From positions 1-55,952 of the forward strand of contig CAJQIB010000017.1 of assembly GCA_905478325.1 (NCBI GenBank): 55,952 nucleotides of DNA. Reading direction: 5' to 3'. Below the pieces are notes generated by a model that was given only the letters and a program-made list of their open reading frames with translations, searched no databases and was not told the DNA's origin. Source of the DNA: an uncultured Flavobacteriales bacterium. GTDB taxonomy: Bacteria > Bacteroidota > Bacteroidia > Flavobacteriales_D > Sanyastnellaceae. The translations under genes were made by a program, and so were the position numbers. Shown piece after piece: positions 1 to 55,952 of the stretch (its first letter is position 1; every line of letters begins with the position of its first letter).

Positions 1-511
1 CAACAATGATACCAATGCTTGAGATTACTGCGATGACGCCCCCTAATATTGGCTGCTCAAGTAATACTGCACCTGTTGCAACAACGCTGCCACCCACACC
101 CCACGATACGGCATTGACTGTGTGTTGTCCAGCCCTCCACAAAGGGGGTTTATTCAAAAATTCTAGCTGTTTGGGTGACAACGTGCTATCATAGACATCA
201 CTATTTGTCAAAATTGTAATTGGCTGTGCAGAGTCATCATAGCTAAAATCCACGTCGAACGCACCGTCTCTTAGCTTTAATTCTTTGAACAGAAAATCAG
301 AAATAAGTGCTTCTGCTTCAGCATCTAAAACCCCTATTGCTTTGAGCTCTACACCTACAATACCACTAGCGTTCATTTGATAAAGGAGAAACCCTAATGT
401 TTGGTGTTCCTCTTTATTTTTCATGTACAAAACGTCGTCTGAAAGGAGTAACGTTTGCGCGCTAATCGTAAACGCAAACAAGCACGCGAAAAACGTAAGA
501 ACTAATTTCAT
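1..511 (-). CDS. Secreted/membrane protein of unknown function, 3' end beyond window
   Basis: An open frame of 170 codons runs from an ATG at 511 down to the window edge with no stop, so the C-terminus is missing. The N-terminus (MKLVLTFFACLFAFTISAQ) is a clear signal peptide ending in a typical Bacteroidota S-A-Q cleavage site. The middle is acidic and mixed. The last visible part, about residues 130-170, is rich in Gly, Val, Ile and Ala and looks like one or two membrane helices. This layout (signal peptide, soluble part, C-terminal hydrophobic hairpin) resembles that of the protein at 3840-4541, though I see no clear sequence identity. I do not recognise a family. The plus-strand frame at 6-194 is its shadow. 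Confidence 0.7.
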   Translation of the reverse strand, partial: MKLVLTFFACLFAFTISAQTLLLSDDVLYMKNKEEHQTLGFLLYQMNASGIVGVELKAIGVLDAEAEALISDFLFKELKLRDGAFDVDFSYDDSAQPITILTNSDVYDSTLSPKQLEFLNKPPLWRAGQHTVNAVSWGVGGSVVATGAVLLEQPILGGVIAVISSIGIIV

Positions 512-744
512 TAATTGGATTTTCCGGTAAGATAGAACGAGGGGTGGCCATTGTCAAAAAAGAAGTGAAGGGGCCTCGCCATCCCTGCAAGCTAGCAGAT
601 TTCACCTTTTACACCTCAGACTAAAAGGGGCGGATGTGGCATTCCCGTGGTGACCATTTCCGGATGAAAAACCGAGTCTATGGATCACCTCTTACAACGG
701 CGATGCTGAGCCGTTTGCGGTAGGTTTTCTGGAAGGGCTACCCG

Positions 745-1428
745 TTACTCAGCGTAGTGCCAGTAGGGAAGGATATGGAGGTAGTTGGCGTAATAAGGCC
801 AATCGTTTTCGTCCCAGCCTGATTCAATGTGGATACCATCTTCATCGAGAAACCAACCCTCGGGAAAAGGTAAAGGAGTAGAATTAACGCGCCAGTAACT
901 CGCGTTTCCTCCAAAGAATCCATCTCCGTTGAATCCTAAGGTCGTGAGTTCAGGAAACAAGGTGTAAACGATATAAGCTCCACTTGAACCGTCAAAAGCG
1001 AATTGAAATATCAAGCCGCCACCATAAACTTCTATAGCTGGTTGACCCCATGGCGATGTAGTCATTACAGCCGTCATCCATTCTGCGAAAACATATTCTA
1101 CAATTTCTAAAGTTGGATCAGGACATCCTGGGCTGAAGACTACAGCACTGTCGACAATTTGAAGCTCAATAAATACGGAGTCAATTGTAATATCTCCCGA
1201 AATAACTTGCCCCCACCATTCTTCCAACGGCGTCCCATCATAATCACAAGGCTCAGGCGGCAGACCAAATTGAGTCCCATAGGTTGACAGCAATCCCATC
1301 AAGTCATCTGAACCAATGTATGTGTCGTTGTTAAAGTCAGGGTTCCACGGATATTCGTGAATGGTCGTTCCCTGCGCTCCAGCGGTCATTGCGACCACGA
1401 GCGCGATTAGCGTCATCAAGTGCTTCAT
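745..1428 (-). CDS. Secreted protein with N-terminal dockerin-like calcium loop
   Basis: The ATG at 1428 gives 227 residues. The frame can be extended only to a TTG at 1437, which I consider less likely. Residues 1-20 form a signal peptide (MKHLMTLIALVVAMTAGAQ). Directly after it comes a segment WNPDFNNDTYIGSDDLMGLL, which has the D-x-N-x-D spacing and the following D-L-x-x-L helix of an EF-hand or dockerin half. The same kind of segment follows the signal peptide in the collagen-like protein at 46685-47950 and ends the proteins at 2744, 5066 and 7797. The rest has many aromatic and acidic residues, and no catalytic motif or family is recognised. No T9SS sorting domain is visible at its C-terminus. 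Confidence 0.75.
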   Translation of the reverse strand: MKHLMTLIALVVAMTAGAQGTTIHEYPWNPDFNNDTYIGSDDLMGLLSTYGTQFGLPPEPCDYDGTPLEEWWGQVISGDITIDSVFIELQIVDSAVVFSPGCPDPTLEIVEYVFAEWMTAVMTTSPWGQPAIEVYGGGLIFQFAFDGSSGAYIVYTLFPELTTLGFNGDGFFGGNASYWRVNSTPLPFPEGWFLDEDGIHIESGWDENDWPYYANYLHILPYWHYAE

Positions 1429-1437
1429 TTCAGTCAA

Positions 1438-1746
1438 TTTGGTATTACCAATATAAGAACGGATCAGTCAGGAGCACCTGATTTGAGAAGTAACTAGCCT
1501 AAATCGTGGGCGACAATGTGGGCGACAGAGTAGGTGGGAAATCTGTTTATCAACAGGTTAGGTGGTCGGATTATGATTCCAACGGGACTACACGATGCGC
1601 CTGCAAGTCAATGATTTGCAGGCGTTTTTGTTTTCCAGTCTCCCCATGGTAATCCCGATTTGAGAGTTGTATTGCCGATTTGCTTATTTTAGTCATACCA
1701 AATTGTTAAAAATGAAGCACTCAGTGACGCTTCAATTCAAAGACGC
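1438..1746. other. Gene-free strip between divergent genes
   Basis: I see no gene here. It contains a short direct repeat of GTGGGCGACA (two copies near 1507-1526) and the terminator hairpin at 1598-1624, which points in the plus direction although no complete plus-strand gene precedes it. The strip may be the scar of a lost gene or element. That is inference only. Confidence 0.4.
1598..1634 (+). terminator. Orphan intrinsic terminator
   Basis: A perfect 9-bp stem (CGCCTGCAA with TTGCAGGCG) and a 9-base loop are followed by TTTTTGTTTT. The shape fits a Rho-independent terminator in the plus direction. There is no intact plus-strand gene upstream in the window, so what it ends is unclear. Confidence 0.65.
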
Positions 1747-2496
1747 ATGGCAAAAAGAAGTCTAGGCGAAGCATTCCTCCGAGCGATGGTGCGCCAAGTG
1801 GGAAGAGACGCGGGAAAGGTGATGTCCAACCAAGCCTTTGGCGACGCACATTCCACACCCATCCGGATGGTACGGTCTGCGGATACGTCTCAGCAATATG
1901 CAGGTAAAAGAAGAAGTTACCGACACGACTTGGATCGGGTGGTCAATGGTGATCTTCCATCCACAGTGGGTTCGGCCAAAAAGAAATTGGTAGAACTGGA
2001 GAATGCCATGGAGGATTTCTTGGGTGATCTGATGCCGATTAGCAGCCCTAGAGAAATCCAAGTGATGAAAAGCTGGATGTATAAGAGCCGAGATTTCATT
2101 GAAGATGTTCTCAAGATTGTTGACAAGCCCGATGTCAAGAAATTGGCAGATGAGCTTTTGGAATCTTTTGATGACATCAAAGATCAAGCGAAGAAAAGGG
2201 CCGCAGAATTGGAGTTGCCCGTTCACTATGAATCCCCGTCAAGCATCAAAAATGCCCGTGCGAAAACGTGGGTCGGATTGCTTGCGGCGTTTGGAGGCGC
2301 GGTGGCCTTGGCATCACTTACCGTAGGAGATGGTTTCAATAAGATCGTCCCTTTTGTGGCCTTGGCCATAGTGACCGGCGTTGTGCTGATGATCATGGGG
2401 GCTGTTGAAAAAAGTGCTGTTAATACGAAACGAAGCGAGCACAAGTCGCATGTTGCGAGGGTCCTTGAGATGAAGGAGGCTTTGGGTTCTTGGTGA
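1747..2496 (+). CDS. Membrane protein of unknown function, cytosolic helical domain plus two C-terminal helices
   Basis: It has 249 residues starting at an ATG with no Shine-Dalgarno sequence, as is usual in this phylum. There is no signal peptide. The N-terminal 170 residues are charged and probably helical, with many Lys, Asp and Glu. Two hydrophobic segments follow near residues 178-192 and 199-219, separated by a short loop (VGDGFNKI). A basic tail comes after them. The predicted topology is a cytosolic domain anchored by a helical hairpin. It lies alone between a gene-free strip and the convergent gene ending at 2744. I do not recognise a family. Confidence 0.7.
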   Translation: MAKRSLGEAFLRAMVRQVGRDAGKVMSNQAFGDAHSTPIRMVRSADTSQQYAGKRRSYRHDLDRVVNGDLPSTVGSAKKKLVELENAMEDFLGDLMPISSPREIQVMKSWMYKSRDFIEDVLKIVDKPDVKKLADELLESFDDIKDQAKKRAAELELPVHYESPSSIKNARAKTWVGLLAAFGGAVALASLTVGDGFNKIVPFVALAIVTGVVLMIMGAVEKSAVNTKRSEHKSHVARVLEMKEALGSW

Positions 2497-2743
2497 ATTT
2501 TGGTGCCAAAGCTTTGGAGCAGGTGCAACACGCTCTGATTTCATGATCGATGCATTCATGTTGTTGATGGATTACGTGACTGATTCGTCAATCAATTTTG
2601 ACATGAAATGCAACTGCCTAACGTATGAGTTAACTGAAATTCGTGGCCATAGTTGTTTTGCTTAAGATGTCAAAGTGGCGAGACATCGGAATGAATGACG
2701 GGTGGCGTAGGTCGCGTATTTCCGCAAGATTCAGTGTACTCGC

Positions 2744-3694
2744 TTACTCTCCGCAGCTGTATCCATACGTCTCAAAAAAGAGCAACAAGTCCGTGACGTC
2801 GACCAGTCCGTCGCTGTCAAAATCTGAGGCGCAGGCTGCCGAGTACAGGCACATCCCAGGTACATTGGCTGTCGCATCATAATCGATTCCAAAAGGATCC
2901 ATGCAGCCCAAATACAGGCAGCTTTCGTCAGAAAGTGTGGCATCTGAATCAAAGTTCAAAGCCAGGGTATCTGTACACCCCTCAAATTCACACGAACCAT
3001 CATCTGCCGTGGCATCTGGATTGTAGTTGACACCTGAAGGGTACGTGCATCCGAGGACGTCATCACCTGTGGAAGGATACGCGATGGACACTCCCACGTG
3101 GTTATAACTTTGGTTTTGCATCCCTTCTCCAAATACCTGAAGATTGAATAGTCCGGTCGGAGGGGTCTCGGTTGTCAGTTGAGCGATCAACACGCGCAGG
3201 TCATCTCCTGCTTGGCCCATCGGATCTCCTGCCAACGTGAAAATGGAAGCTCCAATAGAGGAGTTGATCTCAAAGTCTCCTCCCGAATTGAATGAAGAAA
3301 AAGTCGTTTCATTCAGGCCGATGGTATTGGCGAGGCCATTGACTTCATTTGAATTGGCTGCATGCAGCGTGAACCAGGAATCAAAAGCCACTTCAGGGAT
3401 GAATGATACAATGGTTGCGTTAACAGTCCAGCCGAAATCGCCTCCCAACCCCGAATGATAAAATCCCCCGTCAGCATTCACACTCCAAGGTGAGTCGGTG
3501 TCTCCATAAATAGCGGAAATTTCATCCAAAGGGTTCGAGAACTCGGCATAGATCCGGTACGTTTTCCAGCCTTCGAGTCCTTCAATTCCCGTGGTGTCAT
3601 GATCGGCGACCACCTCCCCTACAATTCCAGTAAGCTGTGCAAAGCCTGTGGAACAAAGGAAAATGAAAAGGACCAGGGTAAGGAGTCGATTCAT
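2744..3694 (-). CDS. Secreted GCTD-repeat protein, single-domain relative of the giant at 7797
   Basis: It has 316 residues, with a signal peptide over residues 1-19 (MNRLLTLVLFIFLCSTGFA). Residues about 20-205 match, segment by segment, the large domain that occurs four times in the protein at 7797-14093. Shared features are an opening L/F-T-G-I-x-x-E-V, a Y-R-I-Y-A-x-F strand, a core reading D-S-W-x-T-L, and a closing x-L-I-A-Q-L-T strand. Two or three cysteine-paired repeats (GC-T-x-x..N-Y/F..A-T..D-x-S-C) follow. The C-terminus, ASDFDSDGLVDVTDLLLFF, is a calcium-loop, dockerin-like end. No enzyme motif is present, and a surface or matrix role is inference. It converges on the gene at 1747, with about 250 gene-free bases between. 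Confidence 0.8.
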   Translation of the reverse strand: MNRLLTLVLFIFLCSTGFAQLTGIVGEVVADHDTTGIEGLEGWKTYRIYAEFSNPLDEISAIYGDTDSPWSVNADGGFYHSGLGGDFGWTVNATIVSFIPEVAFDSWFTLHAANSNEVNGLANTIGLNETTFSSFNSGGDFEINSSIGASIFTLAGDPMGQAGDDLRVLIAQLTTETPPTGLFNLQVFGEGMQNQSYNHVGVSIAYPSTGDDVLGCTYPSGVNYNPDATADDGSCEFEGCTDTLALNFDSDATLSDESCLYLGCMDPFGIDYDATANVPGMCLYSAACASDFDSDGLVDVTDLLLFFETYGYSCGE

Positions 3695-3839
3695 AGTTCA
3701 GGTGAATTTGGTGAATTCAACCCCAATGTAGTTTAATTTATCGAATAATAAATGTATTTGAGATGTATAAAGAACCATTTGGTCAACACGGTGTCGCTCG
3801 AAGGCGCAAGCAAAGCCTCTAGTTTATACCTTAAGCCAC

Positions 3840-4541
3840 ATGAAGAACACTCTCATTATTTTATGCTGCCTATTTAGCGTTCAGTCACTCTGGTCTCAAG
3901 ATTCGGTAACAATTTCAAGGGATTCCCTCAAGACCGTTTTGATTCAATTGAAGGCGCTTTCAAAAACTGAAAACATCGACGGAGCTATGGCTCTAATAGC
4001 ATTCTATGAAGTACACAACGTGAAACTTGAAGACCCGTTGCACGGCGAGTTGGTCGTTGAAGATGCCATGAAACGCATCGAAAAGAAACGAGCGAAGCAA
4101 GAGCGAAAGGCTCAGTTTAATGCAGGGAATACATGGTCTGCGAATCCTTATGAAGAAAAGTCAGAGGTCGAGTCGGAGGAAGAAAAGGAGGACGCAGCGA
4201 TCCCTGCGGTCAAGGAAATTCCAGCAACTGATGCAGATGTTTGGAGGGCAAAACCTGAAAAAACAACCGGAGTGTCGTCCAAGGTGAATCAAAACTCGCT
4301 GCTAACAGATCGAACGGATTCGAAAATTCTGCATGCCAAGCTAGTAAAGGTCCAAACCTTGCTATTGGACTCAAGAAGAAACATGTTGCTATCAGGAGCT
4401 AGTTTTGCTGGTGGCCTGATCTTAATTGCCATCGAAGGCTATGCTTTTGCTGCCATTTCGTTCATAGCTATTCCAGTTTTTGCAGTGATCGCTGTTGTGA
4501 AAAAGCACAATGCGATTCGCGCTTTGAGTTCGGTCCAATGA
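3840..4541 (+). CDS. Secreted/membrane protein of unknown function with C-terminal helical hairpin
   Basis: It has 233 residues. A signal peptide (MKNTLIILCCLFSVQSLWSQ) is followed by a charged region. Residues about 80-130 are very rich in Glu and Lys and are probably disordered or coiled. Two hydrophobic helices lie at about residues 182-200 and 203-220, followed by a short basic tail (VVKKHNAIR). The layout resembles the partial gene at the left edge of the window. It is divergent from the gene at 2744 and converges on the lipoprotein gene at 4572 with a gap of 30 bases. I do not recognise a family, and no catalytic motif is visible. Confidence 0.7.
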   Translation: MKNTLIILCCLFSVQSLWSQDSVTISRDSLKTVLIQLKALSKTENIDGAMALIAFYEVHNVKLEDPLHGELVVEDAMKRIEKKRAKQERKAQFNAGNTWSANPYEEKSEVESEEEKEDAAIPAVKEIPATDADVWRAKPEKTTGVSSKVNQNSLLTDRTDSKILHAKLVKVQTLLLDSRRNMLLSGASFAGGLILIAIEGYAFAAISFIAIPVFAVIAVVKKHNAIRALSSVQ

Positions 4542-4571
4542 TGGGAGCGAATCTTCACTAGACCATTGTGT

Positions 4572-5069
4572 CTATGGCGTGTATGTTAATTCGAAATGGG
4601 GTTCTCGGGGTGTGCCATGACACCGGACAATGCGATGAATGGAGTCAGCGAGTAAGATGTAATTTCGGTATGCACCTGTCGAAGCTGACAGTTCACAGTT
4701 AATTCCTAAAGCTGAGCTTTGATCGGTTTTTTGATTGTTGCTGGTGGTTTGCTCAAGGGAATTCCACCGCCCTTGAAATTCCATTATGCGACCATCCTCC
4801 GTTGATTGCGTCAGCGAAGCTCCCCCGTTGGGTTGCAGGATAAAAATGAACGTACTGGACTTGACTTGAGCTTCCTGTCCTTGGATATAAATGACTTGGC
4901 CGTTGGCATCTTTCATAGCATATTCAGGCTGTACACCTTGCCATTGGCCGCTCCATTTAGGAGCCTTAAAAGAGTGTTCTGACTCTGCTGTCGTAGCGCA
5001 TCCAGAGAGAAGGAGGGATCCGATGATAGCAAGCAATGTCCACAATTGGGAGGTGATTGACAGTTTCAT
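4572..5069 (-). CDS. Small lipoprotein of unknown function
   Basis: The ATG at 5069 gives 165 residues and overlaps the TGA stop of the upstream protease gene (ATGA), which favours it over the TTG at 5078. The N-terminus carries a signal peptide with lipobox L-L-S-G-C, so the mature protein should start at that Cys with a lipid anchor. The body holds a W-S-G-Q-W-Q-G segment and then beta-prone segments, resembling small secreted proteins with a lipocalin-like or META-like fold. This is only an impression. Coupling to the protease gene suggests the two are made together. Confidence 0.7.
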   Translation of the reverse strand: MKLSITSQLWTLLAIIGSLLLSGCATTAESEHSFKAPKWSGQWQGVQPEYAMKDANGQVIYIQGQEAQVKSSTFIFILQPNGGASLTQSTEDGRIMEFQGRWNSLEQTTSNNQKTDQSSALGINCELSASTGAYRNYILLADSIHRIVRCHGTPREPHFELTYTP

Positions 5070-7561
5070 TCTGGGCAAGATTCTCCGAATGAACTGAGTA
5101 GAATGAGCAGGTCGCTGACATTCGTCGCGTCATCGCCGTCCACATCCCCAATACAAGGAGGGGTGTCGCATCCGAAGTCGGAAAGTAGAAGCAAAATATC
5201 ACTGACGGCAATGGCGCCGTCGTTGTCCAAATCTGCAGGACAAGTGCTGCAATCGAAGTCACAACTGTCATCGTCGATGGTCGCTGAAGGATCATAGTTG
5301 CAGGCATCCAAGTTGGTGCACCCTTGACACGTCAGATACTCACAGCTGTCATCGTCAATTGTTGCCGTGAAATCAAAATTGCATGCGGAAGGTGCCGTGC
5401 AGCCTTCGCACGTCGTGAATTCACAGGACCCATTGCTCAACGTTGCCCCCGGTGAATAATTACACGCTGTGGCATCGGTGCATCCGTAGCATGTTTCGAG
5501 ATCACAAGAGCCGTCATCTTGGGTGGCTGCGGGATTGTAATTGCATGCCGTTGGTTCCATGCAGCCTGCAGGGTCGACGTCCAAGCAGAGGTCCCACAAC
5601 GAAATGTTGACATTGAAAGAAGCACCTGCGGATCCACTCCAGCCGTTACCGATGCGGATAAACCATGTTCCAATGCCTTCTGGGGCGTTGCCAATGGTCA
5701 CTCCACCGACATACGAACCCGATTCAGTGGATTGCCACGAAGAGGGCCAAAATCCGCTGCTGTTGCAGCCAAAATCCACGTCAAACCCACCGATTTGACG
5801 GCAATTGCCATCCGGTGATTCGATGATGACAGTCAAGTCACTTGCTCGCGTTTGATCTCCTTCAGAATTGATAAAATCCAAATAGACTGTGGCGGCAGCA
5901 ACGTAGCCAAACCCACTCACGGCAATAGAGGTTGTTTCACCCGGAGCCAATTCACCGGCAAGCGGAATGACGGCTTCACAATTGCATGCACCACCAGTGG
6001 GAGAATAAAAGCAGCTGCCGTCATCGATCAGTGAATCTTCGAGGTAGTTGCATGCGACGGGGTCGGTGCAGCCGATGCACGAAGTCCCATCTCCTCCACA
6101 TTCACCGCAAGAGTCTTCAGATGTGCATGAGCCATCGTTGATCTCGGCTTCTGGGTCGTAGTTGCAATAGAAGGGCAACGTACATCCATAGAAATTGCAG
6201 CTAGTAGCGAATTCATCGCAGCTGTCATAGCACGAGCCCTGACCATTGATGAAGGGGATTAACCCCGAATTTTCAACGGTAGGATGAAATTCCAAATTCA
6301 CAGAACCACCTGCGACTGCGTGGCAATAACTCATGATGGTTCCTGTCTGTGCGGTAGGGTTATCGGTGTACCCTGCGCATGAACCTTCAAGGTTGTAGCA
6401 GTTGTCAATGGGGCCACCCGGCCACCCGCACCAGTGGGTGTGGTTCGATCCGAAATTGTGGCCCAATTCGTGCGCCACGACTTGAAGATTCCAGGAGTAG
6501 CTGTTTAAGTTGTAGGACGTCGTATTGCTCAATGCTGAGCTAAAGCCCGTGGCATAGGCATTGCTGCAATTAACGTTCAAGTAGGCAATTCCTCCGGTGC
6601 CTGTATCATTTCTTCGTGTGAGCAAGTGCACTAAATCCCGAGGTCGATTGCTCAATTCTGGGTTGCTCAGCCATTCGGTGCGCAAAGCATCCAGCATGCC
6701 TCCAGCATTGCCTACATAAGTAGCGTACGGGTCTGTGCTTTCCCACACATTGATATAAGAGGCGCTCAAGGTGATCAGGTTGTCCAGCTCGCCTTCGTAA
6801 ATCTCGTTGACTCCAGCAAGCAAGGCGAGCGCCCATTCAACGGTTTGATTGCAGTCGCTTCCAAAGGTGTTGTAGGTGTAGAAATCAATGTCCAATGCCA
6901 CTTCGACGCATGAGGTCATACTGTTTTGATGAGCGTGAGGTGCAGGAAGGTTTGCCGATCGTGTGTCAATCGATTCCAATTCTTCCATGCCGCAAGAAAA
7001 AGGCGTTTCTATGATGGCGTCTGCAACATCAAAGAGGGCGTAGGCGGAAGCCCCGTTGGTTTTACAACGTAAAGCAGCGAGTTCATGCTGCACTCCATTC
7101 ATACGAACGACCCCGTATGCCTGGTCTTTGGAAACAATCAAAGTGCCTCGAACTCCCGCAGTCACAAAGCGGTAAGACAACAATTCAGGTTGATACCGTT
7201 CAATGCGCAATCCCAAGTCGGTCATGTGGCCAATTTCAAGATCATCGGAGTGAACTTGAAAACGATGCAACTCAACCACCACGTGCTCGCCTGAAGGAAA
7301 TGTGAGTGCCCATTCGAAGACATCCGGTCGGATGATGCTGAGCTCTCGAAAAGCGACAGCATTCAGCTCTAAGAAAACAGCGGACTCCTTGTTTGATGTT
7401 GGAGAACACGAAGGGGTTTCGCTGGCAACGGTAAAGAGGGTCAAGGGGGCGTCAAGCTCAATGCAGCCTTGCGCTGTTATTGCATTGTTTGCACTGAAAA
7501 TCCATGCAACACATACCAGAGCGGCCCATACCAGCGGATTCAGATTTGTAGAGTGCCCCAT
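5066..7561 (-). CDS. Secreted M12B-like zinc metalloprotease with P-domain, GCTD repeats and dockerin-like end
   Basis: It has 831 residues with a signal peptide at about 1-30. Residues about 31-210 look like a propeptide. The catalytic domain (about 215-450) holds HELGHNFGSNH at 364-374, the H-E-x-x-H-x-x-x-x-x-H zinc site of metzincins, and a downstream Met-turn (IMSYC, near M410), as in reprolysin-like M12B peptidases. A proprotein-convertase P-like beta domain covers about residues 530-660. About six cysteine-paired repeats flank it, including GCTDPVACNY and GCTDATACNY. The C-terminus has two calcium loops, each followed by a V-S-D-[IL]-L helix, forming a complete dockerin-like pair that ends in S-C-P-E. 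No T9SS domain is visible. A role in degrading extracellular protein is inferred. The substrate is unknown. Confidence 0.9.
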   Translation of the reverse strand: MGHSTNLNPLVWAALVCVAWIFSANNAITAQGCIELDAPLTLFTVASETPSCSPTSNKESAVFLELNAVAFRELSIIRPDVFEWALTFPSGEHVVVELHRFQVHSDDLEIGHMTDLGLRIERYQPELLSYRFVTAGVRGTLIVSKDQAYGVVRMNGVQHELAALRCKTNGASAYALFDVADAIIETPFSCGMEELESIDTRSANLPAPHAHQNSMTSCVEVALDIDFYTYNTFGSDCNQTVEWALALLAGVNEIYEGELDNLITLSASYINVWESTDPYATYVGNAGGMLDALRTEWLSNPELSNRPRDLVHLLTRRNDTGTGGIAYLNVNCSNAYATGFSSALSNTTSYNLNSYSWNLQVVAHELGHNFGSNHTHWCGWPGGPIDNCYNLEGSCAGYTDNPTAQTGTIMSYCHAVAGGSVNLEFHPTVENSGLIPFINGQGSCYDSCDEFATSCNFYGCTLPFYCNYDPEAEINDGSCTSEDSCGECGGDGTSCIGCTDPVACNYLEDSLIDDGSCFYSPTGGACNCEAVIPLAGELAPGETTSIAVSGFGYVAAATVYLDFINSEGDQTRASDLTVIIESPDGNCRQIGGFDVDFGCNSSGFWPSSWQSTESGSYVGGVTIGNAPEGIGTWFIRIGNGWSGSAGASFNVNISLWDLCLDVDPAGCMEPTACNYNPAATQDDGSCDLETCYGCTDATACNYSPGATLSNGSCEFTTCEGCTAPSACNFDFTATIDDDSCEYLTCQGCTNLDACNYDPSATIDDDSCDFDCSTCPADLDNDGAIAVSDILLLLSDFGCDTPPCIGDVDGDDATNVSDLLILLSSFGESCPE

Positions 7562-7764
7562 CGATTTGGATGTAAGTAAGTGGTGAATTTAAGTGGTCCT
7601 GTCTGAAGTTGTGAATTTTCATACTCAAAATGCAACCCTGATGCGAGTCGTTGCGTATGTGCGGTCAGTATTCGAACTCTACAATTCAGTTAACATGGTT
7701 TATTCTCAATCGTCCAAAATAGAAAGTTTTTCGACGTATAGCCAGATTGCATTGATAAATATCG

Positions 7765-7772
7765 TATATTTA
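7765..7772 (+). promoter_or_regulatory. Possible -7 box for the giant repeat protein
   Basis: TATATTTA differs at one base from the Bacteroidota -7 consensus TAnnTTTG and lies 25 bases before the ATG at 7797. A TTG lies 15 bases upstream of it, which is shorter spacing than usual. It is a weak candidate. Confidence 0.3.
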
Positions 7773-7796
7773 ATACTGAATTGGATTCAATCCGCG

Positions 7797-10700
7797 ATGA
7801 AATATTCAAAAATCACAACTAACTGGAGGCGCTTTTCGCTGCTTTCCTTCTCAGCTTTGTTTCTAACGGGAACAGGGCTTGCTCAGTTTACGGGCATTGA
7901 GACCGAGGTTCATGCTACGTCAGCATATGGGACCACTTATCACATCTATGCGACTTTCGCTGATCCAACCGATGAGTGCATTGCGCTTTACTCAATCGGT
8001 ACGGCAGAAGAAGGTTCTGTGGATTTATCCTTGGATGTAACCACATCGTTTTACCAGCATCCTGCTGGTTCGAACTTGGGTTCAGGGATTAGTGGCTTCT
8101 TTATCACGCTGGTGCCAGAATTGGCATATGACAGCTGGCTGACCATTGGTTCTGAAACTTCCGATGATGGCCCTGTCTCGAGCATTGGTATGTCGGATGC
8201 CTTTGCATCCTTCAGTACTGGAGGAGGTTTTGTATTGAATGGAGAAACTGGCGGCAGCTGGTATGTAACTCCTGCTTCAAACCCTTCAGCTTTGGCTGGA
8301 GATGATGGACGGGTGTTGTTGGCTCAACTGACCGCTGCGGATGATGCGGAAGGAAATGCTGGTCACGTGGTGTGCGATTGGAATTTGCAATGGCGTGATG
8401 TAAGCGGAGTTTCTTCGAATGTCATTGGGTTGCTTGTGGATACTTCTGATAGTCCTGTAGACATTGCGGGTTGTATGGATGTCAGCGCGTGCAATTACGA
8501 TGCTGCAGCAACAACGGATGATGGTTCATGTGCCACTTTGGATGCATGTGGAGTATGCGGAGGAGAGGGCATTGCTGCGGGCACTTGTGATTGTGAGGGA
8601 TCTCTACCCGACGCGGGTTACGATTGTGATGGCGTGTGTCTATCGGACTCAGACGGCGATGCCATCTGTGATGAAAATGAAATGAACGGTTGTACCGATG
8701 CGTTGGCTTGCAACTACGATGTCGCTGCAACGGAAGACGATGATTCTTGTGCGTATGCTTCAGCTGAATACAACTGTGCTGGAGAGTGCCTAGTCGATAC
8801 GGATGGTGACGGCGTATGCGACGCGAATGAACAAGAAGGCTGTACCGATTCGAGTGCTTGCAACTTCACAGAAAGTGCTACAGAAGACGATGCGTCTTGT
8901 TCTTATGCCGCTGAAAATTATGATTGCGCAGGCAACTGTTTGGTTGATTCGGACAATGACGGCGTTTGTGATGCAAATGAAATTTTAGGATGTACGGATG
9001 AAGCTGCATCCAACTATAGCGAAGAGGCTACGGATGACGATGCGTCATGCTTGTACTCCACAACATTGAATGTGGACATGGCGTGTGCGGGAATCGAGTT
9101 CTCTACCGTTCATGTGACGGGCCCATTTTGCGGCTGGTGCGGATCTGACGGGTGGAATGATCTTTCTGATCCTGATGGCGACATGATCTACAGTGTTACA
9201 CTCGATTTGGTTGCAGGTGACACGGAGTACAAGTACATGGTGGATAACTGGGCTGGCCAAGAAGATTTGACCGACGATATGGCAGGAGGAGCCTCTTGTG
9301 CGCCTGTTACAGATTACGCGACTTATGCGAACCGTATAGTGGTTGCTGGATCTACAACGAACGATACCTATGGCTCCTGCACATCATGCGACGAGCAGCT
9401 TTCTTACGCAACGGTTTCCTTTGAAATTGACATGAACAATGTGGAGTATTCCACTTCTGATTATGACAACGTGGTGATCAATGGCAGTTGGAATGGATGG
9501 GGTGGATGGGGTGTGACGCTCTCTGACGACAATACCGACGGTATTTTTACAGGATCGGCGGAGTTCCTTCAAAACAGCTCCTTCGAATTTGTTGTGGCTG
9601 TCACGGGACCTGCCGATGGTTGGAGTGGTTGGGGCATCACATTCAATGCGCCGGCCGCATGCAGTACGAACCCAGAGGCACCAAATGGTGAAGGAGGAGG
9701 AAACTACGGCGCCGACGTTTTAGAATCAGATTTGACAATCGCATATTGCGCGGGATCATGCGATGCAGTGTGCATTCCTGTGGTATTGGGTTGTACCGAT
9801 GTATCGGCCTGTAACTATGATGAAAATGCCACCGACGATGACGGTTCATGTGCGGAATTGGATGCATGTGGTGTTTGCGGTGGCGATGGGATTGCTGACG
9901 GAGCCTGCGATTGCGATGGCAGTGTTGTGGATGCCTTGGGTGTCTGCGGGGGAACTTGTTTGGCCGACGCCAACAACAACGGCACGTGTGATGCAGATGA
10001 CGTAGAAGGTTGCATGTCTTCAAATGCACTGAACTATAACCCTGCGGCAACATGGGACGACGGCTCATGTATCATTCCTGAATTCCCATTCATTACGGTG
10101 GATCAACATGCGGTCTCTGATTATGGAGTCACCTACCGGGTCTATGCTCAGTTCGAAAATGCAGGTGAAGAGTGTGTGGCCATTTATTCAGTGGGATCTA
10201 GCGAAATGGATCCAGTAAGCTTGAGTTTGGGAGTCAGCACAGCATTTTACCAGCATCCAGCAGGATCCGATTTAGGATCGGGTATTTCACCTTTCTTTTT
10301 GAGTTTTGATCCAACATTGAATTACGATAGCTGGTTAACCATCGGGTCGGAAACGACTGAAGACGGTCCTGTCAGTTCCATCGGTTTGTCCGATGCATTC
10401 TCTGCTTTCAATGCTGGAAATGGATTTACCATTGAAGGCGAAACGGGAGGCAGTTGGTATGTGACACCCGGTTCAAACCCAGGCGCAATTGCAGGAGAAG
10501 ACGGAAGGGTGTTGTTGGCACAATTGACTGTAGAGGATGGAGCGGAAGGAGGTTTCCTTGATGGCAACTGGAACATGCAGTGGCGCAACGAAACAGGCGA
10601 GTCAACCAATAGCACTGGACTGACATTCACTTCAGCTGAATACGTCCCTGAAGTTTTGGGATGTACGGATGTTACGGCATGCAATTTCAATGCTGAGGCA

Positions 10701-13700
10701 AACACAGACAACGATAGCTGCTTGTTTATCGACGAATGTGGTGTTTGCGGAGGGGCTGGAATTGCAGAAGGTACATGTGATTGCGAAGGCAACATGCCGT
10801 CAGAAGGCTACGATTGCGATGGCGTTTGTTTGCTTGATTCAGATGAAGATGGTGTCTGCGATGCCTTTGAAATTTCAGGCTGTATGGATTCTGAAGCATG
10901 CAACTATAGCAGTGAAGCAACCGAAGACGATGGCACGTGTGCCTCATTAGACGAGTGCGGTGTGTGTGGTGGTGAAGGAATTGCCGCAGGCACGTGTGAC
11001 TGTGACGGCAATGTGCCAGACAGTGGTTACGATTGTGATGGCATTTGCTCAGCCGATTCGGACGAGGATGGAGTCTGTGATTCTTTTGAAATCGCAGGAT
11101 GTCAAGATCCATTGGCGTGTAATTATAACAGCGCCGCGACAGATGATGATGCGTCTTGTACCTATGCAGGATTCGGTCAAGATTGCGATGGTGATTGCAT
11201 CAGTGATTTTGATGGCGATGGCGTTTGTAACAGCAGTGAAGTGGCGGGATGTACGTCGACATCTGCGAACAACTACAATGCTTCAGCAACGGATGATGAC
11301 GGTTCTTGTTTGTGGGAAGATGGCCTCTTTACAGGTTTGACGTATGAGCTTGTCGGACACGATTTGATCGAAGGCTCTTCGACCTATCGCCTGTTTGCTA
11401 ATTTCAATCCAAGTGAATCGATTCAGGTGACTGCTTGCTACGGCACTTCAGACGACAATTGGAGCATTTCTTCAACGGAGCCTTTCCATCAAGATCCCAA
11501 TGGAGCTTTGTTGGCGCACTCAATCAACCCTTCTTATTACGCCTTTTTCCCAGATTTAGAATTCGATAGCTGGTTGGCTTTGGGTGGCGCACCGGGTGCA
11601 CCCATTGAATTGCAAACCATTGGCTTGGAGGCGTTCTTCTCTGATTTTGAAACGTCCGGAGCAAATGTGCTCGTCAATACGCCTGTAGGAGCGAGTTTGT
11701 ACTACATCCCAGGTGCTATGGGTAGCGAACTTTCCAATCCGATTGATGGGAAAATGCTAATGGGCCAATTCACCACCAGTGGTGTGGTCTCTGTAAAGTG
11801 CAACTTGCAGTTCCGAGATGTTGAGCAAGCGACGCATTATGCGACTGATCTGAACATTGTGTTCCCAACATTCGGTGTGGGCTGCACAGATTCAGATGCT
11901 TGCAACTATGACATTGAAGCGACAGACGATGATGGCACGTGCTATTACGATTCTGAGTTCCGTGATTGTGATGGTGTTTGCTTGGCAGATACCGATGGCG
12001 ACGACGTGTGTGACGCCGAAGAAATTCCGGGTTGCATGGACGCTACGGCATACAACTACAACGCTGAAGCTACCGACGAGGACGGCAATTGCCTATACGC
12101 AGGATGTTTCGATGAATTGGCCTGTAACTACACTCCAGAGGCAGACGTGGACGTGCCTTCGACGTGCATCTACCCTGGAGCCTTTATGGACTGTGATGGA
12201 AATTGCAACGGTGATTATGAAGGGGACGGCGTAGAAGAATGTGCGGAAATTTCCGGATGTGCCTCAGAGTCTGCCAACAACTATGATCCTGTGGCGACCA
12301 ATGACGATGGTTCTTGTGTGTGGGGTGATGAGACGTTCTTGGGCTTATCCTACGAAGTCATCGGAGAAAACACCATTGAAACGGATGCGACGTACCGCCT
12401 CTATGCGAACTTCAACCCAGACGCTTCAGTGGACATGACGTCCTTGTTTGGAAATAGCCAAAACCCATGGTTGACCATGAGTACAGGCGACTTTTACCAG
12501 CATCCACTGGGCGCTGACTTTGGAGGAAACATCAATCCTGGATTCTTCGGATTCTTCCCGGAATTGGAATTTGATTCGTGGTTGACCATCGGAGCTGGAC
12601 CAGGCGATTACAATGCCTTGGCTCAAGAAAACATGTACCTGCACTTGGATGATTTCAATGCAGGAGATGATCTCATTATTGATTCTGAAGCAGGTGCTCA
12701 AATCTTCTTGAATGACGGTGCATCGGATACGCAGGGCGTTCCCGATGAGAATGGTCAATTGCTTTTGGGACAGTTCACGACAAGCGGTGTGGTTTTCTTG
12801 CGGTACAACATCCGATTCCAGGATGCTGCTGGCACCGTTCATGAATTTACGGATCTCGAACTCACCTTCCCGCCGATTGCAGGAGGTTGCACGGACCCCA
12901 TGGCGTCGAATTATGATGAGACGGCCAATTTTGAAGACTTGACCTGTATCTATGACGGGTGTACCGATCCGGATGCAGACAACTTCAACCCAGCGTCCAA
13001 CTTGAATGATGGCAGCTGTTTGTATACGGGTTGCTATGACGCTGAAGCGGACAACTACGATGCGCAGGCCAACACGGGTGATCAAGAAGCATTGTGTGAG
13101 TACTTCGGTTGCATGGATGCCACTGCGGATAACTACGATGCGGGTGCCAACGTTGAAGACGGTAGCTGCTTGTACACGGGTTGTATGGACGCAGCAGCGG
13201 ACAACTATGATGCCCAAGCCAACACCGGCGATCAAGCGGCGTTGTGCGAGTACTTCGGTTGTACCGATGCCATTGCGGACAACTACGATGCCCAAGCCAA
13301 CGTAGAAGATGGTAGTTGCTTGTACACGGGTTGTATGGATGCTGAGGCAGACAACTACAACGCTCAAGCCAACACGGGTGATCAGGGTGCGATTTGTTTG
13401 TACACGGGTTGCATGGATGCAGCAGCAGACAACTACGATGCTCAAGCCAACACAGGCGATCAAGGTGCGATTTGTTTGTACACAGGTTGCATGGACGCCT
13501 TGGCTTCTAACTACGATGCCCAAGCCAACACAGGTGATCAAGAAGCTTTGTGTGAATACAATGGATGTACGAACCCAATTGCGGACAACTTCAATGTGGG
13601 CGCCAACGTGGATGACGGATCATGTGTTGTGGCCGGTTGCATGTACGATGCTGCACTGAACTACAATGCGGATGCGACGTATGACAACATGACGTGCGAA

Positions 13701-14093
13701 TTTGCAGTCCAGGGTTGTACAGACCCAGCGGCTTCGAACTACAATGAAACTGCGGGCGTTGAAAATGATTCTTGCTTGTACGCTGGATGTACGAACGCTG
13801 GAGCGGATAACTACAATTCAGATGCGTCCATCGATGACGGAAGCTGTATCTATTCAGGATGTACAGATCCATTGGCTTGCAACTTCAATGCTGCAGCGAC
13901 CAATGAAGATGGATCTTGCTTGATTGTTGGATGCATGGATCCGGACGGATTGAACTACGATGAGAACGCCAACTTCCCAGGAGGCTGTGATTATCCGGAT
14001 GCCTGCCCAGGAGATATCAATAGCGATGGATTCGTTGATGTCAGTGACTTGCTCACGTTCTTCCAATACTATGGAACAGCGTGTCCAGAATGA
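7797..14093 (+). CDS. Giant secreted GCTD-repeat protein (about 2,098 residues)
   Basis: I choose the ATG at 7797 because it is directly followed by a signal peptide (about 30 residues, ending T-G-L-A-Q). The frame stays open up to 7593 but encodes no signal there. Four copies of a large beta-rich domain lie near residues 30-222, 762-952, 1177-1360 and 1512-1697. Each opens F-x-G-I/L or similar and contains D-S-W-L. Residues about 422-655 hold two segments rich in W and G ([16 protein letters not shown]) like the carbohydrate-binding modules of marine Bacteroidota. By my count 29 cysteine-paired repeats of 24-50 residues link these parts, many with D-x-D-x-D-G-V-C calcium-type loops. The last 30 residues ([17 protein letters not shown]) are dockerin-like. 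It is probably a cell-surface or matrix adhesin; that is inference. No enzyme motif was found. Confidence 0.85.
13029..13562 (+). repeat. Near-identical tandem repeats inside the giant gene
   Basis: Seven consecutive in-frame units of 78 or 72 bases begin at 13029, 13107, 13179, 13257, 13329, 13407 and 13485. The encoded units are GC-[MTY]-D-A-x-A-D-N-Y-[DN]-A-x-A-N followed by either T-G-D-Q-x-A-[LI]-C or V-E-D-G-S-C. Unit lengths first alternate 26, 24, 26, 24 and then run 26, 26, 26. The bases are far more alike than in repeats elsewhere in the gene, so this stretch probably grew by recent unequal recombination. All unit lengths are multiples of three, so gains or losses keep the frame. 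Confidence 0.85.
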
Positions 14094-14141
14094 TGATAGA
14101 ATAAGCCGATTGGACCAACCTTCCAATTTCACTTAAAACCG

Positions 14142-14176
14142 AAAGGGCTGCCCAACCAAGGCGGCCCTTTCTTTTT
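14142..14176 (+). terminator. Intrinsic terminator after the giant gene
   Basis: An 11-bp stem with one G-T pair (AAAGGGCTGCC with GGCGGCCCTTT) and the loop CAACCAA are followed by TCTTTTT. It lies 49 bases after the stop at 14093. It also speaks against a TTG start at 14175 for the next gene, which would sit on its T-tract. Confidence 0.8.
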
Positions 14177-14210
14177 GAAAGAGAATGTGTCTAGGAGCTT
14201 ACTTTTGTGC

Positions 14211-17200
14211 ATGCTCCGATTGATCTCACTTTGCTTTTGGCTGGTTTTGTTTTCCGTTCATTCCAATGGAGTAAAAGCCCAGTTTGTTCCTCAGACTCCT
14301 TACAAAACCTCGGTGTCTTCCCCGGAATGGGTGAAGATGATGTACAGCGATTCTGCAGATCGAGCAGCGGTTCGGAGTGCCTATGAGGACTATTACAAAG
14401 TTCGCCCCTTGGTGAAAAACAAGGACACACAGTTCTACAAGCGTTGGATGCGCAATGGGGATGTTCCTGCGCCATCGATGTCTACGCGTTATCAGAATCA
14501 ACATGCTGAAGCGGCCAACCGCATGACGGGTGTTTGGAAAGAAATGGGTCCCTGGAGCTACGATCCTGAAGTGGCCATGGAGTTTCAAGTCCAAAGCCCG
14601 GGAGCGTGCCATGTCTATACCGTTGAGCAATCGCCTTCCGTTTACACGACAGTGTGGGCGGGTACGGCCACAGCGGGAGCTTGGAAATCAGAAGACCACG
14701 GAGAACACTGGGAACTCATGACGCGAGATCTTCCTTTGACGAGTGTCTACAGTATCGCGATTCATCCAGACGATGCAGCCCATGTCTTGGTGGGCTCCGG
14801 TTCCGGTCAACTATGGCGCACGGTCGACGGCGGCGTGAATTGGAGTCTCTGCGGAGATGCTTCCTATCAATCGGTCAACCGCTGGTACCGCGATGTCATC
14901 TGGTCACCGGCTGATGCCGAGGGTACGTATCAAGCATTTGCAGCCACCGATCAAGGTTTATGGACCGTGTCAGCATCTGGAGAAACGATGACGAGCATCG
15001 CTTCAGGTGAATTCATGGAGTTGGCCTTTCATCCTGCGGCTGATTCTATTTGCTACGCCATACAACGCTTAGGAGATAGCACGGTGTTCAAACGTTCTGT
15101 TGATGGCGGAGCATCCTTTTCAACGGGGGCCGCAGGTTGGCCTTCGGTCGGAGCGGACGATGGCCAGAGTCGATGTGAAATGGCTGTGACCGCCGCAGAC
15201 CCCGACCGCGTTGTGGTGTTGGCATCGGGATCAACTGCAGACGGCGGCGGATTGTACGGACATTATGTGAGCAGTGATGCGGGTCTTACGTTCGAATTCA
15301 CCTGTTGTGGAGAAGGTCCTGGAGGACCATGGGAAGCAGAGGTCAACCCCAATATTCTCGGTTGGAGTGAGGATGGCACAGGGGATGGTGGGCAGTACTA
15401 CTATGATTTGGCACTGGACGTGAGTCCAACGGATGCTGATCGTCAATTCGCTGCGGGAATTTGTGTTTGGCGCACACTGGATGGCGGGCAAGATTGGTCA
15501 CTCAACGGCCACTGGGTGACGTGGGCCGGTGAATTCACCGCCGATCGCTACACCCACGCTGATGTGCACGATGTCAAGTTCTTTACCCGCCTTGATGGTA
15601 CGGTGGACTTGTGGGTCGCCAGTGATGGAGGTTTGCATTATTCAGCCGATCAAGGAGACCATTTCGAACCGCGCATGTATGGCATTCAAGGAACCGATTT
15701 TTGGGGCTGGCAAGCAGGCTGGCATGGACCGGATGTGATGGTCGGTGGTACATACCACAATGGCACCTTGATCCGCAATGGAGACCTCTATCACTACGGG
15801 GCGGACAATGATTCAACGGGTGGCTGGTTGGCCGAGTTGGCCGGAGACAATTTCAGGGGCTTCATCAATCCCGGCGATCCAACTATTGGGTATCACGATG
15901 GCGGGGCATTTCGCTTCACAGAAGATCGTTTTGATCGCATAGATGGGTTGCCCTTTGATGGATCCAAGCGCCCCAACACGGGCTATTGGTTTGGAGAAGT
16001 GGGCAACATGGAGTGGGATCCGCGCTGCTTTGAATGCCTGTATTCACCCGTAGGCAGTGAGTTGTGGTATTCTGAAGATGGTGGAATCTCCTTCACCTTA
16101 GTCCATGATTTTGGAGGACAGAAAATCATCTCTGTGAAGGTGAGTCCTCGGGATTCCCAGCGCATTTATGTATCGCACCAACAGTCGGGTTCTATTTGGA
16201 GAATTCACCGGTCTTTAGATGGCGGACAGACCTGGTCACTGGCATCGATTTCGTCCATCGAAAGTGGAGGAACGAATAACAACAAGCCCATTTATCTCGA
16301 AGTGGATGGAACCAATCCAGACCGTATTTGGGGCATTCTTACGGGCACCCAAAATGGATACAAAGTGTTCGAAAGCATGGACGCAGGTGAAACGTGGCAA
16401 AATTTGACCACGCCCACCATTGCAGGTGAACGGGTCATCAGTATTGCGCACCAACGCGGAAGCGAAGGAGGGCTTTATGTCGGCACTACCCAAGCGGTGT
16501 ACTATCGGGATGATGCGATGGAAGATTGGACCCTTTACAACACGGGCTTGCCTGCGATCAATGTATCCACTTTTTTGCAGCCGGACTACTGTGGAGGACA
16601 CATTCGGACAGCCGGGACACGCGGAGTGCATCAAGCTGAATTTTATGCTCCTTCGGACGTGCTTGCAGGATTCATGGCCAGCACCACTTCAGTCAACTTG
16701 GCATCCCCATGTGATGCCGCTCCCATTCGTTTCATGGATGTGTCGGTGGCCCGATGTGAAGGTGCAACCTATGAATGGGGTTTCCCGGGTGGTTTGCCTT
16801 CCGTGGCGTCTAGTGAAGAAGTTTGGGTTGCCTACGATGAGGTGGGGGCATTCGACGTAACACTGACGGTGACAGACGCATTAGGAGCATCGGACACATG
16901 GACTTGGGAGAACATGATTGATGTGGTGAATGTGCCTGTATTGCCTGCTGGCGGGTTTGCCGAGAATTTCGATGGCGAACAGTTTCCTCCTGCCAATTGG
17001 CGCATGGAAACACCCGGTCATGCATGGGAACACGCCTGGGATCTCATGGATGAAACCAATGGGGTGGCGCAATTCCCCAATTACTGGGTGGGAACAGATG
17101 GAGCGATGGATCAGTTGATCACGCCTGCCTTTGATCCAACAGGAATGACTGGGATGTCATTTGATGTCGCACACCGGATGTACGCGGACTACATCGACGG

Positions 17201-17702
17201 GTTGGAAGTTTGGGGAAAACCTGGAGGGGAGAATGAATGGACGGTCTTGTGGTCTGCTTATGGCGCAGATTTGTCTGTTCCCGATTGCTACACGTGGTTT
17301 TGGTATGATACCAATGGGGAGGTCGTGTGGGCTACTCATGAGGTCGCATTTCCAGCATCATGGCAGGAAGGAGTGACGTGTTTGGAATTGGCGTTTGTCA
17401 ATGTTGGGGGGTATGGCAATCACACGTGGATCGATCAGGTTAGCGTTGGAAATCCTGTTGGCATCAGTGAACATGAGCGAGCACAGTGGCGGCTTTTCCC
17501 GAATCCCAATGAGGGTCCCTTTACCACGATGGTTCCTGTGGAATTTGTAGGCTCCGCCTATGCACTGACCGATCAAGTCGGTCGCGTGGTACAGCAGGGA
17601 ACGATTAAAACAAGCACAGAAGCATGGCTCTTGCCGGCATCGCCGGGGTGGTATGTCTTGGAGATTCAAGGACTCGCTCCCAAAAAGATTGTCATCCATT
17701 GA
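14211..17702 (+). CDS. Secreted Asp-box propeller protein with PKD-like domain and T9SS sorting domain
   Basis: The ATG at 14211 gives 1,163 residues and starts a good signal peptide (MLRLISLCFWLVLFSVHS). A TTG start 36 bases earlier is rejected because it falls on a terminator. The main body, to about residue 820, holds at least seven Asp-box motifs of the S-x-D-x-G-x-x-W type, such as SEDHGEHW, TVDGGVNW, TLDGGQDW and SLDGGQTW. It thus resembles sortilin/BNR-type beta-propellers. A PKD-like domain near 820-915 follows, then a beta-sandwich, possibly MAM-like or carbohydrate-binding, that opens F-A-E-N-F-D-G. The C-terminus (FPNPNEGPF and a closing V-L-E-I-Q-G strand) is a type A T9SS sorting domain. 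It is probably exported and attached to the surface. The propeller may bind or hydrolyse glycans, but no catalytic set is identified. Confidence 0.88.
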   Translation: MLRLISLCFWLVLFSVHSNGVKAQFVPQTPYKTSVSSPEWVKMMYSDSADRAAVRSAYEDYYKVRPLVKNKDTQFYKRWMRNGDVPAPSMSTRYQNQHAEAANRMTGVWKEMGPWSYDPEVAMEFQVQSPGACHVYTVEQSPSVYTTVWAGTATAGAWKSEDHGEHWELMTRDLPLTSVYSIAIHPDDAAHVLVGSGSGQLWRTVDGGVNWSLCGDASYQSVNRWYRDVIWSPADAEGTYQAFAATDQGLWTVSASGETMTSIASGEFMELAFHPAADSICYAIQRLGDSTVFKRSVDGGASFSTGAAGWPSVGADDGQSRCEMAVTAADPDRVVVLASGSTADGGGLYGHYVSSDAGLTFEFTCCGEGPGGPWEAEVNPNILGWSEDGTGDGGQYYYDLALDVSPTDADRQFAAGICVWRTLDGGQDWSLNGHWVTWAGEFTADRYTHADVHDVKFFTRLDGTVDLWVASDGGLHYSADQGDHFEPRMYGIQGTDFWGWQAGWHGPDVMVGGTYHNGTLIRNGDLYHYGADNDSTGGWLAELAGDNFRGFINPGDPTIGYHDGGAFRFTEDRFDRIDGLPFDGSKRPNTGYWFGEVGNMEWDPRCFECLYSPVGSELWYSEDGGISFTLVHDFGGQKIISVKVSPRDSQRIYVSHQQSGSIWRIHRSLDGGQTWSLASISSIESGGTNNNKPIYLEVDGTNPDRIWGILTGTQNGYKVFESMDAGETWQNLTTPTIAGERVISIAHQRGSEGGLYVGTTQAVYYRDDAMEDWTLYNTGLPAINVSTFLQPDYCGGHIRTAGTRGVHQAEFYAPSDVLAGFMASTTSVNLASPCDAAPIRFMDVSVARCEGATYEWGFPGGLPSVASSEEVWVAYDEVGAFDVTLTVTDALGASDTWTWENMIDVVNVPVLPAGGFAENFDGEQFPPANWRMETPGHAWEHAWDLMDETNGVAQFPNYWVGTDGAMDQLITPAFDPTGMTGMSFDVAHRMYADYIDGLEVWGKPGGENEWTVLWSAYGADLSVPDCYTWFWYDTNGEVVWATHEVAFPASWQEGVTCLELAFVNVGGYGNHTWIDQVSVGNPVGISEHERAQWRLFPNPNEGPFTTMVPVEFVGSAYALTDQVGRVVQQGTIKTSTEAWLLPASPGWYVLEIQGLAPKKIVIH

Positions 17703-18751
17703 GCACATTTCAAGAGCCTTCCCAACAGCGTGAGGTGGACAGCTGGATCTTAGAATCCGGGCAAATCATTTTAGACACACGTTCCCCGGCTGAATTCAGC
17801 AAAGGCCACATCCCTGGAGCCCATGTTTTCCCCTTGTTTGACGACCAGGAACGTGCGGTCATCGGAACATTGTACAAGCAGCAGGGTCAGGATAGCGCAG
17901 TGGAACGTGGCTTGGAATTGGTTGGTCCAAAAATGGCGGATTTTGTCCGTCGTTCTCGGCAGTTGTATCAAGACCAGGTGAATCCCAAGCCGCTGCTCAT
18001 TCATTGCTGGCGAGGCGGCATGCGCTCCGGCTCCGTGGCTTGGTTGTTGGAAACGGCCGGTATTCCGGTCATCAAGCTTCAAGGTGGATACAAAGCGTAC
18101 CGGCAATGGGCGCGTACTGAATTGGCTAGTCTTTCCAGTATTCGAATATTGGGAGGCATGACGGGGGTGGGTAAAACACCCATCTTGCATGCGATGTCCG
18201 CAACAGGTGCTCAAGTTTTGGATTTGGAAGGCCTCGCAGACCATCTGGGTTCTGCATTTGGGAATCTCGACCGCCACGAACAGCCTTCTTCAGAGCAATT
18301 CTCCAACGATTGCCATGCCGTGATCGCTTCCATGAATCGCGATCTCCCCATCTGGGTCGAAGACGAAAGCCGTGTGATTGGAACCGTTCATGTTCCGGAG
18401 GAGTTGTTTCAGGCCATGAGCAAGGCCCCCATTTGGGAGGTAACGCGCACAGATGACGAGCGCATTGATGAGCTGTGCCGAATCTATGGAAATGCAGAGC
18501 AAAGCTCCTTGCGTGCAGCCTTCATGCGCATCCAAGAAAAATTAGGTGGTGCACGTTGTCAGGAGGCCATTGCGGCTTTGGATGCCGGGAATCTTCCGCA
18601 TGCAGCGGCCATTGGCTTGAGTTACTACGATAAGCTCTACCAGCATACCATTCGACGGTATGCCCGCCCCGATCATCATCAGATGTCTGGAAAGGGAAAG
18701 ACCTTTGAGCAAATAGCATTCGCCCTTCATTCACTGCCCAATCAATCCTAA
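17699..18751 (+). CDS. selU: tRNA 2-selenouridine synthase SelU (MnmH)
   Basis: SelU replaces the sulfur of 2-thiouridine at the wobble position of certain tRNAs with selenium, using selenophosphate. The N-terminal rhodanese domain (about residues 15-140) contains the active-site motif CWRGGMRS with Cys103. The C-terminal part opens with a P-loop, GGMTGVGKT, at 152-160. I place the start at the TTG at 17699, which overlaps the upstream TGA (TTGA) and gives 350 residues. The ATG at 17624 would overlap the previous gene by 79 bases and add an N-terminus unlike the family. The GTG at 17735 is a further option. The start is uncertain, the identity is not. selD follows after 5 bases, so donor and user of selenophosphate are co-transcribed. 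Confidence 0.92.
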   Translation: MSTFQEPSQQREVDSWILESGQIILDTRSPAEFSKGHIPGAHVFPLFDDQERAVIGTLYKQQGQDSAVERGLELVGPKMADFVRRSRQLYQDQVNPKPLLIHCWRGGMRSGSVAWLLETAGIPVIKLQGGYKAYRQWARTELASLSSIRILGGMTGVGKTPILHAMSATGAQVLDLEGLADHLGSAFGNLDRHEQPSSEQFSNDCHAVIASMNRDLPIWVEDESRVIGTVHVPEELFQAMSKAPIWEVTRTDDERIDELCRIYGNAEQSSLRAAFMRIQEKLGGARCQEAIAALDAGNLPHAAAIGLSYYDKLYQHTIRRYARPDHHQMSGKGKTFEQIAFALHSLPNQS

Positions 18752-18756
18752 TCCCA

Positions 18757-19803
18757 ATGGAAACCATTCGATTGACTCAATTTTCACACGGTGCGGGATG
18801 CGGTTGCAAACTGTCGCCGGCTGTTTTGCACGAAATTCTATCTGGAGTGGACCGCTCGGAAGTTTTTCCGACGCTGCTCATTGGCAATGATACCAAAGAT
18901 GACGCCGCTGTAATGGATTTAGGAGACGGCACGGGGATCATCTCCACGACTGATTTCTTCATGCCCATTGTGGATGACCCGAGGACCTTTGGTCGCATTG
19001 CCGCGGCCAATGCGATCAGCGATATCTATGCGATGGGAGGAACGCCTTTGATGGCCATTGCTATTCTTGGATGGCCGTTGGGCAAGATTCCTGAATCCGC
19101 AGCGAGTGCTGTACTGGACGGAGGACGCAGCATTTGTTCAGAAGCGGGGATTCCACTGGCGGGCGGGCACAGCATCGACAGCCCTGAGCCCATTTTTGGT
19201 TTGGCTGTTACGGGGCGTGTTTCTCTCGATCGATTGAAAGCCAACGATACCGCTCAACCGGGCGATCATCTGTACCTCACCAAGCCCATCGGTGTGGGCA
19301 TGATCACGACGGCTCAGAAAAAGGGGGTGGTGGAAGATCAGGATCTTCAGCTGGCAGTGGAGTCCATGCAAACCCTCAACCGTATTGGAGAGCGCCTTTC
19401 GGCTATTCCTGGTGTCAACGCGATGACAGATGTCACAGGCTTTGGTTTACTGGGACACCTGGTGGAGGTGTGTGAAGGTGCTCAACTCCAAGCGGCATTG
19501 CAGACCGATGCGCTCGCCTTCATTGGAGGAGAGCGACTAAAGCAGTACCATGAACTCGGCTGTGTACCGGGAGGAAGTCATCGGAATTGGGCCAGCTACG
19601 GCAGTCAGATTGCGCCGATTGAAGGTTTTCTGCGCGACGTTTTATGCGATCCCCAGACGAGCGGTGGGTTGCTCGTTTCCGTGTCTCCTGAGGCTGCGTC
19701 TGCGGTCGAGTCGGCGTTGCGTGATGCGGGTTTGCCTCATCATGCCATTGGCCGCATGCAGCCAAAGCCAGGAAGCGGACCGTGCATTTTGGTGAATGCG
19801 TGA
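18757..19803 (+). CDS. selD: Selenide, water dikinase SelD
   Basis: SelD makes selenophosphate from selenide and ATP. It has 348 residues, the usual length. The N-terminal motif HGAGCGCKLSP places the catalytic Cys at residue 15 and the conserved Lys at 18, matching Cys17 and Lys20 of the E. coli enzyme. The codon is Cys, with no in-frame UGA, so the enzyme is not itself a selenoprotein. The ATP-binding and AIR-synthase-like C-terminal parts are intact (for example DVTGFGLLGHL and DPQTSGGLL). It lies just after selU. With no selA, selB or selC seen here, the evident use of selenium is tRNA modification, though those genes could lie elsewhere. Confidence 0.96.
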   Translation: METIRLTQFSHGAGCGCKLSPAVLHEILSGVDRSEVFPTLLIGNDTKDDAAVMDLGDGTGIISTTDFFMPIVDDPRTFGRIAAANAISDIYAMGGTPLMAIAILGWPLGKIPESAASAVLDGGRSICSEAGIPLAGGHSIDSPEPIFGLAVTGRVSLDRLKANDTAQPGDHLYLTKPIGVGMITTAQKKGVVEDQDLQLAVESMQTLNRIGERLSAIPGVNAMTDVTGFGLLGHLVEVCEGAQLQAALQTDALAFIGGERLKQYHELGCVPGGSHRNWASYGSQIAPIEGFLRDVLCDPQTSGGLLVSVSPEAASAVESALRDAGLPHHAIGRMQPKPGSGPCILVNA

Positions 19804-19840
19804 ATAAAAAAAGCCGCTACCCCAAAGGGCAGCGGCTTCA
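19804..19840 (-). terminator. Terminator between selD and proteorhodopsin
   Basis: The stem AAGCCGCT with AGCGGCTT (8 bp), extended by an inner CCC/GGG pair around AAA, is followed on the minus strand by a run of T (19806-19812 read as A on plus). It therefore ends the rhodopsin transcript best. On the plus strand there is a hairpin but no T-run. Confidence 0.75.
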
Positions 19841-19869
19841 ACTTCAAAGCGAAGTATGTTCTGAGATAA

Positions 19870-20592
19870 TCAGTCTTTGCTAACAGCCAAAGAATAGATT
19901 ACCAAACCAAATCCAATTTTGTTGATGGCATCACCGATGTTGTATACCACATCCATGTTCAAGCCAATAACGTCTACAAAATCGTACCATCCCGTGGTTC
20001 CAATCATATAGCCCAATGGGTAGATGCCCCATCCAATCAAGACAAACTTGCACAGAATTCCGTGTGCTTTTTGTACTGCTGGAGACGACTTGTCAGCGAG
20101 TTTCTTCGCTTCACCTGCCATGATCAAATAGACGATGTAGAAGTAAGCGAGACCAGAAACCAATCCCCAAAGTGCAGGAGATGAGCCTGTCGTGTAAACG
20201 GCTTCACCAAAGTAACCTGTTACCAACATCACGACAGAAGCTCCGATGAGTTTCCATAGCAACGACGTTTGCGCTCCTGCAGCTTTCAGAATCAAGTAAA
20301 ACTCTACACACATCAACGGCACAGTCAGTGTCCAATCAACATAGCGGAAGAATGTCGGAGAATCTCCTACTTCAGCCCAATAGTCACGCATATAGTAGTA
20401 GTGCACTGCAGCGATGAATGTGATCAAACCACTGATCAACAACGAAGTCTTCCACTTGCCCTCTACAAGGCTCATTGAGAAGAAGAAAAAGACAGAGGCA
20501 GCCATCATGGCCATGGTGCCTACGAAAAAGGTAAATCCGACATAGTCATCGACGGGCATTGCTTTAATCGTAGCGAGTAAGTAATTCAACAT
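19870..20592 (-). CDS. Proteorhodopsin, light-driven proton pump (green type)
   Basis: It has 240 residues and seven hydrophobic helices. With retinal it pumps protons out of the cell in light. Helix C reads RYVDWTLTVPLMCVEF, giving Asp86 (proton acceptor), Thr90 and Glu97 (proton donor), the D-T-E set of proton pumps rather than the N-D-Q or N-T-Q sets of sodium or chloride pumps. Met94 matches position 105 of the classic protein. Leu or Met there means green absorption, as usual in marine flavobacteria. His64 corresponds to the His that pairs with the acceptor. Lys225 in helix G (DAINKIGFG) binds retinal. The gene stands alone with its own terminator. The retinal-forming dioxygenase gene blh is not in the window. 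Confidence 0.97.
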   Translation of the reverse strand: MLNYLLATIKAMPVDDYVGFTFFVGTMAMMAASVFFFFSMSLVEGKWKTSLLISGLITFIAAVHYYYMRDYWAEVGDSPTFFRYVDWTLTVPLMCVEFYLILKAAGAQTSLLWKLIGASVVMLVTGYFGEAVYTTGSSPALWGLVSGLAYFYIVYLIMAGEAKKLADKSSPAVQKAHGILCKFVLIGWGIYPLGYMIGTTGWYDFVDVIGLNMDVVYNIGDAINKIGFGLVIYSLAVSKD

Positions 20593-20751
20593 CTGTTTAA
20601 AATTTTTTTGTTAAAGTGTCAAAAGGACACGGCAATAATACAATATCACTTGAGAATTGTTCTAGACGTAGGCTGTTTTTTTTAATCAACGACGATGTGA
20701 TAAGTTCTAGTGGTTTTAAAAACCCGTGTTTTCTTCATTTCGGAGGGCGCC

Positions 20752-21354
20752 CTAATCAATGGCGTCGGCCTCAATAGATTCCAAAAGGCGAAAAAGAGGA
20801 AGCGTTGGTAAGCCCATTACGGTGTAATACGATCCATGGATTCGTTCTACACCCGCAAAGCCCATGAGGTCTTGTACCCCGTAACTCCCTGCTTTATCAA
20901 AGGGCTTATAGGCTGCGATGTAGTGGTCAATGAGCGCATCGGATAAGTCGATAAACGTGACTTCACAGGTGTCCACTTCCACACGGATGCCCTGGGCCAA
21001 GGTCGTCACGGCGATGCCGGACGCAACGGTGTGTGTGTTGCCACTGAGTGCCCGAAGCATCTCTTTCGCTTCTGCGACGCTTTGGGGTTTTTCGAAAATA
21101 CGATTCCCCAAAAGCACCACGGTATCTCCGGTGATGAGGACATCGTTTTCTTTCAATTCAGGCAGATAGGCTTCTGCTTTTTTTCGAGTGACGTATGCAG
21201 CCACATCGGTACCTTGAATGTGCTCAGGATAGGATTCATCCACTTCGCGACTGACAATCACAGGTTCCAACTCAAGGCCTTTGACCAATTCCTGCCGGCG
21301 AGGGGATTGACTTGCAAGAATGATGCGTTTTCCGTGGAGATTCTTTAGTAGCAT
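20752..21354 (-). CDS. maf: Maf family nucleoside triphosphate pyrophosphatase
   Basis: It has 200 residues. Maf/YhdE enzymes hydrolyse dTTP, UTP or modified nucleotides to monophosphates and so clean the nucleotide pool. The N-terminal signature LASQSPRRQELVKGL, the acidic segment with TGDTVV, and the later F-D-K-A-G-S-Y-G-V-Q motif are all in place. The F-D-K-A-G-S-Y form is typical of the dTTP/UTP subgroup. It is cytosolic with no signal peptide. It is divergent from guaA with 76 bases between, and about 160 bases separate it from the rhodopsin gene downstream, where no terminator with a T-run was found. Confidence 0.95.
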   Translation of the reverse strand: MLLKNLHGKRIILASQSPRRQELVKGLELEPVIVSREVDESYPEHIQGTDVAAYVTRKKAEAYLPELKENDVLITGDTVVLLGNRIFEKPQSVAEAKEMLRALSGNTHTVASGIAVTTLAQGIRVEVDTCEVTFIDLSDALIDHYIAAYKPFDKAGSYGVQDLMGFAGVERIHGSYYTVMGLPTLPLFRLLESIEADAID

Positions 21355-21430
21355 GGTGCAAAAATACCGGCTATGAAGCCAAGACTTCCCGGTAAGGCCA
21401 TACTAACTTCGCGTCTTCAATAGATTTTCC

Positions 21431-22966
21431 ATGCAGCACCAGCGCATTCTGATTCTCGACTTTGGCTCTCAGTACACCCAGCTCATTGCGCGACGAGTGC
21501 GTGAGCTCAATGTTTTTTCGGAGATTATCCCGTGGCATGCTTTTGACGGGTTAGCGCCTGACATCAGTGGCGTGATCCTCAGTGGGTCGCCTTTTAGCGT
21601 GAGGGATGAAAAAGCCCCCCGACCTGATTTGTCCAGTATGCTGGGAAAAGTTCCGGTTCTCGGAGTCTGCTATGGCGCACAATACTTGGCGCAGACACAT
21701 GGAGGTGTGGTCGAGGCGTCTGATTCACGCGAATATGGCCGGGCCAATTTGATGTCCCTCAATGTCGAGAATGCGTTGCTGCAAGGGATGAGTCCGGAGT
21801 CTCAAGTTTGGATGAGTCATGGGGATACCATCTTGTCCATTGGAGATCAATTCGAAACCATCTGCAGTACACATGATGTGGAGTTCGCCGGATTTAGCGA
21901 CATCAATCGTGCGGTATGGGGCATTCAATTCCACCCGGAGGTTTGGCACAGTAAGGAAGGTTCCATTTTGCTCGGCAATTTCATTCAAGGAATATGCGGA
22001 TGCGAGGGCGACTGGTCTCCAGCCAACTTTGCGGACGAAACCATCCATGGTTTGCGCGAGAAAATAGGATCAGATAAGGTGATTTTAGGGCTGAGCGGTG
22101 GCGTGGATTCCACAGTTGCTGCTGAATTGCTTCATCGGGCCATCGGTGATCAGTTGCATTGCATTTTCGTCGACAACGGCCTGCTTCGCAAAAATGAATT
22201 TGAACAAGTGCTTCGGGATTACGAGCACATGGGGTTGAATGTAAAGGGAATCCAAGCGGGAGATCGCTTTCTCGATGCGCTCAAAGGAGAGTCGGATCCC
22301 GAAACGAAACGCAAGGCCATCGGTCGCGTCTTCGTTGAGGTATTTGATGATGCCTCGAAGGAAGTGGAGGGTGCAGCGTGGTTGGGGCAAGGGACCATTT
22401 ATCCGGATGTCATTGAAAGCGTGAGCGCGACGGGAGGGCCGTCGGCAACCATTAAAAGTCACCACAATGTGGGGGGGCTTCCCGATTACATGAAGCTTCA
22501 AGTGGTCGAGCCACTCCGTCAAATATTCAAAGACGAGGTGCGTAGAGTTGGAAAAGAATTGGGAATCAAGCCGGAGATTCTAGGCCGCCACCCGTTCCCT
22601 GGACCCGGATTGGCGATTCGAATTCTCGGAGATATTACGGAAGAGAAAGTCCGCATTTTGCAGGAAGTGGATCATATTTGGATTCAGGGCATGCGGGATT
22701 CAGGTCTCTATGATGAGGTCTGGCAGGCGGGAGCCATTTTGCTGCCTGTTCAAAGTGTGGGGGTTATGGGCGATGAACGAACGTATGAGCAAGCCGTCGC
22801 ATTGAGGGCTGTTTCCTCGACCGATGGCATGACGGCAGACTGGTGCCACCTACCGTATGATTTCCTCGCGAAAATTTCCAATGACATCATCAACAAGGTT
22901 CGGGGTGTCAACCGCGTTGTGTATGATATCAGTTCGAAACCACCCGCAACCATCGAATGGGAATGA
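21431..22966 (+). CDS. guaA: GMP synthase (glutamine-hydrolysing)
   Basis: It makes GMP from XMP, glutamine and ATP, the last step of guanine nucleotide synthesis. It has 511 residues, full length. The N-terminal class I amidotransferase domain has nucleophile Cys80 (GVCYGAQ) with His168 and Glu170 (FHPE). The ATP pyrophosphatase domain has the P-loop SGGVDST at 222-228. The C-terminal dimerisation domain ends in the conserved K-P-P-A-T-I-E-W-E. It begins a plus-strand run of touching genes: a small ORF starts 2 bases after its stop. Confidence 0.98.
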
Positions 22967-22967
22967 G

Positions 22968-23192
22968 ATGATTTGCATTCCTGCTAAAATTCCACGAGAA
23001 TTGTGTGCGTTAGATGACGAATTGAAAGCCATTTACCACAGTGATGCCGCCATATGCATCTGGACTTTTCAGTCGCGGATGGAGCGCAATCGATTCGTTG
23101 AAGAAACGCAAGGAATGAACAAAGCAGAGCGAACAGGTCATTTTCAACTTCACTACCATGCTGCTCGCGGCATGCAAGCCCATTCGGAATGA
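22968..23192 (+). CDS. Small protein of unknown function between guaA and the LysM gene
   Basis: A 74-codon frame starts at an ATG 2 bases after the guaA stop. Its TGA overlaps the ATG of the next gene (ATGA), the arrangement seen at most real gene borders here. The product has no signal peptide or membrane helix. It starts MICIPAKIPRELCALDDEL, and the centre includes C-I-W-T-F-Q-S-R-M-E-R-N-R-F. I do not recognise it. The exact fit between neighbours is the main evidence that it is translated. A competing minus-strand frame covers the same bases but fits no operon. Confidence 0.5.
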   Translation: MICIPAKIPRELCALDDELKAIYHSDAAICIWTFQSRMERNRFVEETQGMNKAERTGHFQLHYHAARGMQAHSE

Positions 23193-24955
23193 GATCAAAC
23201 ACCCACGTGAGTCATTTTGAAGGAATCAAGCCAAGGCTCTTAGAACGGGTAAATGATCTGGTCCGTTACCAGGCTATTTTCCTCCTGGTTCTCGGGACTG
23301 TGAGTTGTGTTTCGGTTGTCGGTGCTCAAGAAACCTATACCGTGTTGCCAGGAGACACCTTTTCTCGCATTGCGCGCGCTCAAGGATTTTCATTGACGGC
23401 TTTGCTTGAAGCGAATCCGGATCAAGGAGAATCGTTGCAGCCGGGCGATCAACTGCGGATTCCGGAGCTCATTGAATTCCCAGATTTGTCAGAGACCACG
23501 GCATGGGAGCCCATCGACTCATTGTTCAATCACGAAGTGCTAGCTGGAGACACGTGGTACGGATTAGCGAAGCGTTATGATGTCCGTTTGGATGCATTGC
23601 GCAAAGCAAACCCCAGCAGGGATGAATCCTTGCAACTAGGAGCCTTGATCCGCATTCCTGGCCATCCGGCTGCAGACCCTGCTGTCCGCTGGGAGCAACA
23701 GCGTTCAACGCTTTTGGAAAGAGCCCAGAGCGACAGCACGCAACAGGCAACACGCTTGGAAACGCAGGAGGATGATGGTTCGTTGAAGACCCGTTCGTTT
23801 CTGGGCGGCGACCAGCTGCTAGATCGATTCGCTGGGAGGTCTCAAAAGGAGATGAGGATGCCGGCAAGCATTGAATCTGACACACTCCATCTCTTGGCCA
23901 TGTTGCCGTATTTGTTGCCGGTGGATACGGTTCTAGGGGGTGATTATGATGCGAAAACAAAGCGTCTGAGGGAAATCGCCATGGAATTTACGCACGGCAT
24001 GCAATGGGGTGCCCACATGCTGAAAGATTCGGGGTTTCACGTCCAGTTGCGTCTGGTTGATACCGAGGCGGATTCGCTAGGCGTTGTCGGGTGGAGTGTT
24101 GCTGATTTAAGCTGGGCGGATGCTGTCTTTGGTCCGTTGCGCCGAAGTGCCTTGGATTCGGTTGCCGCGCTGCTCGCTCCGATGGGAACGCCTCAATGGA
24201 TTTTAACAGATTCTCCGCAGCAGTGGAAGCGTTACCCGAATACGTTGCTCATCGATGCGCACCGCGAAGCAGGAATGCGACAGTTGGGCCAGTTGGCTGC
24301 TCAAAACCATGTCGGTGACACCGTGATCGTATTGGAGACGAAAGGAAAGGATGCTGCTTTGGAGCAGGCTTTTTTGACGGGATTCCAAGAGGAACGGGGG
24401 ACTTCTGATGGACTGATTGTATGGCCAGCAACTTCTCGATTTGCAGAGGGGTTAACGGCACTAATGGACACGTCAAAACTGAACATTGTCGCGATTCCTG
24501 CCGGAGCTTCAGCACGCTCCATGATGGCGTATGTGCAAACAGAATTGCAGCTGGCAGATTCTTTTCCGGTCAGGTTGTATGCCAATCCGCAGTCGCTGTC
24601 CTATGAATTTATGGAATGGGATTTTGTCGACCGCGTGCAGTGGACGTTGCCTTCGGATGATTGGATGCAATGGGAGGATTCCTTGATGCAAGTCAAAGTC
24701 AGATGGTTCAAGGATCAATACGCTACAGAGCCTTCAGATTACGCCATTCGTGGATGTGATGCCGTCCTCGAAACCGCGCGCTGGACGCGTTTGCCCGCGG
24801 CGGCCAATCCCACCACCGTGCGTACCCGATTTGATTGGAAGGAAGAACCTGTGTCTGGAAAATTGCGCAATGAAGCGTGGAAATTCATTGAGTTTTCCAG
24901 TGGCGAATGGCATGAGATTGATCTCAATGAACCTGCAAAACGATTGTTTCGATGA
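23189..24955 (+). CDS. Secreted protein with two LysM domains and a substrate-binding-protein-like domain
   Basis: It has 588 residues. A hydrophobic signal segment lies near residues 27-47 (ending V-V-G-A-Q) after a charged N-terminal tail, so the true start could be further in. Two LysM modules, which bind peptidoglycan, lie at about 49-92 (YTVLPGDTFSRIARAQG) and 114-157. From about residue 230 onward the protein resembles the periplasmic binding proteins of branched-chain amino acid ABC systems, with an A-V-F-G-P-L segment and alternating strands and helices. This LysM plus receptor-like layout is known from Bacteroidota, but its role is not established. It overlaps both neighbours by ATGA. 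Confidence 0.85.
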   Translation: MRSNTHVSHFEGIKPRLLERVNDLVRYQAIFLLVLGTVSCVSVVGAQETYTVLPGDTFSRIARAQGFSLTALLEANPDQGESLQPGDQLRIPELIEFPDLSETTAWEPIDSLFNHEVLAGDTWYGLAKRYDVRLDALRKANPSRDESLQLGALIRIPGHPAADPAVRWEQQRSTLLERAQSDSTQQATRLETQEDDGSLKTRSFLGGDQLLDRFAGRSQKEMRMPASIESDTLHLLAMLPYLLPVDTVLGGDYDAKTKRLREIAMEFTHGMQWGAHMLKDSGFHVQLRLVDTEADSLGVVGWSVADLSWADAVFGPLRRSALDSVAALLAPMGTPQWILTDSPQQWKRYPNTLLIDAHREAGMRQLGQLAAQNHVGDTVIVLETKGKDAALEQAFLTGFQEERGTSDGLIVWPATSRFAEGLTALMDTSKLNIVAIPAGASARSMMAYVQTELQLADSFPVRLYANPQSLSYEFMEWDFVDRVQWTLPSDDWMQWEDSLMQVKVRWFKDQYATEPSDYAIRGCDAVLETARWTRLPAAANPTTVRTRFDWKEEPVSGKLRNEAWKFIEFSSGEWHEIDLNEPAKRLFR

Positions 24956-25851
24956 CGCGATTGGATGTTTTAGACCAGTTCAAGTCCTTGCAAGATGCCA
25001 TCTATGATGGGCTGTGTGCGAGTGATCCGCTCATGGTGTGGCAAGAAGATCAATGGGATCGACCCGGTGGAGGTGGGGGAAGGTCTAGAGCGGGAGTGTC
25101 AGGATCCATCTGGGAAAAGGGAGGGGTGAACTTTAGCGATGTCCACGGTGTGCTCAATGATGCCTTGCGGAGTCAGTTGAAAACGGATGCCAGTACGTTT
25201 CAGGCAACAGGGGTGTCTTTGGTCTTGCATCCAAAAAGCCCTCATGTTCCGATCGTGCACATGAATGTGAGGCATTTTAAATTGGACAATGGCAAGGAAT
25301 GGTTTGGCGGTGGGATCGACTTAACTCCGCATTATGTTGAGGAAGAAGAGGCCGTTTTGTTTCATCGTGCATTGAAGGCCATCTGCGATCAATTTGATAC
25401 CGGATGGTATGCTGATTTTAAGGCGTTGGCCGACGATTATTTTTATTTGCCGCACCGCGAAGAAACCCGTGGAATTGGTGGAATCTTTTTCGACGAGTTG
25501 GGGGCGTTGCCAGGATCTGATTTGGATCAAGCATTTGCCTTTGTTCAAGCCTTAGGAGAGGGATTTTTACCGACTTACTTGCCTTTGGTGGCACGAAAGA
25601 AAGACATGCCGGTTGAGCCTATGCACTTTGATTGGCAGCGTATGCGACGAGGGCGGTATGTTGAATTCAACTTGGTTCACGATCGAGGCACCCGTTTTGG
25701 TCTGGTTTCAAACGGTCGAACTGAGAGCATTCTAATGAGCATGCCTCCTCAGGCTAATTGGGCCTACAATTACGAGGTCATTGCAGGCTCGAATGAGGCG
25801 CAGACCCAAGGCCAATTGAAGAAAGGGAAGGACTGGTTGGGAGGCGCTTAA
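24952..25851 (+). CDS. hemF: Oxygen-dependent coproporphyrinogen III oxidase HemF
   Basis: It converts coproporphyrinogen III to protoporphyrinogen IX with oxygen in heme synthesis. It has 299 residues, as usual. Conserved blocks are in order: HMNVRHFKL, GGGIDLTPHYVEEEE, FYLPHREETRGIGGIFFDE and RRGRYVEFNLVHDRGTRFGL. It is cytosolic. The ATG overlaps the stop of the LysM gene. It meets the LolA-like gene tail to tail with a 4-base overlap. Its presence points to an aerobic life style. Confidence 0.97.
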   Translation: MTRLDVLDQFKSLQDAIYDGLCASDPLMVWQEDQWDRPGGGGGRSRAGVSGSIWEKGGVNFSDVHGVLNDALRSQLKTDASTFQATGVSLVLHPKSPHVPIVHMNVRHFKLDNGKEWFGGGIDLTPHYVEEEEAVLFHRALKAICDQFDTGWYADFKALADDYFYLPHREETRGIGGIFFDELGALPGSDLDQAFAFVQALGEGFLPTYLPLVARKKDMPVEPMHFDWQRMRRGRYVEFNLVHDRGTRFGLVSNGRTESILMSMPPQANWAYNYEVIAGSNEAQTQGQLKKGKDWLGGA

Positions 25852-26525
25852 ATCCGGTTGTCAATCACATTGACTCCTGGAAATTGAGAGGCGTCAAACT
25901 TGAATAAACCGGTCTCAATAGCGGCGTTCGGCTGGAACGTATCCACGTCATAGGTGACATCCGTTCCCTCTCTCCCTTTCACAACCGCACGAACGAGGCG
26001 TAAATTCGCTTCATCGATGTACAGCTGGATCGTGTGAAATGGTTTTTCTTTTTCACCGGAAGGATACAGATTGATGTGTGTCACCGGTTTTCCGTTGATT
26101 TTCACATTGCCTTTCCACTCATTTTTAAAGTCATCTTCCCAAATGGTGAATAGCTTCGAGGGATCCATTCCTTCTTCGGCCATCATTTCAGCATCTTCAA
26201 CGTAGCAATCGTTGACCGCTACTTCGTAGGTCCAAATGGTAACGCCATCAGAGTAAATGCGGTAGTCTCCCAAGTCCAAATGAAATTGCTCGCCATCGAT
26301 CTGGATGGATCCTTTTTGGACCGATTCGAAGTCTGACGCGCGATCGATTAATTTAGAGGTGTAGGTTGCTTGAATTGAACCGTACCCTTTTGCTTCAGCG
26401 CTCAACCGGCTGAGCAGGTCGTCCGCATTTTGAGCGTAGCTCAAACAGGTGAATGCCCAAATAAACGTAGCGACCATAGAGGCCTGAAAAAAAGAGGTCA
26501 ATTTCATTATGCGAAGATGCTTCAT
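25848..26525 (-). CDS. LolA-like outer-membrane lipoprotein carrier
   Basis: It has 225 residues from the ATG at 26525, which overlaps the ftsK stop (ATGA). A start at the inner Met (26507) is also possible. The signal peptide ends C-L-S-Y-A-Q. The mature part has the LolA pattern: an N-terminal helix (D-D-L-L-S-R-L), a half-open beta barrel with G-S-I-Q-I-D-G-E-Q-F-H-L-D, and a strand I-W-T-Y-E-V. LolA shuttles lipoproteins across the periplasm from LolCDE to the outer membrane. Position next to ftsK is common for lolA. A distant LolA-like relative with another role cannot be excluded. Confidence 0.85.
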   Translation of the reverse strand: MKHLRIMKLTSFFQASMVATFIWAFTCLSYAQNADDLLSRLSAEAKGYGSIQATYTSKLIDRASDFESVQKGSIQIDGEQFHLDLGDYRIYSDGVTIWTYEVAVNDCYVEDAEMMAEEGMDPSKLFTIWEDDFKNEWKGNVKINGKPVTHINLYPSGEKEKPFHTIQLYIDEANLRLVRAVVKGREGTDVTYDVDTFQPNAAIETGLFKFDASQFPGVNVIDNRI

Positions 26526-29152
26526 GTGGTTCCCTTCTGCAACATCTGTTCCAAACTTGCTTCATCGGGAACGAGAACTTTGCGTGCCTTGGATCCTTCG
26601 AATGGTCCGATGATGCCTGCGGTTTCCAATTGGTCGATAATCCGACCGGCTCGGTTATAGCCCAGCTTTAATTTTCGTTGCAGCAAGGACGTAGAGCCCT
26701 GTTGATGCATCACGATTACCCGTGCGGCATCTTCAAACATCACATCGCGTTCGTCATCCGCCAAATGACCCGACTCGGAGGCTCCTCCTTCCGGGGTATA
26801 CTCGGGAAGTAAAAACGCTTCTGGATAGCCTTGTTGGCTTCCAACGAATTCACAAATGGCTTCGACTTCAGGGGTGTCCACAAATCCGCATTGAATTCGA
26901 ATGAGGTCGTTGCCGGTGCTCATGAGCATATCGCCCCGTCCAATCAATTGGTCCGCTCCTCCGGCATCGAGAATGGTCCGAGAATCGATTTTGGAGGTCA
27001 CACGGAAGGCAATTCGTGCAGGGAAGTTTGCTTTGATTGTTCCGGTAATGATATTGACTGAAGGACGTTGGGTTGCGATGATCAAGTGGATTCCAATCGC
27101 ACGCGCCAATTGGGCCAAGCGTGCAATCGGCGTTTCCACCTCTTTGCCCGCGGTCATGATTAAATCAGCAAACTCATCGACCACCAAAACGATGTAGGGC
27201 AGGAATTTGTGCCCTTCTTCGGGATTGAGCTTTCGACGAATAAACTTGGCGTTGTACTCGGCAAGATTTCTGCATTGAGCGTCCTTGAGGAGGTCATAGC
27301 GTTGATCCATCTCGACACACAACGAGTTCAACGTAGCGACAACCTTGGATGTGTCCGTGATGATTGCTTCCTCGCTGTCGGGCAGTTTCGCCAAATAATG
27401 GCGCTCGATATGATTGAACAAAGTCAGTTCCACCTTTTTAGGATCTACCAAAACAAACTTCAACTGTGAAGGGTGTTTGCGGTAGAGTAAGCTGACCAGC
27501 ATGGCATTCAATCCAACCGATTTTCCTTGACCTGTGGCACCCGCCATCAGCAAGTGAGGCATTTTGGCCAAGTCAAAGACATACGTCTCGTTTGAGATTG
27601 TTTTGCCCATGGCAATGGGCAGGGCTGCTTTGGATTGTTGGAATTTTTCGGAAGCGATCAATGACCGCATCGAAACGATGTCCGGATTGGAATTCGGAAC
27701 TTCAATGCCAATGGTCCCGCGTCCTGGGATCGGGGCAATGATTCGAATTCCCAGAGCGGCTAGGCTCAGCGCAATATCATCTTCGAGGTTTTTGATTTTC
27801 GAAATACGAATGCCGGGGGCGGGGATGATTTCATAGAGGGTCACCGTCGGGCCAACCTCTGCCTTGATGCTCGAAACTTCGATGCTGAAATTCCGCAGCG
27901 TATTGATAATGCGGGTTTTGTTTGCTTCTAGTTCTTCTTCGCTTACCCGCACTTTTCCGTCGCCATGCTGAACGAGCAGGTCGAGATTGGGTAATTCAAA
28001 GCGGCTCAAGTCGAGCTTGGGATCATATTCTCCAAAAGCTTGAACCTTCTTGTCGATTTCGGATTCGGACAACTGTTCTTCATCTGTAGCGAGATGCACT
28101 TCGAAAGCGACATCTTCGCCTTCTTTTTCCTCCTCTGCCACAGCAGGTGGTATCTCCTTGGTAGAATCGATCTTCTCTTCGGGCGGGGGATTGTTGGCAG
28201 CGTTCTGCTGCTCTTCCGTTTCGATGTCGTCAAGAAGCGTGTCCAATGCGTTTTCTGAAGCGTCATCGATCCAAGGTTCATCCGAGTCGTTGGATTCGGG
28301 GGGGAGCTCTTCCGATTCTGTCGGTTCAAATGGAGTTTCAATCGCACGATTGCTTTCTGTCTCTTTGCGTGCCGAAGGGGTCTCAAATTCGGTGTCATGA
28401 TCTCCTTCGGGATAAGCAAACCACGAGCGAATACTTCCCAAACGAGGGAGGTTCCAGTTGAAAAATTGGGAAGGAGCATAGAACACGAGTAAACTCATGA
28501 TAATGCCGAATAAAACAAGCCCTGATCCCCAGGTACCTAAAAGTAAAAGTCCCAGTTCAACGAGGTAGTAGCCAGACGCTCCAATCCAATGGTCCCAAGC
28601 GACCGAACCGAGGTTGCCTGATAATTGGGCGATAAAACCAATGGTCCAAGGCAACACAACCATGCCCAAAATAGAAAGGCGAAAAGCACTTCCTGAACGT
28701 GAGATCTTCTCTTTCGTTATCCAGGGCCATGACACGAGCCAAATCCAGAAAGGAATGGCGAGAGCACCCATTCCGAGTCCTTGTCGCCCCATCCAAAAGG
28801 CTAAATAGGCTCCGGTACCGCCGAGCCAATTGTTGTATGGAGTATTTTTTTTATCAACCGCTTCCATGAAGCCTTCGGAGACAAACGTGTAGTCTTGGGC
28901 ACCCGTCAAGAGTCCCGAAATCAATGCTCCAACGATGAACAGACTCAGTGTCAAAGCCCCGACTCCCGCCACATTTTGAATGCGAGGGTCAGCCCATTTT
29001 CGCCGGCTAGATTCTGTGAAGTTCCTGAACCGACTCGGTTTACGAGGCGTTTTGGGTGTTTTCGTGGAAGCAGGTTGAGCCGGTTTTACCGCTTTTGGTC
29101 GGTTGCGGGCAACACGGGGTTCCGTGGTTGGAGAGGTTTTCTTTTTGGCCAT
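26522..29152 (-). CDS. ftsK: DNA translocase FtsK
   Basis: It pumps chromosome ends through the division septum and helps resolve dimers. The ATG at 29152 (MAKKKTSPTTEP) is preferred to the TTG at 29158 and gives 876 residues. About four membrane helices fill residues 50-215, then an acidic linker of low complexity follows to about 380. The motor domain has the Walker A motif GATGQGKSVGLN and Walker B VLVVDEFADL. The C-terminal winged-helix gamma domain (T-S-L-L-Q-R-K-L-K-L-G-Y-N-R-A-G-R) reads the polar chromosome sequences. A LolA-like gene overlaps its end. Confidence 0.97.
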   Translation of the reverse strand: MAKKKTSPTTEPRVARNRPKAVKPAQPASTKTPKTPRKPSRFRNFTESSRRKWADPRIQNVAGVGALTLSLFIVGALISGLLTGAQDYTFVSEGFMEAVDKKNTPYNNWLGGTGAYLAFWMGRQGLGMGALAIPFWIWLVSWPWITKEKISRSGSAFRLSILGMVVLPWTIGFIAQLSGNLGSVAWDHWIGASGYYLVELGLLLLGTWGSGLVLFGIIMSLLVFYAPSQFFNWNLPRLGSIRSWFAYPEGDHDTEFETPSARKETESNRAIETPFEPTESEELPPESNDSDEPWIDDASENALDTLLDDIETEEQQNAANNPPPEEKIDSTKEIPPAVAEEEKEGEDVAFEVHLATDEEQLSESEIDKKVQAFGEYDPKLDLSRFELPNLDLLVQHGDGKVRVSEEELEANKTRIINTLRNFSIEVSSIKAEVGPTVTLYEIIPAPGIRISKIKNLEDDIALSLAALGIRIIAPIPGRGTIGIEVPNSNPDIVSMRSLIASEKFQQSKAALPIAMGKTISNETYVFDLAKMPHLLMAGATGQGKSVGLNAMLVSLLYRKHPSQLKFVLVDPKKVELTLFNHIERHYLAKLPDSEEAIITDTSKVVATLNSLCVEMDQRYDLLKDAQCRNLAEYNAKFIRRKLNPEEGHKFLPYIVLVVDEFADLIMTAGKEVETPIARLAQLARAIGIHLIIATQRPSVNIITGTIKANFPARIAFRVTSKIDSRTILDAGGADQLIGRGDMLMSTGNDLIRIQCGFVDTPEVEAICEFVGSQQGYPEAFLLPEYTPEGGASESGHLADDERDVMFEDAARVIVMHQQGSTSLLQRKLKLGYNRAGRIIDQLETAGIIGPFEGSKARKVLVPDEASLEQMLQKGTT

Positions 29153-29245
29153 GAGCAATGGTTAAATCTAGAGACGGAAACCATGCATTATACCCGATGT
29201 TTGCATGGCTTTTCCACCGGCTCGTGTTGGATTTGACTGAAGGCC

Positions 29246-29275
29246 TTGTTAGCTCGCGTGGAATCATTATATTTG
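29246..29275 (+). promoter_or_regulatory. Bacteroidota-type promoter of the rpmG operon
   Basis: A -33 TTG at 29246-29248 and a perfect -7 box TATATTTG (TAnnTTTG) at 29268-29275 are separated by 19 bases. The predicted start of transcription is near 29282, which leaves only about 13 bases of leader before the rpmG ATG at 29295. Confidence 0.75.
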
Positions 29276-29294
29276 CACCCCAATTTCTCGAAAG

Positions 29295-29477
29295 ATGGCC
29301 AAGAAAGGCAACCGCGTACAAGTCATTCTCGAATGCACAGAACATAAGAATTCTGGCATGCCTGGAACGTCTCGATATATCACGACAAAGAATCGGAAGA
29401 ATACTCCCGATCGTATTGAAATTAAGAAGTTTAACCCGGTGTTGCGCAAGTACACCCTCCACAAGGAGATTAAATAA
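29295..29477 (+). CDS. rpmG: 50S ribosomal protein L33 (bL33)
   Basis: It has 60 residues, the usual length. The sequence [18 protein letters not shown], then [11 protein letters not shown], is classic bL33. Only one Cys remains, so it is the form without the zinc ribbon. It lies directly under a consensus promoter. In many Bacteroidota rpmB (L28) precedes it, but here rpmB is not at this locus. The L38-like gene follows after 8 bases. Confidence 0.97.
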
Positions 29478-29485
29478 GCTGAGTC

Positions 29486-29641
29486 ATGGCAAAGAAGACA
29501 GTAGCATCGCTGCAGACCGGCGGAGGGAAGCAGCATACGAAAGTGATCAAAATGGTTCGTAGCCCAAAATCGGGTGCGTATACATTCAAAGAAGAGGTCG
29601 TTCACAACGACGGCATCAAAGCGTGGTTCGATAAAAATTGA
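29486..29641 (+). CDS. Small ribosome-associated protein, DUF4295 family (bL38-like)
   Basis: A 51-residue basic protein starting MAKKTVASLQTGGGKQHTKV, with K-M-V-R-S-P-K-S-G-A-Y-T-F-K-E-E in the centre. I recognise it as the DUF4295 family, which in Bacteroidota sits between rpmG and ftsY. From memory, the Flavobacterium johnsoniae ribosome structure revealed a phylum-specific large-subunit protein named bL38. I believe it is this family, but that link should be checked. It starts 8 bases after rpmG stops and is followed by a terminator, so the two form a short ribosomal transcript. Confidence 0.92.
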   Translation: MAKKTVASLQTGGGKQHTKVIKMVRSPKSGAYTFKEEVVHNDGIKAWFDKN

Positions 29642-29688
29642 TGTCCATTTCATCGCTGTGATGTCAACGCTATGTTGATGATACAGCG

Positions 29689-29736
29689 GCAATAAAAAAG
29701 GGTCGAACTCCAAAGGAGTGGGCCCTTTTTTATTGC
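29689..29736 (+). terminator. Intrinsic terminator after the L38-like gene
   Basis: A long hairpin: GCAATAAAAAAGGG pairs perfectly with CCCTTTTTTATTGC (14 bp), with an inner stem ACTCC/GGAGT around AAA. A-run and T-run flank it, so it can work in both directions. It separates the ribosomal genes from ftsY. Confidence 0.85.
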
Positions 29737-29778
29737 TTAATGACTTGAACTCATTTCCATCCGTTTCATCTTTATTCC

Positions 29779-30780
29779 ATGGGCTTTTTCAAAAAACTTT
29801 TCTCCGGTAAACAAAAGGAATCCCTCGATTCTGGTTTAGAAAAATCGCGTACCAATGTTTTTCAGAAGTTGGCACGTGTTTTTACGGGAAAAAGAAAGGT
29901 AGATGAGTCTCTATTAGAGGAGTTAGAGGAAGCGTTGATTTCTGCAGATGTGGGGGTAGACACCACCATGAAGGTGCTGGATCGAATGCGCAGAAGGGCA
30001 CGATTCGAAGCCTTTGTTGAGGTGGAGGAACTTTACCAAATGCTGCGCGATGAGATTGCAGGCCTCTTTTCGGAGGGGGCTGGAGCTTCAGAGTCAACAA
30101 CGTATCAACTGCCAGGTGCCACGCCTGATTTTCCAACGGTGATCATGGTAGTTGGAGTAAACGGTGTTGGTAAGACCACTACGATTGGAAAATTAGCGCA
30201 CCGGTTTAAATCAGAAGGACACAGCGTATTGCTTGGAGCAGCTGACACCTTCCGAGCGGCTGCTATTGAGCAATTGGAAGTGTGGGCCGGTCGTGCTGGC
30301 GTGCCCATCATCTCTCAACACATGGGCGCAGATCCTGCTGCGGTTGCGTTTGACACGCTTCAAGCAGCTGTTTCGCGCAAATCAGATGTGGTGATCATTG
30401 ATACAGCCGGACGTTTGCACAACAAACGTGGTTTGATGGAGGAGCTTACGAAAATCCGTCGTGTTATGGATAAGGTGGTGCCAGGGGCGCCTCACGAAGT
30501 CCTTTTGGTACTGGATGGATCGACTGGGCAAAATGCCGTCGAGCAGGCCAAGCAATTTGCTCAAGCCACGGATGTTTCGGGTTTGGTGCTCACGAAATTG
30601 GACGGAACCGCCAAAGGCGGTGTCGTCCTTGCCATTTCCGATCAATTGCACATTCCCGTGCGATTCATTGGAGTCGGTGAAAAAATGGAGGACCTTCAGG
30701 ACTTCCATGTTTTGGAATTTATAGACAGCTTGCTTCCTGAGAATTTCAGTGATGGCATGGCTTCGGTAACTGAAAGTTGA
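29779..30780 (+). CDS. ftsY: Signal recognition particle receptor FtsY
   Basis: It is the SRP receptor GTPase that delivers ribosomes with membrane proteins to the translocon. It has 333 residues with only a short basic N-terminus (MGFFKKLFSGK), so the long acidic A domain of E. coli is absent, as usual outside Proteobacteria. The N domain covers about 25-100. The G domain has the P-loop GVNGVGKTTTIGK at 126-138, DTAGR, and TKLDGTAKGG. rimO starts 7 bases after its stop. Confidence 0.98.
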   Translation: MGFFKKLFSGKQKESLDSGLEKSRTNVFQKLARVFTGKRKVDESLLEELEEALISADVGVDTTMKVLDRMRRRARFEAFVEVEELYQMLRDEIAGLFSEGAGASESTTYQLPGATPDFPTVIMVVGVNGVGKTTTIGKLAHRFKSEGHSVLLGAADTFRAAAIEQLEVWAGRAGVPIISQHMGADPAAVAFDTLQAAVSRKSDVVIIDTAGRLHNKRGLMEELTKIRRVMDKVVPGAPHEVLLVLDGSTGQNAVEQAKQFAQATDVSGLVLTKLDGTAKGGVVLAISDQLHIPVRFIGVGEKMEDLQDFHVLEFIDSLLPENFSDGMASVTES

Positions 30781-30787
30781 ACGCATC

Positions 30788-32101
30788 ATGAGAACACGCA
30801 CTACTTCACCGCGCAAAGTCAATGTGGTTACATTGGGATGTGCCAAGAACATTTTCGATTCGGAAGTCTTGATGACCCAACTGCGTGCAAACGCCTATGA
30901 AGTTGAACACGAATCAACGAAGGGAGATGCAGGGATTGTGATCATCAATACTTGCGGATTTATTGAGAGTGCGAAGCAAGAGAGCATAGATACCATCATT
31001 CGCTTTTCAGAGGCGAAACAGGAAGGGCTTGTGGATCGAGTTTACGTGACCGGTTGCTTGTCAGAGCGGTATAAGGAGGAATTGTCTGATGGCATTCCTG
31101 AAGTGGATGCGTGGTTCGGAACACGGGATTTGCCGCGTTTGCTGAAGACGCTGAAAGCGGATTACAAAAAAGAGCTGGTAGGAGAGCGGTTGTTGACAAC
31201 GCCTGCTCACTACGCTTACATGAAAATTGCAGAAGGCTGCGACAGACCGTGTGCTTTTTGTGCGATTCCACTGATGCGCGGAAAGCACGTTTCTACGCCG
31301 ATGGAGGACATTGTGCTGCAAGCGAAAGGACTGGCTGCCAATGGCGTTCGTGAGTTGATTCTCATCGCTCAAGATTTGACGTATTACGGACTGGATATCT
31401 ACAAGGAACGAAAATTAGCGGAGTTGGTGAGGCGCTTAAGTGATGTGGAGGGGATCGATTGGATTCGATTGCATTACGCTTTTCCAACGGGTTTTCCTCT
31501 GGATGTTTTGGATGTTATGGCCGAACGGTCAAATGTCTGCAACTACTTGGATATGCCCTTGCAACATGCTTCTGACGAGATGCTCAAGGCGATGCGCCGT
31601 GGCACAACGCAAGAGAAAATGGATCGCCTGATCGGTGAAATTCGAAATCGCGTTCCAGAAATTGCCATACGCACAACGCTCATCTGCGGTTTCCCGGGTG
31701 AGACAGAGGCGCACCACGAAGACTTGATGCGTTGGACCGAACGTCACCAGTTTGAGCGGCTTGGGTGTTTCACGTATTCTCACGAAGAAAACACCCATGC
31801 TTACAGCATGAATGATGATGTTTCAGAGGATGTTAAGCGGAAACGTGTGGAGGCCATTATGGAACAGCAAGCGGGCATTTCTCATCAGTTGAACCAAAAG
31901 TATATCGGTACGACGCAGCGTGTGCTTGTAGACAGAACAGAGGACGGTCTGTGGATTGGGCGTACTGAATTTGATTCTCCCGATGTGGACAATGAAGTAC
32001 GGATTCAAGTCCCTGAAGATGTGCATTTGCGGATCGGTGACTTTGCATCCGCTCGAATCGACTCGGCGACAGAATTTGATTTGCATGGGCAACTGGTCTA
32101 A
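30788..32101 (+). CDS. rimO: Ribosomal protein uS12 methylthiotransferase RimO
   Basis: It is a radical SAM enzyme that adds a methylthio group to an aspartate of ribosomal protein S12. It has 437 residues. The N-terminal UPF0004 domain holds the cluster ligands Cys18, Cys56 and Cys90. The radical SAM motif CDRPCAFC gives Cys151, Cys155 and Cys158. A TRAM domain closes the protein (R-V-L-V-D-R and later). The S-A-K-Q-E-S-I-D-T-I stretch after the second Cys fits RimO better than MiaB. It follows ftsY in one transcript and overlaps queE by 17 bases. Confidence 0.97.
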   Translation: MRTRTTSPRKVNVVTLGCAKNIFDSEVLMTQLRANAYEVEHESTKGDAGIVIINTCGFIESAKQESIDTIIRFSEAKQEGLVDRVYVTGCLSERYKEELSDGIPEVDAWFGTRDLPRLLKTLKADYKKELVGERLLTTPAHYAYMKIAEGCDRPCAFCAIPLMRGKHVSTPMEDIVLQAKGLAANGVRELILIAQDLTYYGLDIYKERKLAELVRRLSDVEGIDWIRLHYAFPTGFPLDVLDVMAERSNVCNYLDMPLQHASDEMLKAMRRGTTQEKMDRLIGEIRNRVPEIAIRTTLICGFPGETEAHHEDLMRWTERHQFERLGCFTYSHEENTHAYSMNDDVSEDVKRKRVEAIMEQQAGISHQLNQKYIGTTQRVLVDRTEDGLWIGRTEFDSPDVDNEVRIQVPEDVHLRIGDFASARIDSATEFDLHGQLV

Positions 32102-32699
32102 CGTTGATTATCCCGTGATGGAACGGTTCTTCACCGTACAAGGTGAAGGGTCTCATACGGGAACGGCCGCATGGTTCATCCGTTTAGGCGGTTGCGATGT
32201 GGGGTGTGCTTGGTGCGATGTTAAGGACAGTTGGGATGTGAATGCCCATCCACGAGTGTCCTGTGAAACATTGGTTCAAGAGGCGAAGGAGTCCGGTGCT
32301 CCTATTTGCGTGGTTACGGGCGGTGAGCCGGCGATGCATCAGCTTGGACCCCTCACAGCCGCGTTACAAGAGGCTGGAATTCGGACTCATATCGAGACTT
32401 CGGGGGCGCATGCATTGACCGGTCAATGGGATTGGGTGACGCTTTCTCCTAAGCGATTCAAGGCGGCGCGCCAGGATGTATTCCCATTGGCTGATGAATT
32501 GAAAGTCATCGTTGTCAATCGACAAGATTTACAGTGGGGAGAAGATCATGCCGCATCGCTCAAGGCGGATGCTCAGCTTTTTTTACAACCTGAATGGGAT
32601 CGTAAGGACAAGGTCTTGCCCTACATCATGGAGCACCTTCAAGTGAATCCAAGATGGCGCATTTCCCTTCAAATGCACAAGTACATTGGATTGCCTTGA
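32085..32699 (+). CDS. queE: 7-carboxy-7-deazaguanine synthase QueE
   Basis: It is a radical SAM enzyme that contracts the ring of carboxytetrahydropterin to 7-carboxy-7-deazaguanine, on the path to queuosine in tRNA. The ATG at 32085 gives 204 residues. It overlaps rimO by 17 bases, and a second ATG at 32118 is possible. The N-terminus (PVMERFFTVQGEG, then GTAAWFIRLGGCDVGCAWCD) matches the family, with cluster ligands Cys37, Cys41 and Cys44 in C-x3-C-x2-C spacing. The VTGGEP motif is present. With selU and rimO this makes three RNA or ribosome modification genes in the window. Confidence 0.95.
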   Translation: MGNWSNVDYPVMERFFTVQGEGSHTGTAAWFIRLGGCDVGCAWCDVKDSWDVNAHPRVSCETLVQEAKESGAPICVVTGGEPAMHQLGPLTAALQEAGIRTHIETSGAHALTGQWDWVTLSPKRFKAARQDVFPLADELKVIVVNRQDLQWGEDHAASLKADAQLFLQPEWDRKDKVLPYIMEHLQVNPRWRISLQMHKYIGLP

Positions 32700-32708
32700 G
32701 CGTTTGCT

Positions 32709-33773
32709 CTAATGCATAAACCGGAGCTTGAGCTCTTCTGACTTGGGTTGGCTTTTACAACACAAAATCAACCCCTCACGTTGCTCTTGTTCGGTCAAAC
32801 CGTTGTCACCCTCTGTTTGTACTTCTCCTTCGGTGACTTGAGCGAGGCAGGACAAGCACACTCCTCCGCGGCAGCTGTATGGTACCGATAAACCGGCATC
32901 AAGTGCCGCATCTAAAATGCTCTGCCCTTCACCATGCATCTGAAATTCCTCCACAGCGTGATCACGTTCGAGTTCAATCGTACACCGTGGACGGTCCGTT
33001 GTTGGATTCGACGGCAAGTCAGGCAATGAATCGCTCAGGGCTGCTGCGGTAAAGCGTTCTGTGTGGCGACGGTTCTGTGGTATTTGCGCTTCATCGAGTC
33101 CTGCATGGACCGTCCGCATGAGTCTCGGGGGTGCCGATACGATATACATCGCCTGCTCCTTGTCTTCAACCGGTTGCAACCAATCTTGAATCCGCTGACT
33201 CGTCATGTGACTGGCATACTGGGAGTCCTCCAATTGGCCGTCCTCAGAGTAGAGTGGGATGAATTCAATGCGGTCTCCCCAAGCGTGAAGTAAATCACCA
33301 AAGATTTCATGTCTTCGGCTGCGATTGCTGTAAAATAACGTGATTCGATGTCCCAACTCTGGGTGCAGCAAGGCATGCTGAATCAAGCTAAAAATGGGAG
33401 TGATTCCAATGCCGCCTGCAAAGCATATGAAGTGCGTGGATTCCTTGTTCCATTCTGGCCGCCAAAGGAGACTGCGAGGAGGCTTCACACGCATCACGCT
33501 GCCCACTTGGGCCACTTCGTTGAAAAATTGACTTCCTTTCCCACCTGGGATGGAGCGAACTACAATTTCCAAGGGAAAGGACCCGACAGGATTCACGAGC
33601 GTATAACTGCGTTGGAGAGTCGGTGTGATCGAGAATGTGATGAAGGCGCCAGGTTCGTGGATCCAACGTGCTTGATCTTCCGGGGAGGGGGAGAGTTGAA
33701 CACGCACGGCATCCGGCCCTTCAAAGTGAACGGATTGCACGGTCATCGTACCGATGGGTTCGTTGGATTCCAT
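32709..33773 (-). CDS. PaaE/HCR-like ferredoxin reductase with C-terminal 2Fe-2S domain
   Basis: It has 354 residues in three domains. An FAD-binding barrel (R-S-Y-T-L-V-N, a form of RxYS/T) covers about 1-105. An NAD(P)H domain starting F-A-G-G-I-G-I-T-P covers about 115-230. A plant-type ferredoxin domain at the end has cluster ligands Cys301, Cys306, Cys309 and one of Cys338/339. It passes electrons from NAD(P)H to an oxygenase or similar partner. The layout is that of PaaE, the reductase of phenylacetyl-CoA epoxidase, but no paaABCD genes are here, and in Bacteroidota such proteins often stand alone. The electron acceptor cannot be read from the context. Confidence 0.88.
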   Translation of the reverse strand: MESNEPIGTMTVQSVHFEGPDAVRVQLSPSPEDQARWIHEPGAFITFSITPTLQRSYTLVNPVGSFPLEIVVRSIPGGKGSQFFNEVAQVGSVMRVKPPRSLLWRPEWNKESTHFICFAGGIGITPIFSLIQHALLHPELGHRITLFYSNRSRRHEIFGDLLHAWGDRIEFIPLYSEDGQLEDSQYASHMTSQRIQDWLQPVEDKEQAMYIVSAPPRLMRTVHAGLDEAQIPQNRRHTERFTAAALSDSLPDLPSNPTTDRPRCTIELERDHAVEEFQMHGEGQSILDAALDAGLSVPYSCRGGVCLSCLAQVTEGEVQTEGDNGLTEQEQREGLILCCKSQPKSEELKLRFMH

Positions 33774-33854
33774 GAATGAAAGACCGGTATTCGGTTCGAA
33801 TTGTTCACGAAGAGTTAAGAAAAGCCCGAGTGTGTGCGACGCTTTTCGCTAAGC

Positions 33855-34466
33855 TCACTCGCTAGGAATGCTCGAAATCAGCGTACTCAGTGTGAATCGA
33901 TCCACCGGCTCATACCCGTCGGGCAAATCAAAATGCTTCCGGGGCCACTGTTTTTTTGGCAGGTCGACGACGGATTGGGCGACCAATTCATACCGTGCCT
34001 GCCCGTCTTCGATTGTGCATTGCAATGGAATCCACGCTGTTGGCCAGCCACACGGTGCGGTCCCCAATTGTTCAGATTCTACTGCCCACCCTGTGGATCG
34101 TCGGGTGATGATCCCCGTGATCCCCGCAACATCTCGGGTGCCGCCACGGCCTGACAAAATCAATGGCTGCGATTTGGGACACGGTTCAAGCAATTCGACG
34201 GCATGGCCTAGAAAATGAAACAACACATGGGCCTCATCTTCATCCATGAGCCAAACCCGCTCAAAATCCGTTCCTGTCTCGAGAATGCGAAATTGTTGGC
34301 CATTCGTTTCGAGAATCACTTGTTGGGGCAAGTAGTCCAGCCCCTTGGGTTGAAAGTCGTTTTCAGTTTGAACAGCATAGACCACTGTACCGCTCCATTG
34401 GGCATTGAGTGATGCTGTGAAAATCAAAGAAGTCGTGACCACAAGAAAAGCGAGGCGATAGAGCAT
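33855..34466 (-). CDS. Secreted protein of unknown function (DUF4412-like)
   Basis: It has 203 residues with a signal peptide ending S-L-N-A-Q. The mature part starts W-S-G-T-V-V-Y and has alternating strands with V-I-L-E-T-N-G-Q-Q-F-R-I-L and, near the end, a segment with G-Y-E-P-V-D. This recalls the DUF4412 group of secreted Bacteroidota proteins, which share features with LolA/LolB folds. I am not sure. It begins 10 bases downstream of the E1 dehydrogenase stop and may be on the same transcript, though no functional link is apparent. Confidence 0.65.
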   Translation of the reverse strand: MLYRLAFLVVTTSLIFTASLNAQWSGTVVYAVQTENDFQPKGLDYLPQQVILETNGQQFRILETGTDFERVWLMDEDEAHVLFHFLGHAVELLEPCPKSQPLILSGRGGTRDVAGITGIITRRSTGWAVESEQLGTAPCGWPTAWIPLQCTIEDGQARYELVAQSVVDLPKKQWPRKHFDLPDGYEPVDRFTLSTLISSIPSE

Positions 34467-34476
34467 GGGCGTAATT

Positions 34477-36552
34477 TCAATAGGACAACGTAATTTTCAG
34501 GGCTTCTCGTACTTTTTGAGCATCCACTAAAACATGTCGTTCCAATTGTTCATTCAAAGGAATGGCAGGAGTTTCCATCGAGCCAACCACGTGCACTGGA
34601 GCATCGAGTGATGCAAAGAGCTCCGAACTTATTCTTCCTGCCAAAGCTTGAGCAAAGCCATTCAAAACCGGTTCCTCCGTGATTACCAGAGCACGATGGG
34701 TTTGTCGAATTCGTTGACTGATGAGGTCGAAATCAACAGGTTGTATGGAACGCAGGTCCAAAATTTCAGTGGATGCCTCCAAGTCCTTGGAAGCCTCTTC
34801 TGCCCAATAAATCCCGCGGCCATATGCGATGATTGTGCATTGTGGGGTGTCCGATTTCGGGACTGTTCTCACCATGCGACCTTGTCCGATGGGTACGCGA
34901 TACGCACGATCGGGTTCGGTGCATTTGGCGGCTTCTGTTCCGGGTATTTTCGACCAGTACAGCCCTTTGTGCTCGAGCACGACGACAGGGTTGGGGTCGT
35001 AAAATGCTGCTTTCAATAGGCCTTTCAGGTCCGCTCCATTGGAAGGGTAGACCACTTTGATGCCAATGATGTTGGCCAGTACCGATTCGATGCTTGAACT
35101 GTGGTACGGTCCGCCTGATCCATAGGCGCCAATGGGCACCCGAATCACACTGCTCACCGGCCATTTTCCATTGGAAAGGAAATAGCTTCGACTGAGTTCC
35201 GTGAACAACTGATTGAGACCGGGCCAGAGATAGTCAGCGAATTGAACTTCGACGATCGGTTTCAATCCAACCGCGGACATTCCGACGGTCGACCCGATGA
35301 TGAAGGCTTCTTGAATGGGGGTGTTGAACACCCGTTCGTCTCCAAATTTTTGAGCCAATGTCGCGGCTTCTCTAAACACTCCGCCCAATCGTCCGCCAAC
35401 GTCCTGACCATATAAAAGTGCTTCAGGATGGTCTTCGAGGATTTCTTGCATGGCATGCAACGCGCAATCGACCATCAAGGACTCTTCGGCACCTGTTGGA
35501 ATTCGGGTTCCTACTTCTTCGACCACCGCAGTGGGAGCCAATACGTGCGCCATTAAATCTTCACCTCGAGGCTCTTCTGCTTCTTGCGCGCGTTCGAATT
35601 GCGCCAAAACTTCAGCCGCTACTTCCCTCTGGATGCGCTCCAGTTCTTTTCCATTGATGCCCAATGACTTTAAACGCTCAAGTAACATGGGAAGCGGATC
35701 GCGTTCACCGTGTTCTTTCAAGTCGTGCCGGTACCATTCTTTTCTAACCCCGCTCGTGTGATGTCCTAACAACGGCACATCGGCATGGACTAAGACAGGG
35801 CCACGTGTTTCTCGCGCGTGTTGGAATGCAGTTTCCATGGTGGCCATACACGCCTCTGTATCCGATCCGTTGACCCGGAAGGACCGGATCTTTGGAAATG
35901 CTTTAACCAAAGTCGAGACATCGTGCGATCGGATCTCATCCGCATGGGCAGAAATGTCCCATTCGTTGTCTTGGACGAGCCAAACCATGGGCAGACCGCG
36001 CAAATCGGTCATGTGCAGGGCTTCGCTCACTTCCCCTTCTGTCATAGCGGCATCGCCGATGGAACAAAGCACCACTGGCGGCGTTCCTGGACGATCGTGT
36101 TCGAGGCCTATGCGCTCGCTGTATTGAATGCCCAAAGCGACTCCGGTCGTTGGTATGGCCTGCATGCCCGTGGCACTACTTTGATGCGGAATTCGAGGAA
36201 GTCCCTCGTGGTTGAGCGAAGGGTGACTATAGTACGTGCGGCCTCCGCTGAAGGGGTCATCTCGCTTCGCAAACAATTGTAGCATGAGCTCCTCGGGTTT
36301 CAAGCCGATACTGAGCAGCAAACAATCGTCGCGATAGTATGCGCTGAGAAAGTCCTGTTCTTGTAAAAGCCGTCCGGCAGCAAATTGAATCGCTTCGTGC
36401 CCCCTGGAACAGGCATGCACGTACTTTGATGTCAATCGTGCATTGGCTTCGAACAAATCGCTCATAGCCCGTGCGGTGCTCATGGTTCTGAACGCTTGCA
36501 GCAATGCGTCTACCGAGATGGTTGGAGTCTTCGAAGGATTCACTTTCGCCAT
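34477..36552 (-). CDS. Fused alpha-beta E1 component of a branched-chain 2-oxo acid dehydrogenase
   Basis: It has 691 residues. The thiamine-diphosphate enzyme decarboxylates 2-oxo acids and hands the acyl group to the lipoyl E2. The alpha part (about 1-340) has the cofactor-binding motif GDAAMTEGEVSEAL at 166-179 ending in Q-D-N (194-196). The beta part (about 365-691) opens D-C-A-L-H-A-M-Q-E-I-L and has L-Y-G-Q-D-V-G-G-R-L-G-G-V-F and the transketolase C-terminal domain (L-D-L-R-S-I-Q-P-V-D). Fused E1 of this kind is standard in Bacteroidota and is usually annotated as 2-oxoisovalerate dehydrogenase. The E2 and E3 genes are not here. It is divergent from the dapF fusion with 44 bases between. 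Confidence 0.93.
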   Translation of the reverse strand: MAKVNPSKTPTISVDALLQAFRTMSTARAMSDLFEANARLTSKYVHACSRGHEAIQFAAGRLLQEQDFLSAYYRDDCLLLSIGLKPEELMLQLFAKRDDPFSGGRTYYSHPSLNHEGLPRIPHQSSATGMQAIPTTGVALGIQYSERIGLEHDRPGTPPVVLCSIGDAAMTEGEVSEALHMTDLRGLPMVWLVQDNEWDISAHADEIRSHDVSTLVKAFPKIRSFRVNGSDTEACMATMETAFQHARETRGPVLVHADVPLLGHHTSGVRKEWYRHDLKEHGERDPLPMLLERLKSLGINGKELERIQREVAAEVLAQFERAQEAEEPRGEDLMAHVLAPTAVVEEVGTRIPTGAEESLMVDCALHAMQEILEDHPEALLYGQDVGGRLGGVFREAATLAQKFGDERVFNTPIQEAFIIGSTVGMSAVGLKPIVEVQFADYLWPGLNQLFTELSRSYFLSNGKWPVSSVIRVPIGAYGSGGPYHSSSIESVLANIIGIKVVYPSNGADLKGLLKAAFYDPNPVVVLEHKGLYWSKIPGTEAAKCTEPDRAYRVPIGQGRMVRTVPKSDTPQCTIIAYGRGIYWAEEASKDLEASTEILDLRSIQPVDFDLISQRIRQTHRALVITEEPVLNGFAQALAGRISSELFASLDAPVHVVGSMETPAIPLNEQLERHVLVDAQKVREALKITLSY

Positions 36553-36596
36553 GTGGGGTAAAGATAGAGCAGTCAGGATGGGCTACCTTCGCTTTC

Positions 36597-38696
36597 ATGC
36601 GTTTCACATTCTGGAAATGGGAAGGAGCGGGCAATGAATTCATGCTTTGCGATGTTCGCGATTGGCCGCAAAGGCCAACTGCGGAGCAGATTGAGCGTTG
36701 GTGCAGTCGAGAAGTGGGTGTTGGGACAGACGGCATCATTTTTTTCAAACCGCTAACACCTCCAAATGCGAGCGGAGAGCATGAAGGATGGGATATGGAT
36801 TTCCTCAACCCCGATGGTTCACGTTCGTTTTGTGGCAATGGAAGTCGCGCGCTGTTTGCTTTTTTGCGTGACGCAGGAAGCATAGGAAACGTTGGGTGGT
36901 TTAGGGCATGTGATGGAGATCATGCTGTCTGCTGGGATGAATCCCGTGGATTGCCTTCCGTTGAGATGCTTCCTGTACAACCGCCAAGAAAAGTAGAAGC
37001 AATGCATCCACAGGGCAAGGAAGCTTGGGTGGCAGACACCGGATCTCCACATCATCTAGAATGGATCGATGCGACAACGTCTCTGGAATCATTTCCGGTT
37101 GTTGAGGCGGGTCGAATGATTCGACTTCACACGCACTACGCACCCGAAGGCATCAATGTGAATTTTATTGAAAAGCGATCTGAGGATGGCCCCAACGAGC
37201 TGCACATGCGGACCTATGAACGAGGCGTGGAGTTTGAAACGCGTGGTTGTGGAACAGGAGCTGTGGCTGCTGCACTTGCGGACCACGCGCGATTGGGGGG
37301 TGATCACCACCGCACGATACGGATGAAGGGAGGAGCTTTGAATGTGCGGTTTGTTCCACCATCGGAGAAAAGGACAGCGTATGAATCTGTTTGGCTTACC
37401 GGTCCTGCAAAGCTGAATTTCAAGGGAGTTTGGGAGGCCAATGGCACGTGGAAACGTCTCGTTCTTCTGTTGATTTGGTTTGGGTTTTCGGCTTCTTTTT
37501 GTGCTCAAAATACCCCGTCGTCTTTTCCTTGGTCGGATCAAGTGCAGGTTTCTGTACTGACGGGATCTCCAGGTCAAGATGCGTATTCGGCTTGGGGCCA
37601 TACGGCCATCCGCGTCTACGATCCAGGCCATGTTCCTCCTGTCGATGTCGCGTATAACTATGGGACGTTCCAATTCAGTGATGGCTTCTACAGACGCTTT
37701 TTAAAAGGGAAATTGGACTACCGCTTGTCACTCTCGCAGTTTGCGTCGTTTCAACAGGGATACTTTCGCAATGGGCGTGCTATGTGGGAACAGCCCCTCG
37801 ATCTATCTCCGAGCGATGCGCGGGCAGTCATTTCGTTTTTAGAATGGAATCATTTGCCTGAGAATAGGGTATATGCTTACCAGTTTTTTTCTGACAATTG
37901 TTCCTCTCGGGTCCTTTCTGTTTTGGCTCAGGTTTTCGGCGATCGATTGGATGCAGGTTGCCAAAATGATGAAGCTTTAGGACAAACGTATCGCGAGGCG
38001 ATTCGGCCCTATATCCAGGGTGATCCATGGCTCGAATCGGGGATTGATTTTATTTTAGGCCCGCGGGCAGATCGCGTCATGCCGCCATGTGGTTCAAGCT
38101 TTTTGCCGGATGGTTTGATGGCGCAATTGCCGCTATGCCGCCTGGACGGAAAAGCCTTTGCAGGTCTGCGGCAGGAACTTGTTCCAGCTCAACAACCTTG
38201 GTTTCGTGCGGTCAATACACCGTCGCTGGTACATCCGTCGTTTTGGATGTTCGTGGTAGGGGTGTGGTCGCTGTTTTGGTCTTTACGTCGGGCCATCCAA
38301 TTCAAACGAGGTGAGGAAACACCGCGTTGGGAAAGGGTGGTGGGTAAGTTGGTTCAGCCGTTAGCAGCGGTTTTGGGGCTGTTGCTCTTATTGATGTGGG
38401 TCGCTACAGATCATCGGGACACCTGGGCCAACGGGAACCTGGTATGGGCCTCGCCGTTGCTGTTTGTTTTATGGTGGTCTCGCCAAAGAATGCCCCGCTT
38501 TCATCAATGGATTCATCGGTTCTTGGTTGTTGGAATACCGTTGTTTCTCATCATGTCCATCTTTGCGACGCAATTCGTATCTTTAATGAGCGCATGTGCG
38601 GCTTGGGCAGTTTGGTTGAGTTTGGATCCTTGGCTCGAGTGGCCTCACGTTTTCAAACAACCAGTCCTCCCCAAATCACGGTCAACGAGTCAATGA
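36597..38696 (+). CDS. dapF: In-frame fusion: diaminopimelate epimerase (DapF) + DUF4105/Lnb-like membrane protein
   Basis: One frame of 699 residues from the ATG at 36597, where DapF homology starts (MRFTFWKWEGAGNEF). Residues 1-280 are a complete DapF, which interconverts LL- and meso-diaminopimelate for peptidoglycan and lysine. Both active-site Cys are present: Cys79 (FCGNGSRA) and Cys218 (RGCGTGA). With no stop codon, a hydrophobic segment like a signal peptide follows (about 286-303). Then comes a DUF4105 domain with AWGHTAIRVY (His335) and FSDNCSSR (Cys435), and four to five membrane helices near the end. DUF4105 is, as I recall, the periplasmic domain of the Bacteroides lipoprotein N-acyltransferase Lnb. 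The fusion would put DapF in the cytosol and the second half outside. A lost stop or an assembly error is the alternative. Confidence 0.9.
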   Translation: MRFTFWKWEGAGNEFMLCDVRDWPQRPTAEQIERWCSREVGVGTDGIIFFKPLTPPNASGEHEGWDMDFLNPDGSRSFCGNGSRALFAFLRDAGSIGNVGWFRACDGDHAVCWDESRGLPSVEMLPVQPPRKVEAMHPQGKEAWVADTGSPHHLEWIDATTSLESFPVVEAGRMIRLHTHYAPEGINVNFIEKRSEDGPNELHMRTYERGVEFETRGCGTGAVAAALADHARLGGDHHRTIRMKGGALNVRFVPPSEKRTAYESVWLTGPAKLNFKGVWEANGTWKRLVLLLIWFGFSASFCAQNTPSSFPWSDQVQVSVLTGSPGQDAYSAWGHTAIRVYDPGHVPPVDVAYNYGTFQFSDGFYRRFLKGKLDYRLSLSQFASFQQGYFRNGRAMWEQPLDLSPSDARAVISFLEWNHLPENRVYAYQFFSDNCSSRVLSVLAQVFGDRLDAGCQNDEALGQTYREAIRPYIQGDPWLESGIDFILGPRADRVMPPCGSSFLPDGLMAQLPLCRLDGKAFAGLRQELVPAQQPWFRAVNTPSLVHPSFWMFVVGVWSLFWSLRRAIQFKRGEETPRWERVVGKLVQPLAAVLGLLLLLMWVATDHRDTWANGNLVWASPLLFVLWWSRQRMPRFHQWIHRFLVVGIPLFLIMSIFATQFVSLMSACAAWAVWLSLDPWLEWPHVFKQPVLPKSRSTSQ

Positions 38697-40252
38697 TGAA
38701 TTGGAATTTCGATGGGATAGGAGGAGTAAGGCACGGTGCGCTGTTAGCAGTCATGGTGGCATTTGCTTTGACCATTGGTTGCAATCGGGCGCCCATCCGA
38801 TGGGAAGTGGATTTGGCTCTGCCATTGATTGACGACGTGATCGAATGGACCGATGTGTTTTCAGACACGGCGCTTTTCTCTACGGATGGTACGACGGCGA
38901 CCCTAGCATACCATGGCGCTTTGTCCAGTTGGGACATCGCCTCTTTGACTCAACTCCCTGACACGGTGGTTACTGAAGACCTATCGCCGAGCTTTGTTGG
39001 AGGCCCCTTCCAAGTACCGCCTGGGGCCATCCTATTGGATACAGAGGAGGACATTGTATTCAAAGGAATCGACCAAGCCTTCCGATACATTCGCCTCGAA
39101 TCAGGTAGCATATCGTATTCTGTTGAGAGCTCCACCAATGGCTACGTCGAATTGCATTATGGCTTCCCGAGTGTGACCATTGGAGGACAGGAAGTCAACC
39201 TGGACGTGTTGCTACCACCTGCCGTATCGGGCGTTATTCAGTCGGAGACCGGTACCATTGATTTGACGGGAGCTGAAATTGATTTGACCGGTGTTAGTGG
39301 AACTGAAATCAACCGCATAGCCAGTCAATTGACCATTGGAACACCTGCGTATCTGCCCGATACCGCTCAGGTATATGGTGATGATAGCATCAGTGTGAGT
39401 ATGCATTTTCAGGACATGATGGTCCGTCAAGTGGCCGGATATTTTGGAGAAGAGTTGGTGGATTTGAATGTGGAGCAAACGGTGTTTGATCCGGAGATAT
39501 TTTTAGGTGGTTTTATTGATGTGTCGCCTTCCCGCGCTCGCCTTGAATTTCAAAACACCATCGGTGCGGATTTACGGCTCACGTTGGATGCCTTGTCCGT
39601 TGATGGAATTGCCCTGGATCACCCTGCATTTGGAGTTCCCCAGTTGATTTCTCGTGCCGATTGGCAAGGGGATGCGGTGGTTCCAGCTATTTGGGAAATG
39701 GATTTGCTCCAGACGGGACCTTCCTTTTTTGAGCTGTTGGGCTATTTGCCCCAGTCAGTGACGGTTTTGGGCTCAGCTACATTGAACCCACTGGGGGATG
39801 TTTCAGGAGGCAACGATTTCTTTGATGCGCAGGTGCCGCCTGAATTGGTGTTGGATTTGGAGTGGCCACTGAATACCCAAATCGAACATCTGAGATTGCG
39901 TCAAGTACGTGATATAGATCCGATTTCGCTGCCTGACTTCAATGGGGACCTTGTGTTGGAAGTGACCAATGGATTTCCTGTTCATTGGGGGTTGGAGTGG
40001 GTGTGGACATTTGACAATACTTCACTTGAGCCCTTGTTTTTTGCCGCGGAATCGCCACCTTTTCTCTCGGATATGACCGAGGATGTTCCGGTCGAATATC
40101 GGATTCCAATTTCTTCGGAAATGTTGCTTTCTGGAGGGCAATTGGAAATCACGGGTTCCATGCAGACCGATGGGGCCGTTGTGTTCTCTGGCAATGAACG
40201 CATTCGTCTGCAAGTGAGGGTTGAGGGAGTTCACGAAGTTGTCATCGAATGA
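38693..40252 (+). CDS. Lipoprotein of unknown function, beta-rich
   Basis: The ATG at 38693 overlaps the stop of the fusion gene (ATGA) and gives 519 residues. A longer frame exists upstream but lies inside the previous gene. The signal segment (A-V-M-V-A-F-A-L) leads to a lipobox L-T-I-G-C, so a lipid-anchored protein is likely. The mature part opens with R-W-E-V-D-L-A-L-P-L-I-D, and the rest is rich in alternating hydrophobic and polar residues, as in beta sandwiches. It has long runs of Asp, Thr and Gly and few Lys. I do not recognise a family. The next gene also overlaps by ATGA and encodes a probable beta-barrel protein, so both may act at the outer membrane. Confidence 0.75.
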   Translation: MMNWNFDGIGGVRHGALLAVMVAFALTIGCNRAPIRWEVDLALPLIDDVIEWTDVFSDTALFSTDGTTATLAYHGALSSWDIASLTQLPDTVVTEDLSPSFVGGPFQVPPGAILLDTEEDIVFKGIDQAFRYIRLESGSISYSVESSTNGYVELHYGFPSVTIGGQEVNLDVLLPPAVSGVIQSETGTIDLTGAEIDLTGVSGTEINRIASQLTIGTPAYLPDTAQVYGDDSISVSMHFQDMMVRQVAGYFGEELVDLNVEQTVFDPEIFLGGFIDVSPSRARLEFQNTIGADLRLTLDALSVDGIALDHPAFGVPQLISRADWQGDAVVPAIWEMDLLQTGPSFFELLGYLPQSVTVLGSATLNPLGDVSGGNDFFDAQVPPELVLDLEWPLNTQIEHLRLRQVRDIDPISLPDFNGDLVLEVTNGFPVHWGLEWVWTFDNTSLEPLFFAAESPPFLSDMTEDVPVEYRIPISSEMLLSGGQLEITGSMQTDGAVVFSGNERIRLQVRVEGVHEVVIE

Positions 40253-41469
40253 AGCACGGCGCAAACCATACGATTCTGTTCTTGCTAGGGTTGGCTCTAC
40301 TGCTCATACCTGCTGAACTGCTTGCGCAAGTAGAAGCGGAAATCTCCGTGGATTCTTTGGCAAACGAACCCTTTATGGATCAGTGGTCCGCAACTGTCTG
40401 GGGACAGCATCGATCCAATACTTTGGATCATGAGTTGGGCGGGATTCTTTTGCGAGGGGGAATGATCGATCGTGATTTGGTGGAGTCGGCATTGGCCAAT
40501 CAAAAGGGGGATATGGGAGCGTTTGGTTTTTCGGCGGGAGGTCTTTTTAAATGGAGCTCAACCCGTTTTTGGAAAGAGACGGATGCTCGAATTTGCGGTT
40601 CCATTCAGGGGCGATCACTCGTCGATGCGCGATGGACGCCGGAGATGTTTGAATTGGCCTTTATGGGGAATCAAGGACATCTTGGGAGGTGGGATGTCTT
40701 GGATGGCTCTCAACTCCGGTCCACAGTGTGGGGTACGGCAACGGTAGGTTTGGAAGGGCGCAATAACAATCGGGTCGAGTTGGGCTTGGCCTATCGCAAG
40801 GTTCAAATGGCGGGGCAAATCCACACCGGTTATTTCCGTGTCAGTGAAGATGTCGACTCCTTGTATGTTTCCATGCGAGCTGATGCGTCTTTTGATTCCC
40901 GCGCAGGTCTTGGTTTAGCGATCAATGGCGAATGGCATTTCATCCGGGAGGAAGCGCCTTTTGCTTTCCATGTTCAAATTCAAAACTGGGGATGGGTTGT
41001 TGTGCCTGGGGGCGGTCCACGTTACGCTGTCGATACGTTGCTCGAGACTTCGGGATTGGCGCTAGATGGCCCTGGCTGGAGCCTTGAAACGTTGCAATCT
41101 GCCGGTTTTGGTGAGGATTTCTTGAACATTGATACGGCAGGCGTATCCCTTCAGCGGTTGCCTGGGCGTTGCGATATCGCCATTGAATACCCACTGGGGC
41201 CGCGTTCAGGATGGGATGTAACCTTGCAAGTAGGAGAATGGATGCCGCTTCCTCGTGTGATGATGGGCTACCGTCGTGCTTTCGGAAAGCAATGGCAAGC
41301 TGGAATTCAAGGGGTTGTAGGAGGATGGGGGCGGTTGCGTCCAGCTGCCTGGGTACGATGGAGGGTGCCCAATGAGCGTGCATTGACGCTGTTTGTGGAG
41401 GACCCATGGGGCTGGGGCAGTTCCTCTGCTTTCGGTCGGGGCTTGACCTTGCGATTCGAGGGCTTGTGA
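40249..41469 (+). CDS. Probable outer-membrane beta-barrel protein (DUF5723-like)
   Basis: It has 406 residues with a signal peptide ending P-A-E-L-L-A-Q. The mature sequence shows many amphipathic strands with aromatic edges, for example T-A-T-V-G-L-E-G-R and R-V-E-L-G-L-A-Y-R-K-V, and it ends L-T-L-R-F-E-G-L, near the aromatic C-terminus expected of barrels. It resembles the DUF5723 group of Bacteroidota outer-membrane proteins, but I am not certain. It is coupled by ATGA to the lipoprotein upstream. kdsA starts 51 bases later. Confidence 0.7.
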   Translation: MKHGANHTILFLLGLALLLIPAELLAQVEAEISVDSLANEPFMDQWSATVWGQHRSNTLDHELGGILLRGGMIDRDLVESALANQKGDMGAFGFSAGGLFKWSSTRFWKETDARICGSIQGRSLVDARWTPEMFELAFMGNQGHLGRWDVLDGSQLRSTVWGTATVGLEGRNNNRVELGLAYRKVQMAGQIHTGYFRVSEDVDSLYVSMRADASFDSRAGLGLAINGEWHFIREEAPFAFHVQIQNWGWVVVPGGGPRYAVDTLLETSGLALDGPGWSLETLQSAGFGEDFLNIDTAGVSLQRLPGRCDIAIEYPLGPRSGWDVTLQVGEWMPLPRVMMGYRRAFGKQWQAGIQGVVGGWGRLRPAAWVRWRVPNERALTLFVEDPWGWGSSSAFGRGLTLRFEGL

Positions 41470-41520
41470 TTGACCTGCTGAGGATGTTGTCGATTGCGCT
41501 GTTCTAACGAACTTCGCAGC

Positions 41521-42366
41521 ATGACCTCATCGACGGAAAACAAGGCGCCTTGGACGGCGCAATCCTCTGAAATTCACGGTTGGCAGGCGGGCAATCGCCT
41601 TCAAATCATCGCCGGTCCGTGTGCCATTGAAAGCAAAGCTCTTGCCGTGCAAGTGGCCGAGACAGTCGGTGAAATGTGCGATCGTTTGGATTTGCCCTTC
41701 ATTTTCAAAGGGTCTTACCGAAAGGCCAACCGTTCCCGTTTGGACAGCTTCACAGGCATTGGTGATGATGAGGCGTTGTCCATCTTATCGGAGGTCGGTT
41801 CTTCCATGGGAGTGCGGACCACCACTGACATCCACGCAGCGGATGAAGCAGCGAAAGCTGCAGCTCACGTCGATGTCCTTCAAATTCCAGCGTTTCTCTG
41901 CCGACAGACTGATTTGCTTGTAGCCGCGGCCGAAACGGGAAAGGTGGTCAACATCAAGAAGGGCCAGTTCCTGTCGCCCGAGTCCATGAAATTCGCCGTT
42001 CAGAAGGTACAAGAATCCGGTAACGGACAGGTGTGGCTCACTGAACGCGGTACGATGATGGGCTACCAAGACTTGGTCGTGGATATGCGCAGTTTCCCTG
42101 CGATGCGGAAGTATGGACCGGTCATCGCCGACATCACACACAGCCTGCAACAACCCAATCAAACCGCAGGAGTGACCGGTGGTCGCCCCGAATTGATTGC
42201 GACCATTGGCAAGGCCTCCATTGCCGCTGGAGCTGATGGCATTTTCATAGAAACCCATCCAGATCCTGCTTCAGCGCTTTCGGATGGCGCCAATATGCTA
42301 CAACTCGATGCTTTGGAGCCGTTGTTGATTCAATTGAAGCGGGTGTATGAAGCAGTGCAAGACTGA
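41521..42366 (+). CDS. kdsA: 3-deoxy-8-phosphooctulonate synthase KdsA
   Basis: It joins phosphoenolpyruvate and arabinose 5-phosphate to form KDO 8-phosphate for the inner core of lipopolysaccharide. The ATG at 41521 gives 281 residues. A TTG at 41494 is rejected. Diagnostic blocks are IAGPCAIES, KGSYRKANRSR, QIPAFLCRQTDLL, NIKKGQFLSPE, ERGTMMGYQDLVVDMRSFP and DITHSLQQPN. The Cys in GPCAIES marks the metal-dependent type, as in Aquifex, rather than the Asn type of E. coli. It is cytosolic. Its place after DapF-Lnb and two envelope genes fits an envelope operon. Confidence 0.97.
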   Translation: MTSSTENKAPWTAQSSEIHGWQAGNRLQIIAGPCAIESKALAVQVAETVGEMCDRLDLPFIFKGSYRKANRSRLDSFTGIGDDEALSILSEVGSSMGVRTTTDIHAADEAAKAAAHVDVLQIPAFLCRQTDLLVAAAETGKVVNIKKGQFLSPESMKFAVQKVQESGNGQVWLTERGTMMGYQDLVVDMRSFPAMRKYGPVIADITHSLQQPNQTAGVTGGRPELIATIGKASIAAGADGIFIETHPDPASALSDGANMLQLDALEPLLIQLKRVYEAVQD

Positions 42367-42367
42367 T

Positions 42368-43816
42368 ATGCAACGAATCGCAGTGCTCATTGGGTGTTGG
42401 GTGTGTGCTCTTGCGAGTTCCGCTCAAGATGTGGACACGGTTTTGATGCATGTTTTTGGGGGGCCTCAGGACGATCGCGGTGCGCGAATTACCCTTTTGG
42501 AAGGAGGAGATCTCTTGCTCACAGGAACAACCAACAGTACAACAGCTTCTGAAAACCATGCGTGGATCCTTCGCGTGGATTCCAATGCCCAGACCATTTG
42601 GAGCACGACGGTGGAGGACGAGCCGCTGTTGCAAGCGGTGGACGCCATCGAACACACCAATGGATCGTTGACCATCTTAGGAATGCGGTATGCCAATGCT
42701 GCTGATGGCTATGATTGGGGATGGTATCATCTGTCTTCCGATGGAGTGCTCACCGGCACCACCACCTGGGGTTCGTCGTCATGGGATTTGCCAGTGCGGT
42801 GTTGGAATCGAAATGATACGATGTGGACGTTGGGCACTTCCTATGCTACCGGAAATGGAGACATCCGTTGGATGCAGCATGGAGAAGAAGCGGACGCTTG
42901 GTCCAATGTGACCAGCGGAGTCATTCATGCGACTGCGGTCGAAGAAGTGGCCGTAGATGCCGTTTGGACGGGCGATACACTGGTCGTCGCTTCCACGTTG
43001 GTAGGAGCATCAGACCGCGTTCGTGTGGACGCTATCAGGCCCGGAACGAACGAGCTTCTCTGGACGTATGAATCAAGCTGGGATGAGCAGACGGTAGCCG
43101 TTGCTATGGATGCCAGTGAGTCGGGAATTCTTGTGCTCATGAATGTCGCTACAGCGGATGGTGACCGCCTCGCCTTTGCTCATTTCGCCTGGGACGGCAC
43201 GCTGTTGTTGGAAGATATCCCGGGTTCAGGTTATGATATCCAAGGGCGTAGTATTCATTGGTACAGTCCTACCGATTTTGCGACGGTCGCTTGGACGGAG
43301 CAATTGGGAGCGGGAGGAGAAGAGGTGTTGTTCTCAAGATGGTCGAGCAACGGAGGTTCTTGGCAGGGAGGTCCTTCTTTTGGTTCGCCTTGGGATGACG
43401 CTGTAGAACACATGGAACAGGATGCTTCGGGAAGACTCTGGTTGTTGGGGCGAACAGATGGTTATTCCAATGGACGGGATGATTTTTATTTGTTGGGTTT
43501 GCCTGACGCCGATGTGGATGGTTATGTTTTGGATGAAGAAATTTTAGTGGGAGACTCAGTGCTAACGATTCCAGATGCAATAAGGACACAGCCGTTGCGC
43601 ATTGCGCCCAACCCGGCAAGGCAGTGGACCGAGGTGATCGGGTGGAATGCACGGGATGCTTGGATGCTGGTGGATTTCTCCGGTCGGTCCGTACGGACAG
43701 GTATGGGGTCTCAGGTGTCTGTTGAAGGACTGCCGCCAGGGACCTATTATTGGGTCGGACAGGCCTCTAGAACGGCCAAATCGATGCGCGCCATTCCAAT
43801 TCAAGTCGTCCGATGA
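42368..43816 (+). CDS. T9SS-exported protein with propeller-like repeats
   Basis: The ATG at 42368 directly follows the kdsA stop and starts the signal peptide MQRIAVLIGCWVCALASSAQ, giving 482 residues. The body has repeating strands such as D-A-I-E-H-T-N-G-S-L-T-I-L-G and A-S-G-R-L-W-L-L-G-R-T-D-G-Y-S, as in delta-60-like or SBBP propeller repeats. The C-terminus holds a T9SS sorting domain (IAPNPARQWTEV and later L-P-P-G-T-Y-Y). No catalytic motif is seen. It is probably secreted or surface-bound, function unknown. Confidence 0.8.
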   Translation: MQRIAVLIGCWVCALASSAQDVDTVLMHVFGGPQDDRGARITLLEGGDLLLTGTTNSTTASENHAWILRVDSNAQTIWSTTVEDEPLLQAVDAIEHTNGSLTILGMRYANAADGYDWGWYHLSSDGVLTGTTTWGSSSWDLPVRCWNRNDTMWTLGTSYATGNGDIRWMQHGEEADAWSNVTSGVIHATAVEEVAVDAVWTGDTLVVASTLVGASDRVRVDAIRPGTNELLWTYESSWDEQTVAVAMDASESGILVLMNVATADGDRLAFAHFAWDGTLLLEDIPGSGYDIQGRSIHWYSPTDFATVAWTEQLGAGGEEVLFSRWSSNGGSWQGGPSFGSPWDDAVEHMEQDASGRLWLLGRTDGYSNGRDDFYLLGLPDADVDGYVLDEEILVGDSVLTIPDAIRTQPLRIAPNPARQWTEVIGWNARDAWMLVDFSGRSVRTGMGSQVSVEGLPPGTYYWVGQASRTAKSMRAIPIQVVR

Positions 43817-43859
43817 CGACTTCTGCCAGCTTTGGCATCAATCTTGACATCGTGAGTTC

Positions 43860-44363
43860 ATGAAGTTTGATTCCCTGTTGTTTCCCCTGTTACTCTGTAC
43901 GATTTTGCTCCTGCTGGCCTGTCAAACCAATGAACCGCTTGGATCATCTGCTGGACGTCTGGATTCCCCTTGTCCAACGCGTTTGATTGAATTGGACACC
44001 CTTTTTCAGCAAGCCGTATTGCCGGGAAGAGCGTCCAATCTCATCAAACAACGGATGTACTGGTTGGAAGGTTCCCTTGCGGATCAGCCGGTCGACGAGT
44101 CAATGGATTGGGTTTTAGCCGTTGATTCCGTGTTGATCCCCTTGCGTGTTCGAGCGCTGCAAGATGGACACATGCGGTGGTCGGGGTCACGATCGTTTTA
44201 TGCGCCCGTCACACAGGGCATGTCTGCATTGGAAGAATCCGATTTGGAATCACATGTGTGGGATCTAGAAGGGCGTGCTTTGCTCGTGGCACGATCAGAA
44301 TCCGATTGTTGGTCGGCCTTCCCCGCAGCGTGGGTTGTAATGGAAACGATCGCTGCCCCTTAA
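43860..44363 (+). CDS. Small lipoprotein of unknown function
   Basis: It has 167 residues. A signal peptide (MKFDSLLFPLLLCTILLLL) is followed by a lipobox L-L-A-C, so a lipid anchor is likely. The mature part is mixed alpha/beta with several Trp (W-S-G-S-R-S-F-Y) and only one further Cys pair candidate (C-P and D-C-W). I do not recognise a family. It is the last plus-strand gene of the envelope chain and converges on the SRPBCC gene. Confidence 0.65.
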   Translation: MKFDSLLFPLLLCTILLLLACQTNEPLGSSAGRLDSPCPTRLIELDTLFQQAVLPGRASNLIKQRMYWLEGSLADQPVDESMDWVLAVDSVLIPLRVRALQDGHMRWSGSRSFYAPVTQGMSALEESDLESHVWDLEGRALLVARSESDCWSAFPAAWVVMETIAAP

Positions 44364-44376
44364 ACGAGCCGACGGA

Positions 44377-44808
44377 TTAAATTCGGTAATGCTCAGACCC
44401 AAACGCTTCACCAATGCCAGTTTGGCAATACTGACGTAAGCTTTCTAGATACTTGGCCCAGCTGTAGTTCATGTTAGCATGCATGTCATCTTGAACATCA
44501 AAGCCATGGTGTGCAAATCGGACTCGGGTCTTGCCGTCGTTCTCATCCAAGTCAAACCGAAAGGTGTGCCCGACCATCGGTAGGCTAGATGCTACGCACT
44601 CCCACTCCAAGCATTCACCGGGTACATAGATTTTGATTGCCACTGTAACCTGCATGCTGCCGTAATGGAAGGTCACTTGTTCCCCCCCTTTGGCATCTCC
44701 GTTTTCTGTTTTTGTATACCAAGCACTGAGACCATTTTGTGAAGTCAGGGCATTGAAAACGTCGAGCGTAGGCTTGTTGATGTGAAATAAATGGCAAATT
44801 GGAATCAT
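44377..44808 (-). CDS. SRPBCC (START/AHSA1-like) domain protein
   Basis: It has 143 residues with no signal peptide. The pattern is that of the Bet v 1/START fold: I-N-K-P-T-L-D-V-F-N-A-L-T near the start, then W-Y-T-K, a run of strands with G-E-C-L-E-W-E-C and T-R-V-R-F-A-H-H-G-F, and the closing long helix M-N-Y-S-W-A-K-Y-L-E-S-L-R-Q. These proteins bind hydrophobic ligands or act in stress response. The ligand is unknown. Confidence 0.85.
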   Translation of the reverse strand: MIPICHLFHINKPTLDVFNALTSQNGLSAWYTKTENGDAKGGEQVTFHYGSMQVTVAIKIYVPGECLEWECVASSLPMVGHTFRFDLDENDGKTRVRFAHHGFDVQDDMHANMNYSWAKYLESLRQYCQTGIGEAFGSEHYRI

Positions 44809-44930
44809 GTGAAGCGGGTTACGATTGAAGTCCTAAAGTTGAACGAATTCAAGGAGTCTTGCAAGAGTGAAATGTGAATTTAATGCCAGCTGAAACAAAA
44901 AGAATAAAGTGGATGTTGCGCACATTGCAC

Positions 44931-44961
44931 TTTGCTCCGCATTCAAAATCAGGTATATTTG
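44931..44961 (+). promoter_or_regulatory. Bacteroidota-type promoter of tRNA-Ala
   Basis: A perfect -33 box TTTG at 44931-44934 and a perfect -7 box TATATTTG (TAnnTTTG) at 44954-44961 are spaced by 19 bases. The predicted transcript start is near 44968, about 19 bases before the tRNA. This is the clearest promoter in the window. Confidence 0.85.
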
Positions 44962-44986
44962 CAAGCGCTTCGATGGAAGCGACTAC

Positions 44987-45060
<74 letters not shown>

Positions 45061-45066
45061 CAGATC

Positions 45067-45100
45067 AACGGCACGCCCTCAGGTGTGCCGTTTTTTGTTT
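45067..45100 (+). terminator. Terminator of tRNA-Ala
   Basis: An 11-bp stem with one G-T pair (AACGGCACGCC with GGTGTGCCGTT) and loop CTCA are followed by TTTTGTTT. It starts 6 bases after the tRNA, so the tRNA forms its own short transcript. Confidence 0.85.
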
Positions 45101-45229
45101 GGGACGGCGTGATGAAGCGACCATTCTTCTTGCGAATTCGTATCGTCTGCACAACGCACTCCTTGGTTTACAAATCGGACCCCATCGTTTGTATTCTTGT
45201 GGAGTCTTGAACGAACACTCCGATTCACT

Positions 45230-46639
45230 ATGCAACCCATCCGCTTCTCCATCCTCGGCCTGATCTTGATTTTATTCGTGTTGTGCGGAGAACAAGCTCC
45301 CATAGAAAGTTCCACCACAGGACTAGAATCCACCGAGTTGAGCGCCTTGGCCGATGAGGTTCGTTCTGAAACGCTGCGAAGTTGGAAGGCTTATAAAACC
45401 TATGCTTGGGGGCATGATGTGTTGGCGCCGATATCACGCACACACCGGGATTGGTATTCCGAGCCCTTGTACATTTCTCCGATTGATGCGTACAGTACGT
45501 TGGTCTTGATGGGGTTTGACGAGGAAGCGTCTGAGGTTGAGCGCTATGTCGTGGATTCCTTGTCCTTTGATAAGGATGTGGATGTGAAGATATTCGAGGT
45601 CAATATTCGCATCTTGGGCGGGCTTTTGTCCATGTACAGTCACTGCAAGAATCCCCAGGTCCTAGACAAAGCACGAGATTTTGCGGATCGCATGCTGCCG
45701 GCATTCAATACGCCAACAGGAATCCCAAGATATTGGGTGAATTTGCAGACGGGAGAGAGCCGAGGTGATACGGTCAATGTGGCGGAGGCCGCGTCGTATA
45801 CGTTTGAATTGGGAGTGCTCAGTCATTTTACGGGCGATGCCAAGTACTATGAGACCGGGAAGCGGGCGACTCGGGCTGTTTTTAATCGGCGGAGTGATCT
45901 GAATTTAATCGGTGAGATCATCGATGTGTCGACGGGAGGTTGGGTGAGCACCCAGAGCCACATCTGCGCAGGAGTTGATTCCTATTATGAATACCTGCTC
46001 AAGAGCTGGGTGTTGTTCCAAGATGAGGAGCTCAAGGAGATTTGGGATGTCAGTCTTCCCGTCATTCACCAATATTTGGCTGATGAATACGAAGGCCAGT
46101 TGTGGTATGGTCGTTCGGACATGCATACGGGGGAACACGTGAGTTCCATGGTCACGTTGTACGATGCCTTTTTCCCCGCCATGTTGGCCTTGTCGAGTGA
46201 TACCGCTCGTGCGGTGCGTTTGCAATCCACCTGGGCCAGCTTGTGGAATAAATATGGCTTGGAGCCCATGGTCTATGATTACCGCACAGGTGAACCAGGC
46301 TATCCGGTGTACGACCTCAATCCTGAAATCATGGAATCGGCCTATTACTTATCGAGGATTACGGGCGATCCTCAGTTTGTGGAGATGAACAAAGGGTTTT
46401 GGGAAGATCTGAAGACCCACTGCCGCACGGACGTGGCGTTTGCATCGGTCGAAAATGTAGCGACCATGGAACCGCGGGATTACATGCCGACCTTCTTTTT
46501 TGCAGAAACGTTGAAATACCTGTATCTCACGTTTTCACCGAATCTCCAAGGAGTTCATTTGGAAGACTGCGTGTTCACCACGGAAGCCCATCCGTTCAGA
46601 AAAGTAGATTTCACCGAATTCAATGTCCTGGGACAATGA
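45230..46639 (+). CDS. GH47-type alpha-mannosidase-like lipoprotein
   Basis: The ATG at 45230 gives 469 residues. A TTG at 45197 is rejected because the signal peptide begins at the ATG (M-Q-P-I-R-F-S-I-L-G) and ends in a lipobox-like F-V-L-C. Landmarks of glycoside hydrolase family 47, the class I alpha-1,2-mannosidases, are SPIDAYSTLVLMGF, FEVNIRILGGLLSMY (Glu123 matching the family acid in F-E-x-x-I-R), and E-T-L-K-Y-L-Y-L followed by VFTTEAHPF, where the Thr binds calcium. The family trims mannose from N-glycans in eukaryotes, and only few bacterial members are known. Here it is predicted to sit in the envelope, where it could trim mannosides from algal or yeast glycoproteins. Substrate and linkage are inference. 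Confidence 0.88.
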   Translation: MQPIRFSILGLILILFVLCGEQAPIESSTTGLESTELSALADEVRSETLRSWKAYKTYAWGHDVLAPISRTHRDWYSEPLYISPIDAYSTLVLMGFDEEASEVERYVVDSLSFDKDVDVKIFEVNIRILGGLLSMYSHCKNPQVLDKARDFADRMLPAFNTPTGIPRYWVNLQTGESRGDTVNVAEAASYTFELGVLSHFTGDAKYYETGKRATRAVFNRRSDLNLIGEIIDVSTGGWVSTQSHICAGVDSYYEYLLKSWVLFQDEELKEIWDVSLPVIHQYLADEYEGQLWYGRSDMHTGEHVSSMVTLYDAFFPAMLALSSDTARAVRLQSTWASLWNKYGLEPMVYDYRTGEPGYPVYDLNPEIMESAYYLSRITGDPQFVEMNKGFWEDLKTHCRTDVAFASVENVATMEPRDYMPTFFFAETLKYLYLTFSPNLQGVHLEDCVFTTEAHPFRKVDFTEFNVLGQ

Positions 46640-46684
46640 TCGCCTAGGCCTTTGTTTTTTAGAAAACAGAAGAGCGCGCCGGTG

Positions 46685-47950
46685 TCAATAACGCACCACC
46701 AAGCGAGAAGAGCTAGTCTCTTCAATCGTTGAGGTCATCAGTAGGGTTATCCAACTGGCTGTTTCTCCAACGGAGCCATTTGTACCTGCTGCGCCGTCAA
46801 AGCATCCGTCGCCTTGGCAACCAATGCACCCGCCCGTGCCGCCTTGTCCTCCGGTCAATTCAATGAGCGTCTCGCCATTGAGCTTGAGGACGGTAACGTC
46901 GGCACTTTCTCCGCTTGAAGCAGGACCGCAATCCCAATCAGACCATCCTGTCGAACCCGGATTGCACGTAATGGTTTCACCTGAGTCCATCCCGGCTGTA
47001 GCAGCAGTCAAGGTTAATGTGTCTCCAACTTGAAGATTGTACAGCATGCCATTGATGTGCACTGCACGTCCACCCAGCCCGCCTTGAGGATTGCACATGC
47101 ACGTTTCTGCTCCAGTAATTTGACCGCAAACATCACCGCCTTCGCCTCCAGAGGCTCCAAATAATTCAATGGATAAGGTCTGTAAGCCTCCGGGAATGAT
47201 GAACTCATTGCCATCTGTACTCGAATCAAAAATGCCGTGAGTTGAAGGCGCTGTTGGACCATTGAGCAAAGCTTGAATGAAATCCACCTCAGTGCCTTCG
47301 TTACCTACGGAGAGCCATATTTCGTAAGCGCTCAATCCGGAATCTCCATCTTGTCCAGCCTCTCCAGCGGGTCCCTCGGGTCCAATGTCGCCTTGATCAC
47401 CCTGTGGACCCTGTTCGCCTTGATCACCCTGTGGACCCTGTTCACCTTGCATGCCCTGTTCACCTTGGTCACCCTGTGGACCCTGTTCGCCTTGCATGCC
47501 TTGTTCACCCTGGAGGCCAGGAGCTCCATCAGAACCTACCAACGATCCTAAGAAGTCTTCAGTCGAACCTGCGTTTCCAGCATCAAGCCACAAATCATAC
47601 GCACTCTGTCCAGAATCACTCAAAGCAATGGCAACAGCGCTATACACGGTATCAGCAATCATCAAATACAAGGTATCATTGACAAAGAGCAACTCCTGCA
47701 ATTCATTTTGCGGGTCCTCATCTCCAGGAAGAAGCAATTCCGTCAGATCAACAGAGAAGTCCGTATTCCAAACGGCTAGAAAAGGCGTTAAATCGGCAAA
47801 AGTGATGGTGCCACTGCAATCAAAATCTGGATTGTAGGGGAGGTTTTCACACGTGATTTGAGCACTTAGATTCAAGGTGCCAAACATGAAGCTCAAGGGG
47901 AAAAGGAATTTCCACTTGATCAAATTCAAAGATTTTTGCGAGAATATCAT
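46685..47950 (-). CDS. Secreted collagen-like protein with N-terminal dockerin-like segment
   Basis: I take the ATG at 47950 (421 residues), which starts the signal peptide ending T-L-N-L-S-A-Q. The ATG at 47983 lies upstream of a promoter-like -7 box. A calcium-loop segment ([20 protein letters not shown]) follows the signal peptide. Residues about 145-210 form 21 Gly-x-y triplets, mostly G-E-Q, G-P-Q, G-D-Q and G-M-Q, which should form a collagen-like triple helix. The flanking segments share a motif S-A-Y-[DE]-[LI]-W-L, seen once before and once after the collagen stretch. The C-terminal 150 residues are Gly- and Cys-rich with many S-x-E and G-G-x-G-G turns. No T9SS domain is visible. A fibrous surface structure is a reasonable guess. 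Confidence 0.85.
47336..47529 (-). repeat. Collagen-like Gly-x-y coding repeat
   Basis: Tandem copies of short blocks such as CAAGGTGAACAGGGTCCACA (minus strand) encode 21 Gly-x-y triplets. The higher-order units are 27 or 36 bases. All are multiples of nine, so changes in copy number would keep both the reading frame and the triplet register. Confidence 0.8.
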
Positions 47951-47968
47951 GGCAGGCTTAAGAGTCCA

Positions 47969-47976
47969 CCAATATA
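47969..47976 (-). promoter_or_regulatory. Possible -7 box for the collagen-like gene
   Basis: On the minus strand TATATTGG differs at one base from TAnnTTTG and lies 18 bases before the ATG at 47950. No clear -33 box was found. It is a weak candidate. Confidence 0.3.
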
Positions 47977-48097
47977 ATGCCATTTGAAGTGTTCTAAATG
48001 CATTTCATTGATTTTTGTCGGGATTAATGTTTTGCTCAGCGCTTTTAAGAGGTATTTCACTGGATTGGGCTTTTAATTTTATTTCGGACATTGGACC

Positions 48098-48931
48098 ATG
48101 ATTCAGAGAATAAAGGATGGGTTGTTCATGGGGATGGTCGCTTTCATTGTGGGGGGTTCATTCTTAGGTTGCCGTCAAGGAGGGGACATCTCAACGGTGG
48201 AAGAGGTGCGAAATCAGGATACGTTGATTGTTCTTTGCTCTCGACTTTATGAAAGCAGAACGTATGAGCATTACTTGGGGCGATGGGCTTCGGATTCACT
48301 GGTTTTGCAATTGGTGGACGCAGGAGAACTGGATGAGGGAGGGTGGCTTAAAGCACTGGAGACATCGAACGGGGTGCTCCTTACTGGCGGAGCTGATTTG
48401 GATCCGGGACTTTACGGCCAAGCCGGTGACACCATTTTGTGCGGAGACATTCAACCGATTCGAGACTCCATTGAGAATCGGCTTTTGAATTGGGTCAATG
48501 AAACCGGTGTACCCTGTCTTGGTATATGCCGAGGGTTGCAACACATGAACGTGCATGCAGGCGGTACTTTGGATCCCCATTTGCCTCGACTTCACGGAGA
48601 TATGCACCGTGCTGGACTGCAAGGAAGTTCACGAGATACCGTTCATTCAGTGCGAGTTGTTGCCATTCCTCACGGCATCGATGTTGAAGTCGGCAACGAA
48701 AGTGTCACGATTTCACACCACCACCAGGGCATTGATGTGTTGGGGCAATCATTGAAGGTTTGGGCGATAGCCCCCGATGGATTGGCAGAGGGCATAGTGC
48801 ATTCGGACACGGCTCATTTTCCATTCTACGTGGGCGTTCAGTGGCACCCAGAGCGATCGGATCAAGACCAATATCTAGTCGAACCGGTCGGGGCGGGATT
48901 CGTCAACGCCATGTTGGATACTCAAGAATAA
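48098..48931 (+). CDS. Lipoprotein form of a class I amidotransferase / gamma-glutamyl hydrolase (C26-like)
   Basis: It has 277 residues. The N-terminus has a signal peptide with lipobox S-F-L-G-C (Cys25), so the enzyme is predicted to be anchored outside the cytosol. The catalytic fold is that of C26 peptidases such as PuuD: nucleophile Cys144 in LGICRGLQHMN, an oxyanion loop L-L-T-G-G-A-D-L-D-P, a SHHHQGID segment, and His250-Glu252 in VQWHPE. Known relatives split gamma-glutamyl bonds, for example in gamma-glutamyl-GABA. The extracytoplasmic location points to a different substrate, perhaps gamma-glutamyl links in peptidoglycan stems or in peptides. That is inference. Confidence 0.85.
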   Translation: MIQRIKDGLFMGMVAFIVGGSFLGCRQGGDISTVEEVRNQDTLIVLCSRLYESRTYEHYLGRWASDSLVLQLVDAGELDEGGWLKALETSNGVLLTGGADLDPGLYGQAGDTILCGDIQPIRDSIENRLLNWVNETGVPCLGICRGLQHMNVHAGGTLDPHLPRLHGDMHRAGLQGSSRDTVHSVRVVAIPHGIDVEVGNESVTISHHHQGIDVLGQSLKVWAIAPDGLAEGIVHSDTAHFPFYVGVQWHPERSDQDQYLVEPVGAGFVNAMLDTQE

Positions 48932-48944
48932 AGAGAAACGTCGC

Positions 48945-49976
48945 TTATCGCTCAGGAGTATAAGCCTCTGCTCGATTTCGGGCATTGGCCCGGACATTGA
49001 GCCAAAACAAATTGATGTCGCCTACGTGCCAATTGTCGCGGTGTAGAAATCGGGAAAACGGGACATCGGGCGGCATGATTTGTAAAACACCGCGCTCCGA
49101 TCGTGCTTGAATTTTACCTGCATGAGCAAATTTCATGTTGGACAATACCACTCCCTGATGCTCTTCTAAGGTGTTCATCTCACCGTTTAGTTTCCAAGTC
49201 ACAGGATGGGTGCAAATTGGCAACTCATCCCGGTAGCCCAACCATTTGGGGAAGTAACCTTCTCCGTATGACATCCAGGAACATAGGCAGCCCACTTCGC
49301 CGGGTTTTTCGCAGGCTTTGAGTTGTTGGAACTCACTGGGATACCAATCAAATCCAGGTCCGTAGGCAGCCACAAGTTGAGAGGAAAGGGATTTCCCGTC
49401 AAAGAATTCTTGGAGCAGCCAGCGTATGTGAAAGCTCCCTTGGCTGTGGCCTGCTAGAATGATTCCACGTCCATCGTTCCAATGCTCCATGTAATGTAAA
49501 AAGGCGCTGCGCACGTCGGAATAGGCCACTTGAAGTGCTGCAAGACTCAGGCTGTCCTGCCATGTAAACACACCGATATGCGCTTGGCGATAACGCGGAG
49601 CATACAGTTTGCCGCCGACGTTAAAAGCGGATGCTTGCAAGAGCATGGTGTATCGGTCCGCTTCTTCATTCAGTTTGATGTCTTCAATCGCAGCATTGTA
49701 AACTGCTCCATTGAAGTACTGGGTGGGGTGCACAAAAAACACATCGACTTCAAGCGAGTCGTATGGAGGTGAATCCGGGAGTTTTTTCGGGATTTCATCA
49801 GAGGGGTCCAGTCTCCATGGCAGAGAGGCCCATTGCATTTCATTTGAAAATTGAGGTTCTTCAGAGAGCGTGAAAGCCAATTCACTTTGGTCTTGAAGAG
49901 AAACACATCCCGATAAAGAAGTTGCTGCAACAATGACGACAACTGCAATGCGGGGCCAGAGGTGGAGCAAAGACAT
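48945..49976 (-). CDS. DUF3089 family lipoprotein, alpha/beta-hydrolase-like
   Basis: It has 343 residues. Signal peptide with lipobox S-L-S-G-C (Cys24). The DUF3089 pattern is clear: V-D-V-F-F-V-H-P-T, then Y-A-P-R-Y-R-Q-A, and a nucleophile elbow LAGHSQGS with Ser178. This is the alpha/beta-hydrolase serine motif, so an esterase or lipase-like activity is plausible but not shown. It meets the C26-like gene tail to tail. The substrate is unknown. Confidence 0.87.
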   Translation of the reverse strand: MSLLHLWPRIAVVVIVAATSLSGCVSLQDQSELAFTLSEEPQFSNEMQWASLPWRLDPSDEIPKKLPDSPPYDSLEVDVFFVHPTQYFNGAVYNAAIEDIKLNEEADRYTMLLQASAFNVGGKLYAPRYRQAHIGVFTWQDSLSLAALQVAYSDVRSAFLHYMEHWNDGRGIILAGHSQGSFHIRWLLQEFFDGKSLSSQLVAAYGPGFDWYPSEFQQLKACEKPGEVGCLCSWMSYGEGYFPKWLGYRDELPICTHPVTWKLNGEMNTLEEHQGVVLSNMKFAHAGKIQARSERGVLQIMPPDVPFSRFLHRDNWHVGDINLFWLNVRANARNRAEAYTPER

Positions 49977-50088
49977 GGTGCAAGTTACTGTGCCCTAAGG
50001 ACTCCAACGACCGTCTTACGACAGATCTGTTAAAATTGATTCGAAATGTATTCCAACAGATATATCTTGCTAACCATTCTTATCTGCT

Positions 50089-53000
50089 ATGAAGAAAAAT
50101 CACACGACCTCGTTCAGTTGGGCTCTTTTGGGTCTGCTCCTAATCCAAGGCTTTCTATCCACTCAGTTGTCAGCTCAAATTGACCACATTTCAGTGATGG
50201 ACCCTCTGGAAATTCGGCTCGATCGATTGGAAAAAGATCCATCGGAAACCCAACAGAGAATCTTGCGTGAAGCTTCCGGTTGGAATCAATGGACAGAAGC
50301 CCACCCGAAGTGGCGGGCCATCATGTCTGAAGCTACCGGGCTGCCGCATCGGGCTTTTGGTCCTGCAGTGCCATTCTCCGGGAACAGTCTTGCAGAAAAG
50401 GCTCAAAATTGGTTTGATTCAAGTATGGATTCTTTTGGGATTGCATCACAAGGGATAGCGTGGGATATGCACACGGGAACTGGACGGCATGATTGGGTTT
50501 TTGCAGAGCAAACGTTCAATGGTATTCCGGTTGAAGGAGGACGTTTGATCACCAAGTGGTTGAATGGAGAGTTGGTCCTTTGGGGTGCTGATTGGTACCG
50601 TGATATTGCAATGCCGGAAGGTGAAATGTTGTCTGAATTGGCTCAGCAAGAAGCGGCTACCCAAGGCATTAATTTCGATGAATGGGGAGTGGTTGAATCG
50701 GGAGACTTACGCTTGGTTCCCACTGCAGACAACCAAGGAGGCTTGGAATGGCGATTGATCCGCAATTGGATGGTTCCTGGACGAGATGGAGCAATCCCTC
50801 GACGCTACCAAACATGGGTGGATGTGCATTCAGGAGAGGTTGTGATGCGTGTCAACGAAGTGAAGCATATTGACGGAAAGTGGAGCATGCCTGCAACTGA
50901 AAATAAGCCTGAACGGGTGGTGCGTCGCATGGGGATTGATCGTCCTTCCATGCTCGTCATCAGTGGAATCATGCAGTCGGAGATTCATGATATGTATCCG
51001 TTTCAGCTCCCGATAGAGGGAGCGATGCCACATCTCGCACTGTCATTCGGAGCATCAACGGTCTACACCGATGCAGACGGTGGATTTATTTCGACGGCAA
51101 CAGGGCCACAAGAAATTGATGTGAATTTGGAGGGTGCGTGGAGCTCTGTATACACGGCGGGTGTGATGCCATCGACTTCAGTCAATTTTGCTGATGGGTA
51201 CAATACGATTGGCCTCAACAACTTGGGCAACCTCAAGGAGCGTTCGGCCTACCGTTCCGTTTCGAGGATCCACGATCACATGAAGGAGTATCTTCCTGGA
51301 TTTGATGGATTGGACTTTCCTTTGACGACCAATATCGATGTGGAAGGAGAGTGCAATGCCTTTTATGACGGCGTGAGTATCAATTTTTACGATCTCGCGG
51401 GCGGCTGCAATGCGACGTCTTTGATAGCGGATGTGGTGTGGCATGAATACGGACATGGCATCAACGGTTATTTCTACAATTCGCTGGGAGCCAACTTCAA
51501 CAACGGCGCTATGAATGAAGGCTACGCTGATTTGTGGGCGATGTCGCTAGGAGACATTGCTGAAATTGGGAAGGGTTTTTATACCGATAACGAAGATGGC
51601 ATTCGACAATATGACCAGGAACCCAAAGTGTATCCAGAGGATTTGGTAGGAGAAGTCCATGCTGATGGAGAGATCATTTGCGGCGCATGGTACGATACGC
51701 ATTTACTTCTTGGAGGAGATTGGGATGCCACGATGGCGCTATTTGTAGATGCGTATCCCGGGCTACAAGCCACTGCTCAAAATGGAAATGAAGGACAGGC
51801 TTTTACGGATGTGTTGATTGATGTGCTGCAAGCAGACGATGACGACGGTGATTTGTCCAATGGAACTCCCAACGGCATCACGATCATCGAAGGCTTTGAT
51901 ATTCATGGAATCACGGTCTTTAGTTATGCTGAAATCGAGCATGACCCGATGGAGTTTGCTGCGGCCGATGAGGCACTCATTATCGAAGGAGAAGCGGACA
52001 TCCTCTTTCCGTACAGCTTGTATTTCAATGCCGTGAAGTTGTGGTACCAAACCGCAACGAATGGGGATTGGGTCGAGATGGAAATGACCAATCCAGCTGG
52101 TGATAGCATGTTTGAAGCGGAACTCCCTGCCCAGCCAAACGGTTCTGTAATTGCTTACTACATGGGCATTGTGGATGATTTTGGCGGATTATCGGCCGTC
52201 ACACCTGTCGCTGCTTCAAACAATCCCCATCCCAATTTACCCCACTACCTTTTGGTGGGAGTCGATCCGGTTTTGGTCAATGACTCAGATGATTATTCCG
52301 ATTTTGGTAGTTGGACAACGGGCATTCCTGGAGAGGACTCGGCGACAACGGGTATTTGGGAGGAATCAATTCCTGTAGGCTCCTATGCCGAGATGAATGA
52401 CGCCAGTACGATTGTGGCGCCAACCATGGATCACACCATAGGCTTTGCAGGATATGCCTTTTTGACGGGTTTAAACCCGGGGGTCAATGATGGCATCGGA
52501 GCCAATGATGTGGATGCGGGACACACGACATTGCTGTCGCCCGTGATTGATTTGACGGCGTATGAAGAGCCCATTATGTCTTACTGGAGGTGGTATGCAA
52601 ACGCGCCGGCGTCAGGGGCAAATCCGGCAACGGATTGGTGGCAAGTGGAATTATCGAGTGATGCTGGAGCAACGTGGCAATATCTCGAGAACACACTTCA
52701 GCAGGATATTTCTTGGCGACGCATGGCCTTTCGTGTGGCCGATGTCATTGATGTGACATCCCAATTTCAAATGCGCTTCATTGCGTCAGACAGTACCACA
52801 ATAGGGGAGTACCTGGACGGAGGATCACTCATTGAAGCGGCGCTTGATGACATCATTCTCTACGATCGAGCAAACCCTGATGGTGTTGCGGAAGTTGAAG
52901 AAGATATCGTTTCGGGATATCCAAACCCAGCGGCGAATGCGGTTCAATCCAATGGTTGGATGGCTGGATCAACCCTTGACTTGTATGACGTGGCAACGGG

Positions 53001-53142
53001 GCGACTGGTTGCAACCCAGCGGGTTGGAGGAAGTGGTCAGGCCACGTGGAATGTGGCTTCCATTGCGTCCGGAACGTATGTGCTTTCCGGAGTGAATGCG
53101 ATAGGACGTCCATCGAACTGGACGTTTGAGGTCAAGCGTTGA
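50089..53142 (+). CDS. T9SS-exported M36 (fungalysin-type) metalloprotease
   Basis: It has 1,017 residues. The signal peptide ends S-T-Q-L-S-A-Q. An FTP-like propeptide (about 40-290) is followed by the M36 catalytic domain with HEYGH at 452-456 and the third zinc ligand Glu477 in NEGYADLW. A hinge A-D-D-D-D-G-D-L-S-N-G-T-P-N follows, the usual end of the M36 core. After a beta-rich stretch and a sandwich domain, the C-terminus has a T9SS sorting domain (GYPNPAANAVQ and later I-A-S-G-T-Y-V-L). It is secreted to degrade environmental protein. It meets batE tail to tail with one base between. Confidence 0.95.
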   Translation: MKKNHTTSFSWALLGLLLIQGFLSTQLSAQIDHISVMDPLEIRLDRLEKDPSETQQRILREASGWNQWTEAHPKWRAIMSEATGLPHRAFGPAVPFSGNSLAEKAQNWFDSSMDSFGIASQGIAWDMHTGTGRHDWVFAEQTFNGIPVEGGRLITKWLNGELVLWGADWYRDIAMPEGEMLSELAQQEAATQGINFDEWGVVESGDLRLVPTADNQGGLEWRLIRNWMVPGRDGAIPRRYQTWVDVHSGEVVMRVNEVKHIDGKWSMPATENKPERVVRRMGIDRPSMLVISGIMQSEIHDMYPFQLPIEGAMPHLALSFGASTVYTDADGGFISTATGPQEIDVNLEGAWSSVYTAGVMPSTSVNFADGYNTIGLNNLGNLKERSAYRSVSRIHDHMKEYLPGFDGLDFPLTTNIDVEGECNAFYDGVSINFYDLAGGCNATSLIADVVWHEYGHGINGYFYNSLGANFNNGAMNEGYADLWAMSLGDIAEIGKGFYTDNEDGIRQYDQEPKVYPEDLVGEVHADGEIICGAWYDTHLLLGGDWDATMALFVDAYPGLQATAQNGNEGQAFTDVLIDVLQADDDDGDLSNGTPNGITIIEGFDIHGITVFSYAEIEHDPMEFAAADEALIIEGEADILFPYSLYFNAVKLWYQTATNGDWVEMEMTNPAGDSMFEAELPAQPNGSVIAYYMGIVDDFGGLSAVTPVAASNNPHPNLPHYLLVGVDPVLVNDSDDYSDFGSWTTGIPGEDSATTGIWEESIPVGSYAEMNDASTIVAPTMDHTIGFAGYAFLTGLNPGVNDGIGANDVDAGHTTLLSPVIDLTAYEEPIMSYWRWYANAPASGANPATDWWQVELSSDAGATWQYLENTLQQDISWRRMAFRVADVIDVTSQFQMRFIASDSTTIGEYLDGGSLIEAALDDIILYDRANPDGVAEVEEDIVSGYPNPAANAVQSNGWMAGSTLDLYDVATGRLVATQRVGGSGQATWNVASIASGTYVLSGVNAIGRPSNWTFEVKR

Positions 53143-53143
53143 T

Positions 53144-53905
53144 TTAGATTTCTTCCAAGTCGCTGGAAGGCAACCAGCCGACATTACCATTGGCGAGAGC
53201 GATCTCCCATTGTGCTTCGACGCGTTGAAGGATTCGGACTTTCGTCCCTTCGTGCAAAACAAAGAGGGTGCTAGCTGCTGCACTGGGTTCGCTCAGTACA
53301 TTGGCTTGATCCACCATGACAATGGCTTCTTTGCTGCCGTTGATCCGTTTCGACGCTCCATAGGTCATGCTCATGCAAACGACTCCGATGGACAATGCGG
53401 TCGTCCCAATGGTGCCCAGAATACGTCGATTTCCGATGGCATTTTGCCACATGCGCAATCCAAAAGCGACGAATCCGAGCGTCCAAAAACCAATCATCAA
53501 ACGGAACCACATCGGATAGCGCCCCGGGGAAAGAATACGCTCCCAAAGGTCCTCGATACCTGCAGTCGGAAGCGCTTCAATGCGGTCAATGACCCGGGCA
53601 TTGGCGAGAATGAGATTGCTCTCTAAATCGGAATTGGAGGGGTTGATTCGCTTGGCTCGTTCATAATGGAGGATTGAATGGCCAAGGTTCCCTTGCTTGA
53701 AAAAGGCATTGCCAAGATTGAACTCGGACTCGAAATGCAAATGCCCTTCGACAATGCTCTCATAACCTGCTTGGGCCTCTTCATAGCGTGCTTCGGAATA
53801 CGCACTGTTCGCAGCCTCAAAAGCCGATTTCAGGGCTGCAGGCTCTTGTGTCCAAAGTGAAGCGCTACTTACCAAAATGAGCAGAGCGGAGAGGAATGGC
53901 TTCAT
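53144..53905 (-). CDS. batE: BatE-like TPR and SH3 protein
   Basis: The ATG at 53905 overlaps the batD stop (ATGA) and gives 253 residues. An ATG at 53914 is also open. A signal peptide is followed by two TPR units (about 28-95: A-Y-S-E-A-R-Y-E-E-A and N-L-G-N-A-F-F-K-Q-G-N), two membrane helices near 125-180, and a C-terminal bacterial SH3 domain (W-E-I-A-L-A-N-G-N-V-G-W-L). This is the layout of BatE from the Bacteroides aerotolerance cluster. Its molecular role is not settled. It lies last in the bat operon on this strand. Confidence 0.85.
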   Translation of the reverse strand: MKPFLSALLILVSSASLWTQEPAALKSAFEAANSAYSEARYEEAQAGYESIVEGHLHFESEFNLGNAFFKQGNLGHSILHYERAKRINPSNSDLESNLILANARVIDRIEALPTAGIEDLWERILSPGRYPMWFRLMIGFWTLGFVAFGLRMWQNAIGNRRILGTIGTTALSIGVVCMSMTYGASKRINGSKEAIVMVDQANVLSEPSAAASTLFVLHEGTKVRILQRVEAQWEIALANGNVGWLPSSDLEEI

Positions 53906-55638
53906 GCGTTCCATGTTTTTTCAGTTTGGTCAACAAGTCGAGAGGCGATCTCTAGCATCTCAGTTGGGGGAGGAACGCTACCTGGCGCAAAACGAGCCAT
54001 GTCAATCCGTTCCAACACGTCCATCCATTCAGCGGCGCAGGAAGAGGCGTGTTTTTCCAAAGCAGCTTGCAAGCTATCTCGTTGGTTTTGACTGGCATTC
54101 CAACCGAGCTTGGCAAGCAAATACGCTTCCATTCCTTTGCCAAGGGCTGGATAAAACGCTGCGGTATCTTGAATTAAATTTTTTGCCGTCCGCAATTCGC
54201 TGCGAACCTTAGAGCGCGCTTGCTTTTTGCGGTATCCCAGTGAATCACGTTGAATCAGCTCTCGTCTTCGTTTAAAAAACCAGGCGAGTCCAAAGAAAAA
54301 AGGCCCTAGCGAGAGAAGCCCGATCGCCCATGCGTTTCTTCCGTTCCAATGCGCTTTTTGAAGGCACTTTCCGTTCCAGTTTGTTTGAATGTAGCGGATG
54401 TCTTGATTCAAGACTTGAACGTCTGTTTTGGAGTTGTAACTCATTCCAGACTCAGGAACAGATTCATTGCGTTCAATGGTGATGGTTGGGCCAACGTGAC
54501 GAATGGTTTGGTAGTCGCGCTTCAAGTAATTGAACCATGACCCTTCGATGGTGGGGATTTGATAGGTTCCAGGGCTCCTTGGAATAACGACGTATCGGAA
54601 CACCCTGCTGCCGCTTTCTCCTTGCTCTGAGATCTTGATGCGATCCTTCACCTCGGGGTCGAACACTTCAAATTCAGAGGGCCAATTCAAGTTGGGCTCT
54701 TGAATGAACTTGAGGTTGCCTTCACCGCTGTAAATGATTTCGACGGTAACCGCTTCATTGGCCATCGATTCTTTCGTGGAAATCTTCGATTGAACCTTCA
54801 GACGTTTGAATGTCCCGAGGTTGTCGGTGGGCAAAGGCTCTGGCAACGGTCTCACACGGATGGAAACAGGATCGGATTTGGCCGATACATTTTTGCCGTC
54901 AAAAAAGGACGTTCGCATGTATCCTGTGAGCTCGAATCCGGTCAAACTGATGGTCCCTGTTTGTTGCGGAAACAGTACGACGGTCCGAACATTGGCAACA
55001 TTGTAACGGCGTCCTCCTATAACCTGTGGCTCCCAACTCGGATCAGCTTGTCCAACGACTTCTTTCCAGAAACCAGGCATTTCAGGAACGACGTATTCAC
55101 GGACATCCAGGTTGCTCGCACGGTTGTAAATTTTGAAGGTGGCAACGATGGGCTCTCCGATGAAAACGTCATCGTCAGAGACTTCGATAACACAGGCCAA
55201 ATCACCCAAGGCGTTGCTGCGTTTTATTTCTTCGGGATTGACATTGCTCGAAATAACCCGGAGCTGAATCGGTTTGCTTGTCAATATGCCTGAAGGTCCA
55301 GTAATCCTGAGCGCTGGGATCGTGATGTCTTTTTGCACCACCACTTCGTAGGTGAAGGTGTAGGAGGTTTCGGAACTGCTTTTTCCGTTAACCCACGAGT
55401 TGCTTTGTGAGGTTGAAGGTCCTGAGCGCAATTTGAGACCGCTAATTTTCGGGGCTTCGACATTTTTCCGAAAGTTCTTCAACGTAAACTTCAACTGAAC
55501 ATTTTGGCCATACCGGACAGGGTTTCGATTGACACTCGCTGTAAACGACTCCTGCCCAAGTGCCTGGAAGGACACCACGGCGATGAACAACGTCAACAAC
55601 AAAAGACTGCGAGGCGCTATGTGACGTAGTGAAACCAT
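53902..55638 (-). CDS. batD: BatD protein (oxygen tolerance family)
   Basis: It has 578 residues. Signal peptide ending S-F-Q-A-L-G-Q. The ectodomain starts [10 protein letters not shown] and has repeated beta-sandwich segments such as N-V-Q-L-K-F-T-L and V-A-T-F-K-I-Y-N, as in BatD (family PF13584). A membrane helix lies near residue 440 ([11 protein letters not shown]), followed by a basic cytosolic tail with a helical domain. It probably works with von Willebrand-domain BatA/BatB and a MoxR ATPase, which would lie beyond the right edge. The ATG overlaps the batC stop by one base (TAATG). Confidence 0.92.
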
Positions 55639-55952
55639 TACCAGTCTTTTTCGATTTTCGATTTCTTTCCTTGACCCTTCTCTCTTCGCAATTTCGCTTG
55701 AATTTCGCCTTCTTGCCGTTCAAGACTTTCCAAGATGCGTTCCATGTCCTCTTGTGAAATCTGACCCTCTACCTGCTGAGGTTGCTGCTCTTGGTCCTGT
55801 TCTTGGTCCTGTTCTTGGTCCTGTTCTTGGTCCTGTTCTTGGTCCTGTTCTTGGTCCTGTTCTTGGTCCTGTTCTTGGTCCTGTTCTTGGTCCTGTTCTT
55901 GGTCCTGCTCCTGGTCCTGCTCCTGCTCTTGGTCCTGCTCTTGGTCCTGCTC
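55638..55952 (-). CDS. batC: BatC-like protein, C-terminal end, with long Asp-Gln-Glu-Gln repeat (5' end beyond window)
   Basis: The visible 104 codons are open to the window edge. The stop TAA overlaps the batD ATG by one base. The first half is pure repeat: D-Q-E-Q units coded by a 12-base repeat. The rest ([16 protein letters not shown], then a Lys-rich end closing K-I-E-K-D-W) matches the known C-terminus of BatC, which in relatives is a TPR protein with a Gln-rich tail. The TPR part should lie outside the window. Confidence 0.85.
55785..55952 (-). repeat. 12-base tandem repeat in batC
   Basis: About a dozen copies of a 12-base unit (CTGTTCTTGGTC on plus) run to the window edge, with a few CTGCTC variants at the left end and in the last 50 bases. 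On the minus strand they code D-Q-E-Q. Since 12 is a multiple of three, slippage would change protein length without a frameshift. Confidence 0.9.

Follow-up and report, generated by a model that had tools for sequence, protein, structure and literature searches.

How does a bacterium use a gene in which a cytosolic enzyme runs directly into an envelope enzyme? The question is raised by a locus of an uncultured Flavobacteriales bacterium of the family Sanyastnellaceae (assembly GCA_905478325.1, contig CAJQIB010000017.1), of which a stretch of 55,952 nucleotides was analyzed as a whole (the window). Positions 36597-38696 of its forward strand make up one frame of 699 residues without a stop, in which a complete diaminopimelate epimerase (DapF) is followed by an equally complete Lnb-like/DUF4105 protein. 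Read in the other two frames, this interval has 22 and 26 stops, and the chance of a 420-codon stop-free run at this base composition is about 3e-9. The first half, residues 1-280 (36597..37436, +), matches the DapF family model TIGR00652 over residues 4-278 with 147.1 bits against a cut-off of 114.65, and PF01678 (DAP_epimerase) with 76.6 bits against 34.7. After a junction at residues 281-303 (37437..37505, +), predicted to be an internal signal peptide, follow the periplasmic Lnb_N domain (DUF4105, permuted papain-like; residues 314-448, 37536..37940, +), which scores 79.3 bits against the 22.2 of PF13387, and C-terminal transmembrane helices (residues 547-686, 38235..38654, +), where PF25221 (5TMH_Lnb) covers residues 585-673 with 34.0 bits against 25.2. 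The Lnb equivalog model NF051878 gives 160.8 bits, far below its cut-off of 550, and we therefore call the second half Lnb-like. Thus, a sequence-only reading of this DNA, which had proposed DapF and DUF4105 in a single frame, holds as to both domains; the uncut product has a calculated mass of 79.3 kDa, where that reading had estimated about 78 kDa.

The predicted catalytic residues of both halves are intact. We compared 42 fused rows (41 genomes and L036, a copy of G067; L048 is absent) with 20 unfused ones. The two presumed catalytic cysteines of DapF are Cys79 (36831..36833, +), found in 38/38 fused rows having the residue (four show gaps) and 20/20 unfused rows, and Cys218 (37248..37250, +), found in 42/42 and 20/20. 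Likewise, the His-then-Cys order of a permuted NlpC/P60 core is present in the second half, with the presumed catalytic His335 (37599..37601, +) in 41/41 fused rows with the residue and the presumed nucleophile Cys435 (37899..37901, +) in 40/40, both also in 20/20 unfused rows. All four residues had been assigned correctly from the sequence by itself. Passages of PMC12994826 and PMC13103446 equate DUF4105 with Lnb, the lipoprotein N-acyltransferase of Bacteroides, an identity that the sequence-only reading had proposed. The fused gene would encode two active enzymes, the Lnb-like function of the second being assigned by homology.

An AF2 model of the fused protein has a mean pLDDT of 86.8 and a pTM of 0.54, so that the arrangement of the two halves is not fixed by it. 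It places a helix at 284-299, a link with pLDDT below 50 at 295-308, and C-terminal helices at 547-570, 586-603, 621-631, 633-653, 663-675 and 678-686. The best Foldseek matches of the DapF half are DapF structures (8qzy, E 1.7e-20). Modelled separately, the Lnb domain reaches a mean pLDDT of 88.7 and has no Foldseek match at E 0.001, and the Lnb half has no match among PDB sequences up to E 1. The best PDB match of the separate domain model, TseH (6v98), is weak (E 0.035, probability 0.92) and agrees with PMC12994826, which places DUF4105 among permuted NlpC/P60 enzymes beside TseH; a listing in PMC10318531 also has it as papain-like.

We looked for the same single frame in relatives, as the sequence-only reading had proposed. 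Searches of four genera, designated g1 (that of the window), g14, g18 and g21, covered 22, 2, 11 and 14 genomes, respectively, and the junction is crossed in one frame in 19, 2, 7 and 14 of them. Every genome that covers the junction is therefore fused (42/49); the remaining seven are cut at contig ends (G054, G069) or are without the locus (G050, G074-G077). The fused members that were aligned share 37 to 97% identity with the protein of the window, and L036 is 97% identical. Relatives with two separate genes, named in advance as the observation that would tell against a true fusion, are absent among the clade members whose assembly covers the junction, whereas 20/20 genomes of other genera read in detail are of this kind. 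For comparisons along the protein we used an alignment of the window and 33 loci (34 rows), leaving out L001 (the same as the window), copies or near-copies (L002, L011, L024, L036), junction-crossing pieces (L016, L017, L019, L033, L048) and pieces without the junction (L022, L031, L032, L034, L035, L049, L050). Lnb_N is found in 34/34 of these members and 5TMH_Lnb in 27/34 (E 0.01), some members being partial.

A tree built without the junction columns from 60 of 62 rows (those with more than 350 filled columns; 40 fused, 20 unfused) separates all fused rows from the unfused ones by a branch with support 100/98, so that fused versus unfused needs a single change. We infer from this tree that the fusion was fixed once, in the ancestor of the four genera. 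Under the drawn root an unfused genus, g20, is the sister of the fused group; the chosen outgroup is not one side of any branch. A cysteine pair of the Lnb domain agrees with this placing: C455 and C498 (codons 37959-37961 and 38088-38090) are both Cys in 40/40 fused rows with the residue and, among the 20 unfused rows, in the five g20 rows only, and they may form a disulfide added to the domain. Outside the family we found no fusion among the 399 genomes of an order sample (the family itself accounts for 114 of these) or among 395 genomes each from the class and the phylum (matches cut at 1e-58); the match lists for the four-genera and order searches ran down to weak matches, the samples overlap, with a few family members in those of class and phylum, and a rare or very diverged fusion could have been missed. 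Both halves belong to known families, and their joint architecture, with its predicted cut site, is specific to this clade in the samples searched; no DapF fusion or DapF-DUF4105 link was found in the literature searched, where subscription journals are mostly absent and one may have been published.

The codons of the junction look like coding sequence in the fused frame. Compared with G063, they differ by 11 synonymous and 6 nonsynonymous changes, a dN/dS of 0.12. The value is 0.29 against G062; against G067 it is 0.91, with too few changes to be informative (1 and 3), and against G068 the synonymous sites are saturated.

Unfused relatives suggest how the gene arose. In 17 of the 20 genomes read in detail lnb directly follows dapF, with a gap of -11 to +1 nt at the most likely start, and in 13/20 lnb could begin at a start codon that overlaps the dapF stop by 4 nt (ATGA or GTGA). 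The fusion thus joined genes that were already neighbors. At such an overlap a small indel would be enough to merge the two frames, and the fusion may have been an accident between adjacent operon genes that then became fixed. The other three genomes (L055, L056 and L060; two of g4 and one of g16) have dapF and lnb 820-850 nt apart, and the DNA overlapping their dapF stop reads as the start MI(I/L)(V/I)ADSGSTK, which is reminiscent of a BadF/NagK-type kinase.

The surroundings of the fused gene are conserved as well. Upstream and divergent lies a gene for a 2-oxoacid dehydrogenase E1 (34477-36552, -; 691 residues; E1_dh, Transket_pyr, Transketolase_C) that unites the alpha and beta parts in a single chain. 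Downstream, a lipoprotein gene (38693..40252, +; ~520 aa) overlaps the stop of the fused gene by 4 nt (ATGA), and a gene for a secreted barrel candidate (40249..41469, +; ~400 aa) overlaps the lipoprotein stop by 4 nt; neither has a Pfam match, and they are possibly an uncharacterized outer-membrane pair. A KdsA-like gene (DAHP_synth_1, 41521..42366, +; PF00793, 207 bits) follows on the same strand, its ATG at 41521 coming after a gap of 51 nt without overlap. The sequence-only reading had called all three genes coupled; an overlap exists for the first two and not for kdsA. The order of E1 on the opposite strand, dapF-lnb, lipoprotein, barrel candidate and kdsA is kept in flanks from g1, g18 (two genomes) and g21, and a g14 flank has the same neighbors, with a longer overlapping ORF listed in place of the fused gene. 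The g14, g18 and g21 flanks keep E1 beside the fused gene and have lipoprotein and barrel homologues after Lnb in the same order. The one flank read from unfused g20 has the lipoprotein homologue after lnb and no E1 or kdsA match.

These neighbors also bear on the five genomes without the locus, for which we weighed gene loss against an assembly gap. Loss seemed likely at first, with G075 and G077 being 94% and 92% complete and a DAP_epimerase search empty in all five. For G076, a close E1 orthologue cut at base 1 of its contig speaks for a gap and not for loss; loss was likewise set aside for G075, in which kdsA lies ~2.5 kb into the contig, the fused gene of L080 ending ~3.0 kb upstream of kdsA. 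No close E1 or KdsA orthologue occurs in G050, G074 or G077, where the whole locus is missing, a state that is compatible with loss too.

When the complete fused protein was searched against its own genome, this locus was the one match, and no second copy of either half turned up. Furthermore, no Lnt scores above cut-off in 114 family genomes (41 have weak matches below it), compared with 7/14 control genomes. Hence the fused gene seems to be the source of both DapF and the N-acyltransferase candidate, and the absence of Lnt above cut-off is consistent with a predicted N-acylation of diacyl lipoproteins by the Lnb-like half. For the LL-DAP route upstream of DapF, DapL (TIGR03542) has three weak matches in the own genome, none above cut-off.

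The junction consists of a short basic stretch (W-K-R), a hydrophobic core at 288-297 and then S-A-S-F-C-A. We read it as a signal peptide whose predicted cleavage site for signal peptidase I, A303^Q304 (37503..37508, +), is conserved, a feature that the sequence-only reading had missed. A^Q occurs at the seam in 20/34 rows (8/13 in g1, 1/2 in g14, 3/7 in g18, 8/12 in g21), whereas shuffles give a mean of 5.46 and a maximum of 13, none of 2000 being as high; the rows are related, and such counts are not independent events. At four downstream helices, which served as controls, A^Q is found in 0/30, 0/34, 0/33 and 1/32 rows, and A-Q elsewhere in the fused proteins is rarer than expected (37 vs 53.5). 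Other patterns separate less well. A[QN] is found at the seam in 24/34 rows, but also at the control helix TM2 in 16/34 (0/2000 shuffles as high). A strict [AVSTGIL]-x-A site follows the core in 30/34 rows (shuffle mean 18.0, 0/500 as high), compared with 6/30, 17/34, 14/33 and 16/32 at the four helices, of which TM2 (17/34; 11/500 as high) and TM4 (16/32; 33/500) also exceed their own shuffles, though less so. Since the strict site and A[QN] are enriched at control helices too, A^Q is the one pattern that sets the seam apart. We discarded a looser signal-peptidase pattern, which all 42 rows have and which is therefore uninformative.

An A^Q cut agrees with what is usual in the phylum: PMC5837995 gives Gln after the cut in a mean of 71% of predicted signal peptidase I substrates of Bacteroidetes. 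Within the window, [AGS]Q follows the core in 12/16 signal-peptide-like ORFs, and in the flanks of relatives, a tiny sample, the rule holds in 2/4 (L081 1/3, L079 1/1, L083 none). By a looser count, 8/20 unfused lnb N-termini show A-Q or G-Q after residue 15 of the stretch taken, so that we see no sign of the seam site decaying after fusion. The window itself has the hydrophobic core followed by A^Q, but its seam, S-F-C-A^Q, carries the atypical Phe301 at -3 where a small or aliphatic residue is expected, making it one of 4/34 rows without the strict site; 14/34 rows are without A^Q. With a signal peptide of this kind at the seam, the DapF and Lnb activities may be separated after synthesis.

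We therefore favor the reading that the fused gene today encodes a polyprotein that is probably split close to A303^Q304, and give it a probability of about 0.58; it is the conserved seam that suggests the cut. One ribosome would make DapF first and then the rest of the chain. The ancestral Lnb signal peptide, now internal, would be taken by the Sec machinery, the Lnb domain being exported while DapF remains in the cytosol, and signal peptidase I would probably cut just after the signal, at A303^Q304 in the window. The predicted products are a DapF of 33.9 kDa, tethered to the membrane by the former signal peptide at its C terminus, and a separate Lnb of 45.4 kDa that spans the membrane several times. 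The Gln exposed at the new N terminus of Lnb may turn into pyroglutamate, as it does in other substrates of this peptidase in Bacteroidota. The frame kept in 42 genomes, the single change on the tree, the low junction dN/dS, the one match in the own genome, the lack of Lnt above cut-off in the family, the Q-rule of the phylum and the two seam counts above their shuffles all argue for this polyprotein, as do 8/42 genomes, including that of the window, with no in-frame ATG, GTG or TTG between the end of DapF and the core. The Phe at -3, the rows without A^Q and the start candidates of the other genomes count against it, and so does the habit of the enzyme: the signals known to be cut by signal peptidase I are mostly N-terminal, and a signal placed after a folded domain of 280 residues is unusual. 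Cut or not, the signal helix would tie DapF to the inner membrane, in keeping with an earlier suggestion that the fusion would pin the epimerase there.

The main rival to a cut polyprotein is an uncut bifunctional membrane protein, a 79-kDa chain that permanently carries cytosolic DapF and periplasmic Lnb, with the old signal peptide serving as transmembrane anchor. The unbroken frame of the 42 junction-crossing genomes, the AF2 helix at 284-299 and the poor -3 residue of the window would all suit it. A pure anchor, however, needs no A^Q, and this pair is kept at the seam and nearly absent at the other helices. Moreover, the uncharged runs at the junction are short, with a mean of 15 residues in 42 fused rows and a like 15.4 in 19 rows labelled unfused (a set that includes L048, in fact a fused piece with a DapF tail, and skips L060 and L066, which lack the motif). 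We consider an uncut chain rather unlikely.

Alternatively, ribosomes may also start inside the frame, so that Lnb is made by itself and begins with a normal signal peptide, whether or not the read-through fusion is produced too. Some in-frame ATG, GTG or TTG precedes the core in 34/42 genomes (a count that left out L036 and pieces without the junction), and internal initiation is possible there; a start at the 4-nt overlap in 13/20 unfused relatives also agrees with it. It is plausible in g21, where the sixth codon of the DapF tail motif, at which an ordinary signal peptide would begin, is ATG in 10/14 and TTG in 3/14 genomes, so that this genus may make both the fused chain and a separate Lnb. 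The candidate nested start is seen in L021, L023-L030, L037, L040, L046 and L048, and the remaining genome of the 14 has TTA. As a general account, however, internal initiation meets 5/19 genomes of g1 (the window and four relatives) and 3/7 of g18 with none of the three start codons in frame before the core, and the nearest ATG of the window (37441) lies in another frame that stops after 10 codons. In the lineage of the window the fused chain must then carry Lnb, unless translation begins at a rare start codon, and we regard internal initiation as a distinctly improbable explanation for the clade.

A further proposal, compatible with the other readings, is that the fusion serves to regulate the supply of peptidoglycan precursors together with the maturation of lipoproteins. 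The architecture kept in 42 genomes and the envelope-related look of the next downstream genes are in its favor. Nevertheless, 17/20 unfused genomes have the two genes as operon neighbors (-11 to +1 nt) without fusion, so that a small indel suffices to explain it, a cut seam would separate DapF from Lnb, and to our knowledge the two share no substrate or product. The sequence-only reading had suggested such a tie between precursor supply and lipoprotein maturation; beyond co-conservation we find nothing that bears this out, and the fusion can be explained without it. We hold this coupling to be very doubtful. Finally, an assembly or sequencing artefact, a missing base or lost stop at the junction of a genome in 59 contigs, is hardly credible and was rejected, since the same frame recurs in 42 genomes of such varied identity and the junction shows codon changes relative to G063.

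Returning to the polyprotein, we rate at even odds the wider statement that in this clade a single precursor gives rise to both an essential enzyme of the cytosol and an enzyme of the envelope, being split by signal peptidase I at an internal Q-rule signal peptide, with the spent signal left as a permanent membrane tail on DapF. If true, meso-DAP would be made at the inner membrane, its synthesis standing in a constant 1:1 ratio to a lipoprotein N-acyltransferase. Both halves are expected to matter, DapF for meso-DAP and Lnb as N-acyltransferase candidate where no Lnt passes cut-off. That a single chain has been kept across the clade suggests that a folded cytosolic enzyme can precede a Sec signal, and that the signal is still under selection for cutting. 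Were the cut real, Bacteroidota would offer a naturally occurring polyprotein with an internal signal, well suited to finding out if signal peptidase I can act on such signals and what happens to the signal peptide left behind. The dapF-lnb case also carries a warning, namely that gene fusion need not imply fused function.

Comparison with known systems places the locus as follows. Like other DapF proteins (TIGR00652), the first half scores above the family cut-off, has both cysteines and matches solved DapF structures in fold, but it lacks a stop after the normal tail and runs into a signal peptide and a membrane protein. The second half shares with Lnb of Bacteroides the PF13387 and PF25221 domains above cut-off, the invariant His/Cys pair and a retained signal peptide; unlike Lnb, it has in the window no common start codon of its own, and it falls short of the NF051878 cut-off (160.8 vs 550 bits). 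An internal signal sequence is also found in the Bradyrhizobium fbcH cytochrome b/c1 precursor, a bacterial chain that is cut to give two mature proteins. Those two are parts of a single complex, whereas the locus described here joins a soluble enzyme of the cytosol to a membrane enzyme from another pathway. As in the Bacteroidetes Q-rule substrates of signal peptidase I (PMC5837995), A^Q ends a short hydrophobic core; in the fused protein, however, the predicted signal is internal and lies 280 residues into the chain.
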